A program made the position numbers and the translations under genes. Shown piece by piece: positions 1 through 35,961 of a stretch of 35,961 nucleotides of DNA. The DNA comes from Chitinophagaceae bacterium. GTDB lineage: Bacteria > Bacteroidota > Bacteroidia > Chitinophagales > Chitinophagaceae. Each line of letters begins with the position of its first letter. The stretch's first letter is position 1. The notes below the pieces were generated by a model. It ran no database searches. It saw only the letters and a list, made by a program, of their open reading frames with translations, and had not been told where the DNA came from. The stretch is from positions 1 through 35,961 of the forward strand of contig JAGODE010000014.1 of the NCBI GenBank assembly GCA_017998385.1. The letters run 5' to 3'.

Positions 1-1937
1 ATCCTATATTGCTCAACCAGGCAGAGTATCGCCGTAATTACAACAGCACGGCCAACTTCAGCGGTTATTTCAATTATGAAATCAATCGTTTCCTGTCATT
101 CCGCTCTACACTGGGTTACGATATCAGCAATGTGCGCCAGAATGCATTTAATGACACTATTACTTCTATAGCCCGGCAAAACTCCAACATGCCAACGGCT
201 TCTATCAACACGCAAACCCGCAATACACTGAATAATTCCAATGTACTCAGCTTTACTATGAACAAGTCGGGCACTGCTTTCAGTGACGGCAACGATCTGG
301 ATGTAGTACTTGGTCAGGAGTTGTTTGAAACAGTATATAAGACCTATGGTATCGAAACCCGTTATTTTCCCATAGGTATTACGCCCAAAGCGGCGTTGGG
401 TAATATGGGCCTGGGCAGTGCTCCTGCCGGTGCCACACAACCTCCGCCCACCTCGACCGAAGCTACCAGCCGTGTTTTCTCTTTCTTCGGCCGCGTCAAT
501 TATGCGTTTGATAAAAAATACCTGGCAAGTTTCACCCTGCGTGCAGATGGGTCCAGCAAGTTTGCCGAAGGTAACCGCTGGGGATATTTCCCTTCCGGCA
601 CCCTCGCCTGGCGTATTTCAGAAGAGCGCTTTATGGAGAACCTGAAGCCAACGATCAGTGATCTGAAGCTGCGTATGAGCTATGGCCGTGCAGGTAATAA
701 CCGCATCAACGATTTTCTTTATCTCACACAGTTTGTAGCCAACACCTATTACAGCATCAACGACCAGCTGATTACGGCTTTCCGCCCTTCCGAACTGGCC
801 AATGCCAACCTGGTGTGGGAGACAACGGTTTCTCGCAACCTGGGTCTGGATATCGGTTTATTCAATGATCGTTTGCAAATCTCAGCTGATGCATATAAGA
901 ATACAACGAGCGACCTGCTGGTAAATGTACCCGTACCCACCAGTTCGGGATACACGCAGCAGATCCAGAACGTGGGAGCTACTTCCAATAAAGGAATTGA
1001 GCTGCAGATCAATGGTACGCCTGTTGCCAACCGCAACTTTACCTGGCGTGCCAACTTCAATATTTCCTTTAATAAAAACAATATTGAAACACTGGGTAAA
1101 TACCAGGACTTCTTCCTGTTTTCGTCAGGATGGGGTGGTGCCAACCAGCCGGCTGACTACCTTGTAAAACCCGGCCAGCCAGTGGGTACTATCTGGGGAC
1201 TGTTTACAGATGGTTATTATACAGTGAACGATTTTGATTATAATAATGGCGTGTATACACTGAAAGCAAATGTGGCCAACAACTCCGGTATCACAGCTAC
1301 CGCACCTCAGCCAGGGATGCTGAAATTTAAGGATACCAATGGTGACAATGTGATCGATGATAAGGATCGTGGAATCATCGGTAATACACAGCCTAAATTC
1401 TTTGGTGGTCTGAATCAGCAGTTTTCTTACAGCAACTTTGATCTCAGTATTTTCTTAAACTTCCAGGTGGGCAATGATGTGTATAATGCCAACAAGCTGG
1501 AGTTTACCAGTGGCTACACGGTCAATTCAAATCTGCTGAGCAGCATGAATGACCGCTGGCGCACGGTTGATGAAAATGGTGTGGTGGTCACCGATCCGGC
1601 TGCCCTGGCCAAGCTGAATGAAAATGCGAAACTGTGGGCGCCCCTTCGCAGTGCCAGTTCTTTTTATGTGCACTCGTGGGCTATCGAAGATGGTTCTTTT
1701 CTTCGGGTCAATAATATTACGCTCGGTTATTCCCTGCCTTCCAAATTGCTGAAGCGGGCAAAGATTGAAAACTTCAGAGTGTATGCTACTGTCAACAATC
1801 TGGCTGTCTGGACCCGTTACACAGGGTATGATCCGGAGGTGAATACGCGTCGCAGCACCCCACTCACTCCAGGTGTGGATTACTCTGCGTATCCGCGCAG
1901 CCGCGCCTTTATCTGTGGACTTAATCTTACCTTCTAA
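1..1937 (+). CDS. SusC/RagA-family TonB-dependent outer-membrane receptor, 5' truncated
   Basis: This is the C-terminal two thirds of a SusC-like barrel, the outer-membrane channel that imports glycan oligomers with TonB energy. The reading frame is open to the left edge (first full codon at base 3), so the plug, the TonB box and the signal peptide lie outside the window. About 645 residues remain of a family that is usually about 1000 residues long. The visible part has the alternating aromatic and polar strands of a beta-barrel, the typical phrases YFPSGTLAWRISEE and DANGD-like DTNGDNVID in a loop, and ends in a hydrophobic terminal strand with a final Phe (GLNLTF), the usual outer-membrane insertion signal. 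A SusD gene follows after 20 bp and pectin enzymes follow that, so pectic oligosaccharides are the inferred cargo. I am very sure of the family. The substrate is inferred from context only. Confidence 0.95.
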   Translation, partial: PILLNQAEYRRNYNSTANFSGYFNYEINRFLSFRSTLGYDISNVRQNAFNDTITSIARQNSNMPTASINTQTRNTLNNSNVLSFTMNKSGTAFSDGNDLDVVLGQELFETVYKTYGIETRYFPIGITPKAALGNMGLGSAPAGATQPPPTSTEATSRVFSFFGRVNYAFDKKYLASFTLRADGSSKFAEGNRWGYFPSGTLAWRISEERFMENLKPTISDLKLRMSYGRAGNNRINDFLYLTQFVANTYYSINDQLITAFRPSELANANLVWETTVSRNLGLDIGLFNDRLQISADAYKNTTSDLLVNVPVPTSSGYTQQIQNVGATSNKGIELQINGTPVANRNFTWRANFNISFNKNNIETLGKYQDFFLFSSGWGGANQPADYLVKPGQPVGTIWGLFTDGYYTVNDFDYNNGVYTLKANVANNSGITATAPQPGMLKFKDTNGDNVIDDKDRGIIGNTQPKFFGGLNQQFSYSNFDLSIFLNFQVGNDVYNANKLEFTSGYTVNSNLLSSMNDRWRTVDENGVVVTDPAALAKLNENAKLWAPLRSASSFYVHSWAIEDGSFLRVNNITLGYSLPSKLLKRAKIENFRVYATVNNLAVWTRYTGYDPEVNTRRSTPLTPGVDYSAYPRSRAFICGLNLTF

Positions 1938-1957
1938 ACCCTTCAACAAAGAATAAA

Positions 1958-3724
1958 ATGAAAGCAAATGCATTTTCAAAATGGGCCGTTACAGTACTCA
2001 TGACTGCAGGCGCATCCTTGCTGTTGGGGTCCTGTAAAAAATACCTGAACGTAGAGCCGGTATCTTCTTTCGGCACAGATTATATTTTCAGTAATACTAC
2101 CAATGCCGACCTGGCCGTGATGGGAGCCTATTCGGCCCTGGGCGGCGACCAGGGGTATGGTATCCGCATCAGCATGTATTATCCGTATGATAACGATGAA
2201 ATGATGGGACAAAGCGGTGCAGCCGGCGACAACGAACGCCGTGATATTGCCCGCTACAATGCGAAACCCAGTAATACGCAGTTGGCCAACCCCTTCAATC
2301 AGTTGTATGCCGGCATCGAACGGGCCAATATCTGTATTTACAATATTCCCCGCATGAGCATGTACAACAATGGATCGGAATCTGAAAAGAAAAAGTTGCG
2401 TCATCTGTATGGTGAAGCGCTTACACTGCGTGCACAGTTTTATATGGAGCTGATCCGCAACTGGGGCGATGTGCCAGCCCAGTTTTTACCATCCAGCCTC
2501 GAAACGGATCTTTTCAAATCAAAAACAGATCGCGATACAATTTATGACCGGCTGCTGGCCGACCTGGCCGAAGCTACTACGCTGGTACCCTGGCGTACGG
2601 AAAGCACGGTTACCAATGAACGCATCACACAGGGTGCTGTACGCGGACTGCGTGCACGCATTGCACTCTATCGCGGCGGATACTCGCTGCGCAGGAGCAA
2701 ACAAATGGAACGTGCAGCCAATTATAAAGATTTTTACCAGATAGCCCGGCAGGAGTGTGAAGCCATTATGGCTCGTCCGCAGGATCATAATCTTAATCCC
2801 AGCTTCAAAGCGGTATTCAAAGACGCCATCTGTGCGCACCGCCAGGAACCCAATGGAGAAATTCTCTGGGAGGTGGGCATGACCGGTGGTGGCAGTGGTT
2901 TTGGTGACAGTAAGCTGGGTTATTACAACGGCCCGCGCTACAACAATACAGGCAACTCTGCCCTTACTATTTTACCTACTTATTTCTATTCGTTCGACCC
3001 GCAGGATACCCGTCGTGATGTGACCTGCGCTCCTTATGATATTACGCAGAGTCTAAACCTTACAGGCCGTACCCTGCAGACCATGGTAGATGGCAAGTTT
3101 CGCCGCGACTGGACTTCGCAGCTCACTTCGCAGGCGCAGTATTTTGGCACCAACTGGCCCATGATCCGCTTTTCAGATGTGTTGCTCATGTTTGCAGAGG
3201 CTGATAATGAACTCAACAACGGTCCAAGCGCAGCGGCCATTGCGGCTTATGAAAAAGTGCGGGTACGTGCTTTTGGCGGAAATGCTTCACTGATCGGCAC
3301 AACGCCCACAGACTATGCCGGATTTTTTGCTGCCGTGCGTAATGAGCGTATGCTCGAACTGGGTGGTGAAGGTATCCGTAAGTATGATCTTATTCGCTGG
3401 AATATGCTGGGTCAGCGTCTTGCCGAAGCGAAAGCAGCCATGCAGGCTATGGTTAATAAAGAAGCCCCTTATCAAAATTTGCCTGCCAAAATGTATTACC
3501 TGGCCAATTCACCCACGCTGGTGTGGAGTAATTCATTTTATGAGCCGGCACCGGCCACAGCGCCTACCGGCTATGTAGAGGTAGCGTGGGTGGGAAGTGG
3601 CGTTACCACTACGCTCATCAATATCATAGCATCCAATTTCACTGCCAATAAGAGTGAATTGCTGCCTTTGCCGCAGGCAAGTATTGATGCCAACCCCAAC
3701 CTTAAACAGGATTATGGTTATTGA
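1958..3724 (+). CDS. SusD/RagB-family surface glycan-binding lipoprotein
   Basis: A SusD-like lipoprotein caps the SusC channel and hands glycan to it at the cell surface. The 588-residue length fits the family. The N-terminus is a lipoprotein signal peptide with lipobox LGSC and lipidated Cys26, followed by KKYLNVEP, a common SusD opening. Helical TPR-like segments (YAGIERANICIYNIP, YGEALTLRAQFYMELIRNWG) occupy the first third. The RFSDVLLMFAEADNE phrase near residue 410 and the C-terminal phrase LPLPQASIDANPNLKQ are characteristic of the family. It starts 20 bp after the SusC stop, so the two are surely co-transcribed. Pectic oligosaccharide binding is inferred from the downstream enzymes. 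Confidence 0.95.
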   Translation: MKANAFSKWAVTVLMTAGASLLLGSCKKYLNVEPVSSFGTDYIFSNTTNADLAVMGAYSALGGDQGYGIRISMYYPYDNDEMMGQSGAAGDNERRDIARYNAKPSNTQLANPFNQLYAGIERANICIYNIPRMSMYNNGSESEKKKLRHLYGEALTLRAQFYMELIRNWGDVPAQFLPSSLETDLFKSKTDRDTIYDRLLADLAEATTLVPWRTESTVTNERITQGAVRGLRARIALYRGGYSLRRSKQMERAANYKDFYQIARQECEAIMARPQDHNLNPSFKAVFKDAICAHRQEPNGEILWEVGMTGGGSGFGDSKLGYYNGPRYNNTGNSALTILPTYFYSFDPQDTRRDVTCAPYDITQSLNLTGRTLQTMVDGKFRRDWTSQLTSQAQYFGTNWPMIRFSDVLLMFAEADNELNNGPSAAAIAAYEKVRVRAFGGNASLIGTTPTDYAGFFAAVRNERMLELGGEGIRKYDLIRWNMLGQRLAEAKAAMQAMVNKEAPYQNLPAKMYYLANSPTLVWSNSFYEPAPATAPTGYVEVAWVGSGVTTTLINIIASNFTANKSELLPLPQASIDANPNLKQDYGY

Positions 3725-3749
3725 TATGACTCCTAAAAAATATTGACAG

Positions 3750-5414
3750 ATGAAATCAACAACATATAACAATTTGCTCCGCCTGCTCACTCCCATTGTG
3801 GTGCTGCTGTTGCTGGCAGGTTGCAAAAAAACAAAAGACGAAACCCTTAACCTGCCCCGCCAGTTTATGCCGGGGACTATCAAGGTTACTGCAGGTGAAA
3901 CGCAGGCCAAACTGGACTGGGGGGCTTCGCAGTTTGCCAGTGCAGGTATGACCTATACCGTCGAAGTATCGACCGATACTATGTTTCAAGCACCGGCGCC
4001 AATTTCAAAACAGACAGAGACGCCATCACTTATCCTCACAGAAACCGAGCTCGAGATCGAAACGAAATATTATGCACGTGTAAAAGCCAATGCCGTAGGT
4101 AATACTGCCGAATCTTACTGGGTGCACAGCAATGGATTCCGTATTACCGGTGAGCAGATATTTTCGGCTGTACTGGATGCGGAGCTGAAAGATAAATCGG
4201 TCATTCTGCGCTGGCGTCCTTATGCCGGTCTTACACGCATCATGCTTACGCCTGCTGCCGGCGGCACAAGCCGCGAGATACCGCTTAGTGCCGACGATGT
4301 GACCGATGCGATGAAGCTCATCGAAGGCCTCACAGCGCAGACGGCTTATGTGGCTACGATATATCAGAATAATGTACGCAAAGGAGTGATCAGCTTTACT
4401 ACAAAAGAGCCCAGCATTTACTCAATTGTACTTACACCGGCCGATGATCTGCTGGCCGCAGTAGCTGCCGCTGCTGACGGAGACCTGATAGGTCTGCAGC
4501 CCGGTACGTATAATTGTGTAGATGGTACGGGCGCATATGCCAACCTGGTGATAGAAGGTAAGACGGTGGGAATTGCCTCTGTATCTGATAATCCCGCCGA
4601 TACAAAAGTCAATTACCGGGAGGTGACGCTGAAGGGCACGGGTGCTGGCGTACGCCTGCGGGGTATCGGCTTTGATGGGCTGGCTGCCGGTACAGCCTCC
4701 GCTTATTTTATCAACCTGGTAGGTCTTGCCAGTGATGCAGAAGCCGCCACGTTTAAAAATGTGATTGTAGATAATTGCGTGGTAAGCAATATGGGCAACT
4801 GCTTTTTCCGAGGTAACCGTGCGGCAAATAATGCCCATAAAATCGATACAATCCGGATTGCCAACAGCATTATAACTGACAGCCGCTATCTCAGCGCCTA
4901 TACTTTCTTTACCATGGAAAAGCTGGAGTTCAAGAGCCTGGAAATGATCAACTCTACTTTCAACAGGCTGGGACGCGCTATCATAGGATACAGTACCAAT
5001 ATTACCGTGCCGCTAGTGCCCCGTATTGTAATTGATCAGTGTACGATCAACAGCTTTGGCCGCGATGGACGTAACAACTTTTTTGTTGACGCAAATGCCA
5101 ACCAGCTTACACTCACTATCGAAAATTCTATTATTGCCAATACGCCCATGAGTGGTCAGACTACCGGTACCAGCCTCATACGGGGCTCTGCTACGACGGC
5201 TACTATGCGCAATTGCAATTACTTTAATCTGACAGATGGTGCGGCTACACCCACCAGCCTCAGCTTTCCGGCACTTGTTACCCAGCAAAACAATACAACA
5301 GTTAACCTGGGATGGACAGAGAGTCAGAATACATTCACATTGCCGGCCGGATCTGATTTGCGGACAGCCAGCAGCAGCGGAGGAGCCATAGGCGATCCAC
5401 GCTGGGCATTATAA
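3750..5414 (+). CDS. SusE-position lipoprotein with two Fn3-like modules and a DUF4957/DUF5123-like beta-helix
   Basis: This is a predicted surface lipoprotein of 554 residues, with lipobox LAGC and Cys25 followed by KK. After a short linker come two fibronectin-III-like modules, roughly residues 40-130 (containing TYTVEVSTDT and KYYARVKANA) and 137-222. The rest (about 230-553) looks like a right-handed beta-helix, with repeated short strands and Asn/Ile ladders such as VIVDNCVVSNMGNCFFRGN and IVIDQCTINSFGRDGRNN. That pattern matches the DUF4957 and DUF5123 families found in Bacteroidota pectin loci. I see no pectate-lyase calcium site or polygalacturonase Asp motifs, so binding rather than cleavage is the more likely role. 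It sits 25 bp after susD in the position of SusE/SusF accessory binding proteins. The family call is fairly firm; the function is inferred. Confidence 0.8.
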   Translation: MKSTTYNNLLRLLTPIVVLLLLAGCKKTKDETLNLPRQFMPGTIKVTAGETQAKLDWGASQFASAGMTYTVEVSTDTMFQAPAPISKQTETPSLILTETELEIETKYYARVKANAVGNTAESYWVHSNGFRITGEQIFSAVLDAELKDKSVILRWRPYAGLTRIMLTPAAGGTSREIPLSADDVTDAMKLIEGLTAQTAYVATIYQNNVRKGVISFTTKEPSIYSIVLTPADDLLAAVAAAADGDLIGLQPGTYNCVDGTGAYANLVIEGKTVGIASVSDNPADTKVNYREVTLKGTGAGVRLRGIGFDGLAAGTASAYFINLVGLASDAEAATFKNVIVDNCVVSNMGNCFFRGNRAANNAHKIDTIRIANSIITDSRYLSAYTFFTMEKLEFKSLEMINSTFNRLGRAIIGYSTNITVPLVPRIVIDQCTINSFGRDGRNNFFVDANANQLTLTIENSIIANTPMSGQTTGTSLIRGSATTATMRNCNYFNLTDGAATPTSLSFPALVTQQNNTTVNLGWTESQNTFTLPAGSDLRTASSSGGAIGDPRWAL

Positions 5415-5429
5415 AATTTATTAACCCAG

Positions 5430-5460
5430 GATCAGGTGTGGCGCCGTGCTGCACCTGATC
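5430..5460 (+). other. Intercistronic stem-loop between the SusCDE block and the enzyme genes
   Basis: GATCAGGTG (5430-5438) pairs perfectly with CACCTGATC (5452-5460). Four further inner pairs (TGGC with GCTG, two of them G-U type) leave a 5-nt loop, giving a 13-bp stem. No T-run follows, so it is not a standard intrinsic terminator. It lies 15 bp after the SusE-position stop and touches the first possible ATG of the pectate lyase. It could stabilise the upstream mRNA end, attenuate read-through or limit initiation at 5462. Confidence 0.6.
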
Positions 5461-5476
5461 AATGAGGCATTACCCC

Positions 5477-6925
5477 ATGAACTGTACTTACCTGTTTACA
5501 CACCATAGTCATAAAGCCGCGCGCAGCGGCCTTTTGGCTTTTTTTATATGCCTGTTGGGCCAGTATAGTCAGGCACAGGTCATTGCTTTTCCCGGTGCAG
5601 AAGGTTATGGAAAATATACGACCGGAGGGCGGGGAGGGAAAGTGATGCTGGTATCCAATCTGAACGATGATGGCCCGGGCAGTTTTCGTGCCGCGGCCAC
5701 AGCCCGTCACCCGCGCATAATAGTATTCAGTGTGTCGGGAACCATTCACTTAAACTCGGCAGTAGTGATCAGGGGCGATGTGACTATTGCCGGACAAACC
5801 GCGCCTGGTGATGGTATTTGCCTGGCAGACTATCCGGTATCGCTTGGGGGCGACAATATCATTGTGCGTTATCTCCGTTTCCGATTAGGCGATCGTTTTC
5901 AGAACAAAGGCAAAGTACATGGTAGTGGCCACGATGATGCTTTTGGCGGCAACCGCAAAAAGAATATCATTATCGACCATTGCAGCATGAGCTGGAGCAC
6001 CGATGAAGCTTTTACGGTATACGATGGCGACAGTACCACCCTGCAGTGGAATATTATTTCTGAACCATTGAATTACTCCTATCATTTCGAAAAAGGCGAT
6101 ACCGATTACGAAAATCATGGCTATGGAGGTATATGGGGCGGTCGTCACCTGACGGCTCACCACAACCTCTTTGCTCATTGCATAAGCCGTAATCCGCGTT
6201 TTGCCGGTATACGCAGCAGTCCGGAAGAACTCGTTGAGTTTGCCAATAATGTAATCTACAACTGGGGGCACAACAGCGTGTATGGCGGCGAAGGAGGCAG
6301 GTATACGATGATCAACAATTATTACAAATACGGGCCATCTACCTCTTCTTCTGTACGGTACCGGATTGTAAACCCCACGCGGCAGGATCAGCCCGCTATT
6401 TATTACGGGCAATTTTATGTCGACGGAAATTATGTAGATGGTGCAAAAGATGTTTCCCGCAACAATTACCTGGGTATACATCCTGACAAGAAAGCGACCG
6501 ATGCAGATAAGCGCGCTGCCACACTGGCCAAACCAGCGGCTGCGCTGTCAGCGAAATGGCAAACAGCAACAGATGCCTATACCTGTGTACTGCAATGTGC
6601 CGGAGCCAGTCTGCCACGGCGTGATGCCGTAGATACGCGTATTGTGGAAGAAGTTAAAAACCGCACCGGCCGAATTATAGATGTACAGGGAGGTTATGCA
6701 CATGGCACGCCCTATGAGGTGAGTCAGGCGGCCTGGCCGGTGCTGGCTACAGCAACGGCACCTGCTGATACCGATGGCGATGGCATGCCCGATGAATGGG
6801 AGCGCAGCAAAGGGCTTGACCCAAACAATGCGGCAGATGCCGGCGCATATACGCTGGATAAATTATATACCAATATAGAAGTTTTCATTAACAGCCTGGT
6901 GTCTGATAAGACTTCAGAAAAATAA
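5477..6925 (+). CDS. Exported pectate lyase, polysaccharide lyase family 1 type
   Basis: The enzyme cleaves polygalacturonate by beta-elimination, giving unsaturated oligogalacturonides. The mature protein starts with AFPGAEGYGKYTTGGRGG, the classic opening of Bacteroidota PL1-type lyases, and keeps ISGTIHL-like FSVSGTIHLNS, VTIAGQTAPGDGI, DHCSMSWSTDE and HNLFAHCISRNPRF, the last carrying the conserved Arg region of the active-site face. Near the C-terminus DTDGDGMPDEWE (about residues 431-442) is a calcium-binding loop common in these proteins. I prefer the ATG at 5477 over 5462. The upstream ATG abuts a stable stem-loop, while the GAGG at 5464-5467 sits at a suitable distance from 5477. Either start gives a signal peptide ending near QYSQAQ. 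The product feeds GH105 and KduI/KduD downstream. Confidence 0.92.
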   Translation: MNCTYLFTHHSHKAARSGLLAFFICLLGQYSQAQVIAFPGAEGYGKYTTGGRGGKVMLVSNLNDDGPGSFRAAATARHPRIIVFSVSGTIHLNSAVVIRGDVTIAGQTAPGDGICLADYPVSLGGDNIIVRYLRFRLGDRFQNKGKVHGSGHDDAFGGNRKKNIIIDHCSMSWSTDEAFTVYDGDSTTLQWNIISEPLNYSYHFEKGDTDYENHGYGGIWGGRHLTAHHNLFAHCISRNPRFAGIRSSPEELVEFANNVIYNWGHNSVYGGEGGRYTMINNYYKYGPSTSSSVRYRIVNPTRQDQPAIYYGQFYVDGNYVDGAKDVSRNNYLGIHPDKKATDADKRAATLAKPAAALSAKWQTATDAYTCVLQCAGASLPRRDAVDTRIVEEVKNRTGRIIDVQGGYAHGTPYEVSQAAWPVLATATAPADTDGDGMPDEWERSKGLDPNNAADAGAYTLDKLYTNIEVFINSLVSDKTSEK

Positions 6926-6932
6926 CCGGAGT

Positions 6933-7682
6933 ATGAAAAAATCACTGCTCTGTATTGTTTATTTGGTGATCTTGTGTTCATTTCAAATGCCTGCAACATC
7001 ACGTATACATATCTACCTGGCTGGTGATTCTACCATGTCGGTTAAGCAGAAAAAAGCCTGGCCCGAAACCGGATGGGGAATGCCTTTTTCCACTTTCTGG
7101 GATTCGGCAGTAGTAGTAGATAACCGGGCTATGAATGGCAGAAGTACCAAAACATTTATACTGGAAGGCCGCTGGCAATCCATCGCCGAAGCGCTGGTAC
7201 CGGGTGATTACGTATTCATTCAGTTTGGTCACAATGATGAGTCTGTAGAAAAGAAAGAGCGCTATACCCCACCGGATTCTTTTCAGCTTAACCTGCGTCG
7301 TTTTGTAACAGAAGTGCGGGCTCGCAAGGCCGTACCCGTTTTATTTACCCCCGTATCGCGACGTAAGTTTGATAATTCTGGTCAGGCCCTGGAAACGCAC
7401 AGTGTATACACTCCACTCGTAAAGGCTGTAGCAGCCGGCATGAAAGTGCCTTTGATTGATCTCGATGGGCGCAGCAGGGCTTTGTACCAGGAGTTGGGTG
7501 ATGCGGGATCGCGCCTCCTGTTTTTACAACTCAAACCCGGCGAGCATCCCAATTACCCCCAGGGAAAAGAAGACAACACACATTTCAACGAATTGGGCGC
7601 GCGGCTGATAGCCCAACTGGTGCTGGCAGATATACGTAAAGCATTACCGGAACTGGCTGATCATATCATAAAAACGGAGTGA
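6933..7682 (+). CDS. Exported SGNH-hydrolase, rhamnogalacturonan acetylesterase (CE12) type
   Basis: The predicted role is removing acetyl groups from pectin backbones so that lyases and hydrolases can act. The 249-residue protein has a signal peptide (cleavage near residues 20-24) and the SGNH blocks in order: GDST with nucleophile Ser33, NGRS with oxyanion Gly69, GHND with Asn101, and DNTHF with Asp214 and His217. The short length and the sequence around block I (YLAGDSTM) match rhamnogalacturonan acetylesterases such as YesT/RhgT. It begins 7 bp after the pectate lyase and its stop overlaps the region just upstream of the pectinesterase start, so it is in the same operon. The acetylesterase family call is strong. 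Preference for rhamnogalacturonan over acetylated homogalacturonan cannot be decided from sequence. Confidence 0.88.
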   Translation: MKKSLLCIVYLVILCSFQMPATSRIHIYLAGDSTMSVKQKKAWPETGWGMPFSTFWDSAVVVDNRAMNGRSTKTFILEGRWQSIAEALVPGDYVFIQFGHNDESVEKKERYTPPDSFQLNLRRFVTEVRARKAVPVLFTPVSRRKFDNSGQALETHSVYTPLVKAVAAGMKVPLIDLDGRSRALYQELGDAGSRLLFLQLKPGEHPNYPQGKEDNTHFNELGARLIAQLVLADIRKALPELADHIIKTE

Positions 7683-7684
7683 CG

Positions 7685-8656
7685 ATGAAACGGCTCATCC
7701 CTGCATATATCCTGTTAATGATGCTGACCGGTACCACTGTGCTGGCTCAGCAGAGACTGGTGGTGGCGGCAGACGGGTCGGCAGCATTCAGCTCGGTGCA
7801 GGCTGCACTCGATGCAATAAGCCCCGGCACTACACAGCCGGTTGAGATATTTGTAAAAAAAGGGGTGTATCGGGAAGTAGTGATTGTGGATGCACGTAAA
7901 CCTCCTGTGAAACTGATCGGTGAGCAAAAAGATTCAACTGTTCTCATTTTTAATAATCATGCCGGCACGCGTTTGCCCAATGGTGATACACTCAATACCT
8001 GGACCTGCGCCAGCTTTTTTGTATACGCCAGCGATTTCAGTGCAGAAAATATCAGTTTTGCCAACGATGCGGGTTTCACTGCGGGCCAGGCTGTAGCACT
8101 TCGCATAGAAGGCAACAGGGCTTCTTTTATTAATTGCCGAATGACGGGCTTTCAGGATGTTTTATTTCTGAGCGGTAGCGGAGTAAAACATTATTTCCGT
8201 GACTGCTATATAGAAGGCACGACCGATTTCATTTTTGGAGCCGCAACGGCGGTTTTTCGTAATTGTCATATTCACAGCAGGAAAAATTCGCATGTTACGG
8301 CAGCATCCACCAATAGCATCATTCCTTATGGATTTGTATTTATAGACTGTAAGCTTACAGCAGACAGCAATATCAATAAAGTATCGCTGGGCAGACCCTG
8401 GTCACCCACCGCCAGTGTCACGTATATACGCTGCTGGATGGGCCGTCATATTACGGCAGCTGGTTGGGACAACTGGCGCAATGCTGCCAATGAGGCTACG
8501 GCTCGTTATGCAGAGTATAAAAGTACTGGCCCGGGTGGGCAGTCTGCAGGGCGGGTAAGCTGGGTAAAGCAATTAACCGAAACGGATCTTAAAAATTTTA
8601 CCATAGAAAAGATACTGGGTAGCTGGCAACCTGATCCTTCATTACCCGGTCTATGA
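7685..8656 (+). CDS. Exported pectinesterase (CE8), canonical active site
   Basis: It hydrolyses methyl esters of polygalacturonate, exposing acid groups for the lyase and polygalacturonase. From the ATG at 7685 it has 323 residues, with a signal peptide ending near VLAQQ. All CE8 motifs are present in order: GVYRE, QAVALR (Gln135), QDVLF (Gln157, catalytic Asp158), TDFIFG (Asp181 nucleophile) and LGRPW (Arg237). A GTG at 7679 is in frame, but the ATG at 7685 is preceded by GGAG at 7676-7679 with sensible spacing, so the ATG was chosen. The gene is packed against the CE12 esterase upstream, and its stop overlaps the next start (ATGA), suggesting translational coupling in both directions. Confidence 0.93.
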   Translation: MKRLIPAYILLMMLTGTTVLAQQRLVVAADGSAAFSSVQAALDAISPGTTQPVEIFVKKGVYREVVIVDARKPPVKLIGEQKDSTVLIFNNHAGTRLPNGDTLNTWTCASFFVYASDFSAENISFANDAGFTAGQAVALRIEGNRASFINCRMTGFQDVLFLSGSGVKHYFRDCYIEGTTDFIFGAATAVFRNCHIHSRKNSHVTAASTNSIIPYGFVFIDCKLTADSNINKVSLGRPWSPTASVTYIRCWMGRHITAAGWDNWRNAANEATARYAEYKSTGPGGQSAGRVSWVKQLTETDLKNFTIEKILGSWQPDPSLPGL

Positions 8657-9102
8657 TGAAAGCTAAACAACATACCATGAAGCAATTTTTTTTAGTGATC
8701 ATGAGTGCATTATTTTTTTCGGCCAGCCAGGCACAATCAAAACAGGAAACAGCAGTGGCCAATGCAGTGGAGCAATTGCGCCAGGCTATGATCGATCCTA
8801 CAGAAGCGAAACTCAGTAAGCTCGTAATGGCAGAACTGAGTTATGGGCACAGTGGCGGTAAACTCGAAGACAAAGCCACATTTATTCAAACGCTTGTTAG
8901 CGGCAAATCAGATTTTGTAACCATTGATCTGCTTGATCAAACGATTGCAGTAGTGGGTAAGACAGCGATTGTGCGTCATCTGTTAAAAGCGACTACCAAC
9001 GACGGAGGTAACCCCGGTCAGGTACAATTGCGGATATTATTGGTATGGCAGAAAACGAAAGCTGGCTGGAAGTTGCTCGCGCGTCAGGCAGTGAAAGCCT
9101 GA
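8653..9102 (+). CDS. Small exported NTF2-like (DUF4440-type) protein
   Basis: The product is 149 residues with a signal peptide ending at SASQAQ. The mature part has the helix-plus-curved-sheet pattern of NTF2/SnoaL-like proteins: AVANAVEQLRQAMIDPTEAKL, then LSYGHSGGKLEDKATFIQTL, then strands ending in VQLRILLVWQKTKAGWKLLARQ. That last phrase is the typical DUF4440 ending. The start at 8653 overlaps the pectinesterase stop by ATGA, while the ATG at 8677 (MKQFFL) would give a more compact signal peptide; both are possible. No catalytic function is assigned to the exported members of this family. Its place between two pectin-degrading enzymes suggests a periplasmic lactone- or uronate-related role, but this is only inference. 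Confidence 0.75.
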   Translation: MMKAKQHTMKQFFLVIMSALFFSASQAQSKQETAVANAVEQLRQAMIDPTEAKLSKLVMAELSYGHSGGKLEDKATFIQTLVSGKSDFVTIDLLDQTIAVVGKTAIVRHLLKATTNDGGNPGQVQLRILLVWQKTKAGWKLLARQAVKA

Positions 9103-9111
9103 TAAGCTTTT

Positions 9112-9140
9112 GCAACGCTACCGTTCCCGGTAACGATTGC
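9112..9140. promoter_or_regulatory. Imperfect dyad upstream of the GH28 promoter
   Basis: GCAACG, one unpaired C, then TACCG faces CGGTA, an unpaired A, then CG, A, TTGC across a TTCC centre. The arms pair over about 11 positions with two or three interruptions. There is no T-run for termination. It lies just after the NTF2-like gene stop and about 23 bp upstream of the candidate -33 element of the GH28 gene, so an operator or activator site is possible. A hairpin at the mRNA end is the alternative. Confidence 0.35.
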
Positions 9141-9162
9141 GTAAATAAACAGATAGAAATGA

Positions 9163-9193
9163 TTGATTATGACCGTGTTTGGGGGTAAACTTG
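9163..9193 (+). promoter_or_regulatory. Candidate Bacteroidota promoter for the second pectin enzyme block
   Basis: TTG at 9163-9165 and TAAACTTG at 9186-9193 are 20 bp apart, close to the Bacteroidota -33/-7 arrangement (TTG and TAnnTTTG, one mismatch at the -7). They lie in the only spacer above 50 bp between the start of the SusE-position gene and the end of the KduD gene. The next ATG is 35 bp downstream. This suggests GH28 onwards can be transcribed separately from the SusC-led unit. Confidence 0.45.
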
Positions 9194-9228
9194 TAAGCAC
9201 AAACCGGTGAAAAAAACGATTTCCTGCA

Positions 9229-10875
9229 ATGAAAAAGAATATTTTTTCTGTGGCGCTGGCGCTGGCTGCCGGACTGCTCGTACATGGGCAGGTCGGGGTG
9301 CGGCAACCGGTGATCAAGCAGCCGGTTTTTAAGAAAGATACCAGCAATATTGTGCGCAGCGGAGCGGTGGGTGATGGTAATACGCTCAGCACAAAAGCCA
9401 TTCAACAGGCTATCGATGCACAGCATCGCAAGGGAGGTGGCGTAGTGCTCGTGCCTTCCGGCTTATGGCTTACCGGGCCTATTGTTTTAAAAAGCAACAT
9501 CAATCTTCATCTCGCACAGGGGGCTACTCTTCTTTTTACAGCCGATTTTGATCAATATCCCTTAATCGAAACAAACTGGGAAGGATTACAGCAAATGCGC
9601 AATCAGTCGCCCATTTCAGCAACTGGTGCTACCAATATCGGCATCACCGGAAAGGGTATAATAGATGGCAATGGCGATGCCTGGCGCATGGTTAAAAAAG
9701 ATAAACTTACCGGCAGCCAGTGGAAGAAACTACAGGAACGCGGAGGTGTGCTGAGTGAAGATGGCAAGACATGGTATCCCTCGCAGAAATCGCTTGCCGG
9801 TTCAAAACTCACCAATCCGGGTGTACTTGCTCCGGAGAAAGATGCGACCTTCTTCAATAGTGTCAAGGATTTTCTGCGGCCCAACATGGTGCTGCTGTCG
9901 GAATGCAAAAATATTATACTCGAAGGAGTTACTTTTCAGAATTCTCCCGCCTGGTGTATACACCCACTCATGTGTGAAGACCTGACCGTGCGGGGCATTA
10001 CCGTTAAAAATCCCTGGTACGCGCAAAACGGTGATGGCATTGATGTAGAAAGTTGCAAAAATGTACTGATCGAAAAAAGTGTATTTGATGTAGGCGACGA
10101 TGCCCTTTGTATGAAAAGTGGTCGTGATGCCGAAGGACGCAAACGCGGTAAACCTACTGAGTCGGTGATCATTCGTGATTGTATTGTATATGCTTCGCAC
10201 GGTGGCTTTGTGGTGGGCAGCGAAATGAGTGGGGGCGTACGCAATGTATTTGTAAGCAACTGCACATTTATAGGTTCAGATATTGGCCTTCGTTTTAAAA
10301 CCACACGCGGACGTGGCGGTATAGTGGAAAATATTTTTATCCGTAATATTTATATGAAGGATATACCGGGTGAGGCGATCCTGTTTGATATGTATTATGC
10401 AGCAAAGGATCCGATAGCGCTGCCAGGTGAAAAAAGGGAATTGCCAAAAGCAGAGTTCAAGCCGGTAGATGAAACCACTCCTGTATTCCGCAATATTCAT
10501 ATCAGCGATGTGTATTGTAATGGAGCTGAAAAAGGCGTTTTCATAAGGGGCCTGCCTGAAATGCACATCAGTGGTATTGTAATGGAGAATATGGTGATCA
10601 GTGCGCGAAAGGGTATCGATATACAGGAAGCAAGCAATATCACTTTCCGCAATGTGCGCATCGATTCGCCCGCAGCGGAGCCGCTGGTTGATATGCTGCA
10701 AAGCGACCGGATTCATTTTGATGGATTAAAATATATGCCCGGTACTCCGTTGCTTTTTCGGGTGAGCGGCGAACGGAGTGGTGCGGTGAGCTGGAAAAAT
10801 ATTGACACAAAAGCTGCACAGAAACTTATCAGTTACGAACTGGGAGCAGTGGCGGCCAATGATCAGAAAAACTGA
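9229..10875 (+). CDS. Exported polygalacturonase, glycoside hydrolase family 28
   Basis: The enzyme hydrolyses alpha-1,4-galacturonosyl bonds, probably in the periplasm or at the surface. A signal peptide ends near VHGQ (residue 21). The GH28 fingerprint is complete: NGDGID (267-272), GDD (289-291) with the catalytic aspartates, SHGG with His324, and RFKT (355-358) in place of the usual RIK. The GAVGDG phrase near residue 45 and the NIHISDV/NITFRNV beta-helix rungs are typical. At 548 residues it is longer than minimal fungal enzymes but normal for Bacteroidota members, many of which act on oligosaccharides or from the non-reducing end. The GH105 gene follows after 6 bp. Homogalacturonan is the likely substrate; some relatives prefer rhamnogalacturonan or xylogalacturonan. 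Confidence 0.93.
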   Translation: MKKNIFSVALALAAGLLVHGQVGVRQPVIKQPVFKKDTSNIVRSGAVGDGNTLSTKAIQQAIDAQHRKGGGVVLVPSGLWLTGPIVLKSNINLHLAQGATLLFTADFDQYPLIETNWEGLQQMRNQSPISATGATNIGITGKGIIDGNGDAWRMVKKDKLTGSQWKKLQERGGVLSEDGKTWYPSQKSLAGSKLTNPGVLAPEKDATFFNSVKDFLRPNMVLLSECKNIILEGVTFQNSPAWCIHPLMCEDLTVRGITVKNPWYAQNGDGIDVESCKNVLIEKSVFDVGDDALCMKSGRDAEGRKRGKPTESVIIRDCIVYASHGGFVVGSEMSGGVRNVFVSNCTFIGSDIGLRFKTTRGRGGIVENIFIRNIYMKDIPGEAILFDMYYAAKDPIALPGEKRELPKAEFKPVDETTPVFRNIHISDVYCNGAEKGVFIRGLPEMHISGIVMENMVISARKGIDIQEASNITFRNVRIDSPAAEPLVDMLQSDRIHFDGLKYMPGTPLLFRVSGERSGAVSWKNIDTKAAQKLISYELGAVAANDQKN

Positions 10876-10881
10876 CCGGAT

Positions 10882-12789
10882 ATGAAGTATTTGTTTTGGA
10901 TAGGATGTTCAATGATGGTACTTACGGGCACGGCACGGCAAACACCGCCTGAGCCACTCTCCCAGCAGATGACCCGCACAGCCATGCAGCTCTGGCCCGA
11001 TTCTTTTTTATTACAAAATGATAAAGTGGCCAAATGGCGCTACGATCAGGGAGTGATATTGAAAGGAGTGGAGGCTGTGTGGAAACAAACAGGCGAAGGA
11101 AAATGGTTTGACTACATTCAGCGGAGCATGGATTTTTATGTGCAGAACGATGGCAGCATTAAAGGATATAAAGGCGAAGAGTACAATATTGACCATGTCA
11201 ACAATGGTAAACTGCTGCTGTTACTGTTTCAGGTCACAGGTAAGGATAAATACCGCAAGGCGGCTACCTTACTGCGCGACCAGTTGCGAACTCACCCGCG
11301 CACATCGGCTGGTGGTTTCTGGCATAAAAAGATTTATCCTTCGCAGATGTGGCTCGACGGGCTTTATATGGGACAACCGTTTTACGCAGAGTATGCCAGC
11401 ATTTTTCATGACGATACGGCTTTTGCAGATATCACACGCCAGTTTTCATTGATGGAGCGTAATGCACGCGATCCCAAAACAGGATTGCTGTATCACGGCT
11501 GGGATGAAAGCCGGACGCAACAGTGGGCTGATAAACAAACAGGCCGCTCTCCCAATATCTGGGGGCGTGCACTGGGCTGGTATGGTATGGCACTGGTCGA
11601 TGTGCTTGATTATTTTCCCGAGACCTATCCGGGCCGCGATACCCTGAAAGCTATTTTGCAACGTTTTGCAAAAGCGGTGACGAATGTACAGGATCCTGCT
11701 TCAGGCCTCTGGTATGATATACCCGATAAGCCGCGGGAAGCGGGCAATTATTATGAGGCATCTGCCTCGGCTATGCTTGTTTATACGATCGCCAAAGGAG
11801 TACGTAAGGGATACCTGCCCGCATCGTACCTGGCCAGAGCACGTAAAGGATATGAAGGAATAAAAAAAGAATTTCTTCAGCGTAGCGGTGACCGCCTCGA
11901 TCTGAAAGGTACAGTGAGTGTATCCGGGCTTGGCGGCACTCCATACCGCGATGGAAGTTTTTCGTATTATATGAGTGAACCGGTGGTTGTGAATGACCCC
12001 AAAGGCATGGGGGCATTCATTTTGTGTGCTACCGAAATGGAATTGCTTGAAGCACCAAAAAAAGGTGCAGGTAAAACAGTATTACTCGATCGCTATTTCA
12101 ATAGTGAAAAGAGAAAAGATGCTGGTGGTAAAAATGATTACTGGCACTACACCTGGACAGAATGGTCGCATCCCGGCTTTGCTTTCTTTGGTAACAGGTT
12201 CACCAAATATGGTGCGCAGCTGGCTAACCTCGATGCAGCTCCCACAGCAGCAAACCTCCGCAAAGCCAGCGTATACATCATTGTAGATCCGGATCATGTA
12301 AAAGATAATCCACAGCCCAATTATATGACACCGGAGTACGCTACCGTAATCAGCAATTGGGTGAAAGCAGGTGGCGTATTGCTGCTGATGGGTAATGACA
12401 GTGCCAACTGCGAGTTGAAACAGTTTAACCAGCTGGCCGGAAAATTCGGTATCAGCTTTACCGATGTGAGCCGAAATATGGTTAAGGACGATGTGTTTTC
12501 AATGGGCGAAGTAACAGTGCCCCCCAACAATGCTGTATTTAAGCAGCGCCGTATGTTTTTGAAAGAGATCAGCGCATTGTCGGTGAAGGCACCGGCCAAA
12601 GCGTTGATTGAAGATAAAGATGGAGTAGTCATGGCGGTGGCAACTTATGGAAAAGGAAAGGTGCTGGTAGTAGGTGATCCCTGGTTGTATAACGAGTATG
12701 TGGATGGGCGCAGACTGCCGGCCAGTTTTGACAACCTGGGCGCAGCAGATGACCTGGCTTACTGGCTGCTGAAGCAGGCAAAGAAATGA
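10882..12789 (+). CDS. Exported GH105 unsaturated rhamnogalacturonyl/galacturonyl hydrolase with a C-terminal DUF4350-like domain
   Basis: This 635-residue protein is about 250 residues longer than a stand-alone GH105 such as YteR. Residues ~30-385 form the alpha/alpha-barrel hydrolase, with NIDHVNNGK (Asp104) and MWLDGLYMGQPF (Asp159) matching the two catalytic-site aspartates of the family. It removes 4,5-unsaturated uronic acid from lyase products. After a short linker (386-396), residues ~397-635 look like a second alpha/beta domain with GGVLLLMGNDS and YGKGKVLVVGDPWLYNEY, a pattern I associate with DUF4350 or class-I glutaminase-like folds. I see no clear Cys-His-Glu triad there. A signal peptide (cleavage near residue 19) is likely. 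The stop overlaps the next start by ATGA. The GH105 call is firm; the role of the C-terminal domain is unknown. Confidence 0.88.
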   Translation: MKYLFWIGCSMMVLTGTARQTPPEPLSQQMTRTAMQLWPDSFLLQNDKVAKWRYDQGVILKGVEAVWKQTGEGKWFDYIQRSMDFYVQNDGSIKGYKGEEYNIDHVNNGKLLLLLFQVTGKDKYRKAATLLRDQLRTHPRTSAGGFWHKKIYPSQMWLDGLYMGQPFYAEYASIFHDDTAFADITRQFSLMERNARDPKTGLLYHGWDESRTQQWADKQTGRSPNIWGRALGWYGMALVDVLDYFPETYPGRDTLKAILQRFAKAVTNVQDPASGLWYDIPDKPREAGNYYEASASAMLVYTIAKGVRKGYLPASYLARARKGYEGIKKEFLQRSGDRLDLKGTVSVSGLGGTPYRDGSFSYYMSEPVVVNDPKGMGAFILCATEMELLEAPKKGAGKTVLLDRYFNSEKRKDAGGKNDYWHYTWTEWSHPGFAFFGNRFTKYGAQLANLDAAPTAANLRKASVYIIVDPDHVKDNPQPNYMTPEYATVISNWVKAGGVLLLMGNDSANCELKQFNQLAGKFGISFTDVSRNMVKDDVFSMGEVTVPPNNAVFKQRRMFLKEISALSVKAPAKALIEDKDGVVMAVATYGKGKVLVVGDPWLYNEYVDGRRLPASFDNLGAADDLAYWLLKQAKK

Positions 12790-13793
12790 GAAAGCAGGTC
12801 CTCATATCAGTACTGACCATTGCTATGCTGCCCCTGGTGGCACAGCAGCGTATAATAGTTGCACCCGATGGCTCGGGCGATTTTAAGTCGGTGCAGGGAG
12901 CGCTCAACAGTCTGCCTGCAGAAGCATCATCGCCACGAACCATTTATATCCGTAAAGGAATATATCGTGAAAAGATTTATATCGAAAAACCACAAGTAAT
13001 ACTCGAGGGCGAGAGCCGTGAAGAAACAATACTGCAGGCAGCCATTGCAAGAGATGAATGGCGTTGCAGTCACCTGGATGACTGGGGAGTGGCTACGATC
13101 AATGTAGGCTCCAACGATGTAGCGCTGAAAAATCTGACGGTTAGCAACACGTATGCAATGGAAAACCCTCATGACCGGACCGTAAACTGTCCGTTGGACA
13201 CAACAGGAGGAAAACGGGTAATTCGTGCCGATGGTCATCAAATGGCTTTACGTACGCTGAATGTTACCCGGTTGAAGGCAGTCAACTGTCACTTTATTTC
13301 CAGGGGTGGTGATACCGTGAGTCCATGGGAGGTAAAGAACGGACAATGGTATTTTAAAGACTGCATTATAGAAGGAGGAGTGGATCTCTACTGTCCGCGT
13401 GGATGGGCCTGGGCCGAAAACTGTCATTTCATTGCAGTGGGTGGCACAGCTGCTATCTGGCATGACGGCTCCGCCGTAGCAGATGCGAAGACAGTATTGA
13501 AAAACTGCAGGTTCAGCGGATATGACAACTTCCTGCTGGGCCGCTATCATCGCGATGCGCAGTTTTACCTTGTTGGTTGTGTATTTGCCGCCAACATGTG
13601 CGACTCGGCTATATACAGGGTCAGCAACCCTGCCGCATTCAACTGGGGTCACCGGGTTTATTATTCCGGATGCCACCGCGAAGGAGGAAAAGATTTTAGC
13701 TGGTACCGCGATAATCTGCCAGCGGGCCTTAAGGCTACTGATATTACTGTAAAATGGGTATTCGGCAGAAGCTGGAATCCCGAAGAAAACTGA
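12786..13793 (+). CDS. Divergent pectinesterase-like (CE8-related) exported protein
   Basis: The product is 335 residues with a signal peptide ending near LVAQQ and the CE8 opening RIIVAPDGSGDFKSVQGAL, then GIYREKI. The active-site blocks are altered. The first Gln survives (HQMALR, Gln152). The QD pair has become GD (Gly175, Asp176). The nucleophile Asp200 survives in VDLYCPRGW instead of DFIFG. Arg253 survives in LGRYH instead of LGRPW. So both aspartates and the arginine remain but one oxyanion-hole glutamine is missing. Extra Cys residues (203, 213) flank the nucleophile region. It may be an esterase with different specificity, for example for a substituted pectin region, or a binding protein. 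It overlaps the GH105 gene by 4 bp and is followed by uxaB, so it shares the operon. Confidence 0.8.
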   Translation: MRKQVLISVLTIAMLPLVAQQRIIVAPDGSGDFKSVQGALNSLPAEASSPRTIYIRKGIYREKIYIEKPQVILEGESREETILQAAIARDEWRCSHLDDWGVATINVGSNDVALKNLTVSNTYAMENPHDRTVNCPLDTTGGKRVIRADGHQMALRTLNVTRLKAVNCHFISRGGDTVSPWEVKNGQWYFKDCIIEGGVDLYCPRGWAWAENCHFIAVGGTAAIWHDGSAVADAKTVLKNCRFSGYDNFLLGRYHRDAQFYLVGCVFAANMCDSAIYRVSNPAAFNWGHRVYYSGCHREGGKDFSWYRDNLPAGLKATDITVKWVFGRSWNPEEN

Positions 13794-13803
13794 AGGAGGA
13801 GTG

Positions 13804-15330
13804 ATGCGATTAAACAAACAAAATCTTGCACAGATACCTGCACAGCCGGCGCTGGAATTGCCGGTAGCCGGCGTATTTGATCTGCCGGAGCGGGTACTTC
13901 AATTCGGTACCGGTGTATTGCTGCGGGGGCTACCCGATTATTTTATTAATAAAGCGAATAATCAGGGCATTTTTAATGGACGTATAGTGGTGGTAAAATC
14001 AACCACCCAGGGTGCTGCAGATGCATTTGAAGCTCAGGATGGTTTATTTACTACCTGCATCCGTGGTATTGAAAACGATCATAAGGTAGAAACTTTTGCG
14101 GTCAATGCTGCTATAAGCCGTGTGTTGTCTGCCAGTCAGCAATGGCAGGATGTGCTGGCCTGTGCTGCCTCACCATATATGCAGGTGGTTGTATCCAATA
14201 CGACAGAAGTAGGTATTGTGCTGGTGCAGGAGCAGGTAGTGGATCGGGTGCCTGAATCATTTCCCGGTAAACTCCTGGCATTCCTGTATGAGCGTTTTCG
14301 CGCACTGGGGGGCTCTGCAGACAGTGGGATGGTGATCGTGCCTACAGAGCTGCTGGCAGATAATGGGAGCCGCCTGCGGAGCATCGTGCAGGAGCTGGCT
14401 GTTTTCAATCAGCTGGGTAACGATTTTATACAATGGCTGACCGAAGCCAATCATTTTTGTAATACACTGGTAGATCGCATTGTGCCGGGTAAATTGCCTG
14501 CAGCAGAACACACTCAGCTTGAACAACGCCTGGGCTATACAGATGAACTTATGATCACGGCCGAGCCATTTGCCCTTTGGGCAATTGAATCGGGATCGGC
14601 CCGTGTACAGGAGCTATTGTCATTTGCAACAGCTGATGACAGGGTAGTAATAGCGCCAGATATTGAAAAGTTCCGTGAACTTAAACTGCGCCTGCTCAAC
14701 GGTACCCATACATTTACCTGCGCCCTGGCTCACCTCAACGGCTTTACTTCTGTAAAAGAAGCCATGCATGACGAGGCTATGGCCGGATTTGTACGCCGGC
14801 TGGTGATCCTTGAGATTGCTGAGTCAATAGACAGTACGCTGGCCACTTATAATGAAGCCTGCGCATTTGCCAATTCGGTACTCGACCGTTTCCGTAATCC
14901 TTTTCTGGAACATCGCTGGCTGAGTATAGCGCTGAACTATACAGCCAAAATGCGCATGAGAAATATACCTTTGTTGCTGCGTTACTATCAGCAGCACAAT
15001 AAGGTGCCGGTTTGCATGGCCCTGGGCTTTGCCGCATATATCCGGCTCCTGTGTGTGCAGGAGCAGCCGGATGGCAGCTTTACCGGCAAGTGGAATGGCC
15101 GCAGCTACACCATCCAGGATGAGCATGCTGCTTTCTTTGCGGAAAAATGGGCACTGATAAGTGGACGCGATCTGGTGCATGCTGTGTTGAGTAATGAAGA
15201 ATTGTGGGGTACAGATCTGGCAAGCTTACCGGGCTTTGAAGCACAGGTTGCTGAGGACCTGCTGCAATTGCAGGAAGGCGATCCTGCCGCATTGCTGACT
15301 ATCGAATATCTAAATAAATCTTTTGTATAG
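13804..15330 (+). CDS. uxaB: Tagaturonate reductase (altronate oxidoreductase)
   Basis: It reduces D-tagaturonate to D-altronate with NADH in the cytoplasm, the second step of galacturonate breakdown. The 508-residue length and the phrases LQFGTGVLLRGLPDYFINKAN and VVKST near the N-terminus match the UxaB branch of the mannitol dehydrogenase family, where FGTG forms the nucleotide-binding turn. A conserved KLRLLNGTHTF segment (about 298-308) carries the active-site Lys and the Asn-Gly-His region of polyol dehydrogenases. The ATG at 13804 was preferred over the in-frame GTG at 13801, because a strong AAGGAGG lies at 13793-13799, too close to the GTG. The stop directly abuts uxaA. No signal peptide is present, marking the switch from exported to cytoplasmic enzymes. 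Confidence 0.93.
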   Translation: MRLNKQNLAQIPAQPALELPVAGVFDLPERVLQFGTGVLLRGLPDYFINKANNQGIFNGRIVVVKSTTQGAADAFEAQDGLFTTCIRGIENDHKVETFAVNAAISRVLSASQQWQDVLACAASPYMQVVVSNTTEVGIVLVQEQVVDRVPESFPGKLLAFLYERFRALGGSADSGMVIVPTELLADNGSRLRSIVQELAVFNQLGNDFIQWLTEANHFCNTLVDRIVPGKLPAAEHTQLEQRLGYTDELMITAEPFALWAIESGSARVQELLSFATADDRVVIAPDIEKFRELKLRLLNGTHTFTCALAHLNGFTSVKEAMHDEAMAGFVRRLVILEIAESIDSTLATYNEACAFANSVLDRFRNPFLEHRWLSIALNYTAKMRMRNIPLLLRYYQQHNKVPVCMALGFAAYIRLLCVQEQPDGSFTGKWNGRSYTIQDEHAAFFAEKWALISGRDLVHAVLSNEELWGTDLASLPGFEAQVAEDLLQLQEGDPAALLTIEYLNKSFV

Positions 15331-16974
15331 ATGAAACATATCGTGTTGAAAGTGCATGAGGCTGATAATGTGCTGGTGGCGTTGCAATCGCTGGCAAAAG
15401 GAAGTGTAGTGGAATATGAAGGCCGTAAGTATACGCTGGAAGAGGATATACCTGCAAAACATAAGTTTTTTACTACGTCAATGAAACAGGGCGACCGCGT
15501 GATCATGTATGGCGTAACGGTGGGACGGATGCAAAACGACGTGCCGGAAGGCGGATTGATGACCACGGCCAATACAAAACATGAAGCCGATCCCTTTGTA
15601 TACCGTCCTTTTCAATATCACTGGCAGGCGCCGGATGTATCAGCATTCAAAGGTCGTACGTTTAACGGCTACCACCGTTCAGACGGCCGTGTAGGCACTG
15701 CCAACTACTGGCTGTTTATTCCTACTGTTTTTTGTGAAAACAGGAATCTTGATGTGATCCGTGAAGCGCTGCATAATGAGCTGGGCTATGCGGTTACTGA
15801 TAAGTATAAACAGAAAGCAAAAGAACTGCTGAGGTTATATCAGCAGGGTGCAGACGTTGCTGCAGCTACGCTTGACATTCGCGAAGCCGTAGTGCCAGCC
15901 AACCGTATTTTTAAGAATGTAGACGGTATTAAATTCCTGAACCACCAGGGAGGCTGTGGCGGCACCCGCCAGGATGCAGAGGTGCTGGGAAAATTGCTGG
16001 CTGCCTATGCCGACCACCCCAATGTGGCTGGCGTGACTATCATGAGCCTTGGCTGCCAGCACCTGCAGACACGCGAACTGCTGGATGCCCTCAAGGAGCG
16101 GAACCCAAATTTTGACAAACCCATGCTCATATTTGAGCAGCAACAATCGCAAAGCGAAGAGCAACTCATTACCGAAGCCATTCGCCAGACATTTCTCGGG
16201 CTCATTGAAATAAACAAAATTGAACGTAAGCCGGCTACGCTCGACAAACTGGTGATTGGAGTGAAATGCGGAGGCAGTGATGGTTTCAGCGGCATCTCTG
16301 CCAATCCCGCAGTGGGTTATTGCAGCGACCTGGTAGTGGCACTGGGAGGTAAAATTTTACTGGCCGAGTTTCCTGAACTCTGTGGTGCAGAGCAGGAACT
16401 CATCGACCGTACACGCAACGAAGCGGCTGCCCATAAGTTTATTCACCTCATGACCACTTATAATGATGCAGCGCATCGGGCCGGCTCCGGTTTCCATATG
16501 AATCCCTCGCCCGGCAATATCCGCGATGGTCTCATTACCGATGCCATTAAGAGTACAGGAGCTGCCAAAAAAGGAGGCACTTCGCCGGTAGAAGATGTGC
16601 TGGACTATACAGAACCCGCCACTCGCGCCGGCCTCAACCTCGTATGCACACCCGGCAATGATGTAGAAGCTACTACCGGCAAAGCGGCGAGTGGAGCTAC
16701 CCTTATTTTATTTACTACCGGCCTTGGAACGCCTACAGGCAATCCGGTTTGTCCCACCATCAAAGTTGCTACCAATACGGCACTGGCAACCCGTATGGCC
16801 GATATCATTGACATCAATACCGGCCCCATCATCGATGGCGAAAAAACCATTGCTGAAATGGGTGCCGAAATACTGGAATACTGTATAAAAGCTGCCAGCG
16901 GTGAGGTGATTCCAAAAGCTGTTCAGCTGAATCAGGATGACTTTATTCCCTGGAAACGCGGTGTATCACTTTGA
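15331..16974 (+). CDS. uxaA: Altronate dehydratase
   Basis: It dehydrates D-altronate to 2-keto-3-deoxy-D-gluconate. The 547-residue protein has the standard two-part layout: an N-terminal SAF domain (~1-95, with VVEYEGRKYTLEEDIPAKHKF cut short in other uronate dehydratases) and a C-terminal catalytic part opening with GYHRSDGRVGTANYW. The Cys-rich NHQGGCGGTR and VKCGGSDGFSG motifs are characteristic of the UxaA/GarD family, which are iron-dependent enzymes. Its ATG follows the uxaB stop with no spacer, consistent with translational coupling. There is a 32-bp gap to uxaC. Confidence 0.94.
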   Translation: MKHIVLKVHEADNVLVALQSLAKGSVVEYEGRKYTLEEDIPAKHKFFTTSMKQGDRVIMYGVTVGRMQNDVPEGGLMTTANTKHEADPFVYRPFQYHWQAPDVSAFKGRTFNGYHRSDGRVGTANYWLFIPTVFCENRNLDVIREALHNELGYAVTDKYKQKAKELLRLYQQGADVAAATLDIREAVVPANRIFKNVDGIKFLNHQGGCGGTRQDAEVLGKLLAAYADHPNVAGVTIMSLGCQHLQTRELLDALKERNPNFDKPMLIFEQQQSQSEEQLITEAIRQTFLGLIEINKIERKPATLDKLVIGVKCGGSDGFSGISANPAVGYCSDLVVALGGKILLAEFPELCGAEQELIDRTRNEAAAHKFIHLMTTYNDAAHRAGSGFHMNPSPGNIRDGLITDAIKSTGAAKKGGTSPVEDVLDYTEPATRAGLNLVCTPGNDVEATTGKAASGATLILFTTGLGTPTGNPVCPTIKVATNTALATRMADIIDINTGPIIDGEKTIAEMGAEILEYCIKAASGEVIPKAVQLNQDDFIPWKRGVSL

Positions 16975-17006
16975 TCCTGACATTTATCAGAACCTAAACG
17001 GTTGTT

Positions 17007-18449
17007 ATGAAAAAGTTTTTAGACGAAAATTTCCTGCTGCGAACCAAAACTGCCCAGCAGCTTTATCACGAATATGCCAAACAGATGCCGGTGATCGATT
17101 ACCACAATCACCTGCCTCCCCAGCAGATTGCCGAAGACAAACAGTTTGGCAATCTTACACAGGCATGGCTGTATGGTGATCATTACAAGTGGAGAGCGAT
17201 GCGAACCAATGGTGTAGACGAAAGCTATTGCACCGGCAACCAGCCTGACCGTGATAAGTTTCAACGCTGGGCCGAGACGGTTCCTTATACGTTGCGCAAT
17301 CCGCTTTATCACTGGACGCACCTCGAATTGCAGCGTTATTTTGGCATCACAGAGATACTCAACCCCGAAAGCGCAGGCCGTATCTACGACCAGTGTACAG
17401 AAATGCTGCAATCGCCCTCGCATTCTGTTCGCCAGTTGCTGCGCATGATGAATGTAAAACTGGTGTGTACCACCGATGATCCTGTTGACACACTTGAGTT
17501 TCATAAACAAATACAGCAAGATGGTTTTGAAATACCTGTATTGCCGGCGTTCAGGCCCGATATGGCTATGCAGGTAAGCCAGCCAACAGTATTTAATAAT
17601 TATGTGCGCAAACTGGAAGGCGCTACGAATATTGCCATTTCTTCCTTCGACGACTTCCTGTATGCCCTTCAGAACCGGCATGACTTCTTTGCATCTATGG
17701 GTTGCATGGTGTCTGATCATGGCCTCGAAGAAATCTATGCCGATGATTTTACCGGCTCTGAAATAGATGCCATCTTTCATAAGATTCATGGTGGCAAAGA
17801 ACTCAATGAAGCCGAGCAACGCAAGTTTCGTTCAGCCATGCTGATTCATTTTGCTGAATGGGATTGGGAAAAAGGATGGGTACAGCAGTTTCACCTGGGT
17901 GCTATGCGCAACAACAACTCCCGTATGATGCAGGAACTGGGTCCTGATACCGGCTGGGACTCAATGGGCGACTTCAAACAGGGACGCAGCCTGGCCCGCT
18001 TCCTAGATAAGCTCGATACCAACAACAAACTCGCCCGCACCATTATTTATAATCTCAACCCGTCTGACAACGCCCTTTTTGCCACTATGATCGGCAATTT
18101 CAATGACGGCTCTGTAGCAGGCAAAATTCAATGGGGTTCGGGCTGGTGGTTTCTTGATCAGAAAGATGGTATGATCAAACAGATCAATACACTGTCGAAT
18201 ATGGGCCTGCTGAGCCGGTTTGTGGGCATGCTCACCGATTCGCGCAGCTTTCTTTCGTTTCCCCGCCATGAATATTTCAGACGGATTTTGTGTGACCTGT
18301 TTGGCGAAGAGATCGAGCAGGGCGAATTACCCAACGACCTGCCATGGGTAGGCAAAGTGATCCAGGATATTTGCTATAACAACAATAAAAATTATTTCAA
18401 CTGGCAACTCAATAGCCAGACGGCAGACCTGAATCAGGCTACCGTTTAA
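17007..18449 (+). CDS. uxaC: Glucuronate/galacturonate isomerase
   Basis: This amidohydrolase-superfamily isomerase converts D-galacturonate to D-tagaturonate (and D-glucuronate to D-fructuronate), the first cytoplasmic step. The protein is 480 residues, close to the E. coli enzyme. VIDYHNHLPP carries the metal-binding His33-x-His35 pair, and the conserved WTHLELQRYFGI and CTTDDPVDTLEFH segments follow. The C-terminal DSRSFLSFPRHEYFRRILC is another family signature. It sits between uxaA and the KduD gene, so the operon order runs B-A-C rather than in reaction order. Confidence 0.95.
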   Translation: MKKFLDENFLLRTKTAQQLYHEYAKQMPVIDYHNHLPPQQIAEDKQFGNLTQAWLYGDHYKWRAMRTNGVDESYCTGNQPDRDKFQRWAETVPYTLRNPLYHWTHLELQRYFGITEILNPESAGRIYDQCTEMLQSPSHSVRQLLRMMNVKLVCTTDDPVDTLEFHKQIQQDGFEIPVLPAFRPDMAMQVSQPTVFNNYVRKLEGATNIAISSFDDFLYALQNRHDFFASMGCMVSDHGLEEIYADDFTGSEIDAIFHKIHGGKELNEAEQRKFRSAMLIHFAEWDWEKGWVQQFHLGAMRNNNSRMMQELGPDTGWDSMGDFKQGRSLARFLDKLDTNNKLARTIIYNLNPSDNALFATMIGNFNDGSVAGKIQWGSGWWFLDQKDGMIKQINTLSNMGLLSRFVGMLTDSRSFLSFPRHEYFRRILCDLFGEEIEQGELPNDLPWVGKVIQDICYNNNKNYFNWQLNSQTADLNQATV

Positions 18450-18459
18450 TTCAAAAAAT

Positions 18460-19230
18460 ATGGGAATACTTCAGCAATTCGATCTCACAGGGAAACAGGC
18501 ACTCGTTACCGGATGCAACAGGGGGATAGGTAAAGCAATGGCGATTGGCCTGGCAGAAGCCGGTGCAGACATCATCGGCGTATCTGCTTCGCTCGAAAGC
18601 AGCGGCAGCGAAATAGAAAAAGCAGTACAGGCACTCGGCCGTAAGTTTACCGCCTACCAGGCAGATTTTTCCAACCGTGATAGTCTCTACGCATTTATTG
18701 AAAAAGTAAAAAATGCACATAGCCGTATCGATATCCTGGTCAACAATGCCGGCACTATCAAACGGGCTCCGGCTGCTGAGCATCCCGATGCAGACTGGGA
18801 TCAGGTGCTTTCTATCAACCTGGATACACCGTTTATACTGGCCCGTGAAATAGGTAAACGAATGCTGGAGCAGGGTAGTGGTAAGATCATTTTCACCTGC
18901 TCACTGCTCAGTTTCCAGGGAGGTATAAATGTACCTGGCTACGCTGCCAGCAAAGGCGCAATTGCCAGCCTGGTAAAAGCACTGGCCAACGAGTGGGCTG
19001 GTAAAGGGATAAATGTAAACGGCATTGCCCCAGGTTATATAGCTACCGATAATACAGAGGCACTGCGGAATGATCCGGTTCGAAGCAAATCGATCCTTGA
19101 TCGCATACCGGCAGGCCGCTGGGGCGAAGCAGATGACCTGAAAGGCGCCACCGTATTCCTGGCCTCGCCGGCAGCTAACTATATACAGGGAACGGTAGTG
19201 ACGGTAGATGGAGGATGGATGGGGAGATAA
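18460..19230 (+). CDS. kduD: 2-deoxy-D-gluconate 3-dehydrogenase / 2,5-diketo-3-deoxygluconate reductase, SDR family
   Basis: It is a short-chain dehydrogenase that would reduce 2,5-diketo-3-deoxygluconate to KDG, the last step of the unsaturated branch. At 256 residues it is typical for the family, with the cofactor motif TGCNRGIG (17-24), NNAG (95-98), Ser148, Tyr161 and Lys165 of the YxxxK catalytic pair. The N-terminal FDLTGKQALVTG and the AAEHPDADWDQVLSINL segment are closest to KduD in the proteins I know. Its assignment is supported by the KduI gene immediately downstream, although a 163-bp repeat-filled spacer separates them. The stop is followed directly by that repeat region. Confidence 0.88.
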   Translation: MGILQQFDLTGKQALVTGCNRGIGKAMAIGLAEAGADIIGVSASLESSGSEIEKAVQALGRKFTAYQADFSNRDSLYAFIEKVKNAHSRIDILVNNAGTIKRAPAAEHPDADWDQVLSINLDTPFILAREIGKRMLEQGSGKIIFTCSLLSFQGGINVPGYAASKGAIASLVKALANEWAGKGINVNGIAPGYIATDNTEALRNDPVRSKSILDRIPAGRWGEADDLKGATVFLASPAANYIQGTVVTVDGGWMGR

Positions 19231-19391
19231 TGTGCTAATGGGTTAATGTGCTGATGTGCTAATGCGATCTTTGCGCCCTTTGTTCGCTTTGCGCCCTTTG
19301 TTCGCTTTGCGCTCTTTGCGATTTAGCCTTTTAAACCTTTTAAACCCTTTATACCCTTTATACTCTTTATACTTTTTAAACTTTTAAACAT
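19231..19391. repeat. Short-period repeat tract (8-bp and 9-bp units) filling the kduD-kduI spacer
   Basis: The whole spacer is low-complexity. At 19233-19264 there are four contiguous 8-bp units (TGCTAATG, GGTTAATG, TGCTGATG, TGCTAATG). At 19270-19323 there are six 9-bp units beginning with TTTG, including two exact 18-bp copies (TTTGCGCCCTTTGTTCGC at 19270-19287 and 19288-19305). From 19329 to 19389 about seven AT-rich units follow (TTTTAAACC, TTTATACCC, TTTATACTC and relatives), keeping a period of about 9. The kduI start codon is 2 bp beyond the end. I see no gene in the tract. A near match to a -7 element (TACTTTTT, 19370-19377) lies inside it. Confidence 0.85.
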
Positions 19392-19393
19392 TC

Positions 19394-20224
19394 ATGGATA
19401 TTCGATTTGGCAACAGCCCTTCTGAAGTGAAGGGGATGACAACAGAACAATTGCGGGAACATTTTTTAATTCAGGGACTCATTGGTCAGGGTGAGGTACG
19501 GCTAACCTATTCGCATTATGACCGGATGATCATTGGTGGTGTGCAACCGGGTACAACGGCTATTGAACTGCCCAATCACCCCGAGTTGCGGGCCGATTAT
19601 TTTCTGGAACGGCGTGAGCTGGGTGTGATTAATGTTGGCGGTGCGGGTATTGTAGTGGCGGATGGGGTAAGCTATGAGTTAAATAAACTCGATGCGGTGT
19701 ATATTGGTAAAGGGACTCGTACCGTGAGCTTTGTAAGCAGCGATGCAGCGTTTCCTGCTGTATTTTATCTGCTCTCGGCGCCGGCCCATCATGAGTATCC
19801 CAATAAACGTTGTACCAAAGAAGAAGCATCGCCTGTGTCGCTGGGCGATATTTCTACTTCCAACAAACGGACTATCTATAAATATATTCATGCCGATGGC
19901 CTGCAAAGTTGCCAGCTGGTGATGGGATTGACCATTCTCGAGGCCGGCAGTGTATGGAATTCGGTGCCGCCACATACACATACCCGCCGTATGGAGGTGT
20001 ATTTTTATTTTGATGTACATCCTGACCATCGTGTATTCCATTTTATGGGCGAGCCGCAGCAGACACGTCATATCACTATGGCCAATCATGATGCCGTAAT
20101 CTCTCCGCCCTGGAGTGTACACTTTGGATGTGGTACAGCCAATTATGGCTTTATCTGGGGCATGGCCGGCGAAAACAAAACATTTACCGATATGGATCCG
20201 GCTCCTGTGGCCACGCTTCTATAG
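19394..20224 (+). CDS. kduI: 4-deoxy-L-threo-5-hexosulose-uronate ketol-isomerase
   Basis: KduI isomerises the linear form of unsaturated galacturonate (DKI pathway) to 2,5-diketo-3-deoxygluconate. The 276-residue length matches E. coli KduI. The zinc ligands expected for this cupin family are visible: His194 and His196 in PPHTHTRRMEVYFYFD, Glu201 in the same block, and His243 in PPWSVHFGCG. The substrate arrives from GH105 and the pectate lyase, and KduD, encoded upstream, takes its product. The gene is preceded by an unusual repeat tract that may hold its own expression signals. KdgK begins 9 bp after its stop. Confidence 0.95.
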   Translation: MDIRFGNSPSEVKGMTTEQLREHFLIQGLIGQGEVRLTYSHYDRMIIGGVQPGTTAIELPNHPELRADYFLERRELGVINVGGAGIVVADGVSYELNKLDAVYIGKGTRTVSFVSSDAAFPAVFYLLSAPAHHEYPNKRCTKEEASPVSLGDISTSNKRTIYKYIHADGLQSCQLVMGLTILEAGSVWNSVPPHTHTRRMEVYFYFDVHPDHRVFHFMGEPQQTRHITMANHDAVISPPWSVHFGCGTANYGFIWGMAGENKTFTDMDPAPVATLL

Positions 20225-20233
20225 ATAATAGCA

Positions 20234-21292
20234 ATGAGTAGTACAGAACAACATATTTATAATGGAGTAAGGCAGGGTACGGTTTGCTGCTTTGGCGAAG
20301 TGCTGCTGCGCTACTCGCCTGCGCTGGAAGGCAAATGGATAAGAGATACTTCTATGGCCGTATACATCGGAGGGGCTGAGCTTAATGCAGCAACTGCACT
20401 GGCCGGCTGGGGATTGCCGGTTAAATATATCACCGCATTGCCCGACAATTACCTGAGCCAGGAGATTGTAGCGGAGGTGGAGCAAAAGAAAATAGATACC
20501 AGCGCAATCATAAAGCGTGGTGAGCGTATAGGAGCTTATTATTTACCGCAGGGCGCGGATCTTAAACATGCCGGCGTTATTTACGACAGAGCCTACTCTG
20601 CATTTGCCGGATTAAAGCCGGATATGATCAACTGGAAAGAAGTGTTGAAAGATTGCGGCTGGTTTCATTTCAGCGCTATCAGCCCTGCGTTGAATGCAGA
20701 CGTGGCAGCAGTATGCCTCGAAGCCGTACAGACTGCTCAAAGCATGGGGTTGACTATTTCTGTAGATCTGAATTACCGCGCTAAATTATGGCAATATGGA
20801 GTAAGCCCCGCAGCAGTAATGCCAGAGCTGGTGAGCTATTGTGATGTTGTAATGGGTAATTGCTGGGCAGCTGAGAGCTTATTGGGAGTGATCTCTCCTA
20901 TTAAAGAAAGCGCGGGCCTCTCTGAAGAGGAGCTGGTACATGCAGCCATGAACAGTATGCGGGATATGAAACTGAGGTTTCCTCAGGTAAAACAAATGGC
21001 TTATACCTTCCGGCTCGCAGATACATACTGGGCGGTTTACCAGGATGAAGGGCGGTTTAAGCGGTCACTCACTTTCCCTATCGGCAAAGTAGTGGATAAA
21101 GTGGGCAGTGGCGATTGTTTTATGGGTGGGATTATTTATGGTATGCAGCAGCAATTGTTGCCGCAGCACCTGATCAACTTTGCTGCAGCGGCAGCTGTGG
21201 GCAAGTTGCATGAAGCAGGTGATGCTACCAGCCAGACAGTGGCTTCCGTTGAAAAAAGATTAGCAGAAATGCAAACGGCTTCGGCCCAATAA
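20234..21292 (+). CDS. kdgK: 2-keto-3-deoxygluconate kinase, PfkB family
   Basis: It phosphorylates KDG, where the saturated and unsaturated branches meet, to KDPG. At 352 residues it is slightly longer than typical sugar kinases because of a 15-residue N-terminal extension before VCCFGEVLLRYSP. The PfkB layout is clear: a GGAELNAATALAGWG segment near residue 46 and the C-terminal anion-hole and catalytic-base motif DKVGSGDCFMGG with Asp294. GSGD in place of the commoner GAGD is seen in other kinases of the group. The stop is immediately followed by the aldolase ATG with no spacer, so the two are probably translated together. Confidence 0.92.
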   Translation: MSSTEQHIYNGVRQGTVCCFGEVLLRYSPALEGKWIRDTSMAVYIGGAELNAATALAGWGLPVKYITALPDNYLSQEIVAEVEQKKIDTSAIIKRGERIGAYYLPQGADLKHAGVIYDRAYSAFAGLKPDMINWKEVLKDCGWFHFSAISPALNADVAAVCLEAVQTAQSMGLTISVDLNYRAKLWQYGVSPAAVMPELVSYCDVVMGNCWAAESLLGVISPIKESAGLSEEELVHAAMNSMRDMKLRFPQVKQMAYTFRLADTYWAVYQDEGRFKRSLTFPIGKVVDKVGSGDCFMGGIIYGMQQQLLPQHLINFAAAAAVGKLHEAGDATSQTVASVEKRLAEMQTASAQ

Positions 21293-21970
21293 ATGAATAT
21301 GGAAAGTAATCAGCAATTGATCCGGCAGATTGGTGAGCAGGGCCTGCTGCCCTTGTTTTATCATGCAGATGCGCAGGTATGTACAGATGTGGTAAAGGCC
21401 TTGTATGGCGCAGGTATTCGTGTTGTTGAATTTACCAACAGGGGTGCACAGGCGCTCGAAAACCTGAAGCAGTTGCATCAGTTGCGGCTGCAGGAGCTAC
21501 CCGATCTCATTATCGGAGCCGGTACGATTACCACAGCCGATCAGGCTAATCGTTTTCTGGATGCAGGTGCAGATTTTCTCGTCAGTCCTGTATTTGACAA
21601 CGATGTGTGTGATGTGGCCTACCTGCGTAAAGTGTTGTGGGTTCCCGGATGTATGACACCAACAGAGATTCATGTGGCGGCGCAGGCAGGCATACAATTG
21701 GTTAAACTTTTTCCCGGTTCAGTACTGGGTCCGGGGTTTGTGCAGGCGATTCGCGAGTTGTTTCCCCAAATTAAATTTATGCCCACTGGCGGGGTAGAGG
21801 CAACAGTAGAAAACCTGGCCGCCTGGTTTAAAGCCGGCGTGGTAGCGGTGGGTATGGGAAGCCAGCTGATTACAAAAGAAGCGCTGGCAGCAGGTGATTA
21901 TGCAGGGGTGAGTAATAAAACAGCCGAGGCTGTTCAGTTGATACAAACTATCAGGCAGTCCCCAAAATAA
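21293..21970 (+). CDS. kdgA: 2-keto-3-deoxy-6-phosphogluconate aldolase
   Basis: It cleaves KDPG to pyruvate and glyceraldehyde-3-phosphate, completing pectin sugar catabolism. The 225-residue TIM barrel shows Glu46 in VVEFTNRG and the Schiff-base Lys138 in QLVKLFPGS, both expected for class I KDPG/KHG aldolases, plus the phosphate-binding PTGGV and GMGSQL loops. The start at 21293 directly follows the kdgK stop; a second in-frame ATG at 21299 is equally possible. The alternative E. coli name for this activity is eda. Confidence 0.94.
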   Translation: MNMESNQQLIRQIGEQGLLPLFYHADAQVCTDVVKALYGAGIRVVEFTNRGAQALENLKQLHQLRLQELPDLIIGAGTITTADQANRFLDAGADFLVSPVFDNDVCDVAYLRKVLWVPGCMTPTEIHVAAQAGIQLVKLFPGSVLGPGFVQAIRELFPQIKFMPTGGVEATVENLAAWFKAGVVAVGMGSQLITKEALAAGDYAGVSNKTAEAVQLIQTIRQSPK

Positions 21971-21991
21971 AGCTCTAATTAGTTCACCATT

Positions 21992-22006
21992 GTTGCCAGT
22001 GGCAAC
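21992..22006. promoter_or_regulatory. Perfect 15-bp dyad upstream of the hexuronate transporter gene
   Basis: GTTGCC and GGCAAC are exact inverted copies around AGT, ending 14 bp before the transporter ATG. Two outer positions (a T-G and a T-A pair) could extend the stem to 8 bp. It could be a repressor site, or a small mRNA hairpin covering the start region. I found no second exact copy in the window. Confidence 0.4.
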
Positions 22007-22020
22007 GAAAACCAACGATC

Positions 22021-23406
22021 ATGCAGCCAAAAACCGGAAATTACAGATGGACCATTTGCGCTCTGTTATTCTTTGCGACAACCGTCAATTATCTTGACAG
22101 GCAGGTACTTAGTCTTCTCTCGACAGATTTGTCTAAAGAATTCGGGTGGACCAATACAGATTATGCCAATATTACCGCAGCATTTCAGTTTGTATATGCA
22201 GTATCCCTTTTGTTTGCCGGAAGAATCATTGACCGCCTGGGCACCAAATCCGGTTATACCTGGGCAATTATTATTTGGTCCATAGGCGCCATTTTGCATG
22301 CAGTTGCTGTGCCTATGGGAGATTTTTTTTCCAACGCGTTAGCATCGGCGGGACTGCTGGCCGTGCCGGCATCCGTTCTTGGTTTTATGATTGCAAGGGC
22401 TGTACTTGCATTTGGAGAGGCAGGTAATTTTCCTGCAGCTATTAAAGCCACTGCCGAATATTTTCCAAAAAAGGAGCGCTCATTTGCTACCGGTATTTTC
22501 AACTCCGGTGCCAACGTAGGGGCTATTCTGGCACCGGTAACTGTTCCGTTTATTGCAGCTGAATGGGGATGGCAAACGGCATTTATCCTGGTAGGTGCTG
22601 TTGGTTTTCTCTGGTTGTTTTTCTGGAATATCTATTATGATCGTCCTGAAAAACAGAAACGCCTTTCGGCTGCAGAAATGCAACATATTCTCAGCGATAA
22701 TGCAATTGAACAACCAGTTGCAGATAACAAAGGGGCTGAAGAAAAAGTGCGCTGGTTTAAATTGCTCGGTTATCGGCAGACATGGGCCTTTACCGTTGGT
22801 AAGTTTCTGACAGACGGTGTGTGGTGGTTTTTTCTTTTCTGGTTACCCAAATATCTCGAGGCACAATATGGTATGGTAAAAACAGACATTGCATTCCCCT
22901 TGTTTGTGCTGTACAGCATGACTATGATTGGTAGCATTGGGGGTGGGTGGTTCCCAATGTATTTTATTAAAAAGGGGTATAAAGCATATGACGGTCGTAT
23001 GCGCGCCATGTTTATTATAGCCTTATTCCCACTGGTTGTGCTGGCAGCGCAGCCCCTGGGTGCAATAGCGTCTTTGGGTAATAGTGCTTATTGGATACCG
23101 GTAATCCTGATTGGCATTGGAGCTTCTGCCCATCAGGCCTGGAGTGCCAATATTTTTACAACTGTATCAGACATGTTTCCTAAAAAAGCAATCGGCTCTG
23201 TAGTAGGTATTGGTGGCATGGCTGGCGGATTGGGCGGTGTGCTTATTACGAAACTAAGTGGAGCGCTGACTGACCATTACAAAGAACTGGGACATATCGA
23301 AACGGCTTATACCATCATGTTTGTTCTTTGTGCGGTATTGTATCTGGTAGCGTGGGTCATCATGAAATCGCTTGTGCCAAAATATAAACCGATTACCGAT
23401 CTGTGA
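22021..23406 (+). CDS. exuT: ExuT-like hexuronate MFS transporter
   Basis: This inner-membrane proton symporter of the anion:cation symporter branch of the MFS would import galacturonate or unsaturated monouronates from the periplasm. The 461-residue protein opens with the family phrase YRWTICALLFFATTVNYLDRQ and has about 12 hydrophobic segments, with the loop motif GRIIDRLGTKSG after the second helix and AEYFPKKERSFATGIFNSG before the fifth. It closes the pectin locus. The gap to kdgA is 50 bp and contains a perfect dyad. A strong palindromic terminator follows. The exact substrate (galacturonate versus glucuronate) is inferred from the neighbours. Confidence 0.9.
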   Translation: MQPKTGNYRWTICALLFFATTVNYLDRQVLSLLSTDLSKEFGWTNTDYANITAAFQFVYAVSLLFAGRIIDRLGTKSGYTWAIIIWSIGAILHAVAVPMGDFFSNALASAGLLAVPASVLGFMIARAVLAFGEAGNFPAAIKATAEYFPKKERSFATGIFNSGANVGAILAPVTVPFIAAEWGWQTAFILVGAVGFLWLFFWNIYYDRPEKQKRLSAAEMQHILSDNAIEQPVADNKGAEEKVRWFKLLGYRQTWAFTVGKFLTDGVWWFFLFWLPKYLEAQYGMVKTDIAFPLFVLYSMTMIGSIGGGWFPMYFIKKGYKAYDGRMRAMFIIALFPLVVLAAQPLGAIASLGNSAYWIPVILIGIGASAHQAWSANIFTTVSDMFPKKAIGSVVGIGGMAGGLGGVLITKLSGALTDHYKELGHIETAYTIMFVLCAVLYLVAWVIMKSLVPKYKPITDL

Positions 23407-23426
23407 GTAATGTGTTTTAAGTGCGG

Positions 23427-23456
23427 TAGAAGGTGAAGGGTAGAAGGTAAGGTGAA
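23427..23456. repeat. Purine-rich simple repeat, left copy of an inverted pair
   Basis: The tract is made of GAAGGT and AAGGGT units (for example GAAGGTGAAGGGTAGAAGG). The complementary strand at 23568-23597 carries the close relative GAAGGTAAAGGGTCGAAGG, so the two copies face each other across about 110 bp that contain the terminator palindrome. Confidence 0.6.
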
Positions 23457-23525
23457 TGAATGTGTAAACTGATCAGGTATCCTGAACGTAAATGAGAGAT
23501 ATTCGGATGTAATATCGGAATTAAG

Positions 23526-23566
23526 CGAAGGGGCTGCAATTGCAGCCCCTTCGGTATTCTCTTTTT
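23526..23566. terminator. Bidirectional intrinsic terminator between convergent genes
   Basis: A perfect 28-bp palindrome (23526-23553, arms CGAAGGGGCTGCAA and its exact complement) would fold into a GC-rich stem of at least 12 bp with a 4-nt loop. On the plus strand it is followed within a few bases by a T-rich stretch ending in CTTTTT. It lies 119 bp after the transporter stop and 50 bp beyond the end of the convergent acyl-CoA synthetase gene, so it can serve both. T-richness is much better on the plus side. Confidence 0.85.
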
Positions 23567-23567
23567 A

Positions 23568-23597
23568 CCCTCCGCCTTCGACCCTTTACCTTCCACC
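23568..23597. repeat. Pyrimidine-rich simple repeat, right copy of the inverted pair
   Basis: Read on the minus strand it contains GAAGGTAAAGGGTCGAAGG, matching the left copy at 23427-23456 at all but a few positions. Together with the central palindrome the pair could form one long hairpin. The tract stops just before the acyl-CoA synthetase stop codon. Confidence 0.6.
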
Positions 23598-23603
23598 TCC
23601 CTC

Positions 23604-25388
23604 TCACTCGTAGATGCGCTCAATCGCATCCTTATATTTTTCTGTGATCACTTTCCGTTTCATAGAAAGTTTGGGTGTGAGTTCGCCGGTATCGATGCTC
23701 CACTCATTGGGCAGCAGTTCAAATTTTTTGATCTGCTCTACGTGGTTGAAATATTTATTAAAACTTTCAACGAGATCTTTATAAAAACTAATGACCTGCG
23801 GGTTGCGGATCAGTTCTTCATTGCTGCCATCCGGAACCTGATTTTGGCGTGCCCAGTCGCGCAGGTTGGGGAAAGAAGGAATAATGAGTGCACCTACAAA
23901 TTTGCGTTCGGGGCCCACGATCATTACCTGCTCGATATAGGGAGATTCTTTTAATTTATTTTCTACCGGCAACGGCGCTACATATTTACCGCCACTGGTT
24001 TTGAAGAGCTCTTTTTTGCGATCGGTAATCTTCAGGAAACGGCCTTCTACCATGGTGCCGATATCGCCGGTATGAAACCAGCCATCGATAACGGCTTCAT
24101 TGGTGAGGTCGGGACGTTTATAATAACCCAGCATGATATGCGGACCTTTGCTGAGTATCTCTCCGTCTTCAGCAATCTTTACTTCCACTCCATCAATGAG
24201 TGGACCCACCGTGCCAAACTTCCGGTCCGGCTCCTGGAAACGGTTTACAGCAATAACGGGTGATGTTTCGGTAAGGCCATATCCTTCCATGATCACAATA
24301 CGGGCAGCAGTAAAGATGCGGATCAGGCGTACCTGGCAGGCCGCGCCACCGGTCACAATGCAGCGTACGCGATTGCCAAGCCCTTCGCGCCATTTGCTAA
24401 AAATTAATTTATTGGCAATGCCCAGTTGCAGATTGTACCAGAAGCCCTGGTTGCGGTTAATCTCATAACGCTCGGCCAGGCCATGCGCCCAGAAAAACAA
24501 TTTTTTCTTGATACCTGTAAGTTCGGCACCTTTTTGCATGATGCGATCGTATACTTTTTCGAGCAGTCGCGGTACTGTGGTAAACATTTCCGGCTGCACC
24601 TCTTTGAGGTTGTCGCCAATTGTGTCGAGGCTTTCGGCATAATAAATGGAAGTGCCTCTGAACAGGTAGAGGTAGCTTACCATTTTTTCGAAAATATGAT
24701 TGAGCGGCAGAAAGCTTAATGCGGTCTGGTTATCGCCCGGAGGAAAACAGGGCAGGCAGGCCACTACGTTGGAGAGGATATTGCTATGGGTGAGCATTAC
24801 TCCTTTGGGTGTGCCGGTAGTGCCGGAGGTATACAGTATGGTAGCTACATCTTCGTAGCGTACTTTATCGGATAGATTTTTTATTTCAGCCAGGTGAGCC
24901 GGGGTGCTGAGGGCCTGTACTTCTTTCCAGTGCCGGGCATTGGCCACATGTTCGAAGGTGAAGATGTGCTGCAGGCTGGGTACTTTATCGCGCAGGCTTA
25001 ATATTTTGTGATAAAGCTCTTCGTCGTTGACAAAAACAACTTTTACCTGTGCATCGTGCAGGATAAACTCCAGTTCGTTGACGTTGATCGTTGGGTATAC
25101 AGGCGTGAGGATGGCGCCGATCTGCTGTACTGCCAGGTCTACCATGAGCCATTCGGGCCTGTTTTTGCACAGGATGGCTACTTTATCGCGGCCTTCCACG
25201 GTCATATCGTGGGGGCCGATGCCCAGTGCCAGCAGTCCGGCACTCAGTTCGTTTACAATGCCAGCAACCTGTTTTGTGCTGTATTTTTTCCATTGACCGC
25301 CTTCTTTGCCGGCGAGCATCACATCGAGGGGTTGCCTTTCGAGGTGCCAGTTGATGCAATCAAATAATCTGCGGGGTTCAGTCATCAT
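23604..25388 (-). CDS. Long-chain fatty-acid--CoA ligase (AMP-forming)
   Basis: It activates fatty acids with ATP and CoA through an acyl-adenylate. The 594-residue protein shows the AMP-binding signature YTSGTTGTPKGVMLTH (186-201), the adenylate motif GYGLTETSP (369-377), then GWFHTGDIG, LKITDRKKELFKTSGGKYV and, near the C-terminus, TPKLSMKRK with the likely adenylation Lys. The sequence is of the FadD15/long-chain type common in Bacteroidota rather than the short-chain acetate type. Two adjacent ATGs (25388 and 25385) are possible starts. It is convergent with the pectin locus and unrelated to it. A tail-to-head spacer of 137 bp with a terminator separates it from the TPR gene upstream, so it is probably its own transcription unit. 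Confidence 0.93.
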   Translation of the reverse strand: MMTEPRRLFDCINWHLERQPLDVMLAGKEGGQWKKYSTKQVAGIVNELSAGLLALGIGPHDMTVEGRDKVAILCKNRPEWLMVDLAVQQIGAILTPVYPTINVNELEFILHDAQVKVVFVNDEELYHKILSLRDKVPSLQHIFTFEHVANARHWKEVQALSTPAHLAEIKNLSDKVRYEDVATILYTSGTTGTPKGVMLTHSNILSNVVACLPCFPPGDNQTALSFLPLNHIFEKMVSYLYLFRGTSIYYAESLDTIGDNLKEVQPEMFTTVPRLLEKVYDRIMQKGAELTGIKKKLFFWAHGLAERYEINRNQGFWYNLQLGIANKLIFSKWREGLGNRVRCIVTGGAACQVRLIRIFTAARIVIMEGYGLTETSPVIAVNRFQEPDRKFGTVGPLIDGVEVKIAEDGEILSKGPHIMLGYYKRPDLTNEAVIDGWFHTGDIGTMVEGRFLKITDRKKELFKTSGGKYVAPLPVENKLKESPYIEQVMIVGPERKFVGALIIPSFPNLRDWARQNQVPDGSNEELIRNPQVISFYKDLVESFNKYFNHVEQIKKFELLPNEWSIDTGELTPKLSMKRKVITEKYKDAIERIYE

Positions 25389-25473
25389 ACAATCGTTATT
25401 AATAAATAAGAGGCAGCTGAAACAGGAAATCGATAACGGCTAATGGTCAGACAAATTAGGCAAAAATGGATAT

Positions 25474-25509
25474 ATAAAAAAGCCCTGCTGAGTAGGTCGG
25501 CAGGGCTTT
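25474..25509 (-). terminator. Intrinsic terminator after the TPR protein gene
   Basis: On the minus strand AAAGCCCTGC, an 11-nt loop and GCAGGGCTTT form a 10-bp stem directly followed by a run of Ts and TATATATCC. It starts 17 bp beyond the TPR gene stop and ends upstream of the acyl-CoA synthetase gene, separating the two minus-strand units. Confidence 0.9.
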
Positions 25510-25525
25510 GGCAGGTATAGAAAAA

Positions 25526-26542
25526 TCAGTTGACTTTATAGTACTGGCCGGGTGGCATCCGGAAGACCCGGTTGCGTTGAAATTTATCAAGCGCTTCAAA
25601 TTGTTCCGCATGTGTTTTTGTCCAGTTGTCGTAGGCGGCCAGGTCGTTGGATGGGCCAAACAGCCACTGGTTATATGCTTCAAACATCCCATTCTGCAGC
25701 AGTTGACGCTGGTAGTCAAACAGCCGGAAAGGGTATTTGGCGGCATATTTGGCATCCCAGTCAAGGATAAAACGGGTGCGGATCTGGGTGAGCGTTTCAA
25801 CGGTAAGGCCTTTGTTGGCAACTCCGCTTTGCCGGCCCATGGTTTCGAGGAAGGCTTTGGCAAATTCGCTTTTATTCTTTTCCTCGCCTTTCATCAGATC
25901 TGCTTCGGCAAACAGTTTCTCTTTATAGGCCTGTAGCAGTAAACCCTTCATAGCTGAACCGCGTTCCGAAAGGCTTTCCATGTTTACATAAATCTCGCCG
26001 TAGATTACACTCCAAACCTTGTCTTTGGTGTAGAAATAATAAAGAGCAGCATTGTAGTAGTTGCCGCCGTAAGCGGGATCTGCCTGTATGCCTTTTTCCC
26101 ACTGATCGATAGCAGAGAAGTTTTTACCGGCCCACAGCAGCTCGCCATACTCGCTGTAAAGCGGGCCACTTTTAGGAAATTTCTTTAGTGCTTTCTTATA
26201 CATCTTCTCGCAATCCTTTACTTCTTCGAGTGCTTTGTAAACGTTGCCGGCGATCTGAAAAGTAACCTCATCTGCATCATCGCGGTCTACCAATACCTTT
26301 ACGCCTTCCAGTGCGCGTACATAATCGCGTTTAAGATAGTAGCTCATCACGAGGTCTTTTTGCATCTCCAGGTTGTTTTTGTCCTGGTTCAGTGCCCGTT
26401 TAAGTACAACTACGGCATTGTCAAAATCGCCTGACCGCATGAAGGATTTGGCTGTTTCGTGCAGGGTTTTAGGGTCATCTCCCTGTGCCAGGCTGGCCAG
26501 CGCAGTAAATCCTGCAACGAAAAGAAGTGCATATTTTTTCAT
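25526..26542 (-). CDS. Exported tetratricopeptide-repeat protein
   Basis: The product is 338 residues with a signal peptide (cleavage near ALASLAQ, residue 20), so it is likely periplasmic or secreted. Residues ~25-175 contain TPR-like helix pairs: TLHETAKSFMRSGDFDNAVVVLKRAL, then DLVMSYYLKRDYVRALEGVKVLV, and DCEKMYKKALKKFPKSGPLYSEYGELL. The C-terminal half (about 180-338) is helical, rich in aromatic residues, and not one I can name. TPR proteins of this type act as protein-protein scaffolds; no partner is visible here. It is a single-gene unit with its own terminator. Confidence 0.8.
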   Translation of the reverse strand: MKKYALLFVAGFTALASLAQGDDPKTLHETAKSFMRSGDFDNAVVVLKRALNQDKNNLEMQKDLVMSYYLKRDYVRALEGVKVLVDRDDADEVTFQIAGNVYKALEEVKDCEKMYKKALKKFPKSGPLYSEYGELLWAGKNFSAIDQWEKGIQADPAYGGNYYNAALYYFYTKDKVWSVIYGEIYVNMESLSERGSAMKGLLLQAYKEKLFAEADLMKGEEKNKSEFAKAFLETMGRQSGVANKGLTVETLTQIRTRFILDWDAKYAAKYPFRLFDYQRQLLQNGMFEAYNQWLFGPSNDLAAYDNWTKTHAEQFEALDKFQRNRVFRMPPGQYYKVN

Positions 26543-26619
26543 GGTCGCAAATTAATGAGATCAACTCAGCCCGGCTTCCGGGCCGTTTTTTTATAACATT
26601 TATTTGAGCCTTTGCCTGA

Positions 26620-27840
26620 TCAGATCAGGTGCGTCAGCAACCCATCGCGCAGTTTGGGCTCAAACCAGGTGCTTTTGGGCGGCATCACCTGTCCGCTATC
26701 CGCAATGTCAAACAATTGCCGGATGGTCACAGGGTAAAGACTGAAGGCCACTCTCATTTCGCCACTGTTTACTCTTTTCTCCAGCTCGCCGAGGCCGCGG
26801 ATACCGCCTACAAAATCGATGCGCTTGTCGGTGCGCTGATCTTTTATGTCGAGCAGTTTATCCAGCACATTGTTTGAAAGAATGGTCACGTCCAGTACAC
26901 CGATAGGGTCTTCTGTATACGTGTCTTTGCGGGCGGTGAGGATATACCACTGTTTATCCAGATACATGCCAAACTCGTGGAGTTGGCCGGGTTTTACCGG
27001 TTCGGGGCTTTGCGTGATCATAAAATCATCCTGCAGGGCGCTGATGAAGTCATCGCTGTCTTTGCCATCAAGATCTTTTACCACGCGGTTATAGTCCATA
27101 ATAGCCAGCTCGCTGGCCGGGAAAATAGTGGTCAGGAAATAGCGGGCATCAGCACTGTCTGGCAGGGCCTTGCTTACTTTGGCAGCAGAAGCAGCACGAT
27201 GGTGCCCATCGGCGATATAAGTGGCCGGCACCTGCTGTGCAAAAAGAGTTGTAATGCGGTTTACGGCTGTTTCATCAGCTACTGCCCATATCGTATGCTG
27301 TATGCCATCGGCCGCAGTGAAATCATAGAGAGGCGTATGCGTTGTTTTCCAGTTATTGACCAGCTCATCCATTTCGTTCACATTGTTATAAGCCAGAAAC
27401 ACATTACCTGTTTGTGCGCGGATGGTTTGCATATGGTCAATCCGGTCTTTTTCTTTTTCGGGCCGGGTAAACTCATGCTTTTTGATTATATCGTTGAAGT
27501 AGTCGTCTACAGATGATACACATACAAGGCCGGTCTGGCTGCGGCCATTCATGATCAGACGATAGATATAGTAACAGGGCACTTCTTCCTGTATGAGTGT
27601 GCCATTGTTGCGAAAATCAGTAAGATTTGTTTTGGCCTGATCGTATACGGCCTGGCTGTGAATATCGGTATCGGCGGGCAGATCGATTTCGGCTTTGGTG
27701 ATATGCAGAAACGAAAGTGGATTACCGGCAGCTTCGGTGCGGGCTTCTTCACTGTTAAGAACATCATAGGGACGCGAAGCTACCTGTGCAGCTACATTTT
27801 GCCGGGGTCTAAGGGCTCTGAAAGGTTTAATGTTTGCCAT
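26620..27840 (-). CDS. DUF1015 family protein
   Basis: This 406-residue cytoplasmic protein of the DUF1015 family opens with MANIKPFRALRPRQN and ASRPYDVLNSEEAR, and contains YIADGHHRAASA (208-219), which is the most conserved block and looks like an active-site or metal-binding loop. The biochemical function of the family is not established to my knowledge. It lies 42 bp downstream of serC in the same direction, and DUF1015 genes are often found with serine biosynthesis genes, so a link to serine or phosphoserine metabolism is an inference from context. A serA-type dehydrogenase gene, often present in such clusters, is absent from the window. Confidence 0.9.
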   Translation of the reverse strand: MANIKPFRALRPRQNVAAQVASRPYDVLNSEEARTEAAGNPLSFLHITKAEIDLPADTDIHSQAVYDQAKTNLTDFRNNGTLIQEEVPCYYIYRLIMNGRSQTGLVCVSSVDDYFNDIIKKHEFTRPEKEKDRIDHMQTIRAQTGNVFLAYNNVNEMDELVNNWKTTHTPLYDFTAADGIQHTIWAVADETAVNRITTLFAQQVPATYIADGHHRAASAAKVSKALPDSADARYFLTTIFPASELAIMDYNRVVKDLDGKDSDDFISALQDDFMITQSPEPVKPGQLHEFGMYLDKQWYILTARKDTYTEDPIGVLDVTILSNNVLDKLLDIKDQRTDKRIDFVGGIRGLGELEKRVNSGEMRVAFSLYPVTIRQLFDIADSGQVMPPKSTWFEPKLRDGLLTHLI

Positions 27841-27882
27841 CAGTTGGTTATTGACTCTTTTATCCTTTTTTGTAAAAACGGG

Positions 27883-28956
27883 TTATCCTTTTTGCTGTGC
27901 AAAATCTTTCATGAGATTGGTGAGTGTAATGACGCTTTCGATGGGCAATGCGTTGTACATCGAAACACGAAATCCGCCCACACTACGGTGTCCTTTTACG
28001 CCATACAGGCCTTCCTGCTTGCAGCGTTCGCCAAATTCTTTCTCGAGTTCGGGGTTATCTATCACAAATACGCCATTCATAAGGCTGCGGTCTTCTTTCG
28101 CTACAGTGCCGCGAAACAGGGGTAACTGGTCGAGGGTATTATAAAACAGGTCGGCTTTTGCCTGATTTTTTTGTTCGATCACTTTTACACCACCCTGGCG
28201 GTGCAGCCAGCGCAGGGTAAGCATACAGATATATATAGCAAATACCGGAGGAGTGTTGAGCATGGATCCGTTGGCAATATGGTTGCGGTAATCCATCATA
28301 GTAGGAATGGCGCGCGTGGTTTTGCCCAGGATATCTTTATTGACCACTACCAGGTTTACACCGGCGGCTCCCACATTTTTTTGTGCACCTGCATATATCA
28401 GGTCGAAACGGTTGAAATCAATGCTGCGGCTCAGGATATCGCTGCTCATGTCGGCAACCAGGGGTACTTTGTACTGGTAAAATGCATCCAGGTCCTGCCA
28501 TTGGGTACCATAGATAGTGTTGTTGGTAGTAATATGAAGGTACCGTGCGGTAGCCGGCACGTGAAAGCCTTTGGGCAGGTAAGTATAGTTTTTATCTTTT
28601 GAGCTGCATACTACTTCAACGTGACCAAACAGTTTGGCTTCCTTAATGGCTTTTGTACCCCATACATCTGTATCGGTATAGGCGGCCATTTCATTTTCGT
28701 TGAGCAGGTTCATGGGCACCTGCATAAACTGTGTGGAGGCGCCGCCATGCAGAAACAGCACTTCATGCTGCTCATCCAGTTGCATCAGTTCCTTTACCAG
28801 CGATACAGCTTCGTTAAGAACTCCTTCAAACAGCGGCGTACGATGACCGATCTCCAGGATTGAGAGGCCGGTGCCGTTAAAATCAAGAATAGCCTGGCTG
28901 GCTTCTTCAAATACTTCACGGGGCAGGATAGAGGGGCCTGCATTGAAATTATGCAT
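27883..28956 (-). CDS. serC: Phosphoserine aminotransferase
   Basis: This PLP enzyme converts 3-phosphohydroxypyruvate and glutamate to phosphoserine, and also serves vitamin B6 synthesis in many bacteria. The 357-residue form starting at 28956 begins HNFNAGPSILPREV, the standard SerC N-terminus, with HGGASTQF near residue 70 and the PLP Lys193 in YAGAQKNVG. A longer in-frame start at 29022 would add 22 residues, but a -7 promoter element at 29007-29014 falls inside that extension, so the shorter form is the real one. RSVGGFRVSMYNA near the C-terminus is also typical. It is followed by DUF1015. Confidence 0.95.
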   Translation of the reverse strand: MHNFNAGPSILPREVFEEASQAILDFNGTGLSILEIGHRTPLFEGVLNEAVSLVKELMQLDEQHEVLFLHGGASTQFMQVPMNLLNENEMAAYTDTDVWGTKAIKEAKLFGHVEVVCSSKDKNYTYLPKGFHVPATARYLHITTNNTIYGTQWQDLDAFYQYKVPLVADMSSDILSRSIDFNRFDLIYAGAQKNVGAAGVNLVVVNKDILGKTTRAIPTMMDYRNHIANGSMLNTPPVFAIYICMLTLRWLHRQGGVKVIEQKNQAKADLFYNTLDQLPLFRGTVAKEDRSLMNGVFVIDNPELEKEFGERCKQEGLYGVKGHRSVGGFRVSMYNALPIESVITLTNLMKDFAQQKG

Positions 28957-29006
28957 CCGCTTTTTTTCAGTTGTAGTCACGCTTGACCGGGTTTTAATTG
29001 AGGGGG

Positions 29007-29014
29007 CAAAGATA
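29007..29014 (-). promoter_or_regulatory. Promoter -7 element for serC
   Basis: On the minus strand the sequence is TATCTTTG, an exact match to the Bacteroidota -7 consensus TAnnTTTG. Transcription would start near 29000, giving a leader of about 45 nt before the serC ATG at 28956. The -33 region is weak. Confidence 0.6.
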
Positions 29015-29085
29015 AGCTTCAATCATTGGTTTGCAGTATATAAACAGGGAAAGAAAGGGCTGGTGCCGCAGCTTTCCGATAACAA

Positions 29086-30060
29086 TTATTCGTGCGTACG
29101 TCCTTTGATGGAAGCTGCTTTCCAGGCCTGTTGCAGGGATTCAAAACCGGCTTCATCGGCCGGATCCCATTTTACCGGGCCAAGTTGCCGCAGATCGGGT
29201 TGACCGGCATTGATCCAGGCGGTATACCAGAAGCTGGCTACACCAAAAATGGATTGCTGCATTCGCCGTTCCACCATGCCTCCCATAAGGCGATTGTAAG
29301 CCAGGGTATAAGCTGTGGAATACTGGCGTACCAGGCGGCCATTTCTTTCTTCAAAGGCATAACGCCGATCGGGTGGAAAGCGTTGCGAAAGTTCTTTTTC
29401 CAGTTTTAATACAGAATCGGCGGCCAGGGCGCTTTCCAGTATACGGTCCCAGGTAAAGCCGAGTGGGTTTTGCAGGTAGGCAGCGCGTTGCATCAGAAAA
29501 TCCCAGTGCTGATCGGCCAGCAGCTCGGGAATACGGCTTTCCCAGAAGCCATGAATACCCCGCTGGTTGGTGTACTGACCATTGTGATTGCTGCTGGTGT
29601 GCAGCGGTACATGTGCATCGGCAATATAATGTCCCAGCTCGGCCGAGAGTTTAAGGATTCGTTTGGCGTCGCCGGCACGAAAGGCCTCCGTCAACCGGTG
29701 CAGCATTGTCTGAATCCACCAGGGCACAATACCATGTGTTTGCAGACTGTCTGCGGTGAAACGCTCACGTGCAGCCTGCCAGCTGCGGGGAAGCGAGTCG
29801 AAGGGGTAGCGGCCATACCGGTCCATATCTATATAATGCCGCGGGCCTTCTTCCGCTACTGCATAGCGGCGTTTGTCGGGATCTACAGCGTGCTCTTCCA
29901 GAAAAGCGATATGGGGTTTATAAAACACCAGCATTTCCGGAGGCAATAGAAATACAGCCAGGAAATTGATGCGTTTGTGGCCATAGAAACCCCAGGCGTG
30001 ACAGTGCGAAAGGTAAAGGGTAAAAGGGAGAAGGAGCCAGAGGCGCAGTAACGTACGCAT
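29086..30060 (-). CDS. Exported zinc-dependent S1/P1 nuclease / phospholipase C superfamily protein
   Basis: The 324-residue precursor has a signal peptide that would leave Trp23 as the mature N-terminus (WGFYGHKR), as required because the free N-terminus and that Trp bind zinc in this superfamily. The other expected tri-zinc ligands have matching spacing: His28, Asp61, His75 (in RHYIDMD), His144, Asp148, His154, His170 and Glu174. Glu in the last position resembles bacterial phospholipase C; fungal P1 nuclease has Asp. Whether it cuts nucleic acids or phospholipids is open. The gene is 48 bp downstream of DUF502, with a stem-loop between them. An odd feature is that its signal-peptide core is encoded by a simple repeat seen elsewhere in the window. 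Confidence 0.85.
   Translation of the reverse strand: MRTLLRLWLLLPFTLYLSHCHAWGFYGHKRINFLAVFLLPPEMLVFYKPHIAFLEEHAVDPDKRRYAVAEEGPRHYIDMDRYGRYPFDSLPRSWQAARERFTADSLQTHGIVPWWIQTMLHRLTEAFRAGDAKRILKLSAELGHYIADAHVPLHTSSNHNGQYTNQRGIHGFWESRIPELLADQHWDFLMQRAAYLQNPLGFTWDRILESALAADSVLKLEKELSQRFPPDRRYAFEERNGRLVRQYSTAYTLAYNRLMGGMVERRMQQSIFGVASFWYTAWINAGQPDLRQLGPVKWDPADEAGFESLQQAWKAASIKGRTHE
30003..30038. repeat. Purine-rich simple repeat inside the signal-peptide coding region
   Basis: The plus strand reads GAAAGGTAAAGGGTAAAAGG followed by GAGAAGGAG, the same GAAGGTAAAGGGT-type unit as the intergenic tracts at 23427-23456 and 23568-23597. On the coding strand it gives the Leu/Pro/Phe/Thr/Tyr stretch LLLPFTLYLS of the nuclease signal peptide. 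Confidence 0.5.
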
Positions 30061-30064
30061 ATCA

Positions 30065-30102
30065 TTACGGTTTAGTCGTGAATAAAATGGACCAAACCGT
30101 AA
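30065..30102 (-). other. Stem-loop between the DUF502 and nuclease genes
   Basis: TTACGGTTT (30065-30073) and AAACCGTAA (30094-30102) are exact inverted copies; inside them GTC and GAC pair after one mismatch, leaving a 12-nt loop. It nearly fills the 48-bp spacer. No T-run follows on the minus strand, so a processing or attenuation element, or an operator, is more likely than a simple terminator. Confidence 0.5.
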
Positions 30103-30108
30103 GGGAGC

Positions 30109-30798
30109 TTAATCCTTGTCTGTACTAAGTTCCGGTTTTTTTCGCTCTTCTTCCAAATCTACCACACCGCCGGTTACGGCATATTTCATGGCCTCGCCCG
30201 AGGTGATGGCATCGATCTTACGCACTTTTTCGCGGGGTAAGATGTATAACTGACCGGCAAAGTTGTAGGCCTGTGGTACATACACGGCCACTTTATCGGA
30301 TCCCATTTCAAATTTGCCCATTTCTTCATCGGTCAGGAAACCCACTATCCATACATCGGTAGAAAATACATTGGCCAGTACGGCTTTATTGAATTTTTTC
30401 TTGTCGCCGGCAAACGCTTCAAAGAAATCTTTTGTCGATGAGTAGATGAATTTGATGACAGGCGTCCGCTCCAGCCAGTGATCAAAAATATTGATAACAC
30501 TGCCCATCAGAAAGTTGCTGCTCACCCAGCCAACCAGTATGATCAGTGCAATCATAATCACGAAACCCAGTCCGGGGATCTTTTTGGGGTTACCCCGGTC
30601 GTCTACATCGAGCAGAGAGGGAAACAGGTTGTGGATCAGATTGGGCAGCAGGCCATCTACGAAATTGAAGGCAGCTAATACGGCCCAGACGGTGATGGCA
30701 ATAGGAGCCAGGATGATCAGCCCCTGCACAAAATAGCGCAGCAGCTTTCTGAGCTGCAAGCGGTTAGAGGTCCTTGTAGGTTTTTGCAAAGGGGGCAT
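30109..30798 (-). CDS. DUF502 family inner-membrane protein
   Basis: The 229-residue protein has two transmembrane helices, about residues 23-45 (FVQGLIILAPIAITVWAV) and 77-97 (GLGFVIMIALIILVGWV), followed by a soluble C-terminal domain with TPVIKFIYSSTKDFFEAF, VGFLTDEE and VAVYVPQAYNFAGQLYILP, all standard for DUF502. Its function in bacteria is not established; plant relatives are linked to membrane trafficking. The first ATG (30798) lies only 7 bp past a perfect -7 element, so the mRNA should be almost leaderless. It is divergent from the TetR gene. Confidence 0.92.
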   Translation of the reverse strand: MPPLQKPTRTSNRLQLRKLLRYFVQGLIILAPIAITVWAVLAAFNFVDGLLPNLIHNLFPSLLDVDDRGNPKKIPGLGFVIMIALIILVGWVSSNFLMGSVINIFDHWLERTPVIKFIYSSTKDFFEAFAGDKKKFNKAVLANVFSTDVWIVGFLTDEEMGKFEMGSDKVAVYVPQAYNFAGQLYILPREKVRKIDAITSGEAMKYAVTGGVVDLEEERKKPELSTDKD

Positions 30799-30805
30799 TT
30801 GCTGG

Positions 30806-30813
30806 CAAAGTTA
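30806..30813 (-). promoter_or_regulatory. Promoter -7 element for the DUF502 gene
   Basis: TAACTTTG on the minus strand matches TAnnTTTG exactly. The start codon is 7 bp downstream, implying a leader of only a few nucleotides or none. A possible TTG -33 lies about 24 bp upstream, slightly wide. Confidence 0.55.
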
Positions 30814-30886
30814 GGGAAATAGATAAGCCGTTCTGACCAACGGGCGTTCGCAAAAGTGATTGGGATAAATGGATAAAAAAAAGGAT

Positions 30887-30914
30887 GGAAACTTTCGTAA
30901 CGAAAAAAGTTTCC
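30887..30914. promoter_or_regulatory. Dyad operator at the TetR-efflux promoter
   Basis: GGAAACTTTCGT on the left and ACGAAAAAAGTTTCC on the right are inverted copies, apart from three extra bases in the right arm; the core TTCGTAACGAA is itself a palindrome. The dyad ends 1 bp before the -7 element and covers the -33 to -7 spacer, so a bound TetR dimer would block RNA polymerase. Autoregulation by the adjacent TetR gene is the natural inference. Confidence 0.7.
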
Positions 30915-30915
30915 A

Positions 30916-30923
30916 TAGTTTTG
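30916..30923 (+). promoter_or_regulatory. Promoter -7 element for the TetR-efflux operon
   Basis: TAGTTTTG is an exact TAnnTTTG match, 16 bp before the TetR ATG at 30940. It directly follows the dyad operator. Confidence 0.65.
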
Positions 30924-30939
30924 TCGCCGATTTTGTGCT

Positions 30940-31575
30940 ATGGACCATCAGGAAAGAATTATAGAAAAGGCGCACGAGCTCTTTTTGCGGTATGGCATCC
31001 GCAGTATCAGCATGGACGAGATAGCCCACCATCTCGGCATGAGTAAAAAGACCATTTACCAATTTTTTACCGACAAAGACGCCCTGGTAGAGGCTGTGGT
31101 AGATATGGAGCTGAACAGCAATGAGAATGAATGCCTCATCTGCACCCAGCGTAGCGAAAACCCGGTGCATGAAATATACCTGGGGATGGAGATGATGGAT
31201 GACATGCTGCGGCTGACCAATCCGGCTCTGATTTATGATATGCAGAAATATCATCCCTCGTCGTACAGGAAACTGGAAAATCACCAGCAGGGCTTTCTGT
31301 ATGGGCTGATCAGGGAAAATCTGCTGCGCGGAGTGGAGCAGGGGTTGTACCGGCCGGAGATCAATGTAAATATCCTGGCTAAATACCGGTTATTGAGTGT
31401 GTTCATGGTATTTAATCCGGAAGCTTTTCCTGCCGGCAAATCGGACCTGGGTGCGATAGTATGCGAGTTGACACTCAATTTTTTATACGGAATCTGTACC
31501 CCCAAAGGACAGAAACTGATACAGAAATACAATCAAGAAAGAAATAAAAACCATAACCATGACGAAAGGAAGTAA
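30940..31575 (+). CDS. TetR-family transcriptional repressor of the efflux operon
   Basis: The 211-residue protein has an N-terminal helix-turn-helix, residues ~5-50 (RIIEKAHELFLRYGIRSISM, then IAHHLGMSKKTIYQFFTDKD), the most conserved TetR block. The C-terminal ligand-binding part (about 60-205) is divergent, as usual, so the inducer cannot be predicted. It is the first gene of the efflux operon and overlaps the tolC-like gene by 17 bp. A dyad just upstream of its start is the probable operator, which would make it autoregulated and a local repressor of the pump. Confidence 0.93.
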   Translation: MDHQERIIEKAHELFLRYGIRSISMDEIAHHLGMSKKTIYQFFTDKDALVEAVVDMELNSNENECLICTQRSENPVHEIYLGMEMMDDMLRLTNPALIYDMQKYHPSSYRKLENHQQGFLYGLIRENLLRGVEQGLYRPEINVNILAKYRLLSVFMVFNPEAFPAGKSDLGAIVCELTLNFLYGICTPKGQKLIQKYNQERNKNHNHDERK

Positions 31576-32899
31576 GCGGGGAAGATGGATATTGATACTG
31601 GCCCTGTTGCCAGTTATCAGCATGGCGCAGACACGACATGAAATGAGTCTGCAACAGGCGATCGACTATGCCCGCAAAAATAATGTGCAGGTAAAAAATG
31701 CATTGCTGGATGTACAGATACAGCAGCAAACCAACCGCGAGGTGACGGGTAGTGCCTATCCGCAGATCAGCGCCAGCGGCTCCATGACCTATAATGCCAA
31801 GCTGCCCGTAAGCCTGGTGCCGGCCGAATTTTTTGGCGGCACACCCGGCACATTCGAAGAGCTGGCGTTTGGTGTGAAATGGAATGCCACCGGTGGCGTG
31901 ACATTGAATCAGCTGTTGTTTGACGGACAGGTATTCACCGGTCTGCAGGCGCGCAAAACCCTTATTGAGTTTCAGCAAAAGAATGTGGAGGTCACTGAGG
32001 AGACTATCCGCGCCAACATCCACAAAGTGTATTATCAGCTGGTGGTAAGCAAAACACAGCTCGATCTGATCGATGCCAACCTCGACCGGCTCGAAAAACT
32101 GAAGAAAGATACCCGCATCATGTACGACAACGGGTTTGCTGAAAAACTGGATCTCGACAAGCTTGATGTACAACTGGTAAACCTGAATACAGAAAAGACC
32201 AATGCACTGAACCAGATCAGCAACGGCTACCTGGGTCTCAAAGTGCTGATGGGTATGCCTGTAAGGGATGAGTTGGTACTGACTGATACGCTTTCGAATG
32301 ATATGATTCGCGATGGAGTACTGGATGCGTCTCAGTTTGATTACAATCAGCGCCGCGATTTTCAGTATATCAATATGGGTGTAAAACTGCGCCAGTATGA
32401 TGTGCAGCGCTACAAAATGAGCAAGATACCCACGCTATCGCTCAGCGCTTATTATAACAAGAACGCCCAGCGAAATGAATTTGACTTTTTCAAATCGGGC
32501 GGCAACTGGTTCGACATCTCTGCTATTACCCTGAATCTTAACATCCCGATTTTTACGGGTTTTGCCACTAATGCCCGCATTTCAAAAGCACGTCTGTCGA
32601 TGCAGCAAAGCATCAATCAGCGCGAAGCCTTGAAACTGCAGATAGACAATGAAGTGCAGACGGCCAGAAATAATTATACAACGGCTGTATCTAACCTGGA
32701 TTATCAGAAAAAGAATATGGAACTGGCCGAGCTGGTGTATGAGCAAACCAAAAAGAAATTTGAAGTAGGTACAGGCTCTCAGACAGAGATCAATACAGCC
32801 CAGACCGATCTTAAGCTGGCTCAGACCAATTATATCAATGCACTTTATAACGCAATCATAGCCAAAGTGGATTTCCTCAAGGCCACCGGCAAACTTTAA
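31559..32899 (+). CDS. TolC-family outer-membrane efflux protein
   Basis: This is the outer-membrane exit duct of a tripartite pump. The 446-residue length and signal peptide (ending PVISMAQ, residue 23) fit. Two repeated coiled-coil halves are visible: MSLQQAIDYARKNNVQVKNA opens the first and INQREALKLQIDNEVQTARN leads the second, with LVYEQTKKKFEVGTGSQTEI, the classic TolC equatorial motif, near residue 395. The start overlaps the TetR gene, so expression is coupled to the regulator. The membrane fusion protein begins 38 bp downstream. Confidence 0.93.
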   Translation: MTKGSKRGRWILILALLPVISMAQTRHEMSLQQAIDYARKNNVQVKNALLDVQIQQQTNREVTGSAYPQISASGSMTYNAKLPVSLVPAEFFGGTPGTFEELAFGVKWNATGGVTLNQLLFDGQVFTGLQARKTLIEFQQKNVEVTEETIRANIHKVYYQLVVSKTQLDLIDANLDRLEKLKKDTRIMYDNGFAEKLDLDKLDVQLVNLNTEKTNALNQISNGYLGLKVLMGMPVRDELVLTDTLSNDMIRDGVLDASQFDYNQRRDFQYINMGVKLRQYDVQRYKMSKIPTLSLSAYYNKNAQRNEFDFFKSGGNWFDISAITLNLNIPIFTGFATNARISKARLSMQQSINQREALKLQIDNEVQTARNNYTTAVSNLDYQKKNMELAELVYEQTKKKFEVGTGSQTEINTAQTDLKLAQTNYINALYNAIIAKVDFLKATGKL

Positions 32900-32937
32900 T
32901 AAGCTAAACCCAACCCAAACACTGAAAAATAACCGAT

Positions 32938-34149
32938 ATGCAAAAGTTACTGAACATAATCATGGTTGCTACGGTGGTGCTGCTACTGGTATCGTGCGGT
33001 GCTGCAGACGGCAACAAAGAACTGACTAAAAAGAAGACGGAGCTGGAAAAGCTCAAAAAGGAGCAGGACGCACTGGCTACTAAAATCTCCACACTCGAAA
33101 AGGAAATCGCCAAGCTGGATACTTCTGTAGTGATCACCAAACCCAAACTCGTTGCTGTAGAACCGATCGGCAATGATTCCTTCAGTCATTATATTGACCT
33201 GCAGGGTAAAATCGATGCGCAGAATGTAGCCATGGTTTCGCCCCGGGGTACAGGTGGCGTGGTACGCAGCATACATGTAAAACAGGGGCAACGTATCAGC
33301 AAAGGCCAGCTCGTGCTGCGTCTTGACAATGCCATCGCCCAGCAACAGGTAGATGCTGCACTGGCTCAGATACCCGGCATAGAAGCACAGGTGAAACTGG
33401 CTCAGAGTGTTTATGAGCGTCAGCAAAATCTCTGGAAGAATAATATCGGCACTGAAGTACAGGTACTGCAGGCCAAAACCAATGCAGAGAATGCCGCGGC
33501 ACAACTAAAAGCAGCCCAGGCCAACCTGCGTATGGCCCAGGAAAGTGCCGCCCTCGCCAATGTATATGCTGAAATTGATGGCACTATTGATGTGGTAAAC
33601 GTGCGGATCGGTGAGTTCTTTTCTCCGCAATCGGCTGCCATGCCCTCTTCAGGCATCCGTATCGTAAATACGGGCAACCTGAAAGTGCAGGTGCAGGTAC
33701 CTGAAAATTATCTCGGACGAATCAAACAGGGTACAAACATCCGCGTAACACTGCCTGAACTGAACAATAAAGTGATCACCACAAAAATAAGTGTGGTGAG
33801 TCCGCTGATTGATGCGGTAAGCCGGACATTTACTATTGAAGCTCCGATACCACAGGACAAAGACTTCCGCCCCAACCAGCTGGCCAAAGTACAGCTGCTG
33901 GACTATACCAACAGTGAAGCCATCACCATTCCGGTTAACGTATTGCAGAATGACGAAGCTGGTAAGTATGTGATGGTGGCTTCGCAGGAAAATGGCAAAA
34001 TGCTGGCACGTAAGAAACCCGTGACCATTGGTGAGTTATATGGCGAGCGCCTGGAAGTAAAATCAGGCCTCAGTGGTGGGGAAAAACTGATTGTAGGAGG
34101 CTTTCAGGGCCTGTACGACGGACAGCTGATCACTACCTCGGCGCAATAA
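32938..34149 (+). CDS. RND efflux membrane fusion protein (HlyD/AcrA type) lipoprotein
   Basis: The periplasmic adaptor links the RND pump to the TolC-like channel. The 403-residue protein has a lipobox LVSC with Cys20, then a charged helical segment (about 28-62, KKKTELEKLKKEQDALATKI) longer than in AcrA that probably forms a coiled coil. A lipoyl-like half (VVRSIHVKQGQRISKGQLV) and an alpha-hairpin rich in Ala/Gln (about 135-205) follow, then the beta-barrel and membrane-proximal parts. It sits between the TolC and RND genes. The extra N-terminal coiled coil is common in Bacteroidota members. Confidence 0.92.
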   Translation: MQKLLNIIMVATVVLLLVSCGAADGNKELTKKKTELEKLKKEQDALATKISTLEKEIAKLDTSVVITKPKLVAVEPIGNDSFSHYIDLQGKIDAQNVAMVSPRGTGGVVRSIHVKQGQRISKGQLVLRLDNAIAQQQVDAALAQIPGIEAQVKLAQSVYERQQNLWKNNIGTEVQVLQAKTNAENAAAQLKAAQANLRMAQESAALANVYAEIDGTIDVVNVRIGEFFSPQSAAMPSSGIRIVNTGNLKVQVQVPENYLGRIKQGTNIRVTLPELNNKVITTKISVVSPLIDAVSRTFTIEAPIPQDKDFRPNQLAKVQLLDYTNSEAITIPVNVLQNDEAGKYVMVASQENGKMLARKKPVTIGELYGERLEVKSGLSGGEKLIVGGFQGLYDGQLITTSAQ

Positions 34150-34193
34150 GCGAAGGAATGTACCAGACGAAACCAACAATATTTGAAAGCACA

Positions 34194-34234
34194 GCAGCAG
34201 GTGAGTCGCCGGATAATCGCCGGCTCACAGCTGC
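34194..34234 (+). other. Stem-loop in the spacer between the fusion protein and pump genes
   Basis: GCAGC, GTGAG and CCGG on the left pair with CCGG, CTCAC and GCTGC on the right, separated by small bulges (AG, TCG and A) and closed by a 7-nt loop. In all 14 pairs form. It lies 19 bp before the RND start in a 103-bp gap, unusually long for this operon, so it may tune the ratio of pump to adaptor. No T-run follows. Confidence 0.55.
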
Positions 34235-34252
34235 AACAGATAAACTAACAGT

Positions 34253-35961
34253 ATGTCTGCATTAGAAAACTATAGCGGGAAGTTTAAGGAGTTTAAACCT
34301 ACTTCCTGGGCTATCAGGAACAAAACCTCGATGTATCTCTTCATGCTCATCGTGACGCTGTGGGGAGTATACCAGTTTGTGGCATTGCCCAAGGAGCAAT
34401 ATCCTGATATCGTAATTCCGACGGTTTATGTACAAACCGTCTATGTGGGAAACTCTCCCAAGGACATTGAAAACCTGGTAACCCAACCCATCGAAAAACA
34501 GATAAAGGGTATTACCGGTGTGAAGGTCAATAAGGTTACCAGTACCAGTGTAAATGATTTTTCGGCGATTACTGTAGAATTTGGTACTGATGTAAAAGTG
34601 GATATAGCGGTTCAGAAGGTCAAGGATGCTATTGACAAAGCCAAACAGGATCTGCCAACCGATCTTACCCAGGAGCCAACCGCACTGGAGGTAAGCTTTT
34701 CGGAAATGCCGATCATGTATGTGAACCTGAGCGGCGATTTTGATCCGGTGCAGTTGAAAAGATATGCCGATGATTTGAAAGATCAGCTCGAAAGCCTGTC
34801 GCAGATCAACCGGGTAGATCTGGTAGGTGCTCCCGAGCGTGAGTTCCAGATCAATGTAGATAATTACCGGATGCAGGCTTCCGGCATCACCTTCAACGAT
34901 ATCTCTAACGCTGTAGCCAATGAAAATATGGACATCAGCGGCGGTCAGCTGCAGGTAGGTAATATGCAGCGCACCATGCAGCTCAAAGGCCAGTTTAAAA
35001 CAGCCAGCGATATTGAGCAGATCGTAGTGCGCAACTCAAGAGGCAACCCGATTTACCTGCGCGATGTGGCGGTGATCAAAGACACTATCAAAGAGCGCGA
35101 CAGCTATGCACGCCTCGACGGCAAGAATGTTATCACCCTCAACATCATCAAACGGGCGGGTGAAAACCTGATCGAAACCAGTGATAAAGTAAAAGAGATA
35201 ACTGCTCAGCTGAAAGAATCACAGTTTCCTCCCAACCTCGATGTACGTATTACGGGCGACAGCAGCAACTCTACCCGTACCTCTTTCAACGACCTGGTAA
35301 ACTCTATCGTGATCGGTTTTATCCTGGTATTGCTGATCCTGATGTTCTTTATGGGTGTGACCAATGCCTTCTTTGTGGCATTGAGTGTACCACTGAGTAT
35401 GTTTGTGGCATTTATGTTTCTGCCGCTGGGTAATATGGTGGTGGGTACCGCCATTACGCTCAACTTTATCGTGCTCTTTGCCCTGCTTTTCGGATTGGGT
35501 ATTATCGTGGATGACGCCATTGTGGTAATTGAGAATACACACCGCATCTTCATGGAAGCAAAAGGCAAAGTGTCTTCCACAAAAGCTGCTATGATGGCAG
35601 CAGGTGAAGTGTTTGTTCCCGTACTGGCTGGTACGCTTACGACCCTGGCGCCTTTCTTCCCGCTGCTGCTATGGCCGGGCATCATCGGTAAGTTTATGAT
35701 TTACCTGCCATTGATGCTCATATTCACTCTGGCGGCATCGCTGATTGTGGCCTTCCTGATGAACCCTGTATTTGCGGTTGATTTTATGAATCATCCGGAA
35801 AAAGATCACACTGCCAGCAAATGGGGCCTATTTAAAAAGTGGGGATTCTGGATACCGCTGGCGCTTGGTGTACTGCTCGATATACTGGGTGCGCCTTTCC
35901 TGGGCAACCTGATCATCTTTATCATGATCTGTATTGTGCTGAACCATTTCTTTATTGATAA
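34253..35961 (+). CDS. RND multidrug efflux transporter (AcrB/HAE1 family), 3' truncated
   Basis: This proton-driven pump subunit begins at the ATG at 34253 and runs to the right edge without a stop, giving 569 of roughly 1050 residues. The first helix (MYLFMLIVTLWGVYQF) is followed by the porter domain opening PKEQYPDIVIPTVYVQT and the family phrase PIEKQIKGITGVKVNKVTS. The fourth transmembrane segment carries GLGIIVDDAIVVIENTH with the proton-relay aspartates Asp420 and Asp421. At least five hydrophobic helices are visible after about residue 350. The DD pair and surrounding sequence favour drug or small-molecule export over heavy-metal (CzcA) transport, but the substrate cannot be read from the sequence. 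Confidence 0.93.
   Translation, partial: MSALENYSGKFKEFKPTSWAIRNKTSMYLFMLIVTLWGVYQFVALPKEQYPDIVIPTVYVQTVYVGNSPKDIENLVTQPIEKQIKGITGVKVNKVTSTSVNDFSAITVEFGTDVKVDIAVQKVKDAIDKAKQDLPTDLTQEPTALEVSFSEMPIMYVNLSGDFDPVQLKRYADDLKDQLESLSQINRVDLVGAPEREFQINVDNYRMQASGITFNDISNAVANENMDISGGQLQVGNMQRTMQLKGQFKTASDIEQIVVRNSRGNPIYLRDVAVIKDTIKERDSYARLDGKNVITLNIIKRAGENLIETSDKVKEITAQLKESQFPPNLDVRITGDSSNSTRTSFNDLVNSIVIGFILVLLILMFFMGVTNAFFVALSVPLSMFVAFMFLPLGNMVVGTAITLNFIVLFALLFGLGIIVDDAIVVIENTHRIFMEAKGKVSSTKAAMMAAGEVFVPVLAGTLTTLAPFFPLLLWPGIIGKFMIYLPLMLIFTLAASLIVAFLMNPVFAVDFMNHPEKDHTASKWGLFKKWGFWIPLALGVLLDILGAPFLGNLIIFIMICIVLNHFFID

What the first reader, a model, noticed from the sequence alone, without database searches (positions are those of the whole stretch)
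19231..19391. Spacer before kduI is built entirely from 8- and 9-bp periodic repeats
Three sub-tracts share a strong period: four TGCTAATG-like 8-mers, six TTTGCGCCC/TTTGTTCGC-like 9-mers with a perfect 18-bp duplication, and about seven TTTTAAACC/TTTATACCC-like 9-mers ending 2 bp before the start codon. The run interrupts an otherwise tightly packed operon. Repeat number could vary by slippage and change spacing or expression of kduI, kdgK and kdgA, or the tract may belong to a genome-wide family of intergenic repeats.
Basis: partly seen in the sequence, partly recalled or inferred. Interest (0 to 1): 0.6.

Follow-up and report, generated by a model that had tools for sequence, protein, structure and literature searches.

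The report
Species-specific word repeats between genes
The gap before the sugar-acid gene kduI is stitched from short 8- and 9-letter DNA "words" that recur in dozens of other gaps of the same bacterium, usually pointing the same way relative to the gap's ends, and that are rewritten between sister species while ordinary gaps stay nearly unchanged.

Summary
In detail: the 163-bp kduD-kduI spacer (19231-19393) consists of three short-period arrays, A (TGCTAATG, period 8), B (CTTTGCGNN, 9/18) and C (CTTTAWACY, 9); 0 of 3000 shuffles match it. It is not private to kduI. In this Chitinophagaceae genome and a sister species, degenerate 7/8/9-bp arrays of about eight word families fill many spacers and almost no genes (94 and 99 arrays in 0.57 and 1.2 Mb). 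Three features stand out. (i) Polarity: arrays in the first half of a spacer are G/purine-rich, those in the second half C/pyrimidine-rich, also in other genera with unrelated words. (ii) The two ends often carry matching inverted arms, giving long imperfect hairpins. (iii) Array spacers keep their place between species but are rewritten (median identity 0.60 versus 0.94). At kduI one block is swapped for another family at equal total length. A junction shared only with contig C347 shows ectopic copying. In kind this resembles cyanobacterial STRRs and TAACTGA repeats. Slippage control of kduI is untested and has no direct support.

The parts
19228..19264 (+). Array A: TGCTAATG/GGTTAATG/TGCTGATG words, period 8, next to the kduD stop codon (overlaps it), G-rich orientation
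   Evidence: TRF; shuffle test; 47 exact 21-mers elsewhere in the genome, control 0
19269..19320 (+). Array B: CTTTGCGCC/CTTTGTTCG words, period 9 with an 18-bp higher-order unit, C-rich orientation
   Evidence: TRF; shuffle test; replaced by family D (TTTGAAAATTTGAAG) in the sister species
19321..19326 (+). Non-repetitive linker ATTTAG; the B-linker-C junction CTTTGCGATTTAGCCTTTTA (19314-19333) recurs once in the genome, at C347:2079-2098
   Evidence: two exact sites, 0 control; alignment
19327..19389 (+). Array C: CCTTTTAAA/CCTTTATAC words, period 9, ending 4 bp before the kduI ATG, C-rich orientation
   Evidence: TRF; shuffle test; word found in 2 of 197 family genomes only, both of this genus
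19231..19393 (+). Whole kduD-kduI spacer: mosaic A-B-C, a spacer with unmatched families in its two halves
18460..19230 (+). kduD, 2-dehydro-3-deoxy-D-gluconate 5-dehydrogenase (flanking gene)
   Evidence: TIGR01832 above cut-off
19394..20224 (+). kduI, 5-dehydro-4-deoxy-D-glucuronate isomerase (flanking gene)
   Evidence: NF002091 above cut-off
23407..23603 (.). Second word-array spacer in the window (convergent genes): GGTAGAAGG-type arm after one stop, CCTTCTACC-type arm before the other, intrinsic-terminator-like hairpin in the loop
   Evidence: inverted-arm score 18; RNA folding z -7.5; ortholog 282 bp versus 197 bp in G001

Best explanation
The kduD-kduI spacer is one site of a genome-wide, fast-evolving system of short degenerate tandem repeats (7-, 8- and 9-bp words) that fill intergenic spacers in this Chitinophagaceae genus. 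Shown here: arrays are intergenic; each species has its own vocabulary; the same spacers carry arrays in both sister species but their content is rewritten; composite blocks have been copied between loci; arrays obey a polarity rule (G/purine-rich at the left end of a spacer, C/pyrimidine-rich at the right end when read in gene direction) and often form matching inverted arms. Inferred: arrays lengthen and vary by replication slippage, spread and are kept uniform within a genome by ectopic recombination or template switching between copies, and are tolerated only between genes. The polarity and matched arms are most simply explained if the arrays end up as imperfect stem-loops in the RNA or DNA between genes, acting as passive insulating or stabilising structure. 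The kduI spacer has no matching arms, so for kduI itself the likeliest role is a neutral or weak spacer in the operon mRNA, not a switch.
For: Arrays in spacers versus genes: G000 56 arrays in 39 kb of spacer versus 2 in 478 kb coding, shuffles 0; G001 25 versus 1 in 633 kb. Species vocabulary: C word 35 and 136 times in G000 and G001 and in no other of 197 genomes of the family; A word 47 and 51 times, 0 in congener G002. Turnover: 76 orthologous spacers, array-bearing ones (n=16) median identity 0.60 and length change 50 bp, others (n=60) 0.94 and 0 bp, p=8e-8; array presence in the two species associated, odds ratio 21, p=9e-5. Polarity in tandem spacers: G000 24/9 G-/C-rich in first halves versus 0/24 in second, p=7e-9; G001 22/7 versus 2/21, p=1e-6; other genera with unrelated words 18/3 versus 1/17, p=4e-7; array first halves also exceed array-free first halves, p=0.004 and 0.008. 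Matching arms: 13/24 (permuted 8.7, p=0.04) and 14/24 (permuted 6.8, p=0.0004). Folding z more negative with arrays in both halves: tandem -4.1 versus -1.9, convergent -6.8 versus -3.5. Ectopic copying: B-linker-C junction shared with C347 only. The kduI junction in 70 genomes is 5-60 bp when array-free and holds different vocabularies in different genera when long.
Against: No expression, structure or strain data. Concerted change of both arms is seen in single cases (for example L150_18622) but is not significant over 12 ortholog pairs (within 16.5 versus cross 16.1, p=0.87), and arms of one spacer are hardly more alike than arms of the same family elsewhere, so in-place selection for pairing is not proven. 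Depletion in divergent spacers is significant in G000 (p=0.006) but not in G001 (p=0.23). Part of the C-richness near starts is also seen in array-free spacers. The G000 sample was partly chosen because of repeat hits; the G001 sample was contiguous. The kduI spacer itself does not fold well beyond shuffles (z -2.0).
Confidence: 0.68

Rival explanations
1. Purely neutral or selfish repeats: slippage plus ectopic recombination fill any DNA where insertions are tolerated; polarity and matched arms are by-products of avoiding G near start codons and of the way copies recombine.
For: Array spacers are dispensable: at the kduI junction most relatives have 5-60 bp and no array. Arms of one spacer are not more alike than same-family arms elsewhere. 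Start-proximal C-richness is also present in array-free spacers.
Against: G-richness after stops exceeds array-free spacers (p=0.004, 0.008) and is not explained by start-codon constraints; matching of arms within a spacer exceeds permutation; unrelated vocabularies in other genera obey the same polarity.
Confidence: 0.4
2. A phase-variation or tuning switch for kduI-kdgK-kdgA: slippage in the 8/9-bp arrays alters the spacing or 5' region of kduI and changes operon output.
For: The arrays are long, end 4 bp before the start codon, and such spacers change length quickly between species elsewhere.
Against: The arrays are degenerate (72-85% match for the 8/9-bp periods), which lowers slippage; the spacer is 163 versus 164 bp in the sister species despite block replacement; no Bacteroidetes promoter consensus (TTTG/TAnnTTTG) lies in it; the same arrays occur next to many unrelated genes; kduI is a housekeeping-type catabolic gene.
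Confidence: 0.1
3. REP/BIME-type elements mobilised by a RAYT (Y1 transposase): intergenic inverted repeats spread by a dedicated enzyme.
For: Inverted pairs, intergenic, commoner between tandem and convergent genes than divergent ones in G000.
Against: No Y1_Tnp (PF01797) in G000 (91.6% complete) and one weak match in G001; no fixed 20-40-bp unit with conserved ends, loops are unique sequence and arms vary in word order and length.
Confidence: 0.05
4. Repeat arrays are written by a templated enzyme (reverse transcriptase or telomerase-like) from a few short RNA templates, which would explain species-specific vocabularies and inverted ends.
For: Few word families per genome, sharp species vocabularies, block replacement at conserved sites.
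Against: No candidate enzyme or template was looked for or found; ordinary slippage and recombination suffice; composite junction copying points to DNA-level copying.
Confidence: 0.03

Closest known systems
STRR (short tandemly repeated repetitive) sequences of heterocystous cyanobacteria, including the hairpin-forming STRR between hupS and hupL
   Same: Short degenerate tandem words, intergenic, multicopy, sometimes inside operons and able to form a hairpin; function unknown, transcript stability or translational coupling suggested (PMC2670836).
   Different: Described STRRs are usually 7-bp and cyanobacterial; here 7-, 8- and 9-bp words, many families, fixed polarity relative to spacer ends, in Chitinophagaceae.
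TAACTGA direct repeats (MacGregor 2015, Beggiatoaceae, Cyanobacteria, five Bacteroidetes)
   Same: Intergenic tandem words close to start codons; forward orientation before starts and, in Flexibacter litoralis, one set in reverse orientation just after a stop codon (PMC4679880), which is the polarity seen here. A related family (CAACTGTCAACTG) is among the words here.
   Different: One word with near-exact copies there; here a mosaic vocabulary with degenerate words, matched inverted arms and turnover between sister species.
[quoted passage not shown]
   Same: Hairpin built from degenerate heptanucleotide repeats with copy-number variation among strains (PMC3488679).
   Different: A single intron site in an RNA; here hundreds of intergenic sites.
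REP/BIME/REPIN elements
   Same: Dispersed intergenic palindromic repeats.
   Different: Defined units mobilised by RAYTs; no defined unit and no RAYT in G000 here.

Membership tests
Cyanobacterial STRR sequences | Short tandem units, multicopy, intergenic | tested here: met
Cyanobacterial STRR sequences | Heptanucleotide unit | tested here: not met
   Focal units are 8 and 9 bp; genome-wide G000 periods 7/8/9 = 13/71/10
Cyanobacterial STRR sequences | Occurs in cyanobacteria | tested here: not met
   Closest named relatives of kduI are Chitinophagaceae
TAACTGA repeats | Exact TAACTGA heptamer in direct repeat | tested here: not met
   Focal arrays contain no TAACTGA; a related CAACTGT family occurs elsewhere in the genome
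TAACTGA repeats | Orientation fixed relative to start and stop codons | tested here: met
   Polarity rule; focal spacer has G-rich A first, C-rich B and C later
REP/BIME | Conserved 20-40-bp palindromic unit with a RAYT in the genome | tested here: not met
   (no PF01797 in G000); loops and arms not conserved between loci
Phase-variable simple sequence repeats | Unit number differs among strains and alters expression | not testable with these tools
   No conspecific genomes, reads or expression data
Known RNA families (Rfam 15) | Covariance-model match | tested here: not met
   no match at E<=1 in 18000-20400

The most novel reading that the evidence does not exclude
Word arrays are a general bacterial intergenic architecture: unrelated vocabularies in different genera converge on the same layout (purine-rich array at one end, its pyrimidine-rich reverse complement at the other), because a conserved process or function acts on the layout and not on the sequence, for example a shared RNA-structure role between genes or an enzyme that writes words at gene edges.
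Probability: 0.2. Interest if true: 0.8.

Novelty: new variant of a known kind. Interest (0 to 1): 0.5.

Why it matters
Short degenerate tandem words in bacterial spacers have been noted since the cyanobacterial STRRs but treated one word at a time, mostly without a layout rule. The polarity rule, the matched arms and the contrast between conserved position and rewritten content turn them into something testable across genomes: either a structure whose layout is selected while its sequence is free, or a copying process with a built-in direction. For genome comparison it also means that such spacers are unreliable for promoter prediction or phylogeny, and that repeat tracts before operon genes such as kduI should not be read as switches without strain data.

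Tried and rejected
Bacteroidetes promoter in the spacer: no TTTG-N-TAnnTTTG or TAnnTTTG match on either strand; sigma-70-type scan finds none in the spacer and fewer sites than shuffles in the region. Rfam: none. RAYT/REP: not supported. In-place arm-to-arm copying (palindrome correction): not supported on average, own versus same-family arms 27.3 versus 26.5 (A) and 21.3 versus 20.2 (C), and the concerted-arm test is not significant. Assembly artefact: rejected, because the same spacers carry arrays in a 30-contig sister genome. Horizontal spread as the only source: unclear; A occurs in a few other genera, C only in this genus. Gene calling in G002 failed (17% coding), so it was used only for the kduI locus; the cause was not examined beyond the observation that kduI there is matched in two overlapping pieces. 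Cyanobacterial plasmid records for a cross-phylum test were not in the collection, and a TAACTGA probe found nothing, which may be the low-complexity filter.

Full report
1. Observation. The stretch between kduD (18460-19230) and kduI (19394-20224) contains three arrays: A at 19228-19264 (TGCTAATG-like, period 8/16), B at 19269-19320 (CTTTGCGCC/CTTTGTTCG, period 9 with a perfect 18-bp duplication) and C at 19327-19389 (CCTTTTAAA/CCTTTATAC, period 9). Against 3000 dinucleotide shuffles of the spacer, neither the total nor the best array score was ever reached. The run ends 4 bp before the ATG. Gene names were checked with NCBIfam.

2. Copies elsewhere. BLAST of the spacer region against the own genome gives 105 matches, and the loci inspected were almost all intergenic. 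The exact A 21-mer occurs 47 times in the own genome and 51 times in the sister species G001, the C 23-mer 35 and 136 times, against 0 for the reversed-pattern controls; C is found in no other of 197 genomes of the family, A in 9 others, mostly in small numbers. Reading the spacers shows further families: D TTTGAAGATTTGAAAA, E AGTGGTCAGTGGTC, F CTTAATACTTAAAACTT, G GGTAAAAGGTAGAAGG and a CAACTGTCAACTG family related to TAACTGA. A vocabulary-free detector finds 56 arrays in 39 kb of G000 spacers and 25 in 54 kb of G001 spacers, against 2 in 478 kb and 1 in 633 kb of coding sequence, with 0 and 1 in shuffled spacers. The G000 stretches were partly chosen because they had hits; the 1.2 Mb of G001 are contiguous.

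3. Layout. In tandem spacers, arrays in the first half are G-rich and arrays in the second half C-rich: 24/9 versus 0/24 in G000 (p=7e-9) and 22/7 versus 2/21 in G001 (p=1e-6); the same sign holds in convergent and divergent spacers. Purine counts agree: 42 purine-rich versus 10 pyrimidine-rich in first halves and 1 versus 41 in second halves of G000. Array-free spacers show C-richness near starts but no G-richness after stops, and the array first halves differ from them (p=0.004 and 0.008). In 95 loci of other Chitinophagaceae and a few relatives, whose words are different, the rule holds again: 18/3 versus 1/17, p=4e-7. Where both halves carry arrays, the two often match as reverse complements: 13 of 24 (permuted 8.7, p=0.04) and 14 of 24 (permuted 6.8, p=0.0004). 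Such spacers fold into more stable RNA than shuffles (tandem mean z -4.1 versus -1.9 without arrays; convergent -6.8 versus -3.5). Intrinsic-terminator-like hairpins remain in the loop or beside the arms, for example at window 23407-23603. The focal spacer obeys the polarity (A G-rich first, B and C C-rich later) but its halves do not match (score 7) and its folding z is only -2.0.

4. Turnover. Among 76 orthologous spacers of G000 and G001, the 60 without arrays are 94% identical at the median with no length change; the 16 with arrays are 60% identical with a median change of 50 bp (p=8e-8). Array presence is nevertheless correlated between the two species (odds ratio 21, p=9e-5). So the positions persist while the content is rewritten. 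At kduI, G001 has the same A block at the stop and the same C block at the start, but family D in place of B, at 164 versus 163 bp. G002 of the same genus has quite different words (GATGGTCGATGG ... CATCGGTCATCGATC) as an inverted pair. Of 97 kduI loci, 70 have kduD directly upstream; the junction is mostly 5-60 bp without arrays, and where it is longer it often carries arrays with different words in different genera. Two spacers switch both arms to another family (L150_18622 and, less fully, L223_9220), but over 12 pairs the concerted-arm statistic is not significant.

5. Copying. The B-linker-C junction CTTTGCGATTTAGCCTTTTA, which includes the non-repetitive ATTTAG, occurs exactly twice in G000, at the focal spacer and at C347:2079-2098, and not in G001 or G002 within two mismatches; the alignment extends through A, B and C with a D and A insertion. 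Slippage cannot make a shared unique linker, so DNA has been copied between these loci.

6. Mechanism. Shown: intergenic restriction, vocabularies, polarity, matched arms, turnover and one ectopic copy. Inferred: slippage for growth, recombination or template switching for spread, and a structural role in the intergenic RNA or DNA for the layout. I put about two thirds on this composite account; a fully neutral account with by-product polarity remains the main rival. A kduI switch is unlikely on present evidence: the units are degenerate, the length is the same in the sister species, and no promoter consensus lies in the spacer.

7. Known relatives. Cyanobacterial STRRs are 7-bp tandem words that form hairpins, one of them between hupS and hupL in an operon, with suggested roles in transcript stability or translational coupling (PMC2670836). 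TAACTGA repeats in Beggiatoaceae, Cyanobacteria and five Bacteroidetes sit in forward orientation before start codons and, in one case, reversed after a stop codon (PMC4679880); this agrees with the polarity rule. The Nostoc tRNA-Leu intron P6b stem is a hairpin of degenerate heptanucleotides with variable copy number (PMC3488679). The present repeats work like these but differ in unit length, number of families, taxon and documented layout, so I class them as a new variant of a known kind. Ten literature searches were available and seven were used; no paper describing these words in Chitinophagaceae was found in the open-licence library, which is not proof that none exists.

Noticed in passing
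L150:10297; L218:594; L220:1415; L002:1431; L168:2895 (G001): A dispersed, non-tandem intergenic repeat of about 70 nt (TTGCCGAcCAGCGTTCGGAACcCtGAACCGAGCGTGGCAACAGrCGATGATAGTAGTACTGCAGCtGGGC), palindromic in its core, in some cases beside word arrays, in both sister species.
   Followed up: partly
window 23407-23603: Convergent spacer with GGTAGAAGG-type arms at both stop codons enclosing an intrinsic-terminator-like hairpin GAAGGGGCTGCAATTGCAGCCCCTTC; 282 bp in the sister species.
   Followed up: partly
L150:18623-18734 and its G001 ortholog: Both arms of an inverted spacer are of the AGTGGTC type in G000 and of the GTTGACAG (TAACTGA-related) type in G001: a possible compensatory double change.
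   Followed up: partly
G001 ortholog of L207:18332-18506: A divergent spacer of 175 bp in G000 is a 576-bp higher-order tandem array of CCTTTCACC/GGTAAAAGG blocks in G001.
   Followed up: no
G141:C390:3-135: A run of at least 15 perfect CATTAGCA octamers at a contig end in another genus of the family: an uninterrupted array of family A.
   Followed up: no
L071:3734-4000: The kduI spacer of another Chitinophagaceae MAG (GW715_bin.51) holds a 267-bp inverted pair of TGGTTTAT / ACCAGTAAA words, the largest array seen at this junction.
   Followed up: partly
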